NCBI RefSeq assembly: GCF_000265295.1
Contig: NC_018002.1
Location: 620,001 to 684,000 of the forward strand
DNA length: 64,000 nucleotides
Direction of reading: 5' to 3'
Origin: Sulfurospirillum barnesii SES-3
Lineage (GTDB): Bacteria > Campylobacterota > Campylobacteria > Campylobacterales > Sulfurospirillaceae
Shown here: positions 1 through 64,000 of the stretch, one piece after another
Numbering within the stretch: the first letter of the stretch is position 1
Layout of the letters: every line of letters begins with the position of its first letter
Notes under the pieces: model-generated
Seen by the model: only the letters and a program-made list of their open reading frames with translations
Databases searched by the model: none
Told to the model about the DNA's origin: nothing
Translations under genes and position numbers: made by a program

Positions 1-1186
1 AGGAACGCATTTACGCTTGCATACGCATGAAACAGCTGGGGTTAGTGTCGCATGTTACTTAGCAGCGCTTGAAGCAGGTGCGGATGGTATTGATCTTGCG
101 GCATCACCTGTGAGTGGTGGTACGTCTCAACCTGATATTTTAACCATGCTTCATGCGGTAAAAGGTCAGAATTATGACCTTGGTGGGTTAGAGCTTGAAA
201 AAATCTTAAAATATGAAGATGTCTTACAAGAGTGTTTAAAAGATTATTTTATGCCACCTGAAGCAACGCAAGTTTCTCCATTAATTCCTTTTTCTCCAAT
301 GCCTGGTGGTGCACTCACTGCCAATACACAAATGCTTCGTGATAATAATATTTTGCATAAATTTCCTGAAGTGATTAAAGCGATGCGTGAAGTGGTTGAA
401 AAAGGTGGCTATGGAACGAGCGTAACACCTGTCTCTCAATTTTATTTCCAACAAGCATTCAATAACGTCATGTTTGGTCCATGGAAAAAAATTGCAGAAG
501 GGTATGGCAAAATGGTCTTAGGTTATTTTGGAAAAACACCTGTTTCTCCTGATTCCGAAGTTGTTTCTTTGGCAAGTGAACAATTAAAACTTGCACCTAC
601 AACAAAAAATGCACTCGATTTAGCCGATGCCGATGATACAAAATCCCTTTTACATGTAAAACAGATTTTAGAAAAAGAGAACCTTGAAGTCAGTGAGGAA
701 AATCTTTTAATTGCCGCAGCATGTAAGGAAAAAGGTATTGCTTTCTTAAAAGGCGAAGCAAAAGTGAATGTGAGAAAAGTCTCTGCTAAAAAAGAGGAGA
801 GCTCATCTTCTGCTCAATCTGATTTTACAGTAACGGTTAATGGTCAAAAATACCATGTGAAATCAGATAACAACAGTGCATCTATTATCGTTAATGGTGA
901 AAGTTATGAGATTGACATCAAAGAGGGGGTTGAAGAAGGCAGTGTGATTGCATCTTCAACAGCCGCCGCTTCTTCAGGCGTTGAAATCAAAGCAGGATTA
1001 CCAGGTTCTATTTTTAAAGTATTGGTAAATGTGGGTGATAAAGTCACAGAGGGTCAAGCCGTTGTCGTCATTGAAGCCATGAAGATGGAGATAGAAGTAA
1101 CCGCTCCTAATACAGGTGTAGTAAGCGCTGTTAAAGTGAAACAAGGTGATACCATTGTTAATGGTCAAGTCCTTGTTGTCTTGTAA
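1..1186 (+). CDS. pycB: Pyruvate carboxylase subunit B / oxaloacetate decarboxylase alpha chain (5' end outside window)
   Basis: The visible part holds the end of the carboxyltransferase barrel ([16 protein letters not shown] and SGGTSQPD motifs), the conserved post-barrel region, and a C-terminal biotinyl domain with the EAMKME biotin-attachment motif; the target Lys codon is near 1082. The reading frame is open to the window edge, so the N-terminus is missing. The family transfers carboxyl between biotin and pyruvate/oxaloacetate. OadB follows after only 10 bases, so this could work as the alpha chain of a sodium-pumping oxaloacetate decarboxylase, as the B subunit of an anaplerotic pyruvate carboxylase with a separate PycA, or as both. 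The linker before the biotinyl domain is Ser/Ala rich. A TTTACATGTAAA palindrome at 649-660 encodes Leu-His-Val-Lys. Confidence 0.88.
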
Positions 1187-1196
1187 AGAGTTGCCC

Positions 1197-2507
1197 ATGA
1201 AAAAAATAATTCTTTATTTTCTCATGCTTTTGAGCTTAAGTTTTATGACAACCTCCTTGTCTGCGAGTGAGGAGACAAAGGCAAATCTAAATCAAGACTA
1301 TAAATCTAAAAGTGTTTCAGAACTTTTTGGCTCACTGTATGAATCAACAGGATTGAATGCGATTATAAATCCACAAGAGGGTCTTCTTTCTCATGGAACA
1401 GTTGTATCAACCTTTAATCAAAGCGTTGGTAGATTAATGATGATGGCCATTTGTTTTGTTTTGTTTTATCTTGCCATCGCAAAGGGGTTTGAGCCTTTAT
1501 TATTGATTCCGATTGCTTTTGGTGGTTTTTTGGCAAATATTCCATTGGCCGATATTGCAGGACCTGATGGTTTCTTGGGTATTTTATTTAATATGGGTGT
1601 TTCAACAGGACTCTTCCCTATTATTATTTTTATGGGTGTTGGCGCCATGACCGATTTTGGTCCATTGTTAGCCAATCCAAAAACTGCGCTTTTGGGTGGT
1701 GCTGCACAATTTGGTATTTTTGGTACGATTGTGGGTGCTGCTGCTCTTTCTCAATACACAGGCATTATAGATTTTTCACTCAAGGAAGCTTCTGCCATTG
1801 GAATTATTGGTGGAGCGGATGGTCCAACCTCTATTTTTGTTGCTTCCAAATTAGCCCCTGATTTATTAGGTGCTATTGCCGTTGCTGCATACTCCTATAT
1901 GGCATTGGTTCCGATTATTCAACCTCCCATCATGAAAGCGCTCACAACAAAGGCAGAACGACAAATTAAGATGGAGCAGTTGCGAGAAGTTTCAAAACTA
2001 GAAAAGATTGTATTCCCATTAACGGTTATGGTGATTTGTATTTTGGTATTACCCGATGCAACACCATTGGTAGGTGCGTTAACGTTTGGTAATTTTGTCA
2101 AAGAATCGGGTATGGCAAAACGTCTTTCTGATACTATGGAAAATTCATTGATTAATATTGTTACCATCTTTTTAGGACTCTCTGTTGGTTCAAAACTAGC
2201 AGCTGAAAAATTTTTAGTGCCTGAAACACTTGGTATTATTGTTCTAGGACTTGTTGCATTTTCAATGGGAACAGCTGGTGGTGTTATTATGGCTAAAATT
2301 ATGAATAAATTTAGCACACAAAAGATTAATCCACTGATTGGTTCCGCAGGCGTTAGTGCTGTGCCTATGGCTGCAAGGGTTTCGAATAAAGAAGGTATGA
2401 AAGAAGATCCAACCAACATGCTTTTAATGCATGCAATGGGTCCAAATGTAGCGGGTGTTATTGGTTCTGCAGTTGCAGCAGGTATTTTGTTGTCAATTTT
2501 TAAATAA
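1197..2507 (+). CDS. oadB: Oxaloacetate decarboxylase beta subunit (sodium-pumping membrane carboxylyase)
   Basis: A polytopic membrane protein of 436 residues. It carries the GGADGPTS signature and the flanking glycine-rich membrane segments of the OadB/GcdB/MmdB family, which decarboxylates carboxybiotin and exports Na+. I chose ATG 1197 because it begins a good signal-like segment ([16 protein letters not shown]) just after the pycB stop; an upstream in-frame ATG at 1146 lies inside pycB. About 70 residues, including a cleavable-looking leader, precede the usual family start. No gamma subunit (OadG) is visible between the alpha and beta genes, so it must be upstream of the window, elsewhere, or absent. 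Together with pycB and pckA this places oxaloacetate interconversion in one cluster. Confidence 0.88.
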
Positions 2508-2528
2508 CTGTTTTAAGGGTAAAAAGGT

Positions 2529-4106
2529 ATGTCGAAGATTAACGAAATTGAGAAGCTTGGTTTAACTAACATTGGTAAGGTGCATTATAATATTGGTTAT
2601 GATGAGTTACTTGAACAAGAGATAAAAAACAATGAAGGTCGTGTTACTCGTAATGGTACCTTTAGCGTTGATACAGGTATTTTTACAGGAAGAAGTCCTA
2701 AAGATAAATATTTTGTGGACCAAGCACCTTCTAATCAATACATCTCATGGGGCAAAATTAACCAAAAAATCAGTAAAGAAGTTTTTGATGAATTGTTTGA
2801 CAAAGTTAAAAAACAACTCTCCAACAAAGATATTTACATTCAAGATGCTTACAGTGGCGGAAGTTTAGCAAGTCGTAAAAGTATTCGTGTGGTGACAGAA
2901 GTAGCATGGCAGGCACACTTTGTAAAAAATATGTTTATTCGTCCAAACGAAGAAGAATTAGCTACGTTTAAGCCTGATTTTACACTTTACAATGCATGTA
3001 AAGTGGTGGATGATGATTATAAAAAACATGGGCTTCATTCGGATGTTTTTGTCCTTTTTAATGTGGAAGAAAATATTGCTATTATTGGTGGTACATGGTA
3101 CGGTGGTGAGATGAAAAAAGGCATTTTCTCTATGATGAACTATTGGTTGCCACTGGAGGGAAAACTCTCCATGCATTGTTCTGCCAATGTGGGCGAAAAA
3201 GGGGATACTGCACTTTTCTTTGGACTTTCAGGCACGGGTAAAACCACACTTTCAACAGACCCAAAACGTAAATTGATTGGTGATGACGAACATGGTTGGG
3301 ATGATGAGGGAATTTTTAATTTTGAAGGAGGCTGTTACGCTAAATGTATTAATCTTGACCCAAACAGTGAACCTGAAATTTATGGTGCCATTAAGAAAGA
3401 TGCACTCTTAGAAAATGTGGTCATTGATGAAAACGATGTCGTTGATTATTCAGATAGCTCAAAAACTGAGAATACACGTGTTTCCTACCCTATTTATCAC
3501 ATTGAAAATCATGAAAAATCTCTTCAAGCAGGGCATCCTAAAAAGATTATCTTTTTAAGCGCAGATGCTTTTGGTGTTTTACCTCCTGTCTCAAAACTCA
3601 GCAAAGAGCAAGCAATGTACTACTTCTTAAGTGGTTATACGGCAAAAGTTGCAGGAACGGAACGTGGTATCACAGAGCCTGTAGCAACGTTTAGTGCATG
3701 TTTTGGTGAAGCATTTTTACCTTTACATCCAACCGTATATGCCAAATTATTGGGTGAGAAGATTGATAAGCATGGGGTGGATGTCTATTTGGTTAACACT
3801 GGCTGGAGTGGCGGTGGTTTTGGCATTGGAAAGCGTATGAGCATTAAAGCGACACGTGCGTGTATTAATGCCATCTTAGATGGCAGTATTAACGATTCTG
3901 ATTTCGAGGCTATTCCTGTTTTTAACATTCAAGTTCCTAAAACACTTGCAGGTGTTCCCACAGAGCTTTTAAATCCTAAAAATACATGGGAAAATAAAAG
4001 CCTTTACGATGCAACCAGAGATGAGCTTGCGGGTATGTTTATTGAGAATTTCAAGAAATACATTACTGCAGATTCTGATTTTTCACACGCAGGTCCAAAA
4101 CTCTAA
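2529..4106 (+). CDS. pckA: Phosphoenolpyruvate carboxykinase (ATP)
   Basis: A 525-residue protein of the ATP-dependent PEPCK family, which converts oxaloacetate plus ATP into phosphoenolpyruvate, CO2 and ADP for gluconeogenesis. The kinase P-loop [12 protein letters not shown] (residues about 236-247), the metal-binding IGDDEHGW stretch and the FTGRSPKDK substrate motif near residue 53 are all present. Length matches the family. The start ATG is preceded by an AAAAAGG element. It lies 21 bases after oadB, consistent with a pycB-oadB-pckA unit. A strong hairpin made of two facing TTTACATGTAAA palindromes follows the stop codon. Confidence 0.96.
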
Positions 4107-4113
4107 TTTTATC

Positions 4114-4149
4114 TTTACATGTAAAGGTTTTTTGCCTTTACATGTAAAA
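4114..4149 (+). terminator. Terminator-like hairpin built from two TTTACATGTAAA copies after pckA
   Basis: Two copies of the window-wide palindrome (4114-4125 and 4138-4149) with GG/CC extensions form a perfect 14-bp stem, TTTACATGTAAAGG against CCTTTACATGTAAA. The loop is T-rich and the stem is followed by a run of A. Each copy is also self-complementary, so alternative small hairpins can form. It sits between pckA and argH and could stop transcripts from the pckA side. Confidence 0.7.
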
Positions 4150-4222
4150 AATCCAAGCCTTTGAAAGAAGGCGTACTATGCTTGTAAAACACAAGAAGTT
4201 TATTATCCAAGGAGACGTTTTA

Positions 4223-5614
4223 ATGTCAAAACTATGGTCGGGCAGGTTTGCCAAAGGTGGTGCGCAATTACTCGATGAATTTAATGCCTCATTGCCTTTT
4301 GATAAAAAGTTGTATGAAGAAGATATTAAAGGTTCAATTGCCCATGCAAGCATGCTTGCAAAACAAAATATTTTAACACAAGAAGAGGCTGAGCAGATTG
4401 CTCAAGGTTTAATGCAGATTAAGCAAGAGATTGAAGAGGGCATATTTGAATTTCACATTTCACAAGAAGATATTCATATGGCGGTTGAGACACGTTTAAT
4501 TGCTTTAATTGGTGAAGCAGGAAAACGTCTGCATACCGCACGTAGTCGCAATGACCAAGTAGCTCTTGATTTTAGATTGTATGTTCAAAAGCAAACCTTA
4601 GTGATTGTGCATGTCTTAGAAGAGCTTATTGACGTGTTGATGCACATCTCAAAAGAGCATACGCATACGCTTTTGCCTGGCATGACGCACCTTCAGCATG
4701 CACAACCCATTAATTTTGCCTTTCATCTTTTAGCCTATGTGTCTATGTTTAAACGAGATATTGAGCGTTTAGAAAGCTCATACCATCGCAATAACATTCT
4801 CCCTCTAGGCTGTGCAGCGCTTGCTGGAACGCCACACAAAATAGACCGTGAATATGTCGCGAAGCTTTTAGGCTTTGATGGTGTGAGTGTGAACTGCTTA
4901 GATACCGTAAGCGATAGAGACTTTGCTTTGGAAATTCTTTTTAATATCTCAACCATTATGATGCATGTCTCTCGTTTTGCAGAAGAGCTGATTTTGTGGT
5001 CAAGTTATGAGTTTAAATTCATTACCTTAAGCGATGAGTACTCCACAGGTAGTTCGATTATGCCTCAAAAGAAAAATCCTGATGTACCTGAACTTTTACG
5101 TGGAAAAACAGGACGGGTGAATGGCAATTTGATTTCATTGCTGACCGTTCTTAAAGGACTTCCTTTAGCGTACAACAAAGATATGCAAGAAGACAAAGAG
5201 GGTGTTTTTGATAGTGTAGAGACGGTGTTTATCTCTTTGAATATTCTCAAAGAAGCGATTCGTACGATGAGTATTAATAAGGAACGTATGCGTCAAGCTT
5301 GCGAAGTGGGGCATTTAAGCGCAACCGATTTGGCGGATTATTTGGTTCAAAAATGCAATATTCCTTTTCGTGAAGCGCATTTTATTACAGGACGTGCTGT
5401 CGCACACGCAGAGAGTTTGGGAATAGATTTAAGCAAACTCAGTGTGGAAGAGCTTCAAAAAGTGGATGCACGTATTGGTGATGATGTGGTAGACTCTTTG
5501 AGTTTAATCAATTCGATGAATGCAAGAGTCTCGCAAGGGGGAACAGCAACCACTGCTACATGTAAACAGATTGAACTCTTTGAAACGTGGATAAACGAGC
5601 GTAAAAAAGGGTAA
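4223..5614 (+). CDS. argH: Argininosuccinate lyase
   Basis: A 463-residue protein of the fumarase/aspartase superfamily that cleaves argininosuccinate to arginine and fumarate. The family signature [12 protein letters not shown] (about residue 278) with its catalytic Ser loop is intact, as are the N-terminal LWSGRFAKG and the HTARSRNDQ motif. I chose ATG 4223 because it has an AAGGAGA ribosome site 7 bases upstream and begins MSKLWSGRF, the usual family N-terminus; an ATG at 4178 adds 15 unrelated residues. The gene follows pckA after the palindromic terminator and ends in a short bidirectional hairpin. A degenerate copy of the palindrome (TACATGTA at 5557) is present. Confidence 0.96.
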
Positions 5615-5639
5615 AAAGAAGAGGTGTGACCTCTTCTTT
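5615..5639. terminator. Bidirectional terminator between argH and the HIT gene
   Basis: AAAGAAGAGGT, loop GTG, ACCTCTTCTTT: an 11-bp perfect stem directly after the argH stop and just before the end of the convergent HIT gene. A or T runs flank it on both strands, so it can serve both genes. Confidence 0.8.
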
Positions 5640-5644
5640 AAGTA

Positions 5645-6001
5645 TTACAAAAATTTGCGAGAATCACTGTCACTTAAGTGGTTCCATGAAAGCTTAGCGC
5701 CACCTAAGAGGTGAAAATGCAGATGCATGACCTCTTGCCCTCCATCGCTACCGTTGTTGGTAATTAAGCGGTATCCACTCTCATCCAATCCTAGAAGTTT
5801 TGCAACTTTGTGTGTGAATTCTGTGAGTCCCACCATGATTTTTGGATCAACCTCTTGAAAGCAGGTGTACTCTTTTTTAGGAATAATCAAAATATGAATC
5901 GGCGCTTTTGGATTGATGTCATGAAACGCTAAAAAATCGTCATTTTCAAGGACTTTATTGCATGGAATTTCGCCACTTACAATTTTACGAAAGATGCTCA
6001 T
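5645..6001 (-). CDS. HIT family nucleotide-binding protein (HINT-like hydrolase)
   Basis: A 118-residue protein covering the whole HIT domain. The histidine triad is visible near the C-terminus (MHLHFHLLGG), and the N-terminal IFRKIVSGEIP and PKAPIHILIIPK segments are typical of HINT-type purine nucleoside phosphoramidases. The physiological substrate in bacteria is uncertain. It is divergent from pheS and convergent with argH. The same HIT-pheS neighbourhood is, as I remember it, present in Campylobacter jejuni. Confidence 0.9.
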   Translation of the reverse strand: MSIFRKIVSGEIPCNKVLENDDFLAFHDINPKAPIHILIIPKKEYTCFQEVDPKIMVGLTEFTHKVAKLLGLDESGYRLITNNGSDGGQEVMHLHFHLLGGAKLSWNHLSDSDSRKFL

Positions 6002-6099
6002 AGGCTTCTCCTCTTTTTCAGAGGATTTTAACCTTTTATAATTAAAGTTTCACTAAAATGAGAATGCTAATACAAACCCCTGTGATGAAAGGCTACTGT

Positions 6100-7092
6100 T
6101 TGAAAGAGATAGAAAATGCGATTGTTTCATGCGAATCGCTTAATGAATTAGACAAAATACGAGTCTCTCTTTTTGGCAAAAAAGGACATTTTGCAGCACA
6201 ATTCGAAGAACTTAAAAAGCTTGATGGTGATGCCAAAAAAGAGTTTGCACAAAATCTAAATAGTAATAAAGAAAAATTTTTAGAACTGCTTAACCATAAA
6301 AAAAGTATTCTTGAATCGAAAATGGTTGAAGAAGAGATGAAAAAAAGCAGTGTCGATGTCACGCTGTTCAACCAAGAGAGCAGTGCAGGTGCTTTGCATC
6401 CTGTGATGGACACTATGGATAAAATCATAGAGTATTTTGTAAGTATGAACTTTTCCATCGAAGAAGGACCTCTCGTTGAAGATGACTTTCATAATTTTGA
6501 AGCCCTTAACTTACCTAAGTACCATCCTGCGCGCGATATGCAAGATACCTTTTATTTTAAAGATTCAATGTTGCTTCGAACGCACACCTCGCCTGTACAA
6601 ATTAGAACCATGCTTAAACAAAGTGCACCTATTCGGATGATTTGCCCAGGGGCTGTTTTTAGACGTGATTTTGATATTACGCATACACCAATGTTTCACC
6701 AAGTGGAAGGTTTGGTCGTTGATAAAACAGGTGTTGTTTCCTTTGCCAATTTAAAATTTATTCTTGAAGACTTTTTAAAATATATGTTTGGCGATGTTAA
6801 AGTGCGTTTTCGCCCTAGCTTTTTCCCATTTACGGAGCCTAGTGCAGAAGCCGATATTAGCTGTATTTTCTGTAAAGGTGAGGGATGTCGTGTCTGTTCA
6901 CACACAGGTTGGCTTGAAGTCTTAGGCTGTGGCGTGGTAGATTCGAATGTCTTTAAAGCTGTAGGCTATAAAGATGTCAGTGGTTATGCTTTTGGATTAG
7001 GTGTAGAGCGCTTTGCGATGCTTTTACATCAAATTCCAGATTTGCGTTCATTGTTTGAGGGTGATTTGAGATTATTGGAGCAATTTAGATGA
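6100..7092 (+). CDS. pheS: Phenylalanyl-tRNA synthetase alpha subunit
   Basis: Class II aminoacyl-tRNA synthetase catalytic chain that charges tRNA-Phe as an alpha2-beta2 enzyme with PheT. Motif 2 ([20 protein letters not shown]) and motif 3 ([18 protein letters not shown]) are intact, with the usual Cys-rich insert [10 protein letters not shown] before motif 3. The start is uncertain. A TTG at 6100 has GAAAGG 6 bases upstream and gives 330 residues, the family's usual length in this phylum. ATG codons at 6058 and 6064 are in frame but have no visible ribosome site. It overlaps pheT by 4 bases (ATGA), so the two subunits should be co-translated. Confidence 0.94.
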
Positions 7093-9428
7093 TAGTAACA
7101 AAACAGTGGTTAAATGAATGGATTGATATAGGGGCAATAGAGACGGATACCATTACTCTTGCCTTGAATGCTATTGGATTAGAAGTCGATGGCGTTCAAA
7201 AAATACGTGTACCTCACAATGTTGTTGTTGCTAAGGTTATTTCGTGTGAAAAACACCCTAACGCAGATAAATTAAATGTGTGTCAGGTGGATGTGGGTGG
7301 AGATATTCAGCAAATTGTGTGTGGTGCAAAAAATGTAGCCGCAGGGCAATTGGTTGCAGTTGCTCTTATGGGTGCAGAACTTCCTGGTGGGCTGAAAATT
7401 AAAAAAGCCAAATTGCGTGATGTGGAATCGTGCGGTATGATTTGTTCATCTACGGAACTAGGACTCCCCAAAATCAATGATGGCATTATGATTTTGGATG
7501 AGAGCATTGGCGAGCTTATTTTAGGTAAACCCTTGTGTGAGTATCCTGTGCTCAATGATGATGTGATTGAGATTGGCTTAACACCCAATCGAGGGGATTG
7601 TCAAAGTATTTACGGTGTTGCCCGTGATTTAAGTGTCTATTTTGATGTGGAAGTGAGAACATTAGGGCAAAAAGAAGAAGAAGAGAATCAACCAGGTGTA
7701 GGTCGTGTGCTTCATTTGCAAGGCAGTGAAACACTCAATGGTTCTTACATGTACAAAGTTTTTGATAACACTGAAATTGCCGTGCCATTGCTTGTAGAAT
7801 TGCGTTTGGGTATGGCAGAGATTGAATCTTCGTGTTTGTTAAATAAATTAATAGAGTACGCAACCTATGTGACAGGTGTTTTACTACGAGCGTATAATCA
7901 TGCGTGTTTTTGTGAAAAAGAGGATAAAGCAAAAATTATTATTACCAAAGATGAGCATGAGTTAGATGCTATTTATGCGTACGATGGCTCCAAAGTAGCT
8001 ATTACAGGCGTGACTCAGATGAGTGAATGTAAAGCCAGTGCTTTAGATAAACGCATTATTATTGAGGCTAATTATACGCATCCTGAAATTATTGCTTCAC
8101 GCAGTGCCAATAAGAAACTAGGGGCAGATAAGCATTTGTATCGCTCCTCAAGAGGCAGTGAGCCTAAACTCTCTTTTGGTCTTCATTATTTTATGAAAAT
8201 GCTTATGAAACGCTCGGCTGTTATGCTTTATGCAGATTCACAACAGATGGTACACGATTTTGAAGAGCAGGTTGTCAATGCCCATCAAAGTGACTTAAAT
8301 GCAATGATTGGGGAAGAAATTCCTAAAAGCCGTATTATCAAAATTTTAAAACATTTAGGTTTTGGTGTTAATTTTGCTTTTGAACAAGACGTTATGAATA
8401 TAAAAATTCCACAATTTCGCCCTGATGTACAAAATATTCAAGATATTTGCGAGGAGATTGTGCGTATTGTAGGTATTGATAATATTACATCAAAGCCATT
8501 TGTTTTTGCTGAAAAACTCAAAATTAACCAACCCTATATTGATTTTAAAAAGAGGATGATGTACCGCCACCGCTGTGTGGCAGCAGGATTTTTTGAAACC
8601 CTGCATTTTGTGTTTGACAACAGCGAAAATGCCAAAAAATTTAATTTGCCATTACTAGACGATGCGCTTGAAGTGGCAAATCCTATTACGAGTGAGCTGA
8701 ATACCTTGCGAAGCTCTTTACTTCCAAATATTCTCAATGCTGTTTCTAATAATCTTAAGTTTGGGAAAAAACGTGTGGCTTTGTTTGAAGTGGGCAGTGT
8801 ATTTGATACAAAACGTCATGAGTACAAAAAAATGGCATTTGTGTTTAGTGGCGAGAATGGAATTGCTGAAATTGCAAACCATGGAAAGCCTAGTGAGATT
8901 GATTTTTTCACGTTTGCCTCTAAGATTCAAACAATTTTAGGTCATTTTACCCTCTTGCCTTTGGACAAAGTCAATGGTATGTGTAGCCCGTATGAAGCAG
9001 CACGTGTGATGATTGATGGTGTAGAAGCTGGCTATATGGCACGGGTCAATGTGCAAGTTGAAAAAGCGCTTGATTTATCACGTACGTATGTGTGTGAACT
9101 TGATTTTGATGTGCTCTCCTATGGTCGTAAAATTGCCAAGGAGTATTCGAAATTACCTTCTTCATCACGTGATTTAAGTCTTCTTGTAGATGCAAAAATG
9201 CAATATGCTACGCTAGAGACTTTTATTGCTTCCATCGCACCTAAGGCATTGGTGAAGTTCTTAGTGATTGATCGTTATGTGCATGAGAGTTTGGGTGAAA
9301 AGGTTAGTTTAACCCTCAGATTTCAATTTCAATCTATGGAAAAAACGTTTGAAGAAGAAGAAATTTCAGATATGATCGAGGCTTTACAAACACAGCTCAA
9401 TGAAAAATTTGGAATAACCATTCGATGA
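7089..9428 (+). CDS. pheT: Phenylalanyl-tRNA synthetase beta subunit
   Basis: A 779-residue beta chain of the bacterial PheRS. The N-terminal tRNA-binding OB domain (about residues 39-150, with [18 protein letters not shown]), the B3/B4 and B5 domains, the catalytic-like core and the C-terminal ferredoxin-fold anticodon-binding domain ([12 protein letters not shown] onward) occur in the expected order. Length is normal. It overlaps pheS at its start and aroA at its end by ATGA, giving a tightly coupled pheS-pheT-aroA-ispH series. Confidence 0.96.
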
Positions 9429-10720
9429 AAACCTTACATGTAAAGCCAAAAGGTCACTTTTCGTTTACAACACAAAGCATTGCGAGTGATAAGTCTATCT
9501 CACATCGCTGTGCTATTTTTTCGCTTTTAAGCGATAGAGCGTCTGTGATTGAAAACTATTTACCCGCAGAAGATACCTTGTGCACTTTAAGTATTGTGGA
9601 ATCTTTAGGTGCGCACATTGAAAAAAAAGAGGATGGTACGCTAATAATCACCCCTCCAGATGAGATTGTGGAGCCACCTTTGATTTTGGATTGTGGAAAT
9701 TCAGGCACAGCCATTCGCTTGCTAATGGGCTTTTTATCAACCTGCAAGGGTTTTTTTGTATTGTATGGCGATAAATACCTCTGTTCTCGTCCTATGCGCC
9801 GAGTGGCAGACCCATTAAGAAGTATTGGAGCACTCATTGATGGCAGAAGCAATGGTAATTTTGCGCCTCTTAGCATTCGAGGGGAAAAACTTAAAGCCTT
9901 TCATTATGAGAGTAAAATTGCTTCGGCACAGGTTAAAAGTGCACTCATTTTAGCCGCACTTCACGCCGATGGTGTCTCAACGTTTCGTGAGCCAGAGTTG
10001 AGTCGTGACCACAGTGAGCGCATGCTTCGAGGTATGGGTGCTCAAATTGTTTCTGAGGGTTTACATGTAAGCATTCACCCACAAACTGCACCGCTAAATC
10101 CTTTGCACATGAAAGTTCCTAATGATCCTTCAAGTGGCTTTTTCTTTGCCGTTGCAGCTGCAATTAACACAGGAAGTTCTGTGACCTTACACAATATGCT
10201 TTTAAATCCTACACGCATTGAGGCCTATAATGTGCTTCAACGCATGGGTGCTGAGGTTCAATTCATCGAAAAAGAGAACGTGTACGAGAGTGTGGGTGAT
10301 ATTATTATTACGGGCAAAGAGTTGCATGGTGTGGACGTGAGCGAAAATATTGCATGGCTGATTGACGAATTGCCAGCACTTTCGATTGCATTTGCCTGCG
10401 CAAAGGGTAAAAGCCTTGTGAAAAATGCACACGAGTTGCGGGTAAAAGAGAGCGATAGAATTTCAAGTGTGGTCAATAATCTTCGCTTATGCGGTATTGC
10501 GGTAGAAGAGTTTGAAGATGGCTATGAAGTCAGTGGTGGGGCACTTCACAGTGCAAGCATTAATAGTTTTGGTGATCATAGAATTGCTATGAGTTTTGCT
10601 ATTGCTGGTACAAAAGTAGCCATGGAAATTGAAGACATTGAATGTATTAATACCTCCTTTCCAAATTTTATTGAGCTTTTATCTCAGATTGGAGATGTAA
10701 CACCGTGCAAATTAAATTAG
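9425..10720 (+). CDS. aroA: 3-Phosphoshikimate 1-carboxyvinyltransferase (EPSP synthase)
   Basis: A 431-residue enzyme of the shikimate pathway that joins phosphoenolpyruvate to shikimate 3-phosphate. The binding motifs SDKSISHR (residues about 22-29), [19 protein letters not shown] and [13 protein letters not shown] are intact. Translation is coupled to pheT (ATGA overlap), and the 3' end overlaps ispH by 16 bases. Two degenerate copies of the window's palindrome lie in the gene (cores at 9434 and 10061). The first falls within codons 4-7, encoding Leu-His-Val-Lys near the N-terminus. Confidence 0.95.
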
Positions 10721-11538
10721 CAGAGAGTTATGGCTTTTGCTTTGGCGTAAAACGTGCCATTAAAATTGCTGAAAATACCCAGAATGCTTCGACCATTGGG
10801 CCTCTTATTCATAATAACGAAGAGATTAATCGTTTGCGTGAAAATTTTAATGTCAAAACCTTGCATGACATCTCTGAAGCAAAAGGTGTTGATAAAGCGA
10901 TTATCCGAACGCACGGTATTCCAAAGAAAGATTTGGAAAAATTGGTTAATAGCAACGTTGAAGTGATTAATGCGACCTGCCCTTATGTCACTAAACCGCA
11001 AGAAATTTGCGAAAAAATGAGTCAAGAGGGTTATGAAATTGTTATTTTTGGTGATGCCAATCATCCTGAAGTTAAAGGGGTTGAAAGCTACGCAATCCAC
11101 GGTGCTTTTGTGGTTCAAAGTATTGATGAATTAGAACAAATAGTTTTTAAAAAAGGTAAAATTGCAGTGGTTTCTCAAACCACCCGTAAGGTCAGTGAAT
11201 TTTTAGAAATCACCAGCCATTTAATTACCCATTACAAAGAGGTACGTGTGTTTAATACCATTTGTAATGCCACCTTTGAAAATCAAGATGCCGCACGCAA
11301 ACTAGCAAAAGAAGCCGATGTGGTCATTGTGATTGGTGGGAAGAACTCTTCTAATACGAAGCAATTGCACAGCATTTGTAAAGAGTATTGTCCTGATAGT
11401 TTTTTAGTTGAGAGCGAGAAAGATTTAGACCCATCATGGTTTAATGGAAAAATGCTTTGCGGTGTGACCGCAGGTGCTTCAACACCTGATTGGATTATTC
11501 AAAAAATTATTGAAAAAATAAGTGAAATTAAAGTATAA
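10705..11538 (+). CDS. ispH: 4-Hydroxy-3-methylbut-2-enyl diphosphate reductase
   Basis: The last enzyme of the MEP isoprenoid pathway, a [4Fe-4S] protein producing IPP and DMAPP. All three cluster cysteines are visible in conserved context: GFCFGVKRA near residue 12, [11 protein letters not shown] near residue 93 and [11 protein letters not shown] near residue 190. The GTG start at 10705 is the only one giving the conserved [15 protein letters not shown]-terminus, and it lies inside the 3' end of aroA, implying translational coupling. The stop codon overlaps a TATAAT box that probably drives rpsA. Confidence 0.95.
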
Positions 11539-11539
11539 T
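11534..11539 (+). promoter_or_regulatory. Putative -10 box for rpsA
   Basis: A perfect TATAAT overlaps the ispH stop codon, 65 bases before the rpsA start. Transcription from here would give a leader of roughly 55-60 bases that contains a TTACATGTAA core (11557-11566). No clear -35 is visible, as is usual in this phylum. Confidence 0.5.
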
Positions 11540-11556
11540 AGACAACTTTTGCATGT

Positions 11557-11566
11557 TTACATGTAA
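11557..11566. repeat. TTACATGTAA core copy in the rpsA leader
   Basis: A 10-bp core of the window-wide palindrome (GTTTACATGTAACT context) lies between ispH and rpsA, within the predicted 5' untranslated leader of rpsA. Confidence 0.8.
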
Positions 11567-11603
11567 CTAAATGTGTTAAAAATCAATCAAAAAAGGGTAT
11601 ACA

Positions 11604-13280
11604 ATGGTAAAAGAGGCGAACAAAGCTGTTCATACTGACGCCGTGGACGAACATGAGGAGATGGATTTTGCGGCGATGTTGGAAGAGTCTTTCAAAGATT
11701 CTGAGAAAGATGCGCTCATCAATGGTGTGGTCGTTGCAATTAAAGAAGATGTTATTTTAGTAGATGTGGGTAAGAAGTCTGAGGGACGCTTAAACGCTTC
11801 AGAAGTAACAGATGAGAATGGCAACATTACATGTAAAGTTGGTGATGTAATTCCTGTAGTTATTACAGGTTTCAGAAACGAAAGACCAGCGGTTTCGCAC
11901 AAAAAGGCCCTTCGTAAAGATCGTATTAAAGCCTTTATTGCAGAGTATAATGAAGAAGAAGATGTGGCATTTGATGTCAAGATTACGGGTAAAAACAAGG
12001 GTGGATTTATTGCTGAGAACAAAGATGGCATTGAATTTTTCCTTCCACGCTCACAAGCAGCAGTCAAAGATATGAACAGCTTGATGGGTAAAACCTTGAA
12101 AGTTAAAATTATTAAAATTGATGAAGCGACAGAATCGATCATTATTTCTCGTAAAAAATATTTAGACGATGATCGTAAAAAACGCAAAGAGATTGTTCAA
12201 GAACTTATTGACCGTGATGAAGTGGTAGATGGAACGATTAAAAAAATTACAACCTATGGTATGTTCGTAGATGTGGGTGGTATTGATGGTTTAGTACATT
12301 ACAGTGAAATCAGTTACAAAGGCCCCGTCAATCCAGGTACTCTTTACAAAGAAGGTGAAGTGATTCCTGTTAAAGCCATTAAATATGACAAAGATAAACG
12401 TCATTTATCACTCTCTATTAAAGCGGCTATGCCAGATCCTTGGGATGAGATTAAAGATGAGTTAGAAACAGGTGATTCTATTCAAGTGACTATCAGCAAC
12501 ATCGAACCATACGGTGCATTTGTTGATTTGGGTAATGATATTGAAGGCTTCTTACACATTTCTGAGATTTCATGGGATAAAAACATCAAACACCCACGTG
12601 ATTACATCGAAGAGGGACAAGTGGTTGATGTTGAAGTCATTGAAATTGATGCAAAAGAGAGACGTTTACGTGTTTCTTTAAAAAATGTTTTGGCGAAACC
12701 TTTTGATGAATTTAGAAAGAAATTTAAAGTAGGTGATATTGTCAAAGGTGAGATTACAACGATTACCGCTTTTGGTGCATTTGTTAAAATTGGTGGTATT
12801 GAAGGCCTTCTACACAATGAAGATGCTTCATGGGATCGTAATAATAAATGCAAAGAACTTTTTGCTGTTGGCGATGAAGTAGAAGTAAAAATTGTTAAAA
12901 TTGATGAAGAAGCAGAGAAAGTCTCTTTAAGTAAAAAAGAGTTAGAAGATAGCCCTATTCAAAAATATGCCAAAACACATGAGAATGGTGATATTGTTCA
13001 TGGAAAAATCAGAGACATTAAAGAATTTGGTATTTTTGTTGAGCTTGAAGAGAATGTTGATGCACTGATTCGTAAAGAAGATTTGGGTCAAGTAAATGAG
13101 GCTGATCTTAAAATTGGCGATGAAATCGAAGCGGCTATTACCTTTATTGATGATAAGAAAAATCGTATCAGACTCTCTGTGAGACGTCTTTCTAAACTCA
13201 AAGAAAGAGAAGCACTTAAAGAGATCAATAAAGAAGAAAAAATGACGCTTGGAGATATTTTAAAAGATCAATTGAAGTAA
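11604..13280 (+). CDS. rpsA: 30S ribosomal protein S1
   Basis: A 558-residue acidic protein with six consecutive S1 RNA-binding domains. Several carry the typical turn, for example GMFVDVGGIDGLVHYSEIS, GAFVDLGNDIEGFLHISEIS and GAFVKIGGIEGLLHNEDASW. S1 brings mRNA to the 30S subunit during initiation. The ATG is preceded by AAAAAAGGGT. It follows ispH, an order shared with other Campylobacterota, and likely has its own promoter. A TTACATGTAA core at 11827 encodes Ile-Thr-Cys-Lys in a less conserved part of the first S1 domain. Confidence 0.96.
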   Translation: MVKEANKAVHTDAVDEHEEMDFAAMLEESFKDSEKDALINGVVVAIKEDVILVDVGKKSEGRLNASEVTDENGNITCKVGDVIPVVITGFRNERPAVSHKKALRKDRIKAFIAEYNEEEDVAFDVKITGKNKGGFIAENKDGIEFFLPRSQAAVKDMNSLMGKTLKVKIIKIDEATESIIISRKKYLDDDRKKRKEIVQELIDRDEVVDGTIKKITTYGMFVDVGGIDGLVHYSEISYKGPVNPGTLYKEGEVIPVKAIKYDKDKRHLSLSIKAAMPDPWDEIKDELETGDSIQVTISNIEPYGAFVDLGNDIEGFLHISEISWDKNIKHPRDYIEEGQVVDVEVIEIDAKERRLRVSLKNVLAKPFDEFRKKFKVGDIVKGEITTITAFGAFVKIGGIEGLLHNEDASWDRNNKCKELFAVGDEVEVKIVKIDEEAEKVSLSKKELEDSPIQKYAKTHENGDIVHGKIRDIKEFGIFVELEENVDALIRKEDLGQVNEADLKIGDEIEAAITFIDDKKNRIRLSVRRLSKLKEREALKEINKEEKMTLGDILKDQLK

Positions 13281-13283
13281 TCC

Positions 13284-13769
13284 ATGCAAAGAAAAGTACT
13301 CGGTACACTTTTTGTATTACTTTTTGTAGGAGTGGGATTGTTTTTATCCCGACTCCTGCATCAAGACATCGAAATGAGCCTTGATATTCCTGAGTACACA
13401 TCTTCCAAAATACCACAGATCAATGCACCTTCAAACCCAAATGTATGGATCAAAGAGATGGCACAGAAAGATTCACGGGATTTTATTTTTCCTGTAAATG
13501 AGCTTTTTATGCAAATTGATTTGGCAAAAGAGTTGGGTGGAAATGGAAAAATGAAGTCGTTTCGCTTGGTGATTGATCGAGCGGATCGTTACTCGCTCTT
13601 TTGCATTATTCAGACATTAACATCATTGCATTTGCCTTACATGGTGATTAAAGAAGATAAAGCCCCCATTATATTTGTTGAAGAAAAAAGTATTAAAAAG
13701 TTAGAAGGCGTTGTTTTAGAGCTTGAAAAATATGATATAAAATCAAAAATTGTTGAGGTTTGGTTATGA
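13284..13769 (+). CDS. Small membrane-anchored protein of unknown function between rpsA and serA
   Basis: A 161-residue protein with one N-terminal hydrophobic segment (about residues 6-23, LGTLFVLLFVGVGLFL), probably a signal anchor leaving about 135 residues in the periplasm. The remainder shows a mixed alpha/beta pattern with no motif I recognise. It starts 3 bases after rpsA and shares an ATGA overlap with serA. As I remember it, an unannotated gene holds the same place in Campylobacter jejuni, so it is real and conserved, but nothing in the sequence gives a role. Confidence 0.85.
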   Translation: MQRKVLGTLFVLLFVGVGLFLSRLLHQDIEMSLDIPEYTSSKIPQINAPSNPNVWIKEMAQKDSRDFIFPVNELFMQIDLAKELGGNGKMKSFRLVIDRADRYSLFCIIQTLTSLHLPYMVIKEDKAPIIFVEEKSIKKLEGVVLELEKYDIKSKIVEVWL

Positions 13770-15352
13770 GAACAAAAAAAATCATTGTATGCGATGCAAT
13801 CCACGAAAAAGGTTTTGAAATCTTACGTGCTGAAAAAGATATTGACGTTGTTGATGCCGTCAAGCTTCCCAAAGATGAATTATTAAAAATCATAGGTGAC
13901 TGTGATGTTGCCATTACACGAAGTTCTACCGATGTGGATGAGAAATTTTTAAATGCAGCCAGTAATTTAAAAGCGATTGTAAGAGCGGGTGTGGGTGTTG
14001 ACAATGTTGATCAAGAGGGATGTTCAAGACGTGGTATTATTGCCATGAATGTTCCAACAGCCAATACCATTGCTGCAGTTGAACTTACGATGGCACATCT
14101 TTTAGGCTGTGCACGAAGCTTTCCCAATGCTAACAATCATCTTAAAATTGATCGTATCTGGAACCGTGAAAAATGGTACGGCGTTGAACTTGCTGAGAAG
14201 CGTTTAGGTGTGATTGGTTTTGGTAATATTGGAAGCCGTGTGGCGATTCGTGCGAAATCTTTTGGTATGGAAATTGTAGCCTATGATCCGTATATTCCTG
14301 CATCTAAAGTCACGGATCTTGGAATGAGCTACACCACCAATTTTGATGATATTCTAGCATGTGATTTTATTACGATTCATACTCCTAAAAACAAAGAAAC
14401 ACTCAACATGATCTCTCATGATGAGATTGCAAAGATGAAGGATGGCGTGCGTCTGATTAACTGTGCTAGGGGTGGCTTGTATAATGAAGAAGCCTTGCAT
14501 GCAGGACTTAAGAGTGGAAAAATTGCTTTTGCAGGTATTGATGTATTTTCCAAAGAGCCCGCAACAAACCATCCACTTCTTGATTTAGAAAATATTTGTG
14601 TGACACCCCATTTAGGTGCAAATACCTTAGAGTCTCAAGAAAAAATTGCGATCCAAGCAGCGGAGAATGCTATTAGTGCTGCACGAGGCATTAGTTATCC
14701 TAATGCGCTTAATTTGCCAATTAAAGCGGAAGATATGCCAGCTTCATTAAAACCTTATTTAGAATTAGTCCAAAAAATGGGCTTTTTAGCTGCGCAACTT
14801 AATCGTTCCGCCATTAAATCTATTCGTCTTGAGCTTGAGGGAGATATTGCTGAATTTGGCAAATCACTCTTAACCTTTGGTGTGGTAGGAGCACTTAGTG
14901 AGACCAACGAAACGACTGTGAATTATGTTAATGCAGAGTTTGTCGCCAAAGAAAAAGGGATTGAGAGTAAATTTGAAGTTTTAGGCAGTACGAGTGGTTA
15001 TAAGAACAAAGTCACACTGGTATTGGTTACCGATAAAGATGCTATTAGTATTAGCGGAACCGTTTTTGGTGAAGATGAGCAACGCATCGTGGGCATTAAC
15101 GGCTTCAAGTTTGATTTTAAACCTAAAGGCAAAATGATTATCTTTAAAAATAACGATGTCCCAGGGGTTATTGCGAAAATCACCTCTATCTTGGCACAAG
15201 AGGGCATTAATATTGCTGATTTTAGATTGGGGCGTGGTGCACACCAATTTGCTATGGCGGTTATCTTAGTGGATACGGATATTGATAAAAAAATTATCAC
15301 TGAACTCAATAAGCTCGAAACATGCGTTTGGGTTGAATACGCTGTTTTATAA
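13766..15352 (+). CDS. serA: D-3-phosphoglycerate dehydrogenase
   Basis: A 528-residue enzyme of the long (type I) class that oxidises 3-phosphoglycerate at the head of serine synthesis. The NAD-binding GFGNIGSRVAIRAKSFGM (about residue 150) follows the first substrate segments. The catalytic Arg/Glu/His occur in NCARGGLYNEEAL and TPHLGANT contexts, then an intervening allosteric domain, and an ACT domain at the C-terminus (PGVIAKITSILAQEGINIAD) for serine feedback. ATG 13766 forms an ATGA overlap with the preceding stop; a TTG two codons upstream is less likely. Confidence 0.95.
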   Translation: MRTKKIIVCDAIHEKGFEILRAEKDIDVVDAVKLPKDELLKIIGDCDVAITRSSTDVDEKFLNAASNLKAIVRAGVGVDNVDQEGCSRRGIIAMNVPTANTIAAVELTMAHLLGCARSFPNANNHLKIDRIWNREKWYGVELAEKRLGVIGFGNIGSRVAIRAKSFGMEIVAYDPYIPASKVTDLGMSYTTNFDDILACDFITIHTPKNKETLNMISHDEIAKMKDGVRLINCARGGLYNEEALHAGLKSGKIAFAGIDVFSKEPATNHPLLDLENICVTPHLGANTLESQEKIAIQAAENAISAARGISYPNALNLPIKAEDMPASLKPYLELVQKMGFLAAQLNRSAIKSIRLELEGDIAEFGKSLLTFGVVGALSETNETTVNYVNAEFVAKEKGIESKFEVLGSTSGYKNKVTLVLVTDKDAISISGTVFGEDEQRIVGINGFKFDFKPKGKMIIFKNNDVPGVIAKITSILAQEGINIADFRLGRGAHQFAMAVILVDTDIDKKIITELNKLETCVWVEYAVL

Positions 15353-15370
15353 GAAAAGGAAAAAAGTACA

Positions 15371-16528
15371 ATGCTAAGAGAAAAATTCACTCCCATCTGT
15401 TTTTTATCGGCCCTAGGAGCTGGAGGACTCTCTGTCTCCTTTTTTATCTATTTAATGTTCATGGTGCCTCATGTTGGGGTTCCCATGACCACTTTTGAGT
15501 TTTTTTACCCAGCCCTTATGAAAGGTGATTGGCTCTCTTTTGTAAGCGGTGCTAGTGCTTTGGGTATTCTATTTTTTGCCTTTTATCACTTTAAACTTTT
15601 ATGGTGGAACATTAAACAATACACACTTTATAAACAAACCGAAGCGTATCAGCGTTTAGTGACATCTAATGCTGAAGTTACATTGATGACATTACCTTTA
15701 ACCTTTACCATGACTATTAATGTGTGTTTTGTTTTAGGGGCTTTGTTTGTTCCTCATTTGTGGAGTGTGGTTGAGTACCTTTTCCCTTTTGCTTTAATAG
15801 GGTTTGCGTTGTGCGGTTACTTTGCTCTCAAATTTTTTATTGCTTATTTTACCCGTTTGATTGTCAAAGGTGATTTTGATTTTGCAAGTAACAATAACCT
15901 CTCTCAAATGATTTCTATTTTTGCGTTTGCTATGGTGGCTGTTGGATTTGCAGCGCCTGGTGCTATGAGTCAGTCGTTGGTTATTAATGCCATTGGCATT
16001 TTTTGTGCTATCTTTTTTAGCGCTATTGCGCTTTTATTGCTTCTCATTAAAATGATTTTTGGGTTTCAAAATATTTTCCAACAAGGTATTGCACAAGAAG
16101 CAAGTCCTTCTTTATGGATTATGATACCTATCTTAACCCTTTTAGGCATTACGTTTATTCGCATTAGTTTTGGGCTTGACCATCATTTTGATCAAAAAAT
16201 GGCAAACGCATCGATGTTTACATTTACCAGCTTTGTACTTTCCTTGCAACTTATCTTTGGTGTCATTGGTTATAAAGTAATGCGTAATATTGGCTATTTT
16301 GAGACCTTTATTCATTCAAGTACTCTTTCGCCAACCAGTTTTGCATTGATTTGTCCAGGGGTTGCGTTTATGGTTTTTGGAATGTTTTTTGTGCATATGG
16401 GCTTGGTTGCCAATAATGTATTTACCCAAAATTCATTGGTTTATTTTCTCATGTTACTGCCTTTTATTTATATTCAATTTCAAACCATTCTTTACTTTTT
16501 TAAGCTAAAGAATAAATTTTTTTCATAG
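15371..16528 (+). CDS. Ten-TM integral membrane protein, possibly TDT/SLAC1-like
   Basis: A 385-residue very hydrophobic protein with about ten predicted membrane helices and short loops. The number and spacing of helices resemble the TDT/SLAC1 (TehA-like) anion-channel fold. The N-terminal stretch MVPHVGVPMTTFEFFYPAL reminds me of a Campylobacterota family named in databases as TsoY family (seleno)protein, but I cannot confirm this. No in-frame UGA is needed for the open frame here. The gene lies 18 bases after serA with an AAAAGGAAAAAAG ribosome site, and may be transcribed with it. Substrate and role are unknown. Confidence 0.75.
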   Translation: MLREKFTPICFLSALGAGGLSVSFFIYLMFMVPHVGVPMTTFEFFYPALMKGDWLSFVSGASALGILFFAFYHFKLLWWNIKQYTLYKQTEAYQRLVTSNAEVTLMTLPLTFTMTINVCFVLGALFVPHLWSVVEYLFPFALIGFALCGYFALKFFIAYFTRLIVKGDFDFASNNNLSQMISIFAFAMVAVGFAAPGAMSQSLVINAIGIFCAIFFSAIALLLLLIKMIFGFQNIFQQGIAQEASPSLWIMIPILTLLGITFIRISFGLDHHFDQKMANASMFTFTSFVLSLQLIFGVIGYKVMRNIGYFETFIHSSTLSPTSFALICPGVAFMVFGMFFVHMGLVANNVFTQNSLVYFLMLLPFIYIQFQTILYFFKLKNKFFS

Positions 16529-16657
16529 ATAATTATTTAATTCTAAAATAGTTATCTTAATTTTTTCTAATTAATAAAGCAATAAATAAAATGTGATACC
16601 ATCTCTTTTCTTGTCTATAAAGATAATAAGACGTAGATAAAAAAGGGAGTGTATTGC

Positions 16658-17998
16658 ATGAAAATGTTTGTTTATCTCTGTTTTGTGGTTACGGTTTCAT
16701 TTGCCACTTCACCATTAAGTCTTCATGATGCTCTTGAAAAGCTCAAAAGCAATAACCACGAGATTGATATTGCAAAGCGGGATGAGCATATCAGTGCATT
16801 GGAAGCAGAAGTAGCTACTGCAAGTTCTTTAGGTTCTCTTGATTTAAGTCATAACTTGTTACGTAGCAATGATGCACTCAATATTTTTGGTTATAAACTA
16901 CAATCACGTGAAGCACGTTTTACAGATTTTGGGTTTCGACAGCTTGATATGAGTAACCCAAACTATGATGCCAAACCAAGTGATTTAAACGAGCCACCAA
17001 GTCGCAACCACTTCTCCACACAACTCACCTATAGCCTACCTCTTTATAGCGGCGGAAAAATCAGTTACTATAAAAAAATTACCAAAGCCTTGCATCATTT
17101 AAGTACACTCACACGAGAAGAGACAAGTTTACAAAAACAATACGAAGTCAAAAAAACATTTTATGACATTGCCCTTGTAAAAGATTACATCACAGATTTG
17201 GCTTTCATTGAAAAAACCATGCAAAAACTTTACACAAAAGCAGCGGCACTACGAGAAGAGGGATATGCTAAAAAAGTAGACCTTTTAGAAATTGAAACTC
17301 GTCTAGCAGAAGTTGGGCGTCATTATGAGAGTGCTAAAGCAAACGAAGCAATGCTTTATCATTATCTCTCGTTTTTGTTGGATGAAACGGTCAGTGAAAT
17401 TATCACACCCACGATTGAAACATTGTCTTTTGAGATTCATGAAGAGGCGATTTTAAACGATAATATTCGTGTGAAACAAGCAGCCCAAAATCTTGAAATA
17501 TCAAAAATGAACATTGCTTTAGAAGAGAGTGCTTATTATCCGCAAATTGGTGCGTTTGTACAGTATGGCAGTGCGGACAATCATTGGATGAATGATTTTT
17601 CAAAAAACGATGCGTATACGGTCGGCGTACAGATAAAATGGAATCTTTTTAATGGCGGTGCGGATAAAGCCAATGTTGAAAAAGCGCGTGTTCACAATTT
17701 AAAAGCGCAACAAGCTTTTATTTTGTCACAAAAAAGCCTGCTTTTACATGTAAAACAACTGCAAACAAAACTTCACACCTATGTATATGAAATTAAGAGT
17801 TTAAAAAAAGAGGTTGAATTAGCACAGATGATTTATGAAAATTATGCAGGACGTTATGAGCAAAAGCTTCTTTCGATTCATGAAGTGATGCTCAAACAAA
17901 CCGAAGCCTTGCAAGCGGTTTTAAAACTCAAAGAGGCACAAAATGCACATAACGATACGATCTTTGAACTTGAAAAAATAGCTAGGAGTACAGATTGA
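16658..17998 (+). CDS. TolC-type outer membrane efflux protein
   Basis: A 446-residue outer membrane factor with a signal peptide (MKMFVYLCFVVTVSFA). It has the duplicated coiled-coil/barrel repeats of the OEP family, including PLYSGGKISYYKK and the second-repeat WNLFNGGADKANVEKA. Such proteins form the trimeric exit duct of tripartite efflux pumps. ATG 16658 has GGGAG 9 bases upstream; a GTG at 16649 would overlap the ribosome site. It is the first gene of a TolC-adaptor-RND operon and is joined to the adaptor gene by a TGATG overlap. About 130 AT-rich bases upstream should contain the operon promoter. A TTTACATGTAAA at 17743 encodes Leu-His-Val-Lys. Confidence 0.9.
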   Translation: MKMFVYLCFVVTVSFATSPLSLHDALEKLKSNNHEIDIAKRDEHISALEAEVATASSLGSLDLSHNLLRSNDALNIFGYKLQSREARFTDFGFRQLDMSNPNYDAKPSDLNEPPSRNHFSTQLTYSLPLYSGGKISYYKKITKALHHLSTLTREETSLQKQYEVKKTFYDIALVKDYITDLAFIEKTMQKLYTKAAALREEGYAKKVDLLEIETRLAEVGRHYESAKANEAMLYHYLSFLLDETVSEIITPTIETLSFEIHEEAILNDNIRVKQAAQNLEISKMNIALEESAYYPQIGAFVQYGSADNHWMNDFSKNDAYTVGVQIKWNLFNGGADKANVEKARVHNLKAQQAFILSQKSLLLHVKQLQTKLHTYVYEIKSLKKEVELAQMIYENYAGRYEQKLLSIHEVMLKQTEALQAVLKLKEAQNAHNDTIFELEKIARSTD

Positions 17999-18804
17999 TG
18001 AACGGTTTACATGTAAAGATTTTTTTCCTCTTTCTTTTGAGTGTTTCGCTGAGTGCTGGTGAATTACTCTTAAGTGGTCGTGTGATTTCAGAGAATGAGA
18101 AAAGTATTAGCAGTCGCTATATGGGCTATGTTCAAGAAGTTCGAGTGAATGAGGGTGATGTCGTCAAAAAAGGTGATTTGCTTTATAAAATTGATGCTAA
18201 AGAGATTGATAGTGCAATTGAACAGAGCAATCTAGCCATTGCACAAGCAGAACTCTCTTATGAAATGTATCAGATGCAATATTCCAATGCAAAACTTAAT
18301 TTAGAACGTCACCAGCGTTTGTTAGAAAAAGATATGGTCTCACAATTTGAAGTTGAAAATTTACAACTTAATACCAACAATCTAAAAACCATGATGCAGA
18401 TTGCTCAAAAACAGATTGCAACAGCCAAACAAAAACGCCTAGAAGTAAAAAATCAATACCACTATTTGGAGGTGAGAGCGCCCAATGACAGTGTGATTAT
18501 TCAAAAAAATATTCACGCTGGAGAAATGGCATTGGCGGGTGTTCCTGCATTCATTCTTTCTGATATTTCCACACTTAAAATTAGTGCAGAGATTCCAGAA
18601 AGCTACCTTGGAAGTGTGAAAGTTGGGGATAAAGCTTCTGTTTGGATTGCATCCATTGGGTGTAAAAGTGAGGGTGTGGTTGAAGCGATTATTCCTACTT
18701 CAAACCCCATGACCCATGCATTTAGACTGAAAAGTAGTTTTACATGTAACGAGGCAACGGCATATCCTGGGATGTATGCAACCGTTACTTTAGGTGGATT
18801 GTGA
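17998..18804 (+). CDS. Periplasmic adaptor (HlyD/MFP) subunit of an RND efflux pump
   Basis: A 268-residue membrane-fusion protein with a signal peptide, a split biotinyl-lipoyl domain (YVQEVRVNEGDVVKKGDLLYKID and later RAPNDSVIIQKNIHAGE), a short alpha-hairpin between the halves and a beta-barrel domain. It is shorter than most RND adaptors (usually 350-400 residues) because the membrane-proximal domain is minimal. The start overlaps the tolC stop (TGATG), and the stop overlaps the first RND gene in the same way. A TTTACATGTAAA palindrome occupies 18006-18017, only eight bases after the start codon; a shorter core lies at 18740. Confidence 0.88.
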   Translation: MNGLHVKIFFLFLLSVSLSAGELLLSGRVISENEKSISSRYMGYVQEVRVNEGDVVKKGDLLYKIDAKEIDSAIEQSNLAIAQAELSYEMYQMQYSNAKLNLERHQRLLEKDMVSQFEVENLQLNTNNLKTMMQIAQKQIATAKQKRLEVKNQYHYLEVRAPNDSVIIQKNIHAGEMALAGVPAFILSDISTLKISAEIPESYLGSVKVGDKASVWIASIGCKSEGVVEAIIPTSNPMTHAFRLKSSFTCNEATAYPGMYATVTLGGL

Positions 18805-20402
18805 TGTCACGTTATAAAGAAAAATATTTGGCAGGGTATTTGGCACGTCTTTTTTTACGCAATCCTCTTACGATGATTTTAGGGGTGAGTTTAATTGCAT
18901 TGGGGGTGATAGCCCTTGTGATGATGCCTCGCGAAGAAGACCCCCAAATTTCAATTAGTGGTGGTGTGGTTATGGTAAGTCTACCAGGTGCGAGTGCCGC
19001 TGAAATTGAACAGGTGATCGTGAAGCCATTGGAGCGTCGTATTAAAGAGATTAAAGGCGTGGAGCACGTGTATGGCATTGCCAGCGATAATGTAGGGATT
19101 GTCAATGTAATGTATTATATTGGAGAGAATCGTGAGGCATCTAATTTAAAGCTTTACGACAAGGTGATGCAAAATATGAATCATTTACCAAAAGGGGCAT
19201 CAACACCCTTAGTGCGTCCATTGGATATTGATATAGATATTCCTATTTTATCTATAGCCTTTTATGCCAAAGATGCCAATGCGACAGATTCTGTAGCATT
19301 GTATAAACGCATAGAAGCTTTTCGTAATAGCTTAGGTACGATGCCAAATTTGGCGAAAACAGAACTAAAAGGGGAGCATAAGGAGCAGTTTACTATTGAG
19401 GTTGACCTCTTAAAGCTCTCAGGGTACCATTTGGGTTTAGATCAGATAAGCACAGCTTTAAATGCACTTACTACCCAACTTCCTGATATAACAAATCATA
19501 GCAAAGAGGGAAAATTGCTTGTTTTTGGCATCAAAAATGCCTTAGAAGATGTAAAAGATATTGAAAATGTCATTGTAGCGCACGTAGGTGGTTCGGCGAT
19601 TTACTTAAAAGATGTGGCACATGTCTCTTTAGGGTATGATGTTCAAAACCTAAAACAAGCTTATATTAGTTATAAAAATGCCGATGGCTCGTTTACGCCT
19701 TTACAAGAACAAGTCACCTTATGTATCTCAAAGCTAAAAGGCTCCAATGCCGTGGTGATTGCGGAGGATGTTTTGGCTCGGTTGGATGCGTACAAAAGTG
19801 AACTCTCTAAAGAAGGCATTGCTTATAGTGTAACACGAAACTATGGACAAAGAGCCAATGAAGCGGTCAATGAATTGGTCTTTCACTTGCTGATTTCTAT
19901 TGTGATTATTGCGCTTTTGTTGATTTTTATTTTGGGATGGAGAGAAGGGCTTATTGTTACGTTAACCGTACCTGCTATTTTAGCGATTACTATTTTTATT
20001 GCGTATATGAGCGGTCAAACGATTAATCGTATTACGCTTTTTGCATTTTTATTAAGCCTTGGGCTTTTGGTCGATGATGTGATTGTTGTTATTGAAAATA
20101 TTCACCGTCACTTACACAGTAAATTTGCGAAAGATACATCTATGGGTGAGTTACTCATTGAAGCCACCGATGAGATTGGAGCTCCTACCAATTTGGCTAC
20201 CATAGCCATTATTTTAACCATGGTTCCTATGGCATTTGTAGGGCAAATGATGGGAGAATTTATGAAACCTATCCCTTTAAATGTTCCTGTTGCCATGACC
20301 GCTTCACTTTTAATTGCCTATATTTTTACTCCATACCTTGCTTTAAAACTACTTAAAAAGCCAAAAAAACATTCAGGAGCGCACCATGATGAAACGCTTT
20401 GA
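18804..20402 (+). CDS. RND efflux transporter, N-terminal half (TM1-TM6)
   Basis: A 532-residue protein matching the first half of an AcrB-type pump: TM1, the first porter/docking loop (PGASAAEIEQVIVKPLERRI is typical), then TM2-TM6. The proton-relay aspartate pair is visible in TM4 (GLLVDDVIVVIENI). It ends in a hydrophilic tail right after TM6, exactly where the cytoplasmic linker to TM7 begins. The second half is encoded by the next gene in another frame, with its own ribosome site. GTG 18801 is an alternative start. It forms one operon with tolC and the adaptor; substrate unknown. Confidence 0.88.
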   Translation: MSRYKEKYLAGYLARLFLRNPLTMILGVSLIALGVIALVMMPREEDPQISISGGVVMVSLPGASAAEIEQVIVKPLERRIKEIKGVEHVYGIASDNVGIVNVMYYIGENREASNLKLYDKVMQNMNHLPKGASTPLVRPLDIDIDIPILSIAFYAKDANATDSVALYKRIEAFRNSLGTMPNLAKTELKGEHKEQFTIEVDLLKLSGYHLGLDQISTALNALTTQLPDITNHSKEGKLLVFGIKNALEDVKDIENVIVAHVGGSAIYLKDVAHVSLGYDVQNLKQAYISYKNADGSFTPLQEQVTLCISKLKGSNAVVIAEDVLARLDAYKSELSKEGIAYSVTRNYGQRANEAVNELVFHLLISIVIIALLLIFILGWREGLIVTLTVPAILAITIFIAYMSGQTINRITLFAFLLSLGLLVDDVIVVIENIHRHLHSKFAKDTSMGELLIEATDEIGAPTNLATIAIILTMVPMAFVGQMMGEFMKPIPLNVPVAMTASLLIAYIFTPYLALKLLKKPKKHSGAHHDETL

Positions 20403-22044
20403 GCAGTTTATTCATGACATTTTACTGGATGTACGCAAAAAACGATTGGTTTTGTTACTAACAGTGTTGGCATTTAGTGCATCTTTGATGATGTTTCCTA
20501 CCCATGCGGTTCTTGCTAAAATGCTTCCCTCTAAAAGCACCAATACTTTCTCCATCTATGTGGATTTACCCAAAGGTAGTTCTGTTTTTCAAACACAGCA
20601 GGTCAATCAATGCGTGGTTGCTTTCTTGCAAAAGGAACAAGAGGTGCAAAACATTGAAGTCTTTAATGGGATGGGCTCTCCATTGGATTACGCAGGGTTG
20701 GTGAAAGGCTCTGGTTTTAAAAGCGGTGAGCATGTAAGTGAAATTGTAGTCAACCTAAGTGATGCCCACGAAAGAGATGAACGCTCCTATGCTATGGTGC
20801 ACCGTTTGCGTCCTATTATTCAAAAAAGCTGTGAGCCATTGGTGGAAAAAACATCTATCAAAATGGTAGAACAACCAGCCGGCCCTCCGACACAAGCAGC
20901 TCTTGTAATTGAGCTTTACGGTGAAAAAAGTACATCGCTCACTCCTTTGGCTGAAAAAATTAAAGAGATTCTCTCACAACATCGTGATTTAGCGGATGTG
21001 GACGTTTTGTTTGATGAAATTTATCCCAAACTCTCTTTGCGCATTGATCATGAAAAAGCTCTGAGGGCAGGATTGAGTATAGAATACATTCATAAAATGC
21101 TCTATTTGGCGTTTGAGGGTATGGAGGTCAGTTATAAAAACAGTGAAAATTCGCCTTCTCAAATCCCCATTTTTGTAGTTTTAAGTGAAAATTCCAAGCG
21201 CTTAGCACAGCTTAGCAAAGAGGCATTGTATGCAAAACTCACATCGTTTCGTTTACGAAATACACAAGGTATGTTGGTGCCACTAAGTGAAGTGGTGCAC
21301 ATTGATGAGGTTTTTTCAACCCCTACCATTATGTCAAAGAACCTTCAAACCATGGTAAGCATTGTCGCTGAGGCAGATTTGGTGTCTCAGGTCTACCCAC
21401 TCTTAGATGTTCGAAGCACCATTAAAGAGCGCCTCAGTGAGTTCTACGAGATTCAAAACACACATTTGTTTGATTTAAAGCTAAAAGATAAACGCAGTGG
21501 GGAAGTCTTTGAATTGGTTTTTGATGGTGAGATGAAAGTGAGCATGGATACGTTTAGGGATTTAGGTGGTGCTTTTATTGCGGCGTTGGTGCTGATTTTC
21601 TTATTGATGGTTGTGTATTATAAAAGTTTTGCGATTGCGGGAATTGTTCTTTTAGGAAGTTTTCTCTCTATTATTGGGGTTATTTTTGGGCATTGGTTGA
21701 TGGATCTCTTCTCCAAAGAGACTTTCTTTTTAACAGCAACGTCTCTGATTGGATTTATTGCTTTAATGGGCATTAGTTCACGTAATTCTTTATTGTTGAT
21801 TGATTTTACAGAGGCAATGATGAAAGTGGGAATTGAGAAAAAACGTGCCATAGCGCTTGCGAGTGCAACACGCTCAAAGCCTATTTTTCTTACCGCAGCA
21901 GCGATTATTTTAGCCAGTACATTGTTAGCGACAGACCCTATTTTTGGAGGGTTGGGGGTAGCCCTTATTTTTGGAACCATTGCAGCGGTGATTGTCTCAT
22001 TGATAGTCGTGCCTGTACTGATGGATAATACAAAAGCAATTTAA
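20386..22044 (+). CDS. RND efflux transporter, C-terminal half (TM7-TM12)
   Basis: A 552-residue protein beginning with an amphipathic helix and TM7, followed by the second periplasmic loop (with QPAGPPTQAALVIELYGE) and TM8-TM12. TM10 has SSRNSLLLIDF, with Arg where AcrB has the proton-relay Lys. AGGAG at 20375-20379 stands 6 bases before ATG 20386. The gene overlaps its partner by 17 bases in a different frame, which argues for a natural split rather than damage. Together the halves total 1084 residues, a full RND pump. A palindrome-based hairpin follows the stop. Confidence 0.88.
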   Translation: MMKRFEQFIHDILLDVRKKRLVLLLTVLAFSASLMMFPTHAVLAKMLPSKSTNTFSIYVDLPKGSSVFQTQQVNQCVVAFLQKEQEVQNIEVFNGMGSPLDYAGLVKGSGFKSGEHVSEIVVNLSDAHERDERSYAMVHRLRPIIQKSCEPLVEKTSIKMVEQPAGPPTQAALVIELYGEKSTSLTPLAEKIKEILSQHRDLADVDVLFDEIYPKLSLRIDHEKALRAGLSIEYIHKMLYLAFEGMEVSYKNSENSPSQIPIFVVLSENSKRLAQLSKEALYAKLTSFRLRNTQGMLVPLSEVVHIDEVFSTPTIMSKNLQTMVSIVAEADLVSQVYPLLDVRSTIKERLSEFYEIQNTHLFDLKLKDKRSGEVFELVFDGEMKVSMDTFRDLGGAFIAALVLIFLLMVVYYKSFAIAGIVLLGSFLSIIGVIFGHWLMDLFSKETFFLTATSLIGFIALMGISSRNSLLLIDFTEAMMKVGIEKKRAIALASATRSKPIFLTAAAIILASTLLATDPIFGGLGVALIFGTIAAVIVSLIVVPVLMDNTKAI

Positions 22045-22050
22045 AATACC

Positions 22051-22091
22051 TTTACATGTAAAACGCTAGCCTTTATCGTTTTACATGTAAA
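22051..22091. terminator. Terminator-like hairpin from two TTTACATGTAAA copies after the efflux operon
   Basis: Copies at 22051-22062 and 22080-22091 face each other and extend into a perfect 15-bp stem (TTTACATGTAAAACG against CGTTTTACATGTAAA) with an 11-base loop, 6 bases after the RND stop codon. The downstream arm also forms the last codons of a minus-strand 54-residue gene, so the structure serves two convergent genes. Confidence 0.7.
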
Positions 22092-22237
22092 AACTTTCGA
22101 CGTGCGAACATTAAAAGTCGCATAATACGATGAGAAAATAGTTTCTTACTCAACCCCATTTTTCGGCAATTTCCTTCTTTTAAACACTCAAAAACCTCTT
22201 CAAGTGCTAGCTTTTCACTCACGGATAGATTTGTCAT
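22073..22237 (-). CDS. 54-residue basic protein coupled to an HTH regulator
   Basis: A short gene on the minus strand whose ATG overlaps the stop codon of the upstream HTH gene (ATGA at 22234-22237), the normal sign of translational coupling in this genome. The product begins MTNLSVSEKLALEEVFECL, is rich in Lys/Arg in its second half, and ends Phe-Leu-His-Val-Lys-Arg, encoded by a TTTACATGTAAA copy. Predicted as two helices with no signal peptide or membrane segment. I do not recognise the family. Its 3' end lies inside the shared terminator hairpin. Confidence 0.6.
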   Translation of the reverse strand: MTNLSVSEKLALEEVFECLKEGNCRKMGLSKKLFSHRIMRLLMFARRKFLHVKR

Positions 22238-22515
22238 ACCGCCCCTTTTTGCCCATCATTAATTTTACGCACTAACCTTACAATATCTGCATCATTAAGC
22301 ATGCCTAACATATTAAAAACCACGGGAATTGCCATAGGAGCACTGCTACCAAGACGCCACTCTTGATAGGTTCGCATGGAAATACCACAGGTCTCTGCCA
22401 TCTTTTTTTGAGAAATTTTTTTCCCCATATTTTCAGCTTCAATGGCATTGTGCAAAAGATTAATAATATCGTTGGTTTTCATTCGTAAGATTGTAGTTAA
22501 AAATGTATTAAACAT
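22234..22515 (-). CDS. Small XRE-like helix-turn-helix DNA-binding protein
   Basis: A protein of up to 93 residues with an HTH core in the segment KISQKKMAETCGISMRTYQE, where GISMRTYQEWR looks like the recognition helix. ATG 22515 gives 93 residues; ATG 22482 gives 82 (MKTNDIINLLHNA) and is plausible, since neither has a clear ribosome site. It forms a two-gene operon with the 54-residue protein. A 20-base inverted repeat (22540-22559) just upstream overlaps the likely promoter and could be its own operator, which is inference. Confidence 0.75.
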   Translation of the reverse strand: MFNTFLTTILRMKTNDIINLLHNAIEAENMGKKISQKKMAETCGISMRTYQEWRLGSSAPMAIPVVFNMLGMLNDADIVRLVRKINDGQKGAV

Positions 22516-22539
22516 AAATTAAAAAGTATAAATTACACT

Positions 22540-22559
22540 GTTTATATTATATTATAAAC
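22540..22559. promoter_or_regulatory. Inverted repeat upstream of the HTH gene, possible operator
   Basis: GTTTATA and TATAAAC arms separated by TTATAT lie 25 bases upstream of the HTH gene. The surrounding 22516-22670 stretch is extremely AT rich, with several TATAAT-like boxes on both strands, and contains no gene that I can see. Confidence 0.4.
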
Positions 22560-22670
22560 AAAATAAAAGATTTAATACTAATTAATTAAGTATTTTACAA
22601 CATTAAATTGTTCTAAATACACAATATATTGTATAAAAATATGCTGTTTTGTTGTCGCTCTTTTTTTCGC

Positions 22671-22676
22671 TATAAT
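22671..22676 (+). promoter_or_regulatory. Putative -10 box for efp
   Basis: A perfect TATAAT stands 28 bases before the efp start, after a T-rich stretch; TTGTCG at 22652 is a weak -35 candidate with a short spacer. Confidence 0.55.
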
Positions 22677-22703
22677 GGCGAAAACTAAAACGTAGGAGAA
22701 TGT

Positions 22704-23267
22704 ATGGCCTCTATTTCAATGGGCGACTTAAAAAAAGGGTTAAAAATCGAATTTAACGGTATTCCGTATAAAATCACCGAGTACCAACACGTTAAACCTG
22801 GCAAAGGTGCGGCGTTTGTGCGTTGTAAAATTAAGTCATTTATCGATGGCAGAGTCATTGAAAAAACCTTTCATGCAGGGGATAAATGTGAAACACCTCA
22901 GCTTGAAGATAAAATCATGCAATTTTTATACGATGATGGCGAATTCTTACAATTTATGGACAGTGCAACGTATGAACAAATTGCACTCACCCATGACCAA
23001 GTCGGAGAAGCAGCAGATTGGATTATTGATGGTATGAATGTCGATATGCTTTACCATAACGGTAAACCCATCAGCGTTGAAGCCCCACAATTTGTTCAAC
23101 TTAAAATTGTTGAAACCCCACCTAACTTTAAAGGGGATACCCAAGGTGGTAAAAAACCAGCAACTCTTGAGAGTGGTGCGGTGGTTCAAGTGCCTTTTCA
23201 CGTGGTTGAGGGCGATGTGATTAAAGTTGATACTGTTCGTGGCGAATACTTAGAAAAAGTTAAATAG
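22704..23267 (+). CDS. efp: Translation elongation factor P
   Basis: A 187-residue three-domain EF-P that relieves ribosome stalling at proline runs. The loop [12 protein letters not shown] contains the conserved Lys at the tip of domain I, the residue modified in many bacteria; no modification gene is visible in this window. ATG 22704 is chosen because it gives [12 protein letters not shown], the family N-terminus, with TAGGAGA upstream. A GU-containing hairpin and a TTACATGTAA core follow the stop. Confidence 0.96.
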
Positions 23268-23277
23268 TCTTACATGT

Positions 23278-23309
23278 AAAGATCGTGGTGTAACATGGCC
23301 ATGGTCTTT
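23278..23309 (+). terminator. Probable terminator after efp
   Basis: AAAGATCGTGG and CCATGGTCTTT pair over 11 bases with two G-U wobbles, followed by TCTTCTCTTCTC. The 5' arm begins inside a TTACATGTAAA copy (23270-23280). Confidence 0.5.
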
Positions 23310-23353
23310 CTTCTCTTCTCTGCAACCATTTATCTACCTATAAGGAGTTATCA

Positions 23354-23902
23354 ATGAGCAAAAAAGTGTTGGTTCCTTTTGCTGAGGGCTTTGAAGAAAT
23401 TGAAGCATTGAGTATTGTGGATATTTTACGACGTGCGAAGATTGAGGTGACCATGGCAGCCTTAACGTCTTTACATGTAAAAGGTGCGCACGGTGTTGTG
23501 GTTGTAGCGGACGCACTTATTTCTGAACTGGACGCCACTACCTATGACATGATAGCCTTACCTGGTGGACTTCCTGGTGCGACCAATTTAGCAAAAGATG
23601 CAACCCTCCAAGCCATACTTAAAGCGTTTGATGCCAAAGGGAAGGGTATTGCTGCTATTTGTGCAGCGCCTTATGCGCTTTACACAGCGGGTGTTTTGAA
23701 AAAGCGTTATACGTGCTATCCTGGATTTCATTCAAACATTGCACAAGATGGCTACACAGATGCGGATAAGGTGGTGCGGGATGAAAATATTACCACTTCA
23801 CAAGGACCAAGTACGGCCATGCTTTTTGCTTTAGCATTGGTAGAGCAGTTATGTGGCAAAGAGCTGAGTGAACAATTAGCCAAAGAGTTGCTATTGAAGT
23901 AA
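23354..23902 (+). CDS. DJ-1/PfpI family protein
   Basis: A 182-residue single-domain protein of the DJ-1/ThiJ/PfpI superfamily. The N-terminal Glu in AEGFEEIEAL and the nucleophile-elbow cysteine in AAICAAPYAL (about residue 105) are those of the DJ-1/YajL branch, implicated in protection against glyoxal or oxidative damage; the true substrate here is unknown. AAGGAG stands 7 bases before the ATG. A TTTACATGTAAA at 23470 encodes Ser-Leu-His-Val-Lys in a variable loop, and another follows the gene. Confidence 0.88.
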   Translation: MSKKVLVPFAEGFEEIEALSIVDILRRAKIEVTMAALTSLHVKGAHGVVVVADALISELDATTYDMIALPGGLPGATNLAKDATLQAILKAFDAKGKGIAAICAAPYALYTAGVLKKRYTCYPGFHSNIAQDGYTDADKVVRDENITTSQGPSTAMLFALALVEQLCGKELSEQLAKELLLK

Positions 23903-23906
23903 ATCG

Positions 23907-23918
23907 TTTACATGTAAA
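23907..23918. repeat. TTTACATGTAAA between the DJ-1 gene and mutS
   Basis: A full copy of the palindrome lies in the 31-base gap between two convergent genes. Together with the following AAAGAGTG/CACCCTTT imperfect hairpin it may act as a weak bidirectional terminator. Confidence 0.8.
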
Positions 23919-23933
23919 GAGTGTGCTCACCCT

Positions 23934-26867
23934 TTATTTCTCTTCGTAATGGAGTTTTAAACCCTCACTGCTCATTACAAAACCACTGATCGTGATTTTA
24001 CCTTCATGCACCATTTTATGGTGTTTAGCGCACAGAGGAATCAGATTATAACGGTGGTTTTGGTGAAAATGCTCAATATTCCCATGTGCATCTGCTCTTT
24101 CTTGTGCATGAATGTGATGCACTTCATCAACATACTCATCACACAAGGCGCATTTGCAGAGGTAGAGATTTTTATTATATTTACTGCGTTTTTTTTGTTT
24201 TAATAGCTCTACATCGCCTAGCTCTCCTGCTAGATTTTTACGAATGTCATACGCCATCTTGATAAATTCACTGTCCATATGCAAGGATTTTGCAAATTCG
24301 AGTCCATACAGTGAGCTTCCACTTCCCGATTCAAGTTTACGGTTATAGAGAAGTTTATCGTTTTCTTCATCGTAACTCACCCCTAAATGAAGCGCAATGA
24401 CCTCTTTTAGTTCTGTAATCAGAGGCAGTTGAATCAGTTGATGCAAATGGGTTGCAAAAACAAACAAAGAGCCAAGGCTATTCATTTTTTTGATACTGCT
24501 AGCAACGATAGCAAGGGCAGACTCCGTTTCGGTTCCATGGCTAATCTCATCACCAAGCACCAAAGAATAGGGCGTGGTGCGGTTAAAAATATTTTTAAGT
24601 TCTAACATTTCTACGGTAAAAGTAGAGAGCCCTTTGTAGAGGTTATCTGAACTCATAATACGGGTAAAAATTTTATCGAAAAGGTGAAAACGAAGGCTTG
24701 CGCAGGGTACAAAAAAGCCTGATTGCGCCATAATAATAGCAATGCCTAGACTCTTCATTAAAGAAGATTTACCGCTAGAGTTAATGCCATAGAGTAAAAT
24801 GCCTTGCACCGTATTGATACGTGACGCCTCTAGTGTGACATGGTCATGGGGCATCTCTTTGGGACATGTTCCTAAAAAAAGATCATTAGGAATATAAATG
24901 CCATTTTCCTCTCGAGATTCAATCAAGGGGTGTCGCAGTCCAATGGCTTCCATAAAGCGCTCTTTTTCTTCCATGGGTAAAAGCTCAGGGCGTGAGTAGT
25001 TAAAATGCACCGCACATTTTGCGTTGCTGAGTGCCACATCAAGGGTTCCTACAAAGGAGATAAGGTGCTCTAGTGTCAGCGCAAAGTGGGTCTCAATTTT
25101 CTCCAACATCTCATCGTAACGCTGTTTAACAAGGGCTACCATTTGGACGTTACTAAGGGTGATGTCGTGCGAAATTTCTTCAATCAGCGATGCAGAAATT
25201 TTAACGCTGTTTTTAAGATGCCTAAAAGTAAAGTCTTTAAAGAAGTAGTGTTTTTCTCCAATGGTCATAAAACTTTGCATTAACTTCTCTTCAATAAGGG
25301 CAAAACGATTTTTGCTCATTAAAATGTAGTGCCCCTCACTCTCGAGCCATTCAATGCTAATCATCGAGCGGTTATTTTCTTCAAACAGTGCTTCTATGTG
25401 GGTAACAATGCTTTGAAGTGCGCTAAAGCGTTCACACTTGCTTTGTTCAATTTTATCAATCTGAGGATAGATACCTGCTAGAAAGAGGTTTTCATTAATT
25501 TGGTCTTTTCGAAATTTTGCACAAATATCAAGGACAAAGGTATTTTGAAGCATTAAAAACAAGGCTTCGCTCTCATCAAAAAGGCTTTTTGGAATTGCCA
25601 TTTTTTTAAGTTCTGCCTCTTTTAAAATACCCAAAATCGCCTCTAGGGAGTTACTCAGATAAGCAAGTTCCAAAGGGTGCAATTTTTTAAGAGCAATACG
25701 CCTTAAAATGCGCTCTAGGTCATAGACCTGTTTTAAAGCAATGTCAAATTTTTTATAATCACTCATCAATTTACTGCTTAAATCAAAGCGTTCATTGAGT
25801 GTTTTTAAATCACAAATAGGGTTAAGCAGACGCTCTTTTAAAAGTCGTTTTCCCATAGCCGTAGACGTTTGGTCAATTAAATTTAAAAGGGTCATCTCCA
25901 TTGGGTTACGAGAGATAATTCCTAATTGTTCGAGGGCGTTATTGCCCATGTAAAGATAGCGATTGTTTCCAAGCAAGATGGGACGGCTCATCTTCTCAAT
26001 AATATTGGCATCGTGTTCAATGATAAAATTACATAAAATGGCGAGTGACTCACTGGCATAAGGAAAACGCTCAATGTCTAAGTATTCAATGGGTGAGAGT
26101 AAGGAGCGAATCGCATAAATGCGTCCAAAAAGTTCGTTTTGATAGGTGACTTTGTGGCGTTCTTTGTTAAGACTAAACGAAGTGTTTTGCGTGATTTCAA
26201 GGTAGTTTTGCACCCACTCTTTGTCGATGGATTCAGCGTTGTAGGTGAGGACGATTTCACTGGTTTTATAGGTTTGTAAGAGGTTGAAAATTTCATCTAA
26301 GGCGTAGGTTTTATCTTCTCTGGTACCATGGACTTCATTGATGATGGTCTTACCCGTGCTCACATCGATGGCAGCGTACCCTAGGGAGTAAATTTGATGG
26401 TTGCAATCAATTAAAAGTGAAACCAAATAGTTCTCACTCGATTCCATGACATAATCAAAATTGGTTCCTGGGCTGATGATATTGGCGATATAACGCTTGA
26501 CATGGGGCGGCTCACCCTTTTGGCGCACCAATACAATGGTGTATTTTTTACTTTGGACTAAGCGGCTAAGGTATCTATCTAAGGAGACGGATGGGATACC
26601 AGCAAGGAGCGGATTTTGCAGAGAGTTTTCTAAAATTGTTTTATTTTTACGGGTAAGCTGAATGTTCAAAAGTTCGGAAACCTCTTTGGCTTTACCGATT
26701 TGATGCGTTTCATTGTTGACTTCATAGGTTTCAAAGAATGAGCCAATTTCCATAAAGACAATGGTATTTTTGCCATATTTTTCTTCAAAAAAGAGTTGTA
26801 AATCAAAATAAATTTCGGTGAGGAGTTTCTCTTTCGAGTTTAACAATTTGGCGATATTTTCGAGCAT
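23934..26867 (-). CDS. MutS-family mismatch repair ATPase with C-terminal HNH nuclease domain (MutS7 type)
   Basis: A 977-residue protein. It begins with a MutS domain-I-like region ([16 protein letters not shown] near residue 40), followed by connector, core and clamp regions. The ABC ATPase has Walker [14 protein letters not shown] (about residue 695) and Walker [18 protein letters not shown]. The last 80 or so residues form an HNH module with two zinc-binding pairs (CKCALC and PLCAKHH) around [14 protein letters not shown]. This architecture matches MutS7, described from Campylobacterota, some giant viruses and octocoral mitochondria, and differs from MutS1 and from the Smr-bearing MutS2. 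The fused nuclease suggests recognition and nicking in one chain. An AAAGG site precedes the ATG. Confidence 0.92.
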
Positions 26868-26899
26868 TCTAACCTTTACACAGCATGGTTTAAGGTTTT

Positions 26900-26905
26900 A
26901 TTATA
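26900..26905 (-). promoter_or_regulatory. Putative -10 box for the mutS7 gene
   Basis: TATAAT on the minus strand, 33 bases before the start codon. Confidence 0.45.
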
Positions 26906-26970
26906 CACAAAGGAAGCATAAAAAAAGGGGTTGTTGGGTACAATAAAGGCATATTTTTTGAAGGATTGTT

Positions 26971-27381
26971 ATGGAAATTGAAATTTCAACACCTGCACTT
27001 TTATTCCCTGCGGTTTCACTCCTTTTGCTTGCATACACCAATCGTTTTTTAGCCGTAGCGCAACTCATTCGTATGTTGCACCGTCAATCCAATGAGCGTG
27101 AAAATTGCGAAGAGTACAAACAAATTGGTAATTTAAGACACCGTTTGGAACTGACCAAATGGATGCAATTTTTTGGAGTGCTCTCGTTGTTACTCTGTAC
27201 CCTTTCGATGGCAGAGCTTTTTATGGGCTATTTAGAGATAGGAAAAAAGATTTTTGGGCTGAGTCTTATTGCGATGTGTCTTTCTTTGCTTATCTCGCTT
27301 TGGGAACTGATGATTTCAACCAAAGCCCTTAATATGGAACTTAGTGATATGCATAATAAATGTAAAACAGGAAAAAAATGA
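26971..27381 (+). CDS. DUF2721-like small membrane protein
   Basis: A 136-residue protein with three membrane segments: one near the N-terminus (TPALLFPAVSLLLLAYTNRF) and two in the second half, separated by a charged cytosolic stretch. The N-terminal pattern is that of the DUF2721 family, whose function is unknown. GAAGGA precedes the ATG. The stop overlaps the start of the CvfB-like gene (ATGA), so the two are co-translated, and the flavoprotein follows in the same manner. Confidence 0.8.
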   Translation: MEIEISTPALLFPAVSLLLLAYTNRFLAVAQLIRMLHRQSNERENCEEYKQIGNLRHRLELTKWMQFFGVLSLLLCTLSMAELFMGYLEIGKKIFGLSLIAMCLSLLISLWELMISTKALNMELSDMHNKCKTGKK

Positions 27382-28217
27382 ATCAGTACCTACTCATCGG
27401 TGAAAAAAACCGTTTACGCATTAACCGTTATACCGACAATGGAGTCTATCTTATTTGTGAAGATAACGATGAAGTGCTCATGCCAAATCAATACGTTACG
27501 TTTGCTATGAAAGAGGGTGACGAGATAGATGTTTTTGTCTATTTTGATTCAGAAGATCGCATTGTCGCAAGTACGGTGTTTCCTAAAGCGATGCTGGAGG
27601 AATTTGGCTGTTTTGAGGTGGTGGATGTGACTCCTTTTGGAGCATTTTTAGATTGGGGCTTGCCTAAAGATTTATTGGTACCCCGTGCCTTGCAAAAATT
27701 TCCTTTTTACGTGGGGATGAAGGTGGTGGTGCGTGTCTGTTTGGATGATGAGACAGGGCGTATTATTGGCTCACAAAAATACAATGACCTGTTAAGCAAA
27801 GATTTAAAATCACTTAAAATAAATCAAGAAGTAAAACTTTTGGTACGTGAGAGAACACCTTTGGGGTTTAAAGTGATTGTCAATCATCTCTATGATGGGA
27901 TGATTTTTCATAATGAAATTTTTGAGACTATTGATGTTGGGGATGAAAAAAAAGGGTTTATTAAAACCCTTCGTGATGATGGAAAGCTTGATATAAAACT
28001 ACAGCCCATGGGCGAGAAGAGTGATGCGTGGAATGTTCAAAAGGTGTTGGAATTTTTACAGGCAAAAGGTGGTGCAAGTGAATTGCATTACAAAAGTGAG
28101 CCTGAAGAGATTCAAGCGCAGTTAGGGCTGAGTAGAAAAGCATTTAAAAGGGCTCTTAGCACGCTGATTGAGGCGAAAAAGATTACGGTGAGTGAAGAGG
28201 GTATGAAGCTTATATGA
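27378..28217 (+). CDS. CvfB-like S1-domain RNA-binding protein
   Basis: A 279-residue protein with tandem S1-like OB folds (for example EVVDVTPFGAFLDWGLPKDLLVP at about residue 75, without the classical S1 length) and a C-terminal winged-helix domain. This is the layout of the CvfB/YitL family, linked to RNA binding and virulence-factor expression in Firmicutes. Its role in Campylobacterota is not known to me. Both ends overlap the neighbours by ATGA. Confidence 0.85.
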   Translation: MNQYLLIGEKNRLRINRYTDNGVYLICEDNDEVLMPNQYVTFAMKEGDEIDVFVYFDSEDRIVASTVFPKAMLEEFGCFEVVDVTPFGAFLDWGLPKDLLVPRALQKFPFYVGMKVVVRVCLDDETGRIIGSQKYNDLLSKDLKSLKINQEVKLLVRERTPLGFKVIVNHLYDGMIFHNEIFETIDVGDEKKGFIKTLRDDGKLDIKLQPMGEKSDAWNVQKVLEFLQAKGGASELHYKSEPEEIQAQLGLSRKAFKRALSTLIEAKKITVSEEGMKLI

Positions 28218-29428
28218 AGCGTGTGGGGATTGTAGGAGCGGGTGCTTCAGGACTTGTGTGTGCCATCGAAGCAGCACGCAAAGGGCATAAGGTCTCTTTG
28301 TTTGAGAAAAACAGCAAAGTGGGACGCAAAATTTTAGCCACAGGCAATGGTAAGTGCAATATCTCCAATCTTAATATCTCTCTTTCTCGTTATCATGGTG
28401 AGTCTGTTGCCACTATCAAAGAGGTGCTAAAACGGTTTGACACCGTTACATGTAAATCTTTTTTTGCTAAATTGGGACTTGAGATGAGAGAGGGTGAAGC
28501 AGGGAAATTGTATCCTATGAGCCATCAAGCTTCCAGTGTAGTGGATTTACTTTTGCATGAAGCCAGAAGCTTAGGGGTAGACATTTTTTTAGAGAGCGAA
28601 GTGAAAAGCATTGCACACCAGCAAGGAGCGTTTTGTTTACATGTAAAAGAACAAAGCTACCTTTTTGATGCGTGCGTGATTGGAACAGGCAGTCTTGCGA
28701 TGCCCAATCTTGGAAGTTCAGGAAGTGGGTATGGTTTTGCGCAAAGTTTTGGGCATCGTCTGGTTGAGCCGTATCCTTCTTTGGTGCAATGTGTGTGCGA
28801 TGAAGCCTCTATAGAGCGTGCAAGCGGTGTCAAAATGGAAGCACGTGTGGAGCTTTACATTGAAAATCAAAAAGTACAAAGTGTACAAGGTGACCTTCTT
28901 TTCACCGCATATGGGCTTTCAGGCTCTGCTATTTTAGAGATCAGTCGCAATGTCTCCTATGCGTGTTTAAAGCAAGAGAGGGTGCATGTCATACTCGATT
29001 TAATGCCCACACTCAGTAAAGAAGCCTTGCAAAGTTTACTGCAAAAAAGGCTCAGTCTTGCTAAAGGTAAGTCCCTTTCTTTGTGGCTAGAGGGCATCAT
29101 TCCTAAAAAATTAGCCCTTATGATTCTTGAAAAAGAGAAGCTTTTACATGTAAAAGATGCGTCGCAATTAAGCATGAAAGAGTTAAAAAAGATTGTATTT
29201 GCGCTGAAGGCTTTGTCTTTACATGTAAAAGAAACCAAAGGCTTTGAGAGTGCTGAGGTGTGCGCAGGTGGCGTGGATATGAGCGAAATAGAGCCTAAAA
29301 ATTTAATGTCACGGAAGATAAAAGAGCTCTATTTTTGTGGTGAAGTGCTGGATGTGGATGGGGATTGTGGAGGTTTTAACCTCCACTTTGCTTGGGCTTC
29401 AGGCTTTTGTGTGGGGCAGAGTCTTTAG
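28214..29428 (+). CDS. HI0933/BaiN-type flavoprotein (NAD(P)/FAD-dependent oxidoreductase)
   Basis: A 404-residue FAD-binding protein. The dinucleotide-binding fold VGIVGAGASGLVCAIEAARKG starts at residue 4, the second FAD stretch VGRKILATGNGKCNISN follows, and the C-terminal GEVLDVDGDCGGFNLHFAWASG is the family hallmark. The substrate of the HI0933 family is poorly known. The gene is unusually rich in the window's palindrome: full copies at 28636, 29143 and 29218 and a core at 28446, read as Leu-His-Val-Lys or Val-Thr-Cys-Lys. The stop overlaps the convergent hemJ gene by 4 bases. Confidence 0.9.
   Translation: MKRVGIVGAGASGLVCAIEAARKGHKVSLFEKNSKVGRKILATGNGKCNISNLNISLSRYHGESVATIKEVLKRFDTVTCKSFFAKLGLEMREGEAGKLYPMSHQASSVVDLLLHEARSLGVDIFLESEVKSIAHQQGAFCLHVKEQSYLFDACVIGTGSLAMPNLGSSGSGYGFAQSFGHRLVEPYPSLVQCVCDEASIERASGVKMEARVELYIENQKVQSVQGDLLFTAYGLSGSAILEISRNVSYACLKQERVHVILDLMPTLSKEALQSLLQKRLSLAKGKSLSLWLEGIIPKKLALMILEKEKLLHVKDASQLSMKELKKIVFALKALSLHVKETKGFESAEVCAGGVDMSEIEPKNLMSRKIKELYFCGEVLDVDGDCGGFNLHFAWASGFCVGQSL
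28446..29229. repeat. Cluster of TTTACATGTAAA copies inside the flavoprotein gene
   Basis: One 10-bp core (28446-28455) and three full 12-bp copies (28636-28647, 29143-29154, 29218-29229) lie within 784 bases of one coding region. The last two are only 63 bases apart. This is the densest cluster in the window. Confidence 0.9.
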
Positions 29429-29940
29429 TTTTTTTTCTCTTTTTGTTGCATAATTATATAGACAATAAACGCAAAAACACCTAAGGTAATCGAGGTGAAA
29501 AGCAAGGAAAATGTTTTGACAACCACGTATCCTACAATGAGAATAGAGAGCATCGTGGGTACTTCATTGTACGCTCTAAAAAATTTTCCACTGCGTTCAC
29601 ATTCATCTTTTTCAAGTTGAACTCGAAAATATTCCAGTGAAAAAGAGTACGCCGTTAAAAGAGCTACAACGGCAATTTTAGCATGAAGCCATGTTCCTGT
29701 CTCTAATAAAACAGGGTTGATAATCAGCATGGCAGCCCCACTAAGCAGAGTCGCCCAAAATGCAGGTAAACCAATGTATTTGTAAATTTTATACTCTTGA
29801 ATTTTGACCACTTCAACAAACTCACTTTTATGCGAATGTTCTACGTGGTAGACAAAAAGCCGTGGTAAATAAAAAAGCATTGCCATCCACGACATAAACG
29901 ACATCACATGAAAGGTTAATATCCAGCTGTAATATTCCAT
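29425..29940 (-). CDS. hemJ: HemJ-type protoporphyrinogen IX oxidase
   Basis: A 171-residue protein with four to five membrane helices. The conserved N-terminal His lies in TFHVMSFMSWMAMLFYLPRLFVYH-like context (His 10), and the later RAYNEVPTMLSI motif is typical of HemJ/UPF0093. HemJ catalyses the penultimate step of heme synthesis when HemG and HemY are absent. It has a slightly longer C-terminal helix than usual. It is transcribed toward the flavoprotein gene with a 4-base overlap of stop codons, and a TATAAT box lies upstream at 29977-29982. Confidence 0.85.
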   Translation of the reverse strand: MEYYSWILTFHVMSFMSWMAMLFYLPRLFVYHVEHSHKSEFVEVVKIQEYKIYKYIGLPAFWATLLSGAAMLIINPVLLETGTWLHAKIAVVALLTAYSFSLEYFRVQLEKDECERSGKFFRAYNEVPTMLSILIVGYVVVKTFSLLFTSITLGVFAFIVYIIMQQKEKKN

Positions 29941-29976
29941 TGTTCTTCCTTAAAATCATAACAAGTTACGGCGCAT

Positions 29977-29982
29977 ATTATA
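29977..29982 (-). promoter_or_regulatory. Putative -10 box for hemJ
   Basis: TATAAT on the minus strand 37 bases before the hemJ start; AAGGAAG lies close to the start codon. Confidence 0.5.
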
Positions 29983-30064
29983 ACAATTCTATGAGTCATT
30001 TTAGAGACTTTATTGAATATTTTTTTAATTTGGTCAAGTTTTTTTTATCAAAAAAGAGGGTGTG

Positions 30065-30076
30065 TTTACATGTAAA
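30065..30076. repeat. TTTACATGTAAA between hemJ and the chemoreceptor gene
   Basis: A full palindrome copy in the 173-base gap at 29941-30113. The gap otherwise holds only the hemJ promoter and the chemoreceptor terminator. Confidence 0.85.
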
Positions 30077-30090
30077 AAGCCAAGGGGTAA

Positions 30091-30111
30091 AAGAGGCTGT
30101 AAAAGCCTCTT
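30091..30111 (-). terminator. Terminator of the chemoreceptor gene
   Basis: AAGAGGCT and AGCCTCTT form an 8-bp stem with a 5-base loop directly after the chemoreceptor stop, with T runs on both sides; it can work in both directions. Confidence 0.75.
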
Positions 30112-30113
30112 TT

Positions 30114-32084
30114 TTAGGTTCTAAATTCGAAAAGTTTGAGGTTAAGGTTCTCTGTCATTTTACTAAGATGCTCTGCTGCACCTGCTATTTCTTCAACACT
30201 GCGGGCATTTTGGCGAGAGAGCTCATTGACTTTTGAGACATCATTAATCATGGCTTCAATATCTTTAGCCGTTTTAAGATAATTTTCAATGGTTAAATCC
30301 GAATCTTGCGTCGCTCTATCCATAATGGTAAACATATCTTTAATTTTGATTTCAACATTGCCAGCGGTACTAGCAAGCGCTTCAATACGCTTAGAGTTTT
30401 TACTCATTTGATCAGAGCTATCAACAATGGATTGAACAATGACATTAATGGTAGCATTAATTTGTGCCAAGCTGCTTTGGGTGCGTTCAGCGAGTTTTCG
30501 TACTTCATCGGCAACAACAGCAAATCCCCTACCATGTTCGCCCGCACGTGCCGCTTCAATCGCAGCATTGAGTGCTAAAAGATTGGTTTGGTCTGCAATT
30601 TCACTGATCACGGTTAAGACACTTTGCACTTGCTCCGCATCGTTGGAGAGTTGCTGAATTTTAGCAGCTAACTCTATTTCAAGTGCGGCGCTATTTTGAA
30701 TTTCAGTGGTGAGTGTTAAAATGGTCGTGTTGGCTTCTTGGAGGTAATGGTTCGCCTCAACTAAGCCCTCTTTGCTCTTTTGCGCTTCACGCATACTTTC
30801 GTGCATATCGGTTTTTAGTTTTTCCCCTTGCTCGGTTGCTTGGGTGACAATACGAACGGAAGTTTCAACGGCTTGGCCAACACCCAAAGACGTGCTTGAA
30901 AGCTCATGAGAGATAGAAGAGTTCTCTGTAGAAATAGATTTGGCATCAACAATGACAAGGCGTACTTTTTCAATAAAATGATTAATCTGTTGACTGGCTT
31001 GTGCAATTTCATCATTGCCTACACTGATCAGTTTTCGTGTGAGATCCCCATCCCCACTGGAGAGTTCTCGTGCTTTTTCAATGAGATTATTTAATGGGGC
31101 AGTGATGATTTTATGAATGGCGATCCAAATGACTAAAAGCATAAAAAGGGTCATAAAAATTGCCACTAAAATCAGGCGGTTGCGAAGGGTGTCATTGGCT
31201 TCTTTAAAATCATCAGGATAAGCTTTAGCGACCAAAACCCAATTCCATTTATCAAAGGAATGAAAACTCGCAATGATCTCTTTTGAACCCTCATAGACAT
31301 GAAATAAACCATTTTTTTGCTCTAACATTTTTTGATCCAAATCCGCACTGATCTTTTTGCCATCTAGGGTAGGGTGGATATCGTAATTTTGGCTTTTGGT
31401 ATTCATGGCATAAAAATAACCGTGTTCTCCAATTTTCATGGCATGAATCTCTTTTTCAAGCGTTTTTAAACCCTCGGTAAAGTCATAGCCCAAAAACAAA
31501 ATACCAACTACTGCCCCTTTTTCAATCAGAGGCTCATAAACCGTCACATAATCTCTTCCAAATAAGCGGGCATTTCCCACGTATTGTTTTTGGCTCATAA
31601 TTGGCTCGTAAGCAGGACTTGCTTTTCCCAAAAACGTTCCTATCGCACGGCTACCGTCTTCTTTTTTCAAAGAGGTTGAAACCCGAATAAAATCATCACC
31701 TTTTTTCACAAAAATAGTTGCAACAGCACCTGTTAGTTTTGTAAAGGCATCCAGTTCCGTAAAATGATTGTTAAGAATTGTTCCTTGTGAAAGAATCAAA
31801 GGGGTATCAATGCCGCTCACACTGGCACTTTGTGTGCTATCTAGGTGCATGGATGGAAAGTGTGATTTTAAAACCGCAAAGAGCTTGAGACTGGACTCTT
31901 CGAGTGAAGTATTGTAAATGTGTGCTGTTTTTTCAAGTGCTTCAAGTCGAGCGGTGACTTTTGCCTCTGTTTCGTTTGAAATATAGCCACTAAGGTAACT
32001 GCTAATGTAAAAAATAAACAATGCCATTGATACAAAGATAATAAATAGTTGTATCCCTGAGAGTTTTTTTGCCAATGAATTCAT
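30114..32084 (-). CDS. Methyl-accepting chemotaxis protein with periplasmic Cache-type sensor
   Basis: A 656-residue chemoreceptor. It has an N-terminal TM (residues about 11-33) and a periplasmic sensor of about 260 residues whose [18 protein letters not shown] pattern suggests a Cache_3-Cache_2 domain. A second TM near residue 310 leads to a HAMP domain and a cytoplasmic coiled coil whose hairpin tip is [20 protein letters not shown] followed by [19 protein letters not shown]. There is no CheR-tethering pentapeptide at the C-terminus. The ligand is unknown. AAGGAGAG precedes the ATG. Confidence 0.93.
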
Positions 32085-32167
32085 ACGCTTCTCTCCTTTG
32101 AAGATTCTAAATACTTAGAGTTTGCTATTCTACATTAATTTATCTTATAAATTTATGCTATGCTTAT

Positions 32168-32179
32168 TTTACATGTAAA
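32168..32179. repeat. TTTACATGTAAA in the chemoreceptor-dnaE divergent region
   Basis: A full palindrome copy in the 176-base region between two divergent genes (32085-32260), about 55 bases upstream of the likely dnaE -10 box. The only other signals I see there are TAGAAT-type boxes toward the chemoreceptor. Confidence 0.85.
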
Positions 32180-32232
32180 GAGTTCTTTACCTTTCTCATT
32201 CAGCTCTCAAAGCCTATTAAGTCCATTTTTGT

Positions 32233-32238
32233 TACAAT
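32233..32238 (+). promoter_or_regulatory. Putative -10 box for dnaE
   Basis: TACAAT 22 bases before the dnaE start codon; no good -35 is visible. Confidence 0.35.
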
Positions 32239-32260
32239 AAAACAAAAACAATATCGAGAA

Positions 32261-35200
32261 ATGATGAGCGAATTACACTACACCCATTTACATTTACATA
32301 CCGAATACTCCTTACTTGATGGCGCAAATAAGATTGGAAAATTAGCTAAAAAACTCAAATCCCAAGGCGTGAAATCCGTGGCGATTACTGACCATGGGAA
32401 TATGTTTGGAGCCCTTGATTTTTACAAGACGATGCGAAAAGAAGGCATTAAACCCATTATTGGCATAGAAGCCTATTTGCACAATCAAGACGATATTAGC
32501 GATAAAACAACCAAACAGCGCTTCCACGTTTGCTTGTTCGCCAAAAATGAGATTGGCTATAAAAACTTAATGTATCTCTCATCCATGAGTTACATTAAGG
32601 GGTTTTACTACTACCCACGTATCAGTAAGCAACTTTTAAGGGAGCATTCTGAGGGGCTTATTTGTTCGAGTGCATGTTTACAAGGTGAGGTCAATTGGCA
32701 TCTCAATCTTAATAACAAACGAAATGTTCAATTTGGAGCCAAAGGGTATGAGAGGGCTAAAGAGGTTGCTTTAGAGTACAAGGCAATTTTTGGGGATGAT
32801 TTTTATTTGGAAATTATGCGCCATGGTATTAATGATCAGATGTTTATTGATGATGACATTTTACGTATTGCCAAAGAGACAGGCATTAAAGTGATTGCAA
32901 CCAACGATACGCACTACTTAGAGCCTGATGATGCAGAAGCGCACGAGGCGTTTATGTGTATTGCAATGAACAAAGAGTTTGATGACCCTAATCGTCTGCG
33001 CCACTCCGTGCATGAGTTTTTTGTCAAATCCCCAGAGCAGATGGCAGCGCTTTTTGCAGATATTCCCGAAGTGCTTGAACATACCCAAGAAATTGTAGAG
33101 AAGTGTCATTTGGAGATTAAATTAGGCGATCCAACGCCTCCAAAATTTAAATTTACCACAGAGTATGCTGCTCGTGAGGGACTTACCTTTGAAAGCGATG
33201 ATGACTTTTTTGCACACAAATGCCGTGAGGGTTTAAAAGAGCGTTTAAAGTACGTTGATGAGAGTAAGCATGAAGAGTACAAAGCAAGGCTTGAGCGGGA
33301 GATTAGCGTTATTTGTAATATGAAATTTCCTGGTTATATGCTTATCGTTTGGGACTTTATTCGTGAGGCAAAAAGCAGAGGTGTGCCCGTAGGTCCAGGA
33401 AGAGGCTCAGCTGCTGGAAGTTTGGTGGCGTATTCGCTTTTTATTACCGACTTAGACCCAATGCCGTATAACTTACTTTTTGAGCGGTTTTTGAATCCTG
33501 AACGTATTAGTATGCCCGATATTGACGTGGACTTTTGTCAAAGTAGGCGTGGTGAGATTATTGATTATGTGGTGGAAAAATATGGGCGTTATAACGTGGC
33601 ACAAGTCATTACCTTTGGTAAGCTTTTGGCTAAAGGTGTTATTCGAGATGTCGCCCGTGTTTTAGCCATTCCTTATGCAGAAGCCGATGCTATGGCAAAA
33701 CTCATTCCTGATGAACTGGGCATTACTTTAAATGGTGTGGGTGTTGAGGGCGAAGAGGGGTACAAAGCAGGGGCGTATCAAAAAGAGCCAAAGCTTCGAG
33801 AACTTATTGAGCGAGATCCTAGAATGCAGCGGGTGTGGAAATTTGCGCTTGCACTTGAAGGACTCAATCGCAATTCGGGTATGCATGCGGCGGGTGTGGT
33901 AATCAGTGATGAGGAGTTGTGGCATAAAACCCCTTTGTATCAACCCTCAGGTGAAGAGCATCTGGTGACGCAGTATTCGCTTAACTATCTTGAAGATGTG
34001 GATTTGATTAAGTTCGACTTTTTGGGACTTAAGACACTTACGGTGATTGATAATGCACTTAAACTTATTAAAGCACGCTACAACCAAATCATTGATTTTA
34101 ACGCACTCGATTTGAACGATCCTAAAGTGTATGAACTCATCCAAAGTGGTGATACCATTGGACTCTTTCAGATAGAATCCAGCGGTATGCAATCGCTTAA
34201 TGAGCGTTTAAAACCCAATACCTTTGAAGACTTGATTGCGGTTTTAGCACTGTATCGTCCAGGTCCGATGGAATCAGGCATGTTGGATGATTTTATTGAT
34301 AGAAAGCACGGGCGTAAAGAGGTTACCTACTTTTTTGATGAGTTTACCAAACCCTTGCAACCCATTTTAGAGCCAACCTATGGGGTTATTGTTTACCAAG
34401 AACAGGTTATGCAAATTGTTCAAAGCATTGGTGGATTTAGTTTGGGTGAATCAGACTTGATTCGTCGTGCGATGGGTAAGAAAAAGATTGACTATATGAA
34501 ACAAAAAGCCGAAGAGTTTGCTGATGGTGCGGTCAAACAAGGCTTAGATAGAGCGCATGCGATTGAGCTTTTTGGTTTAATTGAGAAGTTTGCGGGCTAT
34601 GGTTTTAATAAATCACACTCTGCCGCTTACGCACTCATTACCTTTCAAACGGCGTACTTGAAATGCTACTATCCGCAAGAGTTTATGGCAGCGCTTTTGA
34701 CCTCAGAGCAAGATAACACTGATAAAATTGTTAAATACATTGATGAGGTGAAGCGTTTAGGCATTAAACTTTTACCTCCTTCCATTCAACACTCTCTTAT
34801 TGAATTTCGTGCTATTACAGACGCTCATGGGGACGAGGCCATTTTATTTGGTATGGGGGCGATTAAAGGTGTTGGCAATGCAGCCATTAGCAAAATTTTA
34901 GAAGCCAGAGCGGAAGCGCCATTTGCCGATATGAGCGATTTTATCTCACGCATTGATGGCTCAAAAGTCAATAAAAAAGTCTTAGAATCGCTCATTAAAT
35001 CGGGCAGTTTTGATGATTTTGGTTACACGAGGCGTTCTTTGTTAGAGAGTATAGATAATATTATTGAAGCCAGTGGAGAGTGCTCTCGGGCTAAAAAAAT
35101 GGCCGAGTATTCTCTTTTTGGCGATAGTGCGGAGATGACGACTGTTAATATTTCAATTGATAGCATTGCAGAATTTGATGGTAAAAGAATTTTAGAACTT

Positions 35201-35812
35201 GAAAAAGAGACCATTGGTTTTTATATTTCAGGTCACCCCTTAGATGCGTTTAGAGCCCAAATTGATGAGATGAGTTATACACTTTCCAGTGAAAAAGACC
35301 AAATTGAAGATGGTTCAAAAGCGCTGTTTATTGGAAAAGTAGAGAGTATTACGGAGAAAATAAGCAAAAAAGGGAATAAATTTGGCATTATCTCCTTAAT
35401 GGATTTTCATGGTTCTATGGAACTTACCGTATTTGAAAAACAGCTAGAAGCCCTTTCTAAAATGGATTTAGAAAAACCGCTTTGTTTTAAGGTAGATGTC
35501 TCCAATGATGGTCAAAATACCAAGATGCGTGTTATGAAGATTATGGAATTAGACGATGCTAAAAAAGAGAAGATTGAAACCAAAGTTATTGAAGTGCCAC
35601 TTGAGCCTAAAGTGCTTAAAATTGCCATTGGAGAAGATTCAACACCTTTAGAACTGCTCTATCAGTTGGTTAAAGAGCACAGAGGGCGAAGAGCCTTGCA
35701 TTTGATTATTACCTCAAAATTACAAAATGTTCTCATCGAAACGCATTTAGGGGTAGATGACAGTTTGGATGAGAAATTAGCAGAGCTAGATTGGGTTGAG
35801 GTTATTGCCTAA
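32261..35812 (+). CDS. dnaE: DNA polymerase III alpha subunit
   Basis: A 1183-residue replicative polymerase of the C family. The N-terminal PHP domain (THLHLHTEYSLLDGANK), the palm with catalytic aspartates in PDIDVDFCQSRRGEIIDYV (about residue 420), the PGRGSAAGSLVAYSL nucleotide-binding segment, the fingers, the helix-hairpin-helix motif (GMGAIKGVGNAAISKIL) and the C-terminal OB fold (about residues 1025-1100) are in the normal order. Length is typical. ATG 32261 and ATG 32264 are both possible. No copy of the repeated palindrome lies in its 3.5 kb, though one lies upstream. It ends 5 bases from the convergent flgS. Confidence 0.97.
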   Translation: MMSELHYTHLHLHTEYSLLDGANKIGKLAKKLKSQGVKSVAITDHGNMFGALDFYKTMRKEGIKPIIGIEAYLHNQDDISDKTTKQRFHVCLFAKNEIGYKNLMYLSSMSYIKGFYYYPRISKQLLREHSEGLICSSACLQGEVNWHLNLNNKRNVQFGAKGYERAKEVALEYKAIFGDDFYLEIMRHGINDQMFIDDDILRIAKETGIKVIATNDTHYLEPDDAEAHEAFMCIAMNKEFDDPNRLRHSVHEFFVKSPEQMAALFADIPEVLEHTQEIVEKCHLEIKLGDPTPPKFKFTTEYAAREGLTFESDDDFFAHKCREGLKERLKYVDESKHEEYKARLEREISVICNMKFPGYMLIVWDFIREAKSRGVPVGPGRGSAAGSLVAYSLFITDLDPMPYNLLFERFLNPERISMPDIDVDFCQSRRGEIIDYVVEKYGRYNVAQVITFGKLLAKGVIRDVARVLAIPYAEADAMAKLIPDELGITLNGVGVEGEEGYKAGAYQKEPKLRELIERDPRMQRVWKFALALEGLNRNSGMHAAGVVISDEELWHKTPLYQPSGEEHLVTQYSLNYLEDVDLIKFDFLGLKTLTVIDNALKLIKARYNQIIDFNALDLNDPKVYELIQSGDTIGLFQIESSGMQSLNERLKPNTFEDLIAVLALYRPGPMESGMLDDFIDRKHGRKEVTYFFDEFTKPLQPILEPTYGVIVYQEQVMQIVQSIGGFSLGESDLIRRAMGKKKIDYMKQKAEEFADGAVKQGLDRAHAIELFGLIEKFAGYGFNKSHSAAYALITFQTAYLKCYYPQEFMAALLTSEQDNTDKIVKYIDEVKRLGIKLLPPSIQHSLIEFRAITDAHGDEAILFGMGAIKGVGNAAISKILEARAEAPFADMSDFISRIDGSKVNKKVLESLIKSGSFDDFGYTRRSLLESIDNIIEASGECSRAKKMAEYSLFGDSAEMTTVNISIDSIAEFDGKRILELEKETIGFYISGHPLDAFRAQIDEMSYTLSSEKDQIEDGSKALFIGKVESITEKISKKGNKFGIISLMDFHGSMELTVFEKQLEALSKMDLEKPLCFKVDVSNDGQNTKMRVMKIMELDDAKKEKIETKVIEVPLEPKVLKIAIGEDSTPLELLYQLVKEHRGRRALHLIITSKLQNVLIETHLGVDDSLDEKLAELDWVEVIA

Positions 35813-35817
35813 AAGCA

Positions 35818-36837
35818 CTAACGGGGAAGTTTAATTTCAAATCCTTTAGGATTTTCCAGTAAAGAAATTTCTCCGCCATGGGCTTGGATAATCTGTAAAG
35901 AAAGCGCAAGCCCTAAGCCATTTCCCTTAGTTTTGGTGGTTTTAAAGGGTTCAAAAAGAATATTTTTATTTTCAATCGCTTTACCATCGTCTTTTACATG
36001 TAAAAGAATACTGTGGGGATGTTCGACGTAGGCAATGCTAACATTCCCTTCTTCATTATCGCTCTCTTCAATCGCATCAATCGCATTAAAAATGAAATTT
36101 TGCAATACCAAATTTAAAAGCTCAAAATCACCTTTCATCTCGATATGAGGAACGTTATAGGTAAAATGAATCTCTTTGGTGTATGAGTAGTGTAAAATAG
36201 CCTCTTCACACTCTTTAATGAAACGATCCATGTAAAATATCGAGGGGTTGATTTGTACATTTTTGGTAAAAAGAAGCGTTGCTTTAATAATACGCTCCAC
36301 CCGCCAAATCGCTTTTTTTATTTCGGTGACAATAGGTTTAATGGAAGGGTCAACCTTTTTTAAAAGCGTGGAAGCTAAAAGCGAGACAGAGCCTATAGGA
36401 TTTCTGATTTCATGAGAGAGATGCGCCGCAACTTGTCCCATAGAAACAAGGCGTTCTTGGCGTTTTCCCTCAGTAATATCTGTGGCAGTAATAATGCGTT
36501 TATCGCCTTGTTTAACACTTTTTAGCAGGTAAAAACATCCTTCGAACTCTACTTCTTTTGCCATTTCTTGATGGGGCAATGCCAGCAAAATAGCACCTAA
36601 CTTTTTTGCTTCTGTATTTTGTAAAAAAATAGCACCTTGCTCATCTAAAACCCACAGGGCATTAGGTTGTACTTCAATAATCTGACGAATAAAATCTTGC
36701 AAGGCGGTGTAGGATTCGTTCAGCTTTTTGTACTCATCTTCAATGACATAGGTTTGGTTGATAAGATCTTCAAGTCCTTGTTTAAAAAGCTCTTTTTCTT
36801 TGGCACTAAGGCTATTGAGTAAATTTTCATCAATCAT
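35818..36837 (-). CDS. flgS: Sensor histidine kinase FlgS (flagellar sigma-54 pathway)
   Basis: A 339-residue soluble histidine kinase without membrane segments. An N-terminal coiled-coil/PAS-like region (PNALWVLDEQGAIFLQN) precedes the HisKA motif VAAHLSHEIRNPIGSVSLLA (phospho-acceptor His) and an ATPase domain with FNAIDAIEE and GNGLGLALSLQII. This architecture and the neighbouring aminotransferase gene match FlgS of Campylobacter, the kinase that with FlgR activates sigma-54 flagellar genes. FlgR is not in this window. A TTTACATGTAAA at 35993 encodes Leu-Leu-His-Val-Lys in the ATPase domain. Only 30 bases separate it from the divergent next gene. Confidence 0.85.
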   Translation of the reverse strand: MIDENLLNSLSAKEKELFKQGLEDLINQTYVIEDEYKKLNESYTALQDFIRQIIEVQPNALWVLDEQGAIFLQNTEAKKLGAILLALPHQEMAKEVEFEGCFYLLKSVKQGDKRIITATDITEGKRQERLVSMGQVAAHLSHEIRNPIGSVSLLASTLLKKVDPSIKPIVTEIKKAIWRVERIIKATLLFTKNVQINPSIFYMDRFIKECEEAILHYSYTKEIHFTYNVPHIEMKGDFELLNLVLQNFIFNAIDAIEESDNEEGNVSIAYVEHPHSILLHVKDDGKAIENKNILFEPFKTTKTKGNGLGLALSLQIIQAHGGEISLLENPKGFEIKLPR

Positions 36838-36867
36838 TTTTGATTCCCATCATCTTTTTTGAGGTTT

Positions 36868-38173
36868 ATGAAGAGTATAATAGCCAAAAAAGTTTTGGAT
36901 AGTGCCGTGCAAGAGATACGTAAACATATTATCAAAGAGAAGGGGATTCTCTATTTTGATTATACTGCTTCAGGACAAGCGTATAAACCCATTGAAAAAA
37001 AGATGCAAGAGATTTTAAAAACCTATGCCAATACACACTCTGAAGTCTCCTCCAGTGCTGTAAAAACCAGTGCATACTATGCTAAGGCTAGGGAAGATTT
37101 AAAAAAAGCGCTAGGCATTGATGAGCGATTTTATCTTTTTCCTTGTGGAACAGGTGCCACAGGGGCGATTAAAAAATTTCAAGAATTGATGGGTATTTAT
37201 ATTCCTCCTCAAAGCCTCAAGCGTTTTACATGTAAACCTAAAAATTTACCTGTGGTTTTTGTGGGACCCTATGAGCATCACTCCAATGAGCTGAGTTTTC
37301 GAGAAGGATTGTGTGAGTTGATACGGGTTCCTTTGGATGAAGAGGAAAAGATTGATTTGACGTTTTTACAAACACAACTTGAGGTGCATAAAAACAGAGA
37401 AATTATTGCCTCTTTTTCAGTGGCTTCGAATGTAACGGGAATCATGAGTGATTATAAGGCATTGTATACCTTGGTTAAACTATGGAGGCATTGTTTCATT
37501 AGACTGTGCAGCGGCTTCTCCGTATGTAAACATTGATTGTAATTATTATGATGCACTTTTTTTATCGCCCCATAAACTCTTAGGTGGTGTAGGTTCATGT
37601 GGGCTGTTGGTAATGAGCAAAGCGTTATGCACACAGAGTCAACCAACCTTTGCAGGGGGAGGTACCGTTGCGTATGTCTCACGGGTATCGCATAATTTTT
37701 TAGAAGATATTGAACTGATTGAAGATGCGGGAACACCAGGTATTTTACAGTTTATTAAAGCTTCTTTAGCGTACAACCTTCGCAATGAAATTGGACTTGA
37801 GAAGATTCATGAGCGTGAAGAGATGCTTAAAAAATATTTTGGTTCACGTATTCGAGCCATAAAAGGTGTAAAGCTTTATTGTAAATATTCTCAGGATAAA
37901 CTGCCTATTTTTTCACTCAACTTCGATGGTATCAACCCTTATGTTATTTCGCAGTATCTCTCTGATCATTTTGGGATTCAGACCAGAGCAGGGTGTAGTT
38001 GTGCAGGACCGTATGGACATGATTTGTTAGAACTTGAAGATGGACAGAGTTTTAGTGAAAAACCAGGTTGGCTTCGCATTTCTATTCATTACACCCATAC
38101 AACTAAAGAGATTGATACCTTATTAAAAGGTATCGAACAAGCCCTTAAAGCCCTTTACAAACAGCCTTTGTGA
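36868..38173 (+). pseudogene. Class V aminotransferase / cysteine desulfurase-like gene with an internal frameshift
   Basis: Two overlapping frames together encode one PLP-dependent protein of about 434 residues. The first part (36868 to about 37480) contains YFDYTASGQAYKPIE and SNVTGIMSDYKALY. The second (from about 37481) continues YGGIVSLDCAAASPYVN, then SPHKLLGG with the PLP lysine, and TRAGCSCAGPYGH with the candidate catalytic Cys. The frames join at GTTAAACTATGG near 37477-37484: skipping one base restores homology. Left alone, the first frame adds an unrelated tail and stops at 37536. This may be a recent mutation, a sequence error or, less likely, programmed slippage. ATG 36868 is preceded by GAGG. 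A TTTACATGTAAA at 37225 encodes Phe-Thr-Cys-Lys. Confidence 0.8.
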
Positions 38174-38175
38174 TC

Positions 38176-38187
38176 TTTACATGTAAA
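38176..38187. repeat. TTTACATGTAAA between the aminotransferase-like gene and trkH
   Basis: A full copy 2 bases after the stop codon, in the 30-base gap between convergent genes. A TTTGGAAG/CTTCCAAA hairpin (38193-38220) follows and overlaps the trkH 3' end; the two may together limit read-through. Confidence 0.85.
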
Positions 38188-38203
38188 GAGTATTTGGAAG
38201 GGT

Positions 38204-39643
38204 TTAAAACTTCTTCCAAAAGCTTCTTCCTAGCATAATAAAGACGGTGTAACACTCGAGTCTTCCAATAATCATGGCAAAGGATAGAATGATTTTATCG
38301 TACCATGAAAAGAATGCGTAATTTTGAGAAGGGCCCGTTAGATTGAGTCCTGGACCAATATTTCCCACCATCGCAAGGGCTGTACTAAAAGAGGTTAAAA
38401 AGTCGAATCCTCTAGCATACAAATAGAGCATCAGCAAGAATGTGGTGAGAATAAACAGTGCAAAAAAACCAAAAATAGAGTTAATAATAGAACTTTTAAT
38501 TTGCTTTCCATCGACAAAAATAGAGGTAATGACATCAGGTTGAATGGTACGCTTAATCTCTAGGGCAATGTTTTTAAAGAAGAGAATGTAGCGAATCATT
38601 TTAATACCACCTGACGTTGAGCCTGTATTGGCACTCATCATCATCGCAAGTATGGCAATGACTAAGGCAAATTGTCCCCATTTTTCATAATCAAGTGAAG
38701 CAAATCCAGTCGTTGTGGCTAAGGTGGTCACTGTAAAAAAAGCGTGTTTAAGGGAATCATAAAAGGAGTCATCACTGCTTTGGGTATGAATTAGCGTTAA
38801 AATAAGCGACAAAAGAATAATCAAACCCACATACCATTTTGTTTCTTCCGTATTGTAACACTGACGATCCCCTTTAAAAAAACGAATATGTGCTAAGAAG
38901 TTGATACCTGAAATAATCATAAAAAAAGTCGTTGTCCAAATGACACCATCACTAAAAGCACCAATGGAGCTGTTCTTTGTAGAAAATCCTCCTGTAGAAA
39001 TGGTTGAAAATGCATGATTAAGCGCATCAAACCAATTCATACCAAAGAGCATTAAGAGCGCAAAATCAAGCAATGTAAATAAAATATACACAGCCCAAAT
39101 ACGATTGGCGGTATCTTTGATTTTGGGTGTAATCTTATCCATGGAAATTCCTGTGGACTCTGCTTTAAAGAGGCTAAGCGAGCCACTTGGATTAATCAAA
39201 GGTAAAAGCCCAACACCTAAAACGATAATCCCAATTCCCCCAATCCAATGCATAAGGCTTCTGTGAAAAAGAATGGACTTTGGTAAGATCTCAACATCCC
39301 TATACGCACTGGCCCCTGTGGTGGTAAATCCACTAATGGCCTCAAAAAATGCACCTGCAGGATCAATGCTTGTGTACAGTACCATAGGAATAGCCCCACC
39401 AATTCCCAGTAAAATCCAAATCACATTGACAGAGATAATGCTCTCTTTAATCCCTAAATGCATCTCATCGTTTTTGAGAATCAGATAAATGGCAAGGTTG
39501 ACGATGAAGAGAGAAAACATAGCAAGTAAATAGACAAAAACATCCTCATTGTAAAAAAAACCTACAATTGGGGGTAAAAGAAGAATGAAAAAAACAACCA
39601 ACCCAACGGCCGAAACAAATTTTAAAATACTTTTAAGACTCAT
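38204..39643 (-). CDS. trkH: Potassium uptake membrane protein TrkH
   Basis: A 479-residue K+ channel-like subunit with repeated membrane-pore-membrane units. Selectivity-filter glycines are visible in GFTTTGASAY, TISTGGFSTKN, TTLATTTGFAS and MVGNIGPGLN, and SANTGSTSGG gives the intramembrane gate region. It moves K+ (with H+ or Na+) under the control of a cytosolic RCK protein, here TrkA, which precedes it with a 14-base gap. At the equivalent place in C. jejuni I remember KtrB/KtrA, so the system type may differ between the lineages. Confidence 0.92.
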   Translation of the reverse strand: MSLKSILKFVSAVGLVVFFILLLPPIVGFFYNEDVFVYLLAMFSLFIVNLAIYLILKNDEMHLGIKESIISVNVIWILLGIGGAIPMVLYTSIDPAGAFFEAISGFTTTGASAYRDVEILPKSILFHRSLMHWIGGIGIIVLGVGLLPLINPSGSLSLFKAESTGISMDKITPKIKDTANRIWAVYILFTLLDFALLMLFGMNWFDALNHAFSTISTGGFSTKNSSIGAFSDGVIWTTTFFMIISGINFLAHIRFFKGDRQCYNTEETKWYVGLIILLSLILTLIHTQSSDDSFYDSLKHAFFTVTTLATTTGFASLDYEKWGQFALVIAILAMMMSANTGSTSGGIKMIRYILFFKNIALEIKRTIQPDVITSIFVDGKQIKSSIINSIFGFFALFILTTFLLMLYLYARGFDFLTSFSTALAMVGNIGPGLNLTGPSQNYAFFSWYDKIILSFAMIIGRLECYTVFIMLGRSFWKKF

Positions 39644-39657
39644 GGCGCTCTTTTAGT

Positions 39658-40998
39658 TTAGGAATTTTGTTGTAACCATTTTGAAACAGGTTCAAAATCG
39701 GACTCTTTAATAAAGGCAACAATGACATCATCTTTTTCATAAGAGGGGAGCAATCGGTATTCATAAATGTCATTACCCCGTAAAATTACAAAATGACCTT
39801 TGTCATCAATTTTTTCAGGTAAAACAAGCTTTTTATCAAGAAGCGGCGATGTTTCATCAATTTTTCGCATTAAGATAGAGCCTTCGCCTCCGCAAAACTT
39901 TTTTTGCATAAAAAGACTGTTCGAATGAATACGCTCTAAAATCGAATAGTAAGCATTGATTTTTTCGCCACGCACCACTTCAATGTTAAGATTTCGCATT
40001 AAAGAAGAGTAGGCAATATCATTATTAATACCTATGATTTTTTTAATCCCTTTTTGTTTGGCTTCAATGCATTTGGTAATGTTGTATTCATCGTTTTTGG
40101 TTGCGGCAATAAACATATCGGTGTCAAAACGATTTTTTGTGATAATATGATCAGCATCATAGGTGGTTTTTAAAACGGTTGCTTTGTTTTTAAGTTCAAT
40201 ATTGGCTTTACGACACAGTTCAATATTCTTATCCATAATTTGAACTTCAATGCCTTTTTTAAGGAGTACTTTTGCAATTTCAACGCCAAGAGAATCGGCT
40301 CCAAAAATGACACAGTTTTTAATGGGTGTCATAGGCTCAGTCATCTCACAGACGAGGCTACGCAATGAGACAATGGCATTAGGAAAGGCTAGAAAGTAGA
40401 CTAAATCATTGGGGAGCATGGTTTCAACAGGTTTTGGAACAAAAAACTCTTTTTTACGTTCCATCCCTGCTACTGCAACTTCACCATTAAGCTCACCAAT
40501 AAAGGTTGAAATCATACGAGGTTGAAAATCTTCCCTTAATCGAACAGAAACCAAAAGCGCTTTGGTATAGGCAAAGGCTTTAGCATTATAGGCATGTGAA
40601 AAATCAACAAGATACTTAAAAGGCTGTGCTGCCTCCACAGAGGGGACAATGGTCTCATGAATGTTGAGTTTCGCCTTGACTTGATCACTCGCAAAAAAGG
40701 TATTTTTGAGGCGAATAATTTTACGTTTGACGTTTGCAATATTGTCAATAATGAGGGAAGAGAGAAGATTGACTTCATCCGAATCAGTGACAGCAATAAA
40801 AAGATCAATCTCTGGGTCAATGCCAAAGTAAGTATGTGGATTTTCAATATTGCCACAAATACCTAAAACATCGAGATTTTCTTGAATATTTGAAATAGCA
40901 TATTCATTTTGATCAATAACGGTAACACTGTTATTATGCATTAAATGTTTAGCAACGTTGTAACCCACTTTTCCAGCACCTGCGATAATCACTTGCAT
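39658..40998 (-). CDS. trkA: Trk potassium uptake regulator TrkA
   Basis: A 446-residue cytosolic protein with two RCK units, each with a Rossmann NAD/nucleotide-binding half and a C-terminal half. The first unit starts VIIAGAGKVGYNVAKHL; the second starts near residue 226 with NCVIFGADSLGVEIAKVLL. The double-unit length distinguishes TrkA from the single-unit KtrA. It gates TrkH, encoded downstream in the same operon. A TACAAT box lies upstream at 41046-41051. Confidence 0.92.
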   Translation of the reverse strand: MQVIIAGAGKVGYNVAKHLMHNNSVTVIDQNEYAISNIQENLDVLGICGNIENPHTYFGIDPEIDLFIAVTDSDEVNLLSSLIIDNIANVKRKIIRLKNTFFASDQVKAKLNIHETIVPSVEAAQPFKYLVDFSHAYNAKAFAYTKALLVSVRLREDFQPRMISTFIGELNGEVAVAGMERKKEFFVPKPVETMLPNDLVYFLAFPNAIVSLRSLVCEMTEPMTPIKNCVIFGADSLGVEIAKVLLKKGIEVQIMDKNIELCRKANIELKNKATVLKTTYDADHIITKNRFDTDMFIAATKNDEYNITKCIEAKQKGIKKIIGINNDIAYSSLMRNLNIEVVRGEKINAYYSILERIHSNSLFMQKKFCGGEGSILMRKIDETSPLLDKKLVLPEKIDDKGHFVILRGNDIYEYRLLPSYEKDDVIVAFIKESDFEPVSKWLQQNS

Positions 40999-41045
40999 CG
41001 TATATTCTCTTATTAATTTATGTTATTTATGAACGAAGAAGAGGT

Positions 41046-41051
41046 ATTGTA
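41046..41051 (-). promoter_or_regulatory. Putative -10 box for trkA-trkH
   Basis: TACAAT on the minus strand 48 bases before the trkA start. Confidence 0.35.
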
Positions 41052-41118
41052 TCACATTCTTTTAAAAAAGAGGTATGCACTAAAAGGAAGAAAAAAAGCT
41101 TAAAAACCATATAAAAAA

Positions 41119-41144
41119 GGTAGCCAAAATTAGCGTAGGCTACC
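41119..41144 (-). terminator. Terminator overlapping the end of the small exported-protein gene
   Basis: On the minus strand GGTAGCC, a 12-base loop and GGCTACC are followed by TTTTTTAT. The first arm lies inside the last codons of the gene, before its stop. Confidence 0.75.
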
Positions 41145-41609
41145 TGATTCGTTATACTGTTTTATGCTTTCTGTATACACATCCCTAAGGGTGTTGACGT
41201 ACGTAGCTGCACGTTTACTATCTGTAATGGTGATTAAGGCTTCATCACCAAATTTATCACTGATTTTTGAGAGTTCATGTGTGAATTTTGTTTTTTCATT
41301 CAGTTTACTGATGGCTTTAAAAAAAGCCTCATCCATCTCTTTGTTCTTTAATTTATCATTTTGATAAAGGTAGATGGCAATTTTATAAACTTCGTCTTTA
41401 TCCGTGCTGTAAACTTCAACAAAATCAATTGCATTGTCTAAAGATTTAATATTAAAATAATTATGATCTTTGGTAACACAGGAAAACTCTGTGCACTTAA
41501 AACCATTTTCTTCTAAATAAACACGGTCTTTTCCAATGAGGTGATCAAGGAAACCTGCAAAAAGTGTAACGTGAGCAAGAAGGCCTAACCCCAAAAGTGC
41601 TTTTTTCAT
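41130..41609 (-). CDS. Small exported protein of unknown function
   Basis: A 159-residue protein with a signal peptide (MKKALLGLGLLAHVTLFAG) and a mature part of about 140 residues containing two cysteines (KCTEFSCVT), which could form a disulfide. I do not recognise the fold; helical segments dominate the second half. I chose ATG 41609 because GAGG stands 7 bases upstream and a signal peptide follows; the longer open frame to 41687 runs antisense through the tRNA and cannot be coding. It is downstream of the tRNA on the same strand and ends in its own terminator. Confidence 0.8.
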   Translation of the reverse strand: MKKALLGLGLLAHVTLFAGFLDHLIGKDRVYLEENGFKCTEFSCVTKDHNYFNIKSLDNAIDFVEVYSTDKDEVYKIAIYLYQNDKLKNKEMDEAFFKAISKLNEKTKFTHELSKISDKFGDEALITITDSKRAATYVNTLRDVYTESIKQYNESGSLR

Positions 41610-41653
41610 TTTTATACCTCTATGTTCCATAAAATCATAACTCTGAAGAAAGG

Positions 41654-41730
41654 TGGTGGGTCCTGAGTGGCTCGAACACTCGACCACCCCGTTATGAGCG
41701 GGGTGCTCTAACCAACTGAGCTAAGGACCC
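41654..41730 (-). tRNA. tRNA with CAU anticodon, probably elongator tRNA-Met
   Basis: The 77-base minus-strand gene begins GGGTCCTTAGCTCAG and ends GGACCCACCA, with CCA encoded. The acceptor stem (GGGTCCT/AGGACCC), the D arm, the anticodon stem CCCCG/CGGGG with loop CTCATAA, and the T arm with GTTCGAG all fold. The anticodon (41694-41696) is CAU. The first acceptor pair is a normal G-C, so it is not the initiator. A lysidine-modified tRNA-Ile2 also has CAU, and the identity cannot be settled by eye. A TAAAAT box lies 16 bases upstream. Confidence 0.92.
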
Positions 41731-41799
41731 ATTTTAAAGAGTGGAATTTTACCCTTTTAATTGTTAAAATAATATAAAAAAAGACTGAAAAATAGGGAC

Positions 41800-42906
41800 T
41801 TAGAGTGAATATTTAATGCAACGATAGGTTGGGTCAAAGCGAAAGGCTAATAAATTCTCTAAAATACCAAAAAGAGCAAAAAAAGTGATAAAACTACTCC
41901 CGCCATAACTGTAAAAGGGCAGAGGAACGCCTACCACTGGTGCAAGCCCAATGGTCATGGAAATATTAACACCCATATAGAAAAAAATCATTAAAGAGAT
42001 ACCCGTAGTAATCACTTGTGTAAAATAATCATGTTTGAGCTTATAGGTCAATGTTATAAGATGCACAATAAGAAGTGCATAACAGCTAATCAATCCTAAA
42101 GCACCCCAAAAGCCTAAGCGTTCAACGGTGTAAGCAAAGATAAAATCGCTGGTTGAAATGGGTAGGAATTTGTAGTGTGTTTGTGTCGCTTCGTTACGGT
42201 CTTTTCCTGTAAGTCCCCCTGAACCAATCGCAATAATAGATTGTCTTACATGGTAACTAGGTGTTTCAGAGAGAAAATCAGAAATCCGCTTTTTTTGGTA
42301 CTCATGGAGGTTATTGTAAAGTAAGGGACTGCTAATGCCTATAATAAGAGCAAGGGTCAACCAAATTTTTTTATTCACCCCAATGACAAAAAGAATCCCA
42401 TAGCCTAAGAGGAGCAAAATAAGGGCTGTTCCTAAATCGGGCTCTTTTGCAATCAAAAGAAAGGGCAAAAGAATGTAAAAGCTCAGTTTAAAAAAGGACT
42501 TCCATCCATAACCATTGTGTTCAGGAGGATTGTGTTTAATAAGGTAGGCTAGCATGAGAATGAAAGCAGGTTTGAAAATTTCAGAGGGTTGAATCGTAAA
42601 ATGGACAAACGGGATTTCAAGCCATCGTTTAGCCCCTAATTTGGAGATACCAAAAATGTCAACGCTGATTAAGAGGATAATGGTAAACCAATAAAAAAGC
42701 GGAATCAGCCATTCAATTTTTTTAATGGGAATGATAAAAAAAAAGACAAAAGCACAAAAACCAACAGCAAAATAAACAATTTGCTTATTCGCTAAGGTTG
42801 TGTTTGCCTCTGAAATCAAATAATAAGAGAGTGCGATGATAGGAATGACCAGTATAGGAATTAAAAAATCAAAATGTGTTAAGATTCGTCTATCAATTTG
42901 AAACAC
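41800..42906 (-). CDS. rodA: Rod-shape peptidoglycan polymerase RodA
   Basis: A 368-residue SEDS-family membrane protein with about ten helices. The conserved KEPDLGTALIL segment (with the catalytic Asp of the large loop region), the SDFIFAYTVERLGFWGAL motif and the C-terminal VGVPLPFYSYGGSSF are present. RodA polymerises glycan strands with a class B PBP during elongation; no PBP2 gene is next to it here. FtsW has similar motifs, but the length and the neighbourhood (next to rluD and flpA) favour RodA. Confidence 0.9.
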   Translation of the reverse strand: MFQIDRRILTHFDFLIPILVIPIIALSYYLISEANTTLANKQIVYFAVGFCAFVFFFIIPIKKIEWLIPLFYWFTIILLISVDIFGISKLGAKRWLEIPFVHFTIQPSEIFKPAFILMLAYLIKHNPPEHNGYGWKSFFKLSFYILLPFLLIAKEPDLGTALILLLLGYGILFVIGVNKKIWLTLALIIGISSPLLYNNLHEYQKKRISDFLSETPSYHVRQSIIAIGSGGLTGKDRNEATQTHYKFLPISTSDFIFAYTVERLGFWGALGLISCYALLIVHLITLTYKLKHDYFTQVITTGISLMIFFYMGVNISMTIGLAPVVGVPLPFYSYGGSSFITFFALFGILENLLAFRFDPTYRCIKYSL

Positions 42907-43021
42907 AACACTCCCTTACGTGATTTAGTTAGAAAATTCCTCGTTTTTACGAGCAATATATTTTAAAAGAAGAATGGAATTTAAAAGGGCAGTATATCAA
43001 AAAATAGAGAAAGTGGGTTGT

Positions 43022-44002
43022 ATGGAGTTTACATGTAAAGTCTCAAAGCGCTTAGATGCCGCCATGAGTGAAGCCCTTGAATTGCCACGCAATCAAGTGG
43101 AAAAATTAATTAAAAATGTAGGCGTTTATGTGGATGGTGTTTTGACCCATAAATGTAGCCTAAAACTTGAAGAATCACAAGTGGTACGGTATGAATTTGT
43201 CCAAGCAGATGAATCAAAAAGTGCCTACGATGTCACTTTTGACGTACCTATTTTGTATGAAGATGAGGATTTACTCATTATCAATAAACCTCCTTTTTTA
43301 ACGGTGCATGGCGCTCCTAGCGTGAAAGAAGCTACCTTGGTCGATTGGCTTAAAAAACGGGGTATTTCACTTTCTACCATTAGTGGTGAAGAGCGCCATG
43401 GGATTGTGCATCGTATTGATAAAGAGACCAGTGGTGCATTAGTGATTGCTAAAACCAATGAGGCACATGTCGCTTTAGCCTCCCAGTTAGAAGATAAAAG
43501 TATGGGACGGTATTATCTCGCATTAATTGATGTTCCCTTAAAAGAAAATGTGGTAGTAGATTTGCCTATTGGACGGAACCTAAACCACCGTTTAAAAATG
43601 GCAATTCAAAAAGAAGGTAGGAGCGCTAAGAGTGCTTTTTGTAAATTGGCTCTTTCTCATGATGGGAAGAAAGAGTTGATTTCTGCTAAACTTTTCACAG
43701 GAAGAACCCATCAAATACGGGTACATTTGGGTGCGCTTTCACGCCACATTCTTTATGATAGTTTATACGGCTTTAAGAGCCATCATGATAAAATCTCCCG
43801 TATTATGTTACATGCTTACATTTTGTATCTCAAACATCCACGTAGCGGAGAAATGTTACACATACGTGCTCCTTTATGGGACGATTTTGATACCTATTTA
43901 ACACATCATTTCAATAAGGAAACAATTCATGAAACGATTACTTCAGATAGGATTATTGATGGCTTTAGCGCTCATGATAAGTGGGTGCACAAAAACACTT
44001 GA
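43022..44002 (+). CDS. RluA/RluD-family RNA pseudouridine synthase
   Basis: A protein of about 326 residues with an N-terminal S4 domain (RLDAAMSEALELPRNQVEKL) and a pseudouridine synthase domain carrying the catalytic Asp in GIVHRIDKETSGALVIAK; GRTHQIRVHL follows. RluD-type enzymes modify the 23S rRNA helix 69 stem-loop, but other RluA members act elsewhere. ATG 43022 begins directly at the S4 domain; ATG 42974 adds 16 residues not typical of the family. The palindrome TTTACATGTAAA occupies 43028-43039, just after the chosen start. The last 74 bases overlap the start of the lipoprotein gene. Confidence 0.88.
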   Translation: MEFTCKVSKRLDAAMSEALELPRNQVEKLIKNVGVYVDGVLTHKCSLKLEESQVVRYEFVQADESKSAYDVTFDVPILYEDEDLLIINKPPFLTVHGAPSVKEATLVDWLKKRGISLSTISGEERHGIVHRIDKETSGALVIAKTNEAHVALASQLEDKSMGRYYLALIDVPLKENVVVDLPIGRNLNHRLKMAIQKEGRSAKSAFCKLALSHDGKKELISAKLFTGRTHQIRVHLGALSRHILYDSLYGFKSHHDKISRIMLHAYILYLKHPRSGEMLHIRAPLWDDFDTYLTHHFNKETIHETITSDRIIDGFSAHDKWVHKNT

Positions 44003-45188
44003 AACACCAAAAGAGCCTGTTATTGATGCCTCATTACCTTTGGTGGAAAACATACGAACACTTGCGAGTGGTAACGAAATTGGATTTGAATGGACACCCA
44101 TTTATGGCAATACGATTGAGGGGTACTACTTATACCGTTTAGAGGGTGGGCGAATGAAAAAAATCGCTACGATTAAAGACAAATATGTTTCACATTATGT
44201 CGATACAAAGCTAGCACCCAATACAACGTACAGTTACCAAATGAGCACGTATGCTTCGGATAAGCATGAATCTGCTCCTAGCCTAAGCATCAGTGCAACA
44301 ACAACGATGCCTGTTGCAAAAACACCAACCGTGGGAGTAGTGGAACCTGTTTCCTTTTTTACAGCTATTTCAGGGCTTCCTGCGCAAGCTAAAGTGATTT
44401 GGAGGCCTCATGCTTTGGAGAATGTAACAACGTATATTATTGAGCGTAATGAGTATAAATCGACCTCATGGGATGAGGTAGGCAAGGTTGAGGGGCGTTT
44501 AAACGCTGAATTTATTGATAAAGAGCTTTTGAACGATTATGTGTACCGTTACCGTGTAAAAGTCAAAACACACGATGGAGTTCTCTCTGCACCCTCTCAG
44601 GTGGTTGAAGCACGTACTAAGGCTGCGCCTAGGGGTATCGTCGGGGTTCAGGCTACGTCTGATTTACCTAAAAAAATTCTTCTCACATGGGAAGCATTTA
44701 GTGAGGCTGATTTCGCCTATTATAAAATTTATCGATCGCCTACTTCAAGCCTTTTTTACAGTTTTTATGGCAAAACCAACAGTACTGCGTTTGAGGATTT
44801 AATCAACGACAATGGCAAAATGTATTATTACAAAGTTGTGGCTGTCGATAAAGATGGATTAGAGTCTAAACAGCCTGAGAATCCTGTGGTGGGCATGACC
44901 CGTCCTATTTTGAGTGCGCCTTTGGTCCATGCTGCCAAATACGATGGTCGTTCCGTTTTTATGGCGTGGAATAGCAATGAAAACGCGATTAAATACACGA
45001 TTACAAAAGAGTTTAAGAGTGCGGGTGAAACCAAAACACAGAGTTTTACAGGTATCTTTGAAAACAATTTCCAAGACACGGATATACTTTTGGGCGTCAC
45101 GTATAAGTATAATATTATCGCAATTGATAAATTTGGGATCGCCTCTAAGCCCTCTGATAGTGTTATGATTACCATACCAAAGGAATAA
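43929..45188 (+). CDS. flpA: FlpA-like lipoprotein with four fibronectin type III-like domains
   Basis: A 419-residue lipoprotein. The signal peptide ends in the lipobox LMISGC (Cys 20), followed by four repeats of about 90-95 residues with the FN3 pattern: a Trp in strand B (EWTP, IWRP, LTWEA, MAWNS) and a Tyr-rich strand F (YSYQMSTY, YRYRVKV, YYYKVVA, YKYNIIA). Architecture and place between rluD and trmB match C. jejuni FlpA, a fibronectin-binding adhesin; adhesion in this probably free-living organism is not shown. AAGGA stands about 10 bases before the ATG, which lies 74 bases inside the pseudouridine synthase gene. Confidence 0.85.
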   Translation: MKRLLQIGLLMALALMISGCTKTLETPKEPVIDASLPLVENIRTLASGNEIGFEWTPIYGNTIEGYYLYRLEGGRMKKIATIKDKYVSHYVDTKLAPNTTYSYQMSTYASDKHESAPSLSISATTTMPVAKTPTVGVVEPVSFFTAISGLPAQAKVIWRPHALENVTTYIIERNEYKSTSWDEVGKVEGRLNAEFIDKELLNDYVYRYRVKVKTHDGVLSAPSQVVEARTKAAPRGIVGVQATSDLPKKILLTWEAFSEADFAYYKIYRSPTSSLFYSFYGKTNSTAFEDLINDNGKMYYYKVVAVDKDGLESKQPENPVVGMTRPILSAPLVHAAKYDGRSVFMAWNSNENAIKYTITKEFKSAGETKTQSFTGIFENNFQDTDILLGVTYKYNIIAIDKFGIASKPSDSVMITIPKE

Positions 45189-45197
45189 CAGCCATTT

Positions 45198-46376
45198 ATG
45201 CCAAATTTTCATACCGAGCATTTTGATACTTTAGCTTACCCTTCTACGTTTGGGGAGACGACGTTTTTATATGAGGCACGCTCTCAAAGAGGCAATATTC
45301 TTATTATGGCTTCTATGGGAGGCGAGCCTATTTTGATTCGTATTCATCCGAAAAAAGAGGGTGGTTTTTTAGTCAAAGGCGATAAAGCAACACGCCCCAC
45401 ACAAGCCTCTTTTCTACAGAAAGTTTTGATTGATTTTAGGGATGCCAGTAACGCCAAAGAGATTTTTTCCAATATTGAGCCTAAAAAGTTTTTACATGTA
45501 AAGCCCTCAGCGTATCTTAAAGAGATTGGTTTTTTTGCGCATTCGTTTCAGCCAGAGCGTGAAATATGGATTGAAATTGGCTTTGGTAGTGGGAGGCATT
45601 TACTGCATCAAGCCAAAAAAAACCCGCATATTCAATTTATTGGGCTTGAGATTCATAAGCCCTCCATTGAGCAGGTACTCAAGCAGTGTGAACTTCAGTG
45701 CATCGAAAATATTTTAGTGGTGGATTATGATGCGAGACTCTTTATGGAGTTTTTATCGTCTAACCGTGTGGGTCGCATTTTTGTACATTTTCCCGTCCCT
45801 TGGGATAAAAAACCGCACCGTCGTGTTTTTTCAGCCTCGTTTATTGAAGAGGCTTTGAGGGTTTTACATGTAAAGGGTACATTGGAGTTACGAACAGACA
45901 GTCCTCTTTATTTTGAGTTCACCTTCTCTCAGATGATGCAACTCTCAAAAGCAGAGGTACATGTAAAGAAAAATGCCGAACTTGAAATTACCAGTAAGTA
46001 TGAAGATCGATGGTTAAAAATGGAAAAAGACATCTACGATGTTGTTTTAACCAATGAGATACATTCAGAAGAGATTGAGCGTTTAGGTACACTGAATTTT
46101 GAACAAAATGTTGATTTTTCCAAAATCGCTCACGCTTTTAAAGAAGAACTTTTACGGGGGGATGGTTTTTTTGTACACTTCGAAGAGTTGTTTGAAATCA
46201 ATGCAAAGAGTGGGTTAATTCGTCTCTCTTTTGGTGCAAATGAGCGCAATGAAAAGTGTTATATTTGTATTGAAGAAGGAAAAGTTTCTTATTTACCCAA
46301 TGCCATTTTAGCAACCAAAAGCAACCTAGCAGCACATACCTTAATTAAAGAGTGGTTTGATGGAATATGTCATTAG
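45198..46376 (+). CDS. trmB: tRNA (guanine-N7-)-methyltransferase, long form
   Basis: The SAM-binding core WIEIGFGSGRHLL (about residue 120) and VHFPVPWDKKPHRR identify TrmB, which makes m7G46 in tRNA. At 392 residues it is much longer than E. coli TrmB (about 240): an N-terminal domain of about 110 residues and a C-terminal extension of about 80 frame the core. I remember the same long form in other Campylobacterota. The end overlaps ftsE by 17 bases. Palindrome copies at 45491 and 45863 encode Leu-His-Val-Lys, and a degenerate copy lies at 45958. Confidence 0.92.
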   Translation: MPNFHTEHFDTLAYPSTFGETTFLYEARSQRGNILIMASMGGEPILIRIHPKKEGGFLVKGDKATRPTQASFLQKVLIDFRDASNAKEIFSNIEPKKFLHVKPSAYLKEIGFFAHSFQPEREIWIEIGFGSGRHLLHQAKKNPHIQFIGLEIHKPSIEQVLKQCELQCIENILVVDYDARLFMEFLSSNRVGRIFVHFPVPWDKKPHRRVFSASFIEEALRVLHVKGTLELRTDSPLYFEFTFSQMMQLSKAEVHVKKNAELEITSKYEDRWLKMEKDIYDVVLTNEIHSEEIERLGTLNFEQNVDFSKIAHAFKEELLRGDGFFVHFEELFEINAKSGLIRLSFGANERNEKCYICIEEGKVSYLPNAILATKSNLAAHTLIKEWFDGICH

Positions 46377-47031
46377 AGCCCAAGGCTTAAATTTAAGTTA
46401 CGATCGAGATGAGCCTATTATTACGGATGCGAGTATGCAAATAAAAGCACAAGAATTTGTCTTTATTACAGGCAAAAGTGGTAGCGGTAAATCGACTATT
46501 ATTAAATCATTGTATGGAGAGCTTTTCCCTAAAATGGGAGAACTTAATGTGTGCGGTGTTGATTTTAAAACGATTAATAGCTCAAAACTCAATGTGTTAA
46601 GACGTTATTTAGGGGTTGTTTTTCAAGATTATAAACTGATTGATGAATGGACGGTTGAACAAAATGTGATGTTGCCTCTTATTATTGGCGGTTTTTCTAA
46701 GAGTGTTTGTATCAAGCAGGCGCATAAGTTATTGAAACATGTTAAATTGCTCCATAAAGTCAATAAATACCCCTATGAACTCAGCGGGGGAGAGCAACAA
46801 CGTGTGGCAATGGCACGAGCGCTTGCACACAATCCTATTTTGATTTTAGCCGATGAACCTACAGGAAATCTTGATAGTTACTCCAGTGAAGTGATTTGGA
46901 ATTTACTCAAAGGTGCTAAAGAGCATTTAGGTACAACCGTATTGGTGGTGACCCATAATATCCCCTCAACCCTAGGTATTGATTATAAGCACTATTTTTT
47001 AGAGGGTGGGGTATTGCATGAAGTCAATTAA
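46360..47031 (+). CDS. ftsE: Cell division ATP-binding protein FtsE
   Basis: A 223-residue ABC ATPase with Walker [10 protein letters not shown] (about residue 36), Q-loop FQDYKL, signature [18 protein letters not shown], Walker [14 protein letters not shown] and switch histidine VTHN. FtsE and FtsX form a membrane complex that couples ATP use to peptidoglycan hydrolysis at the division site. ATG 46360 is preferred over TTG 46357. It overlaps trmB upstream and ftsX downstream. Confidence 0.93.
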
Positions 47032-47827
47032 TAGTCATTTTTCAATTATTATCTCTGTTTTTATTTTACTTTTTTCGTTTCAGTTTACGAAAATGGTGAA
47101 CAGTATTGTTTATGAGTATGAGGTTAAAATTGTCAATGACTATGCTATTGTCTTGGTTTCTTCTTCTGAATTGAATGAAGAAGCATTAAAAAAAGAGATT
47201 CCTGAGTTGCATTCACTCAGTGAAATTAGTAGCAAAAAAATCTTAGATCGTCTTAAAAATGATATGTCTTCTAAGAATTTAAGCCTTTTGCAAATAGCCC
47301 TTCCTAAATTTTATTCATTAAAACTTGATACGATGCCAAGCCAAAAACGTCTTGAGGGAATAAAGCAAAAATTGACCAGTATTAGCTCTATTACTCGTGT
47401 TGAGACTTTTGCAAAAACACATGAGAAAGTCTTTAAAATGTTTTTATTGTTACAATCCATGGTATATGTGTTTGCAGGTTTTATTGCACTTGTTGCCGTT
47501 TTGCTGATTTTTAAACAAATTCGTATTTGGACATACGAGCATAATCGAAGGATGTCCATTATGACACTTTTTGGTGCCTCTTTTTTTATGAAAAGTGCCA
47601 TGCTGTATCGTATGACATTGGTCGATACATTAATAAGCGCTCTTGCTGTATGCGCTGTGTATGTTATTGCTCCAAAATTAGCGCTTGTTCAAGCGTTTGC
47701 AGCAGAATTAGATATTGATATTCCTACTTTTGATCTCTTCCGTGAGGGAGGTACGCTTTTGGGTGCTTCACTTCTTTTCTCCTTTATTGCGGTGACGATT
47801 GTTTCTCGAAAGATAGGCCGTGTATGA
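47018..47827 (+). CDS. ftsX: Cell division protein FtsX
   Basis: A 269-residue membrane protein with the FtsX layout: one N-terminal TM, a periplasmic domain of about 110 residues, then three TMs in the second half. The periplasmic domain is the part that normally binds the murein-hydrolase activator, and the next gene encodes an EnvC-like protein. The start lies 14 bases inside ftsE and the end overlaps the next gene by ATGA, so the three are translated together. Confidence 0.88.
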   Translation: MKSINSHFSIIISVFILLFSFQFTKMVNSIVYEYEVKIVNDYAIVLVSSSELNEEALKKEIPELHSLSEISSKKILDRLKNDMSSKNLSLLQIALPKFYSLKLDTMPSQKRLEGIKQKLTSISSITRVETFAKTHEKVFKMFLLLQSMVYVFAGFIALVAVLLIFKQIRIWTYEHNRRMSIMTLFGASFFMKSAMLYRMTLVDTLISALAVCAVYVIAPKLALVQAFAAELDIDIPTFDLFREGGTLLGASLLFSFIAVTIVSRKIGRV

Positions 47828-49044
47828 AACGATGGTTTTGGATGACATGTCTTTGTATGCTCACACAGAGTATAAGTGCAAATACTGATTTAAAAATTAC
47901 TGAAAAATCAAAAACACTCAAATCAACGCTTGAAGCTGAAAAACAACTGCATGGCAAATTGCAAGACATTGCTAGTGATATTATTGAAGAAGAAAAAAAT
48001 ATTGAAAAAGTCAAAGAAAAAATAGAATCTCTGAGCAAAAATATTGATGCATCACAAGAGAGTGTAACACGTAAGCAGGAGTACCTTGAGCGCTTGGTGA
48101 AAGATACACAAGTCCTCTCTTTAAAAAAGAAAGATTTGGAGCATAAACTTATTAAAATTATTGCTGAAGATTTTTCATTTTATTTGATTTCCGATGGAGA
48201 ATACTCAGATAATGAAGAGGGTGTTTTGGTGGATGAGGTTTTGCAGAAGATGGATATTATTATGCGTAAAGAACTTGGACAGCTTGGAAATGAGTACAAA
48301 CAGATTAACGATCAAATTCTTTCACAAAGCACTGAAATTAAAACCATTCATACAGATATTCAAAGTGCAAAAAATAAAAAAGATGAACTGATTGTTTTAG
48401 AAAAAAAGAAAGAGAGCTCTATTGTTGCATTGAATCGTAAAAAAGAAGAGTATAAAAGACAGCTCGATACTATTGCAAAAGAGCGTGAAGAGATTAGGGC
48501 AACACTTGAAAAGTTACAGATTATTAAAGTGCAAGAAGAGTCAAAACGCTTAGCCGAACAAAATGCGAAAAAACAAAAAACACCCGAAGCAGGTGTTGCA
48601 GGAAAATCAAATATTCGACAAATTGGTTCATCGTATCAAAACAGTAATGTAAAAAAATATGTAGGGGAAAAAACCATTGCTCCTTTAGAGGCTTACAGTG
48701 TGAAGCGTCGATTTGGTGATTATATTGATCCGATTTATAACATTAAAATTTTTAATGAATCTGTGGTTTTATCGTCTCGAACTCCTGATGCTGTTGTTAA
48801 AAGTGTCTTAAGTGGAAAAGTGGTGTTTGCCAAAGATACGGCTTCGATGCAAAAAGTCGTCATTATTGAAAACAGTGATGAAATTCATACGATTTATGCC
48901 CATCTCTCAAAAATTGCCCCGACCATTGAAGTGGGACAAAAAATTAAAAAAGGGTATGTTATTGGTCGTGTTGACAATGACCTTACCTTTGAAGTCACCC
49001 AGAAGAACTTCCACATTGATCCATTAGAGATGATTGCAAAGTAA
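47824..49044 (+). CDS. EnvC-like murein hydrolase activator (degenerate M23/LytM domain)
   Basis: A 406-residue exported protein: signal peptide (MKRWFWMTCLCMLTQSISA), a long coiled coil (residues about 25-250, rich in Glu/Lys) and a C-terminal LytM/M23 fold (about 290-400). In active M23 peptidases zinc is held by HxxxD and HLHFE. Here the final motif is replaced by DLTFEV and the first His is not visible, so the domain is probably not a peptidase. This is the pattern of EnvC, which FtsEX pulls open to activate amidases. An AmiA/C-type amidase gene lies about 5.5 kb downstream on the same strand. Confidence 0.87.
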   Translation: MKRWFWMTCLCMLTQSISANTDLKITEKSKTLKSTLEAEKQLHGKLQDIASDIIEEEKNIEKVKEKIESLSKNIDASQESVTRKQEYLERLVKDTQVLSLKKKDLEHKLIKIIAEDFSFYLISDGEYSDNEEGVLVDEVLQKMDIIMRKELGQLGNEYKQINDQILSQSTEIKTIHTDIQSAKNKKDELIVLEKKKESSIVALNRKKEEYKRQLDTIAKEREEIRATLEKLQIIKVQEESKRLAEQNAKKQKTPEAGVAGKSNIRQIGSSYQNSNVKKYVGEKTIAPLEAYSVKRRFGDYIDPIYNIKIFNESVVLSSRTPDAVVKSVLSGKVVFAKDTASMQKVVIIENSDEIHTIYAHLSKIAPTIEVGQKIKKGYVIGRVDNDLTFEVTQKNFHIDPLEMIAK

Positions 49045-49073
49045 GTTTTTAGGTCTTTTTGTGTAAAATATAG

Positions 49074-49829
<756 letters not shown>

Positions 49830-49838
49830 GGATAAAAA

Positions 49839-50054
49839 ATGCAAAGAACAGAAGAAATTACAGCAAGAGCTTTAGAACTTGTGGGACAAGATCGTTACAG
49901 ATTGGTGATGATGGTTTCTAAAAGAGCAGACCAACTCTCTAATGGGGCTGAGCCACTTATAAAAGCGGATAAAAATAAGCAAAAATTTACTGATATTGCA
50001 TTGTTGGAAATTGCAGAAGGTAAAATTAGATTAGATTCTATTACTGATAATTAA
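49839..50054 (+). CDS. rpoZ: RNA polymerase omega subunit
   Basis: A 71-residue protein with the omega core (ITARALELV, RYRLVMMVSKRADQL). It helps fold and retain the beta-prime chain and contributes to the ppGpp-binding site in many bacteria. It sits between pyrH (9-base gap) and the ppGpp synthetase/hydrolase gene (9-base gap), a common and functionally sensible arrangement. AAGGATAAAAA precedes the start. Confidence 0.93.
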   Translation: MQRTEEITARALELVGQDRYRLVMMVSKRADQLSNGAEPLIKADKNKQKFTDIALLEIAEGKIRLDSITDN

Positions 50055-50063
50055 GTCGTCACT

Positions 50064-52220
50064 TTGGAAGAGTTAGTTGAAATTGTAAAAGAGTGTAAAC
50101 GCTCTGATGATGCGGTTGAACTCTTATACAAATATATTAAACCAACCCCCAATATTGAAAAAGCTGTTGCTTTTACGATCACAAAACATCAAGGTCAATA
50201 CCGTAAAAGTGGTGAAGAATATGTCGTTCATCTCCTCTTGGTATGTGTTTTTGTGGCTTATTTAGGGGGTGATGAATCGATGATTGTTGCTGGATTACTG
50301 CATGATGTTGTCGAAGATACCTCTTGTTCTGCTGAAGAAGTAAGGGCTCTTTTTGGTGAAGAAGTAGGGCATTTGGTGGATGGATTAACCAAAATTGTTG
50401 AAATCAGAGATGTTGAACTAATCCCCTCCTATTCGAATGACAAATTGGTTGCTTCGGCATTAACTTTTCGAAAAATGCTTATTGCATCTATTCGGGATGT
50501 TCGTGTTTTGGTGGTCAAATTATGTGATAGACTGCATAATATGTTAACCCTTGCTGCTCTTGATACCGTAAAACAAAAGCGTATTGCAGAAGAAACATTG
50601 GTGGTGTATGCACCCATTGCCCATCGTTTAGGTATTTCATCGATTAAAAATCTTCTGGAAGACTTGAGTTTTCGCTATGTGATGCCCAACGAATATCATA
50701 AAATTGATACGTATATCACAGAGCATGGTCGGCAATTACAACTCCGCCTCAATCACTTTATTTCTAAAATTAAAAATTACATGCTTAAAGAGGGCTTTAT
50801 TGAAACGGATTTTACCATCCAGAAGCGTGTAAAACATTACTATTCTATTTATCTGAAAATGCAACGCAAAGGGGTAAGTATTGAAGAAGTACTGGATCTT
50901 TTAGCGATTCGTATTATTGTTCGAACACCTATTGATTGTTACCGAGCTTTGGGTATTGTGCATCAACATTTTAGACCTCTTATTTCACGTTTTAAAGATT
51001 ATATTGCGATTCCTAAAGAAAATGGGTATCAGACGATTCACACAACAGTTTTTGATGACAAATCGATTATTGAGTCACAAATTAGAAGCAATGATATGAA
51101 TAAAACGGCAGAATATGGTGTTGCTGCACACTGGAAATATAAATCAGGGGGTTTAAATCCTAAATTAGATTGGCTTAATGATTTAAATACACAAAATGAA
51201 GAAATTGACAATATTGAAGATTTTTATGCCATTGCCAAAGACAATCTCTACAGTGAAGATATTGCAGTGTTCTCTCCTAAAGGTGATATTTTTACACTTC
51301 CTCGTGGTGCAACGGTTCTGGATTTTGCGTATGAAGTACATACAGAGGTTGGAAATTATGCTGATGAGGCGTATATTAACAAACAAAAAGTTCCCCTTTT
51401 AACGGAGCTAAAAAATGGTGATATTGTGCGTATTGTTACTTCAAAAGAGCCAAAATATCGCTGTACGTGGGTAAATAGTGTTAAAACAGGCAAAGCAAAA
51501 ACAACAATTCAATTTCATTGTCGTCAAAAGATTAAAGAGATTAACCATAAAGTAGCACTTAAAATTTTAGCCCATGTGTTTAGCGTGGCAGAAACGAAAA
51601 TTGTTTCATGGGTAGAACAAGAACATGCAATTAAAAAAATCTTTAAAGTAGCGACGGACTCTATTTATTTACAAGATATTGCCAATACTTTAAAACTATA
51701 TGCACTTCAAGATACTTTGCTTTTTCCTTTGTTAAAAAAGGATCGTTATCGCATTAAAAAACAAAAATTTGAAAATATCGTTATCTATTCCAATCACACG
51801 ATAGCAAATGTCTATTTTGACTACTGTTGTCATCCAAAAAGAGGCGATGATATTGTAGGATTTAAAAAGGGAAATGATATTTTTGTGCATCACAAATTGT
51901 GTGAACGTGCCGCATCACTTATGGAAGCTGATGAACCAATGGTCTTTGTTAAATGGACACGAGAAGCTCCTGATCGCTATAAACTCATTATAAGCCTTGA
52001 TAATAAAAAGGGCTCTTTAGCCTCATTTTTAGCTTATTTGGCTAAAATGCAGATTAACCTTGTGACGATAGAACTTGGAAAATCTGAAGATGAGGGACAT
52101 GCGGATTATTTTGAAATGATCCTTGAATTACCCGATAAAAATATCAGTGCTGTAAGAGATAATCTAAAAGGAAAGTATCGTGTGATTGAGTTCGTCTCAG
52201 TTAATGATGCGTATAAATAA
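50064..52220 (+). CDS. spoT: Bifunctional (p)ppGpp synthetase/hydrolase (RSH)
   Basis: A 718-residue long RSH protein: an HD hydrolase domain with LLHDVVEDT (about residue 80), a synthetase domain with RVKHYYSIYLKMQRKG and KDYIAIPKENGYQTIHTTVF, a TGS domain (VFSPKGDIFTLPRGATVLDFAYEVH), a zinc-finger-like region with CCHPKRGDDIVGF, and a C-terminal ACT domain. Both enzymatic sites look intact, so it should make and degrade the stringent alarmone and may be the only RSH enzyme, as in Campylobacter. The start is a TTG at 50064 without a strong ribosome site, suggesting coupling to rpoZ. Confidence 0.93.
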   Translation: MEELVEIVKECKRSDDAVELLYKYIKPTPNIEKAVAFTITKHQGQYRKSGEEYVVHLLLVCVFVAYLGGDESMIVAGLLHDVVEDTSCSAEEVRALFGEEVGHLVDGLTKIVEIRDVELIPSYSNDKLVASALTFRKMLIASIRDVRVLVVKLCDRLHNMLTLAALDTVKQKRIAEETLVVYAPIAHRLGISSIKNLLEDLSFRYVMPNEYHKIDTYITEHGRQLQLRLNHFISKIKNYMLKEGFIETDFTIQKRVKHYYSIYLKMQRKGVSIEEVLDLLAIRIIVRTPIDCYRALGIVHQHFRPLISRFKDYIAIPKENGYQTIHTTVFDDKSIIESQIRSNDMNKTAEYGVAAHWKYKSGGLNPKLDWLNDLNTQNEEIDNIEDFYAIAKDNLYSEDIAVFSPKGDIFTLPRGATVLDFAYEVHTEVGNYADEAYINKQKVPLLTELKNGDIVRIVTSKEPKYRCTWVNSVKTGKAKTTIQFHCRQKIKEINHKVALKILAHVFSVAETKIVSWVEQEHAIKKIFKVATDSIYLQDIANTLKLYALQDTLLFPLLKKDRYRIKKQKFENIVIYSNHTIANVYFDYCCHPKRGDDIVGFKKGNDIFVHHKLCERAASLMEADEPMVFVKWTREAPDRYKLIISLDNKKGSLASFLAYLAKMQINLVTIELGKSEDEGHADYFEMILELPDKNISAVRDNLKGKYRVIEFVSVNDAYK

Positions 52221-52244
52221 TTGTAGAAGGAAATGGAACGACCC

Positions 52245-53453
52245 ATGGAGATAAAACTTAAAAATGCGTTGAGTGAAATTAAACGAGGCATAAGTGAGAT
52301 TATTGATGAAGAACGCATTGAGGCATTGGTTAAAAATTATTTGGAAAAAGGTCAAACATTTTTAGTTAAAGCAGGTTTTGATCCAACCGCACCTGATTTA
52401 CATTTAGGACATACCGTCTTGCTTCAAAAAATGGCATTGCTTCAAAAATACGGTGCCATTGTTCAGTTTTTAATTGGTGATTTTACAGGCATGATAGGTG
52501 ATCCTACGGGGAAGAATGAAACCCGTAAAAAATTGACACGAGAGGTTGTTTTAGCGAATGCTGAAACCTATAAAGAACAAGTATTTAAAATACTAGACCC
52601 AGAAAAAACAGTGGTTATGTTTAATTCAACATGGATTGAAGCGTTGGGCGCGGCAGGGCTGGTTGAACTAACCACCACCTTTAATGTTGCACGTATGTTA
52701 GAGAGAGAAGATTTTGAAAAACGCTACAAATCACAGATGCCTATTTCCATTAGTGAATTTTTGTATCCCTTACTTCAAGGTTATGATAGTGTTGCGATGA
52801 AATGTGACATTGAAATGGGTGGAACGGATCAAAAATTTAACCTTTTAATGGGGCGTCATTTACAACGTGCCTATAGCATTGGTAAAGAGCAAGCCGTGAT
52901 AATGATGCCTTTACTAGAAGGCTTAGATGGCGTCAATAAAATGAGCAAATCTTTGGGAAACTACATTGGGGTAACAGATGAACCATCGGATATGTTCGGT
53001 AAAATGCTGAGCATTTCAGATAGTTTAATGTGGCGTTATTATGAACTTTTAAGTGCCAAAAGTTTAGAAGAAATTACGATGCTTAAAAAAGATGTTGAAG
53101 AGGGAAGGGTTCATCCTAAACATGCTAAAGAGATGATAGCTATGGAAATGGTTGCGCGTTATCATGGAAAAGAAGCAGCCCTTCATGCGCAAGCAGAGTT
53201 TAACCGCGTGCATGCACACAATGAGATTCCTAACGAGCTAGAAAGCTTTACATGTAAAGCACCTGTTTGGATTGCGAAGGCATTGGTGGATTGTGGATTA
53301 GAAGAGTCTACATCCCAAGCAAGACGTGATATTAAGCAAGGTGGCGTAAAACTCAATCAAGAAAAAGTGGACGATGAACAGCTACAACTTAATGGTGGTG
53401 AGTATATTCTTCAAGTAGGCAAACGTAAATTTGCTAAGTTAAAGGTGCAATAA
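52245..53453 (+). CDS. tyrS: Tyrosyl-tRNA synthetase
   Basis: A class I synthetase with the HIGH-type motif [11 protein letters not shown] (about residue 48), the KMSKS motif ([12 protein letters not shown]) and a C-terminal S4 RNA-binding domain ([16 protein letters not shown]). At 402 residues it belongs to the shorter TyrRS form. ATG 52245 gives [16 protein letters not shown] 52233 is also in frame, but GAAGGA lies too close to it; the choice is not certain. The stop overlaps the next start (TAATG). A TTTACATGTAAA at 53247 encodes Ser-Phe-Thr-Cys-Lys between the catalytic and S4 domains. Confidence 0.95.
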
Positions 53454-54550
53454 TGTCATTACACGCTCTTAAAATCGGAAAATATACTATTGAGCACCCT
53501 ATTGTTCAAGGTGGTATGGGACTAGGAATTAGTTGGGACAGACTTGCTGGAACGGTCAGTCTGGAAGGTGGACTTGGTGTCATCAGCTCTGTTGGAACGG
53601 GCTATTATGATGAGCGCCACTACAGTAAAAAAAATATTAATACACGTCCTTTTGAGACAGAGAATTTTTATTCAAAAGAGGGTTTGAATGCTATTGTAAG
53701 AAATGCACGTAAAATTTGTGGCTCAAAGCCTTTGGGTATGAATATTTTATACGCTATTAACGATTATGAAAGAGTGATTAAAGATTCATGTGAAGCGGGT
53801 GTGGATGTTATTATTACAGGGGCTGGTTTGCCAACCAATATGCCTGAATTTACAGCCAATTATCCAGATGTTGCTCTTGTACCCATTGTCTCGTCTGCTA
53901 AGGCTTTAAAAATTATCTGTAAGCGTTGGACTCAACGCTATAATCGCTTACCTGATGCCATTGTTGTAGAAGGTCCTTTAAGTGGAGGACATCAAGGTTT
54001 TACGTATGAACAGTGCTCTCAAGAAGAATATCAGTTAGAAAACCTGATTGAACCTATCTTAGAAGAGATGAAAGCGTGGGGTGATTTTCCTTTGATTGCA
54101 GCAGGGGGCGTTTGGGATCATAATGATATTTTAAAAATGTTTGCCTTAGGTGCTAGGGGTGTTCAAATGGGGACACGTTTTATTGGTACGCATGAATGCG
54201 ATGCAGATAAAAATTTTAAAGAAGTACTGCTTAAAGCGCAAAAAGAAGACATTCAACTCTTTAAATCTCCTGTGGGCTATCCTGCCCGAGGTGTAAAAAC
54301 GAATTTAATAGATATGGTTGAAAAAAGAGAAGGGCCTGCCATTCGCTGTATTAGCAATTGTGTAAGCCCTTGTCATCGTGGACAAGAAGCGAAAGCGGTT
54401 GGGTATTGTATTGCAGATCGCTTGAGTGATGCATATATGGGAAAGGTTGAAACAGGACTTTTCTTTACAGGGGCTAATGGCTATAAGCTAAATGAAATTA
54501 TAAGTGTTAAAGAACTTATGGCAAAGTTGGTTCATGGGGAAACGCATTAG
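53453..54550 (+). CDS. Nitronate monooxygenase family flavoprotein
   Basis: A 365-residue FMN-binding TIM barrel of the NMO/2-nitropropane dioxygenase-like family. The N-terminal PIVQGGMGLGIS, the VIITGAGLPTNMPEF strand, the GPLSGGHQGF motif with the family His, and the phosphate-binding AAGGVWDHNDILKMFALGARGVQMGTRF-type region (about residues 218-245) are recognisable. The C-terminus has a Cys cluster (CISNCVSPCHRG) that might bind metal, which is unproven. The natural substrate is unknown. It is translationally coupled to tyrS and overlaps the amidase gene by 17 bases. Confidence 0.88.
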   Translation: MSLHALKIGKYTIEHPIVQGGMGLGISWDRLAGTVSLEGGLGVISSVGTGYYDERHYSKKNINTRPFETENFYSKEGLNAIVRNARKICGSKPLGMNILYAINDYERVIKDSCEAGVDVIITGAGLPTNMPEFTANYPDVALVPIVSSAKALKIICKRWTQRYNRLPDAIVVEGPLSGGHQGFTYEQCSQEEYQLENLIEPILEEMKAWGDFPLIAAGGVWDHNDILKMFALGARGVQMGTRFIGTHECDADKNFKEVLLKAQKEDIQLFKSPVGYPARGVKTNLIDMVEKREGPAIRCISNCVSPCHRGQEAKAVGYCIADRLSDAYMGKVETGLFFTGANGYKLNEIISVKELMAKLVHGETH

Positions 54551-56093
54551 ACTCTTTTTTCTTTTTTTGCTGACAACGATGGTGCTCTTTGGAGCGCCAA
54601 ATCCCATGCAGCAATTAGAGCAATACACTGTACAGTTAAAACAAGCAAATCGTGATGATGCGTTGCGCATTTTTCATGGATTAAAAGCTTTGTATATCCA
54701 ATCGGTTATGAATGGAGATGATGCTCTTAAAAAAGAGACACTCTCGCTTCTTATTGAAGCTTCAAAACGATTAAATTATGATAGCTCTAAATATGCGTCT
54801 GAATTAGCAACGTTAGAGAAACAAAATGCCTCATCATCTCGAAGTCAAACCTATACAGATACAAACAAACGTGATGGTGTATCTGAAAAATCAGCCTTCC
54901 CAACACCATCAAACAAGGGGAAAGCACTCTCTTCTTCACCAAATAATGCATCAACTCAAAACCTTCCTAAAAGTTATAAAGGTAAAAATGTTTTACAAAG
55001 CATTGAGAGTAATGATGAAGAAATTGTTTTGCATTTTGGCTCCCCTATTTCTGAGCAAAGTATTAAAATTTTTGTGCTTAAAAGTTCAGATAGTTATAAA
55101 AAAGTGATTGATATTCCTGCGGTGATTTTAAATGCCCCCCTAAATATACAAACGCCTCAAAAATTAAAACATATACGCATCAGTCAGTACAATAATGATC
55201 TCCTTCGTATTGTCTTAGATGCACCAAAATCCTTTGAAACCTATGTGAGTACACTAGAGTCAAAGGTAGTTATCTCTTTAGAAAAAGAGCCAAATATAAG
55301 TAAAAATAAACCTCAAATAGAAAGTACATCACAAAAAAGTCATGTTCTACCTCCAGAAAAAGAGAGTATGCCTGTCGTTTCGAAAACAGTGCAGAGTTCT
55401 TCTTCGCTAAATCGTAATAAAACCATTGTCATAGATGCGGGGCATGGTGGAAAAGATCCAGGGGCAATTGGCTATAAAAAGAAGATGGAAAAGCATTTAA
55501 TGTTAGAGATAGCATTAGCATTGGGAAAAGAGTTGAAAAGTCGTGGTTATAAGGTTTTTTATACCCGCCAAAAAGATGTTTTTATTAACCTTCGTGATAG
55601 AACAAAAGTTGCCAATGATAAAAATGCCGATTTGTTTATCTCACTCCATGCCAATGCTGCGCCCACGGAAGCTAAACAGCTTTCAATGAAAGGATTAGAG
55701 ACATTTTTTCTCTCTCCAGATCGTTCTGAACGCTCAAAAAATGTGGCTGCACTGGAAAATAAATCGGATATTGAAGAGATGAATTATTACTCAAAAGAGA
55801 CTTTTTTAAATGTCTTTAATCGAGAAAAAATTATTCTCTCTAATAAAGCAGCCATTGATATACAATCGCACATGCTCAACAGTGTCAAAAAGCGTTATGC
55901 TGTGGAAGATGGAGGGGTGAGAGAAGCTCCTTTTTGGGTGCTTGTGGGTGCGACCATGCCTTCTGTTCTTATTGAAGTTGGCTATATCACCAATCCTGAA
56001 GAATCCACCAATATGCACAACCCTCAATATCAAAAGATGCTTGTTGATGGGATTAGCAATGGTTTAGATCAATATTTTAGCAACAATCCTTAA
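54534..56093 (+). CDS. N-acetylmuramoyl-L-alanine amidase (AmiA/AmiC type)
   Basis: A 519-residue exported protein: signal peptide (IRLFFLFLLTTMVLFGA), a helical region, a Ser/Asn-rich linker, an AMIN-like beta domain (about residues 145-260), a second linker, then the Amidase_3 catalytic domain from about residue 295. Zinc and catalytic residues are visible in TIVIDAGHGGKDPGAIG, SLHANAA and VLIEVGYITNPEE. Such enzymes cut the stem peptide from peptidoglycan during cell separation and need an EnvC/NlpD-type activator, probably the EnvC-like protein encoded upstream. ATG 54534 starts the signal peptide. Confidence 0.92.
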   Translation: MGKRIRLFFLFLLTTMVLFGAPNPMQQLEQYTVQLKQANRDDALRIFHGLKALYIQSVMNGDDALKKETLSLLIEASKRLNYDSSKYASELATLEKQNASSSRSQTYTDTNKRDGVSEKSAFPTPSNKGKALSSSPNNASTQNLPKSYKGKNVLQSIESNDEEIVLHFGSPISEQSIKIFVLKSSDSYKKVIDIPAVILNAPLNIQTPQKLKHIRISQYNNDLLRIVLDAPKSFETYVSTLESKVVISLEKEPNISKNKPQIESTSQKSHVLPPEKESMPVVSKTVQSSSSLNRNKTIVIDAGHGGKDPGAIGYKKKMEKHLMLEIALALGKELKSRGYKVFYTRQKDVFINLRDRTKVANDKNADLFISLHANAAPTEAKQLSMKGLETFFLSPDRSERSKNVAALENKSDIEEMNYYSKETFLNVFNREKIILSNKAAIDIQSHMLNSVKKRYAVEDGGVREAPFWVLVGATMPSVLIEVGYITNPEESTNMHNPQYQKMLVDGISNGLDQYFSNNP

Positions 56094-56814
56094 TGATTTT
56101 ACCTTTTGCGAGGGCTTCTTTTTTGAAAAAGGAAGACCATTGATTAAGTATAGCTTTATTAGGATGCGCTAAATAAATTTCAACGAGACGTTTTTCCCCC
56201 ACAAAACGAGGTAAAGATGAAAAATGAAGCTCTGGGGGAAGGGCCTGCATAATCTCTATTAAATCATTTTCTGGGGATTCTACAATAAAAGAATCACTGA
56301 GAAGTTTTTCTTGAGAAGGAAAGTGTTTGGTAAGTGCGTCTTGTACCATTGGCCATGCCATAGAGGGAAATCCTGGGGTAAAAAAGAAGCGATTAAAAAG
56401 GCTAAAACCAGGAACATTGTTAATAACATTGGTTAAGAGATCTGCCTCTGGTGGGAGCATCGCCATAGTAATACGATGAGGATATGCCTCTTTCCCAAAT
56501 TGAGATTCAATGAGCTCTTTTGCTTTTACATGTAAAGATAATTCCTGCCCCGTAAAGACTTCACTGGCAATTGCTCGTGTCAAATCATCAGGTGTTGCGC
56601 CGATGCCTCCAAAACAGAACATCACGCTTTTAGGGTCTTGTAAAATCATATTAAAACAGTTTTGAATTAAGAAAGGGGAATCTTCGATGATGAAGTTTCC
56701 TACATGTAAAAGTCCACGCTCACGTAGTTCTTGGTTAATGAAAGTAAAATGTTTATCTACTCTGCGACCATTGAGCAGTTCCGTGCCAATGATAACAGAG
56801 TAGAAGTTGTGCAT
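56077..56814 (-). CDS. CinA/MoaB-like molybdopterin-binding domain protein
   Basis: A 245-residue protein of the COG1058 type: SVIIGTELLNGRRVDKHF at the N-terminus and FCFGGIGATPDDLTRAIA in the ligand-binding core are characteristic. It lacks the C-terminal nicotinamide-nucleotide deamidase domain of full CinA. The family is associated with nucleotide repair or unknown roles; the older competence label is not informative. It is convergent with the amidase (17-base overlap) and starts one base after adk ends on the same strand. A palindrome copy at 56525 encodes Ser-Leu-His-Val-Lys; a degenerate copy lies at 56701. Confidence 0.86.
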   Translation of the reverse strand: MHNFYSVIIGTELLNGRRVDKHFTFINQELRERGLLHVGNFIIEDSPFLIQNCFNMILQDPKSVMFCFGGIGATPDDLTRAIASEVFTGQELSLHVKAKELIESQFGKEAYPHRITMAMLPPEADLLTNVINNVPGFSLFNRFFFTPGFPSMAWPMVQDALTKHFPSQEKLLSDSFIVESPENDLIEIMQALPPELHFSSLPRFVGEKRLVEIYLAHPNKAILNQWSSFFKKEALAKGKIIKDCC

Positions 56815-57387
56815 CTAAATATGACCTTTAACGAAAGCTTCCATCTCAGAGACAATCTCTTCAATGCTACGCTCGCCATTAATTTTATGAAGAAGATTTT
56901 TTGCTCCATAAAAAGCTTGAATGTCTGCTAAAGGCTCTGTGTAGACTTTCATGCGGTTGTTGAAGACTTGAACATTATCGTCCGCTCCACGTGCCCGTCC
57001 TAAAACGCGATCACATGCCACTTGTTCACTGACTTCAACTTCAATAACAGAAACGAGTTGAACGGTTGTTTCATGTGCAAGAATAGCATCTAAAGCCTTC
57101 ATCTGCTCGTCTGAGCGAGGAAAACCATCAATGAGAATAACATCTTTAGGACTGTTTTTAATAGCACCTACAATGGTGTTGATAACAATATCCAAAGGTA
57201 CAAGATTGCCAGCACTGACAAACGAATCAATCGTTTTACCGAGCTCACTACCACTTGCCACTTCATCACGAAGCAATTCACCTGTTGAGTAATGCGCAAT
57301 ACTATCGCTATTTTTTTCAGCAATTAAACTTGCATCGGTTGTTTTACCACTTCCTGGTGCACCAATAATTAAAAACAGTTTTTTCAT
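56815..57387 (-). CDS. adk: Adenylate kinase
   Basis: A 190-residue short-form adenylate kinase converting AMP plus ATP to two ADP. The P-loop [10 protein letters not shown] (residues 7-16), the AMP-binding TGELLRDEV and [11 protein letters not shown], and a short LID ([13 protein letters not shown]) without the zinc-binding insert are seen. It lies 12 bases after aspS in the same orientation and is followed directly by the CinA-like gene, forming an aspS-adk-cinA-like unit. Confidence 0.95.
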
Positions 57388-57399
57388 AGAGTTTCTCCC

Positions 57400-59148
57400 T
57401 TATTTTGATTTTTCTCGAAGTCTAATACCTAAATCTCGAAGCTGGTCATTCTCCACTTCGCTTGGGGCACGGGTGAGTAAGCATTGTGCTTTTTGCGTTT
57501 TAGGGAAAGCAATAACATCACGAATGCTTTCACTTTTGGTAATAAGCATCATAAGCCTATCTAAACCAATTGCCAAACCGCCGTGTGGTGGTGCACCGTA
57601 TTTAAGAGCATCGAGTAAAAACTCGAATTTCTCGTGCGCCTCTTCGTCCTCAATGCCTAAGAGTTTAAAGACTTTTTGTTGAATCTCTTTTTTATGAATC
57701 CTAATACTTCCACCACCCAGTTCCACACCGTTTAAGACGATGTCATAGGCAATAGATTCCATCTCATCAATGGGGGTGTTGTCGATGTCGCGCGGCATGG
57801 TAAAGGGATGGTGAAGGGCTTTGACTTTGCCATTTTCAACTTCAAACATCTCAAAATCAACCACCCAAACAAATTCAAATACATCCTTAGGAATAATGTT
57901 CATCTGTTCTGCTAAAAAGATACGGAAGCGTCCCATATAGTCTAAAACAACCTTTTTCTCTCCTGCACCAAAGAAAATAGCATCGCCTACATGTAAATCT
58001 GCTGCATCCACAATTTTTTGCAAATCAGCTTCATCAAAGAACTTGGTTAAAGGACCTTTGAGACCATCTTCTTTCATTTGAAAATAGCCTAAGCCTTGTG
58101 CGCCAAATTTACGAACATACTCTTCAAAACTTTGCATTTGACGTTTTGAGAAGATGTTATCGCCATTAGGGACTTTAAGCGCTTTAATGCGGTTTTTCTT
58201 GGTATCTTTAGCAATGTTGCTAAAAATTTCATTTTTACAGTTCGCAAAAATGTCCATCACATCAATCATAGAAAGGTCATAACGAAGGTCTGGTTTATCT
58301 GAGCCATATTTTTCCATCGCTTCTTTAAAACGAATACGATTAAAAGGAATGCTTATCTCATGACCACATGCTTTAAAAACATCACGCAAAAGATTTTCGG
58401 TGACTTTCATGACATCTTCTTGATCACAAAAGCTCATCTCAATATCAATTTGTGTAAATTCAGGTTGGCGATCAGCCCGTAAGTCTTCATCACGAAAACA
58501 TTTTGCTACTTGAAAATAACGATCAAAACCCGCACACATTAAAAGTTGTTTGAAAAGCTGAGGGGATTGGGGAAGGGCATAAAACTCACCATTATGCACA
58601 CGGCTAGGAACAAGATAATCACGAGCACCCTCTGGGGTTGATTTGGTCAAAATGGGTGTTTCAACCTCTAAAAAGCCTTGTGCATCCAAAGAGTTTCTTA
58701 CCGCAACAGTAGCTTTACTTCTAAGTTTAAAGATTTCATAGGCTTTGGCGTTACGAAGGTCTAGGTAGCGGTATTTTAGACGGACATCTTCACCCACATT
58801 GTTATCGCCAATAACAAAAGGAACCGTTTCGCTGGCATTTTCAACAATCAGCTCATCGACTACAATTTCAATTTTACCTGTTTTAAGGCGTGGGTTTTCA
58901 AGCCCTTCACCACGAGCTCGCACACGACCTTTGGCTTTTAATACAAACTCATCTCTTACCGATGAAGCAACCTCATGCGCTTTGGTACTATCCGCTGGGT
59001 CGCACACCAGTTGTACAAGGCCTGATTTGTCACGAAGGTCAATAAAAATAACCCCACCATGATCCCTGTGGCTGTTTGCCCACCCACACACTTCTACACT
59101 TTCGCCAATGTTAGCGACATCTAAATCTGTACAATAATGACTTCTCAA
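57400..59148 (-). CDS. aspS: Aspartyl-tRNA synthetase
   Basis: A 582-residue class II synthetase with an N-terminal anticodon-binding OB fold ([23 protein letters not shown] in part), the catalytic domain with [10 protein letters not shown] and [18 protein letters not shown], the bacterial GAD insertion (about residues 300-410) and motif 3 [11 protein letters not shown] near the C-terminus. It may be a non-discriminating enzyme that also charges tRNA-Asn if an amidotransferase route is used, as in many Campylobacterota; this cannot be decided from the window. A degenerate palindrome copy lies at 57988. Confidence 0.95.
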
Positions 59149-59286
59149 TGCTTATTCCTAAGTAAGGGCTAAATGAACCCTTTGGTTGTCGTTTTTTAAA
59201 GAATGAGTATAGCTAAACGTAGCTTTTCTTTAGTTTATTTATAAAACCAATGTTAAAAAGAGTGGGGATAGAGGTATCTTAGGGTT

Positions 59287-59310
59287 TTAAGAGGCAAAGA
59301 TGCCTCTTAA
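59287..59310 (-). terminator. Terminator after the small lipoprotein gene
   Basis: TTAAGAGGCA, loop AAGA, TGCCTCTTAA: a perfect 10-bp stem 5 bases after the lipoprotein stop. The remaining gap to aspS (59149-59286) is AT rich, should hold the aspS promoter, and shows no gene. Confidence 0.75.
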
Positions 59311-59315
59311 ATAGA

Positions 59316-59882
59316 TTACATACGTGTTAATCGTGTGACAATTTGGTCAATACTGTCTGAAAAAAGTGAGTATAAAAACGGTTCTAAATCTTTAGAACTG
59401 TAAGAAGGTGCTATCCATTTACTTCCTTTTTGACGGAAGTTTTGGGTAATGACTTCATCGCCTTTGCGTGCAACAACTTCAATTTCAATTTCACCTTTAA
59501 GATTTGCATCGAAATTTTTATCGTTATAGACTAATTCAATATCTCTAATGGAAATTTCAACCACTAAAGAGGCTTCTGTTTTACTCGCATCCGTGTTAAA
59601 TCCCGCTAGATTAAGCGCATAACCTAAACCTTCTGTGTACTTGTCTGCAAAATTTTCATTGCTGAAGAAGTAAATAGCATCGCCGCCTTTTTGATCAACA
59701 TAACCAATAACATTTTTTTTGACACGTAAATCTTTGACAAAACGCACATAGATGGTCTTATTGTTGCGCAATGAAGGCCCTTTGTATTCGGATTGGTAGG
59801 ATTTAAGCATTAACGGTTCATTTTTATAGGCACACCCACTAAAAAGTATCAGTGAAAGTGTTATAAGAAAGAGGTATTTCAT
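59316..59882 (-). CDS. YajG-like lipoprotein
   Basis: A 188-residue lipoprotein with signal peptide MKYLFLITLSLILFSGC; the lipobox Cys is residue 17. The mature domain follows the DUF/YajG-like pattern of small outer-membrane-associated lipoproteins (KTIYVRFVKDLRVKKNVIGYV and a C-terminal LFSDSIDQIVTRL), with unknown function. ATG 59882 is chosen for GGGAG upstream and the signal peptide; the longer frame to 59909 lacks both. A small hairpin (59904-59920) lies in its leader behind a TATAAT box at 59934-59939. Confidence 0.8.
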   Translation of the reverse strand: MKYLFLITLSLILFSGCAYKNEPLMLKSYQSEYKGPSLRNNKTIYVRFVKDLRVKKNVIGYVDQKGGDAIYFFSNENFADKYTEGLGYALNLAGFNTDASKTEASLVVEISIRDIELVYNDKNFDANLKGEIEIEVVARKGDEVITQNFRQKGSKWIAPSYSSKDLEPFLYSLFSDSIDQIVTRLTRM

Positions 59883-59933
59883 GGTGGTTCTCCCTTGTGA
59901 TAAAAGCACGAAAGGTGCTTATAATGAGCGTGA

Positions 59934-59939
59934 ATTATA
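59934..59939 (-). promoter_or_regulatory. Putative -10 box for the YajG-like lipoprotein gene
   Basis: TATAAT on the minus strand. A second TATAAT, on the plus strand at 59920-59925, could serve nadK, so the 98-base divergent region appears to hold two face-to-face promoters. Confidence 0.4.
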
Positions 59940-59980
59940 GCATAATCGTTGATTAATAAAAGACACGATAGAATCAAATC

Positions 59981-60856
59981 ATGAAAATAACGAACCATAC
60001 TCATCTTTTAACACAGATTAAAACCGTAGGATTGGTGTGCAAGCCAAATGATACAACACTGATGCCTTATGTAGAGGAAATAAAGTCAGCATTGCAGTTG
60101 CAAGGTGTTGCTTTATTGATAGAGCAAACGAGTGCTCAGATGTTAGGTTACAAGGGTGTTTCTTTTGAGCAAATGTGCGAAGAGAGTGATTTTCTTATCT
60201 CGCTTGGAGGGGATGGAAGCCTCATCGCTTTGTGTCGAAAAAGCTTTGCATACCATAAGCCAGTCCTTGGTATTTATGCGGGACAATTAGGATTTTTAAC
60301 CGATATTCAAACCGATGAAATTAGACAGTTTATAGAGGAACTTTTTTTAGGTCATTACCGTATTGATATACGAATGATGCTCGAAATTTCTTTACATGTA
60401 AAAGGTAAAATAGAAAAGATAGTTGCCTTTAATGACATTGTTTTATCGCGTTCTAAAATATCCCATATGAGCACGATTAAAGCGTATGTTGATGGTAAAT
60501 TGTTTAATTCGTATTATGGCGATGGGCTGATTGTCTCAACACCAACAGGCTCAACGGCCTACAATCTCTCAGCAGGTGGCCCTGTGGTTTATCCACTCAC
60601 AGAAGCTTTAATTTTAACACCCATTTGTCCGCATTCTCTTTCTCAAAGACCCCTTGTTTTGCCTGTCGATTTTGAGATTTCTTTTGAAAGCGATGGAGAT
60701 ACCGTGATTGTTATCGATGGTCAAGATACGTATAATATGAATGAGATTGAACGAGTGTGTGTGCGCAGTGCTAAAGAGGGCGCACGGTTAATTCACAGTT
60801 TGGATAGAGACTATTTTGATGTATTAAAAAAGAAATTGCATTGGGGGCATGTGTGA
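59981..60856 (+). CDS. nadK: NAD kinase
   Basis: A 291-residue enzyme that phosphorylates NAD to NADP. The GGDGSLIALCRK motif (about residue 71), GQLGFLTDI and the glycine-rich TPTGSTAYNLSAGGPVV are conserved. It is divergent from the lipoprotein gene, and its stop overlaps the recN start (GTGA). This nadK-recN pair next to adk-aspS is the arrangement I remember from C. jejuni. A TTTACATGTAAA copy at 60391 encodes Ser-Leu-His-Val-Lys. Confidence 0.95.
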   Translation: MKITNHTHLLTQIKTVGLVCKPNDTTLMPYVEEIKSALQLQGVALLIEQTSAQMLGYKGVSFEQMCEESDFLISLGGDGSLIALCRKSFAYHKPVLGIYAGQLGFLTDIQTDEIRQFIEELFLGHYRIDIRMMLEISLHVKGKIEKIVAFNDIVLSRSKISHMSTIKAYVDGKLFNSYYGDGLIVSTPTGSTAYNLSAGGPVVYPLTEALILTPICPHSLSQRPLVLPVDFEISFESDGDTVIVIDGQDTYNMNEIERVCVRSAKEGARLIHSLDRDYFDVLKKKLHWGHV

Positions 60857-62394
60857 TAGAGCGTTTGTTAATCAAAAATCACCTTTCGTTTGCAGCGTGT
60901 CAGATGGAATTTGACAAGGGTTTGGTCGTCTTTACAGGACCTAGTGGGGCTGGAAAATCGGTTTTAATGCAGGCACTTTTGTCTTTGTTTGGGCATGGTG
61001 ACGTACATGCAGATATACTCGAAGCGACGATTGATAAAACATTAGGCTTAGAAGCGTTTGGTATCGAAGAAGAGAGCCCCAATATTTTTAAAGCGCTCAA
61101 AGCAAAAAATGCTCGCTATTTTATCAATGCACAAACGGTTTCAAAAAAAACGATGTTAGAACTTTCTCGCACATGTGTCAATTATTTATCCGTAAAAGAC
61201 AATAATGAGTTTGAAAACAGCCGTCTTTTGACGCTTCTTGATGGGGTATGTGCGAGTAAAAACCCACACCATAGGGAGGCAGTGTATGCCTTTAGCGCAC
61301 TTTTTTCAGAGTATACAACGTTTAAAGAGGCATTAGAAAGCATTGAAGAAGAAGAGAAAAAACTAGAAGACTTAAAAGAGTTTGCACGTTTTGAAATTGC
61401 CAAAATTGATGAAATTGCTCCAAAAATTGGCGAAGATGAAGCGTTGGTGCGTTTTAAAAAATCACTCTCAAAAAAAGAGAAAATAGAACAGGCTATGCAA
61501 AAAGCGGGTGAAATTTTCAAGAGTGAGAGCAGTGTGAATGAAGTTCTGACCTTAATGGAAGTAGATGGAAGCTTTTTTGATGCGTGCATGAATGAACTAA
61601 GGCTTATTTTTGAAAAACAAAATGAAACATTTGAAGCTTTGGATGAGATTGATGTGGAATCACTGCTTGATCGCATTGAAAAAATTGCCCAACTTAAAAA
61701 GCGTTACGGTTCCATAGAAGAAGCATTGGCACAAAGACAAAAAAAAGTAGAAGAACTTGCACGCTATGAAAACAGTGCCTTTGAAAAAGAGCAATTGGCG
61801 AAAAAAGTCGCTACTCTTAGCACAGAGGTGCAGAAACAGAGTGAGGCTATTTCAAAGGTACGTCATGCTTACTTAGGTTTGTTAGAAGAGCATTTAAATC
61901 ACTACCTTTCACAACTGTATATGCCTCCACTTACGCTTGAACTGGCAAAGAGTGGCGTACAAGAGCTTGGGTATGATGTCTTACATGTAAATCTAGGAAA
62001 AGTGGATTTAAAAAAAATAAGTTCGGGTGAATATAACCGTGTACGTTTGGCTTTTTTAGCAACGCACAATGCTTTTTTACTGGCAGATGGTGGTGTTTTA
62101 ATTTTGGATGAAATTGATGCCAATTTAAGCGGTAAAGAGTCAATGAGTGTTGCTAATGTTTTAAAAACACTCTCGCAAACATACCAAATTTTTGCTATTT
62201 CGCATCAACCCCAACTCTCTTCATGTGCAGACCAGCACTTTTTAGTGAGTAAAGATGCTTTACATGTAAGCCATGTTCATCCATTAAAAGCGGAGGAGCG
62301 AATTCGTGAATTAGCACGCATGGTCAGCGGTGAAAGTGTAAGCGAAGAAGCCCTCTCTTTTGCTAAATCATTGCTAGTTAGTAACAATATGTAA
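60853..62394 (+). CDS. recN: DNA repair protein RecN
   Basis: A 513-residue SMC-like ATPase acting in double-strand break repair. Walker A GPSGAGKSVLMQA is at about residue 29. Two coiled-coil arms (about 150-220 and 280-340) flank the hinge-like centre, and the C-terminal half has signature SSGEYNRVRLAF and Walker B GGVLILDEIDANLSG. It is about 40 residues shorter than E. coli RecN, mainly in the coiled coils. GTG 60853 overlaps the nadK stop; TTG 60841 would add four residues. Core copies of the palindrome at 61981 and 62260 encode Leu-His-Val-Asn and Leu-His-Val-Ser. Confidence 0.9.
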   Translation: MIERLLIKNHLSFAACQMEFDKGLVVFTGPSGAGKSVLMQALLSLFGHGDVHADILEATIDKTLGLEAFGIEEESPNIFKALKAKNARYFINAQTVSKKTMLELSRTCVNYLSVKDNNEFENSRLLTLLDGVCASKNPHHREAVYAFSALFSEYTTFKEALESIEEEEKKLEDLKEFARFEIAKIDEIAPKIGEDEALVRFKKSLSKKEKIEQAMQKAGEIFKSESSVNEVLTLMEVDGSFFDACMNELRLIFEKQNETFEALDEIDVESLLDRIEKIAQLKKRYGSIEEALAQRQKKVEELARYENSAFEKEQLAKKVATLSTEVQKQSEAISKVRHAYLGLLEEHLNHYLSQLYMPPLTLELAKSGVQELGYDVLHVNLGKVDLKKISSGEYNRVRLAFLATHNAFLLADGGVLILDEIDANLSGKESMSVANVLKTLSQTYQIFAISHQPQLSSCADQHFLVSKDALHVSHVHPLKAEERIRELARMVSGESVSEEALSFAKSLLVSNNM

Positions 62395-62397
62395 CAT

Positions 62398-62432
62398 ATC
62401 AAAGGGAAGAATTTTGTTTCTTCTCTTTTGAT
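62398..62432 (+). terminator. Terminator after recN
   Basis: ATCAAAGGGAAGAA pairs with TTCTTCTCTTTTGAT (one bulge and a wobble) across a short T-rich loop, 3 bases after the recN stop; a T-rich stretch follows about 15 bases on. The rest of the gap to 62555 must hold the permease promoter; TATAAAT and TAGAAT boxes are candidates. Confidence 0.6.
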
Positions 62433-62555
62433 GTAACAGATATACACATTTTTTATTTATTTTAGGTTTTATCGTCCTTTCTTCGTATAAATCTCATAGA
62501 CTCTTATTAGAATAAATGTATACTCATTTAGTCAAATCTTTAAAAGGAGTTTTGT

Positions 62556-64000
62556 ATGGGTTTAGGAATGCAAGCATTGTTTGCAGCACTGCCAATTATT
62601 GCCTCAGGTATTCTTCTCGTAGGGTTACGTATGAAAGCAAAAACAGCGATGCCAATTGTTTATGTTATGACCGCACTGATTGCTTTATTCGTGTGGGAGG
62701 TTTCTTTTAACAGAGTTCTTGCTTCAACATTGCAAGGCGTGGTGATTACGATTGCGGTATTGTGGATTATTTTTGGAGCAATTTTGCTTTTAAATACATT
62801 GAAGCATTCAGGTGCCGTAGCCGTTATTCGTAACGGTTTTAACGGTGTTAGTGCCGATAGACGAATCCAACTCATTATTGTCTGTTGGTTGTTTGGTGCT
62901 TTTATCGAAGGTGCGTCTGGTTTTGGAACGCCTGCTGCGATTGCTGCTCCTTTGATGGTAGCCCTAGGTTTTCCTGCAGCAGCAGCGGTAATGCTTGGTA
63001 TGATGGTTCAAAGCACACCTGTTACTTTTGGTGCTGTTGGAACGCCAATTCTTATTGGTGTCAATAGTGGGCTTGATAAAGCAGGCATTACAACTCGTTT
63101 AGGTGAAGTAGGTTCTAGTTGGGATGTGTATTTGCAAACAGTAGTGACAAATGTTGCGATAACACATGCGATTGTAGGTGTCTTAATCCCCTCTTTTATG
63201 GTCATGATGCTTACGCGTTTTTTTGGAAAAAACGCTTCATGGTCTGAAGGCTTGGCTGCCGTTCCCTTCGCTATTTTTGGTGGTTTGGCTTTTGTAATCC
63301 CTTATGCGATGACAGGTATTATACTTGGACCTGAATTTCCTTCTATTATTGGTGCACTTGTAGGGCTTCCTATTGTTGTTATGGGTGCAAAAAGTGGATT
63401 CTTAGTGCCTAAGCAATCTTGGGATTTTCCACCAGCAAGTGAATGGCCAGCCCATTGGATTGGTCAAATCGAAATTAGGTTAGATACATTAACTGAAAAA
63501 ACAAAAAAAATGTCACTTTTGGTAGCATGGTTACCGTATGTTATGGTTGCGGGTATTTTAGTATTGACCCGTGTGAGCCCTGAACTCAAAAAATTCTTAC
63601 TCTCTTTTAAAGTTGCGTTTGTAAATATTTTAGGTGAAAAAGGAATTAGTGGTTCTATTGAGCCTCTTTATTTGCCTGGCGGTATTATTGTTTTTGTTGT
63701 TTTATTGACCTATTTTCTACATGGCATGAAAGCCAAAGAGATGAGTGCAGCAATTGGTGAGTCAACCAAAGTGCTTTTGGGTGCTGGTTTCGTGCTTATT
63801 TTTACCGTTCCATTGGTTCGTATTTTAATTAACTCTGGTGTAAATGGTGCAGGTTTTGCTTCTATGCCCATTGTTATGGCGCAATACGTTTCAACAACCG
63901 TTGGTAGCATCTATCCTGTTTTTGCTCCATTTGTAGGTGCGATTGGTGCGTTTATCGCAGGAAGTAATACGGTTTCTAATATGATGTTGGCTCAATACCA
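62556..64000 (+). CDS. lctP: L-lactate permease (LctP family), 3' end outside window
   Basis: The first 481 codons of a polytopic permease, with no stop before the window ends. Recognisable family features are the N-terminal [16 protein letters not shown], the conserved [19 protein letters not shown] (about residues 112-130) and [17 protein letters not shown]. LctP imports L-lactate and D-lactate or glycolate with protons. The usual length is about 550 residues, so 70 or so are missing. AAAAGGAGT stands 6 bases before ATG 62556. The gene starts after the recN terminator and is probably the head of a lactate-use cluster beyond the window. Confidence 0.92.

Follow-up and report, generated by a model that had tools for sequence, protein, structure and literature searches.

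Is an RND efflux permease that is encoded in two overlapping reading frames a broken copy of a single gene, or do its halves form a stable pump of two subunits? The question is raised by a locus of Sulfurospirillum barnesii SES-3, lying within a window of 64 kb (i.e., the whole stretch of DNA that was analysed), for which a preliminary description had favored the second answer. We consider it highly probable that the product of this locus is a tripartite RND exporter, driven by protons, in which the two halves, here called RND-A and RND-B, pair as a heterodimer to form each permease protomer, and that the gene was split once and has since been inherited in its two-gene form.

The four genes of the locus run in the order TolC-family channel, RND adaptor, RND-A and RND-B on the plus strand (16649-22044; Table 1), such that an adaptor and an outer membrane channel share the operon with the permease, as in tripartite efflux systems. 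The channel gene has 449 codons when counted from a GTG, with a later ATG as a possible true start, and it overlaps the adaptor gene, which scores 114.5 against the RND_mfp model (cut-off 94.9) and is in turn overlapped by the start of RND-A. That start is either the ATG at 18804, as in the preliminary description, or a GTG at 18801 that overlaps the adaptor stop codon. Although permeases of the RND superfamily are usually, if not invariably, single polypeptides of about 1000 aa, RND-A has only 532 (or 533) aa and RND-B 552 aa. The single-contig genome of 2.51 Mb also holds five full-length RND permeases (1010-1043 aa) elsewhere, as well as weak ACR_tran matches at G000:C1:1661736-1663111, whose reading frames span 555 and 336 aa and are presumably SecD and SecF.

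Table 1. Coordinates, within the window, of the split RND locus and its principal features.
Feature	Position	Strand	Basis or remark
TolC-family outer membrane channel gene	16649..17998	+	Pfam OEP (3.1e-34); ORF
Short RND-type periplasmic adaptor (membrane fusion) gene, 269 aa	17995..18804	+	TIGR01730 RND_mfp; Pfam HlyD_D23
RND-A, N-terminal half permease (TM1-TM6, first periplasmic domain)	18801 or 18804..20402	+	PF00873; AF2 model
RND-A Asp-Asp in TM4 (AcrB D407 D408)	20073..20078	+	AcrB alignment
AGGAG ribosome binding site of RND-B	20375..20379	+	Sequence; ATG six bases further on
A/B overlap, 17 nt	20386..20402	+	RND-B in +1 frame relative to RND-A
RND-B, C-terminal half permease (Ialpha, TM7-TM12, second periplasmic domain)	20386..22044	+	PF00873; AF2 model
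RND-B Arg466 in TM10 (AcrB K940 position)	21781..21783	+	AcrB alignment
RND-B Arg496 to Thr503 (AcrB R971 and T978)	21871..21894	+	AcrB alignment

Together, the two chains span the full length of the PF00873 (ACR_tran) profile of 1021 positions: RND-A matches its first half (about 2-498; E 1.4e-74, 251.9 bits) and RND-B its second (about 523-1016; E 1.9e-43, 148.8 bits), each against a cut-off of 28 bits. When folded as separate single chains with AF2, RND-A (pLDDT 81.9) found its best PDB match in residues 2-500 of MdtF (Z 27.3, VIA-align), and RND-B (pLDDT 80.9) in residues 523-1033 of AcrB (Z 24.1). Each model contains six TM helices, with a large periplasmic domain after the first of them, i.e., one complete RND repeat per chain, and RND-B additionally contains the amphipathic helix Ialpha (residues 2-14). 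Because RND-A ends at about residue 518 of E. coli K-12 AcrB and RND-B begins at about residue 519, Ialpha belongs to the second chain. The earlier claims that the permease is divided at the TM6-TM7 linker and that both halves keep complete six-helix units were thus borne out, as were the 17-base overlap in different frames (RND-A ending at the TGA at 20400-20402, RND-B starting at the ATG at 20386) and the ribosome binding site of RND-B.

Viewed in a single genome, this +1 overlap, which adjoins an A7 tract (20363-20369), has the look of a homopolymer indel, either a sequencing error or a recent inactivating mutation in one strain. Against this, all intact orthologues that were read show the split, in many genera and families, complete genomes among them, and at differing junctions, so that we regard such an accident as vanishingly improbable. 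In 60 related genomes, matches with 48-84% identity over the length of RND-B lie in open frames of about 550-620 aa, and a second set of matches, with 38-42% identity, lies in frames of 1076-1171 aa; orthologues are split down to about 45-48% identity. Wherever the upstream sequence sufficed, RND-A lay directly before RND-B on the same strand. One exception to intactness (L011/L040), in which RND-A is interrupted some 300 nt short of its end, comes from a low-coverage MAG and was put down to the assembly or to a local defect. Programmed frameshifting or transcriptional slippage could instead join the frames into one full-length protein, since the RND-B frame of S. barnesii is open for 39 nt upstream of its own ATG, across the A7 tract, where a +1 event could fuse them. 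But the A7 tract is not kept even in the nearest relatives, and among 87 Campylobacterota junctions the frame of B relative to A is 0 (with a stop between), +1 or +2 in 5, 28 and 54 cases, respectively; an in-frame stop stands directly before the RND-B start in nine, the RND-B frame opens at most 3 nt upstream of the start in 21, and an SD-like motif precedes RND-B in 85. Given that frame relations differ and that stops precede some RND-B starts, a fused product made by frameshifting cannot be the general rule, and we consider this explanation extremely unlikely. Frameshift, sequencing error and programmed slippage were accordingly rejected on the variety of junctions. As judged by sequence comparison, the recurrence of the split in every intact orthologue is more than chance.

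The genes overlap in 77 of the 87 junctions, and the spacing between them ranges from -38 to +9, the commonest values being -4 (30 junctions) and -1 (21), which are typical of translational coupling; RND-A and RND-B of S. barnesii would likewise be coupled. Purifying selection acts on both genes (dN/dS of 0.08 for RND-A and 0.07 for RND-B relative to the nearest relative, L039). Some members of the group differ in detail: in L117, L118 and L124, the RND-B frame is open for 213-294 nt upstream of its start, well into the 3' end of RND-A; split copies in family f6 (L122, L125 and L126) are longer (A, 571-574 aa; B, 603-632 aa); and in G242, G256 and G295 the RND-A match falls into two pieces with a break near residue 291, which suggests an insertion in its first periplasmic domain.

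Matches at 1e-60 or better occurred in 163 of 397 sampled Campylobacterota genomes; ten of these count, by their score or reading frame, as single-chain, leaving the split type in about 153, some of them inferred from score. In two trees (54 and 38 rows), all split pairs fell with full support into one clade (bootstrap 100/SH-aLRT 100). Its sister group is formed by the single-chain homologues of Campylobacterota, and it branches from within a wider set of relatives from Pseudomonadota, Cyanobacteriota and Bacteroidota, likewise single-chain. This nesting of a single split clade reflects one old gene fission, which we assign to an ancestor within Campylobacterota; the cut would have been made just upstream of Ialpha, and the two-gene form inherited since, its junction drifting. 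No re-fusion was seen inside the split clade among the sampled rows of either tree, and the hits opened from outside Campylobacterota were all single-chain, including one unannotated record that reads as fused. The gene order A-B-efp recurs in families f1, f4, f6 and f19, and the longer order serA-TolC-adaptor-A-B-efp is also found on a Sulfurovum mangrovi plasmid record (in which NCBI labels each half an 'efflux RND transporter permease subunit'), a pattern that fits vertical descent. A member of family f11 (L130) is placed inside the branch of the family of S. barnesii itself, possibly as the result of transfer. The reading as a stable pump encoded by two genes, not as a frameshift, which the preliminary description had proposed to check in related genomes, is therefore upheld by conservation of the split, variety of frames, purifying selection and a single clade.

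Whether the two products work together can be judged in part from the residues that relay protons between the two repeats of AcrB, namely D407 and D408 in TM4, K940 in TM10, and R971 and T978 in TM11 (PMC4359379). By alignment to AcrB, these positions were read in 81 split pairs and 22 fused relatives. D407, on RND-A, and R971 and T978, on RND-B, are kept in all 81 pairs, and the K940 position is Arg in all 81 pairs and all 22 fused relatives. The D408 position is more variable (D in 25 pairs, A in 55 and S in one), with S. barnesii retaining both aspartates; because D408 is essential in AcrB, its replacement by Ala in 55 of 81 pairs implies that proton coupling may differ from that of AcrB. 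Since the relay is divided between the chains and complete in neither, each protomer should consist of one A and one B.

In principle, RND proteins of half size with six helices are known, which would allow A and B to be separate homo-oligomeric transporters, or just one of them to be used. The division of invariant relay residues between the chains, the similar purifying selection on both genes and their constant adjacency speak against this possibility, and we hold it to be very unlikely. Alternatively, the pump might be decaying, having been split once its full function was no longer needed, and the loss of D408 from most members and the long stem branch ahead of the split clade could be read in this way; yet low dN/dS, invariant relay positions and retention in so many of the sampled genomes make decay extremely improbable. 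The A-B heterodimer, formed from RND-A (TM1-6) and RND-B (Ialpha and TM7-12), would be the simplest working unit, and a pump built from two subunits, not from a single chain, is very probable. By analogy, three A-B pairs (i.e., a 3:3 stoichiometry) would be expected in each trimer-like permease, and the pair would act in transport. Of the earlier claim of a stable two-subunit pump, the two-gene form stood; physical assembly into one complex is what we infer from the divided relay. The accompanying suggestion that the split reversed the internal duplication of RND proteins did not hold, in that a fusion was undone instead: the two halves have diverged and are not interchangeable as subunits, unlike the copies in a six-helix homodimer. 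Beyond S. barnesii, it seems likely that these pairs constitute a phylum-scale class of tripartite RND pumps, arisen by one ancient fission, with an A-B heterodimer protomer (3A:3B) and a relay mostly lacking the second TM4 Asp, in which separate chains may allow motions of the repeats, or regulation, unavailable to a covalent linker.

The window also contains a highly iterated palindrome, TTTACATGTAAA, reminiscent of cyanobacterial HIP1. It occurs 23 times in the window, against 0.01 copies expected (including 17743-17754, 18006-18017, 22051-22062 and 22080-22091), and 582 times in the genome, where the reversed control occurs 0 times. Each of 23 genomes of the same genus has 14-792 copies, other members of the family have 0-346, and elsewhere in the order there are almost none. 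The two copies just after RND-B form a strong hairpin (22051-22091; RNA fold z -6.15) that is possibly the transcript end. Between RND-B and efp, an ORF of 93 aa on the minus strand (22234-22515) resembles, by eye, a helix-turn-helix protein.

Among solved structures, the closest sequences to RND-B are MexK (E 3e-23) and TriC (E 1e-15; entry 6vej, which we take to be TriC), both of which, unlike RND-A/RND-B, are single polypeptides of about 1020 aa. In that MexK shares the Arg at the K940 position, the use of K940, together with R971 and T978, as a criterion for the HAE-1 (AcrB-type) family (PMC2891726) may be too strict; with Arg in every pair, the split pump would not be filed there, although R971 and T978 are invariant. 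The pair D407 and D408, also expected of HAE-1 members, is complete in S. barnesii, with D408 retained in 25 of the 81 split pairs. The sister clade is that of the single-chain Campylobacterota homologues (L079-L086 and L151-L158), which are 43-49% identical to RND-A and 37-42% to RND-B and have R940, R971 and T978 as in the split pairs, but are encoded by one gene of about 1030-1130 aa. MdtBC resembles RND-A/RND-B in being a permease from two different genes, i.e., a heterotrimer of two different products (PMC8277102); however, each of these is a full-length 12-TM protein, and no protomer is split. SecD/SecF, also of the RND superfamily, exist either fused into a single chain or as two chains with six TM helices each (PMC8277102), but they are accessories of protein translocation without an adaptor or TolC partner, and are not close in sequence.

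Within a partial open-access library, we found no paper on natural split RND pumps, and a natural, ancient, phylum-scale tripartite pump with a split protomer appears to be undescribed there; its component parts, the split form in an engineered homologue and the annotation of both genes as permease subunits are already known. In the text consulted on the AreABC, AreDEF, AreGHI and EP systems of Aliarcobacter butzleri, none of them was linked to this pump. Length filters in surveys, one of which dropped hits under 852 aa (PMC10872679), would miss such pumps. The many diverged A-B pairs now on offer could serve for testing coupling between repeats and proton relays with a single Asp. The closest precedent is MexB of P. 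aeruginosa, which was reportedly functional when expressed in two parts, divided where Ialpha has its N-terminal end (Eda, Yoneyama, Nakae 2003, via PMC4359379), so that, as with SecD/SecF, halves working in trans are not new in principle. The S. barnesii pair belongs to a different RND subfamily but is cut at the same place, and, whereas split MexB is a laboratory construct, this split is natural, old and inherited through a large part of a phylum. It is a natural counterpart of engineered MexB, and suggests that the covalent linker between TM6 and Ialpha of an RND pump is dispensable over long evolutionary time.
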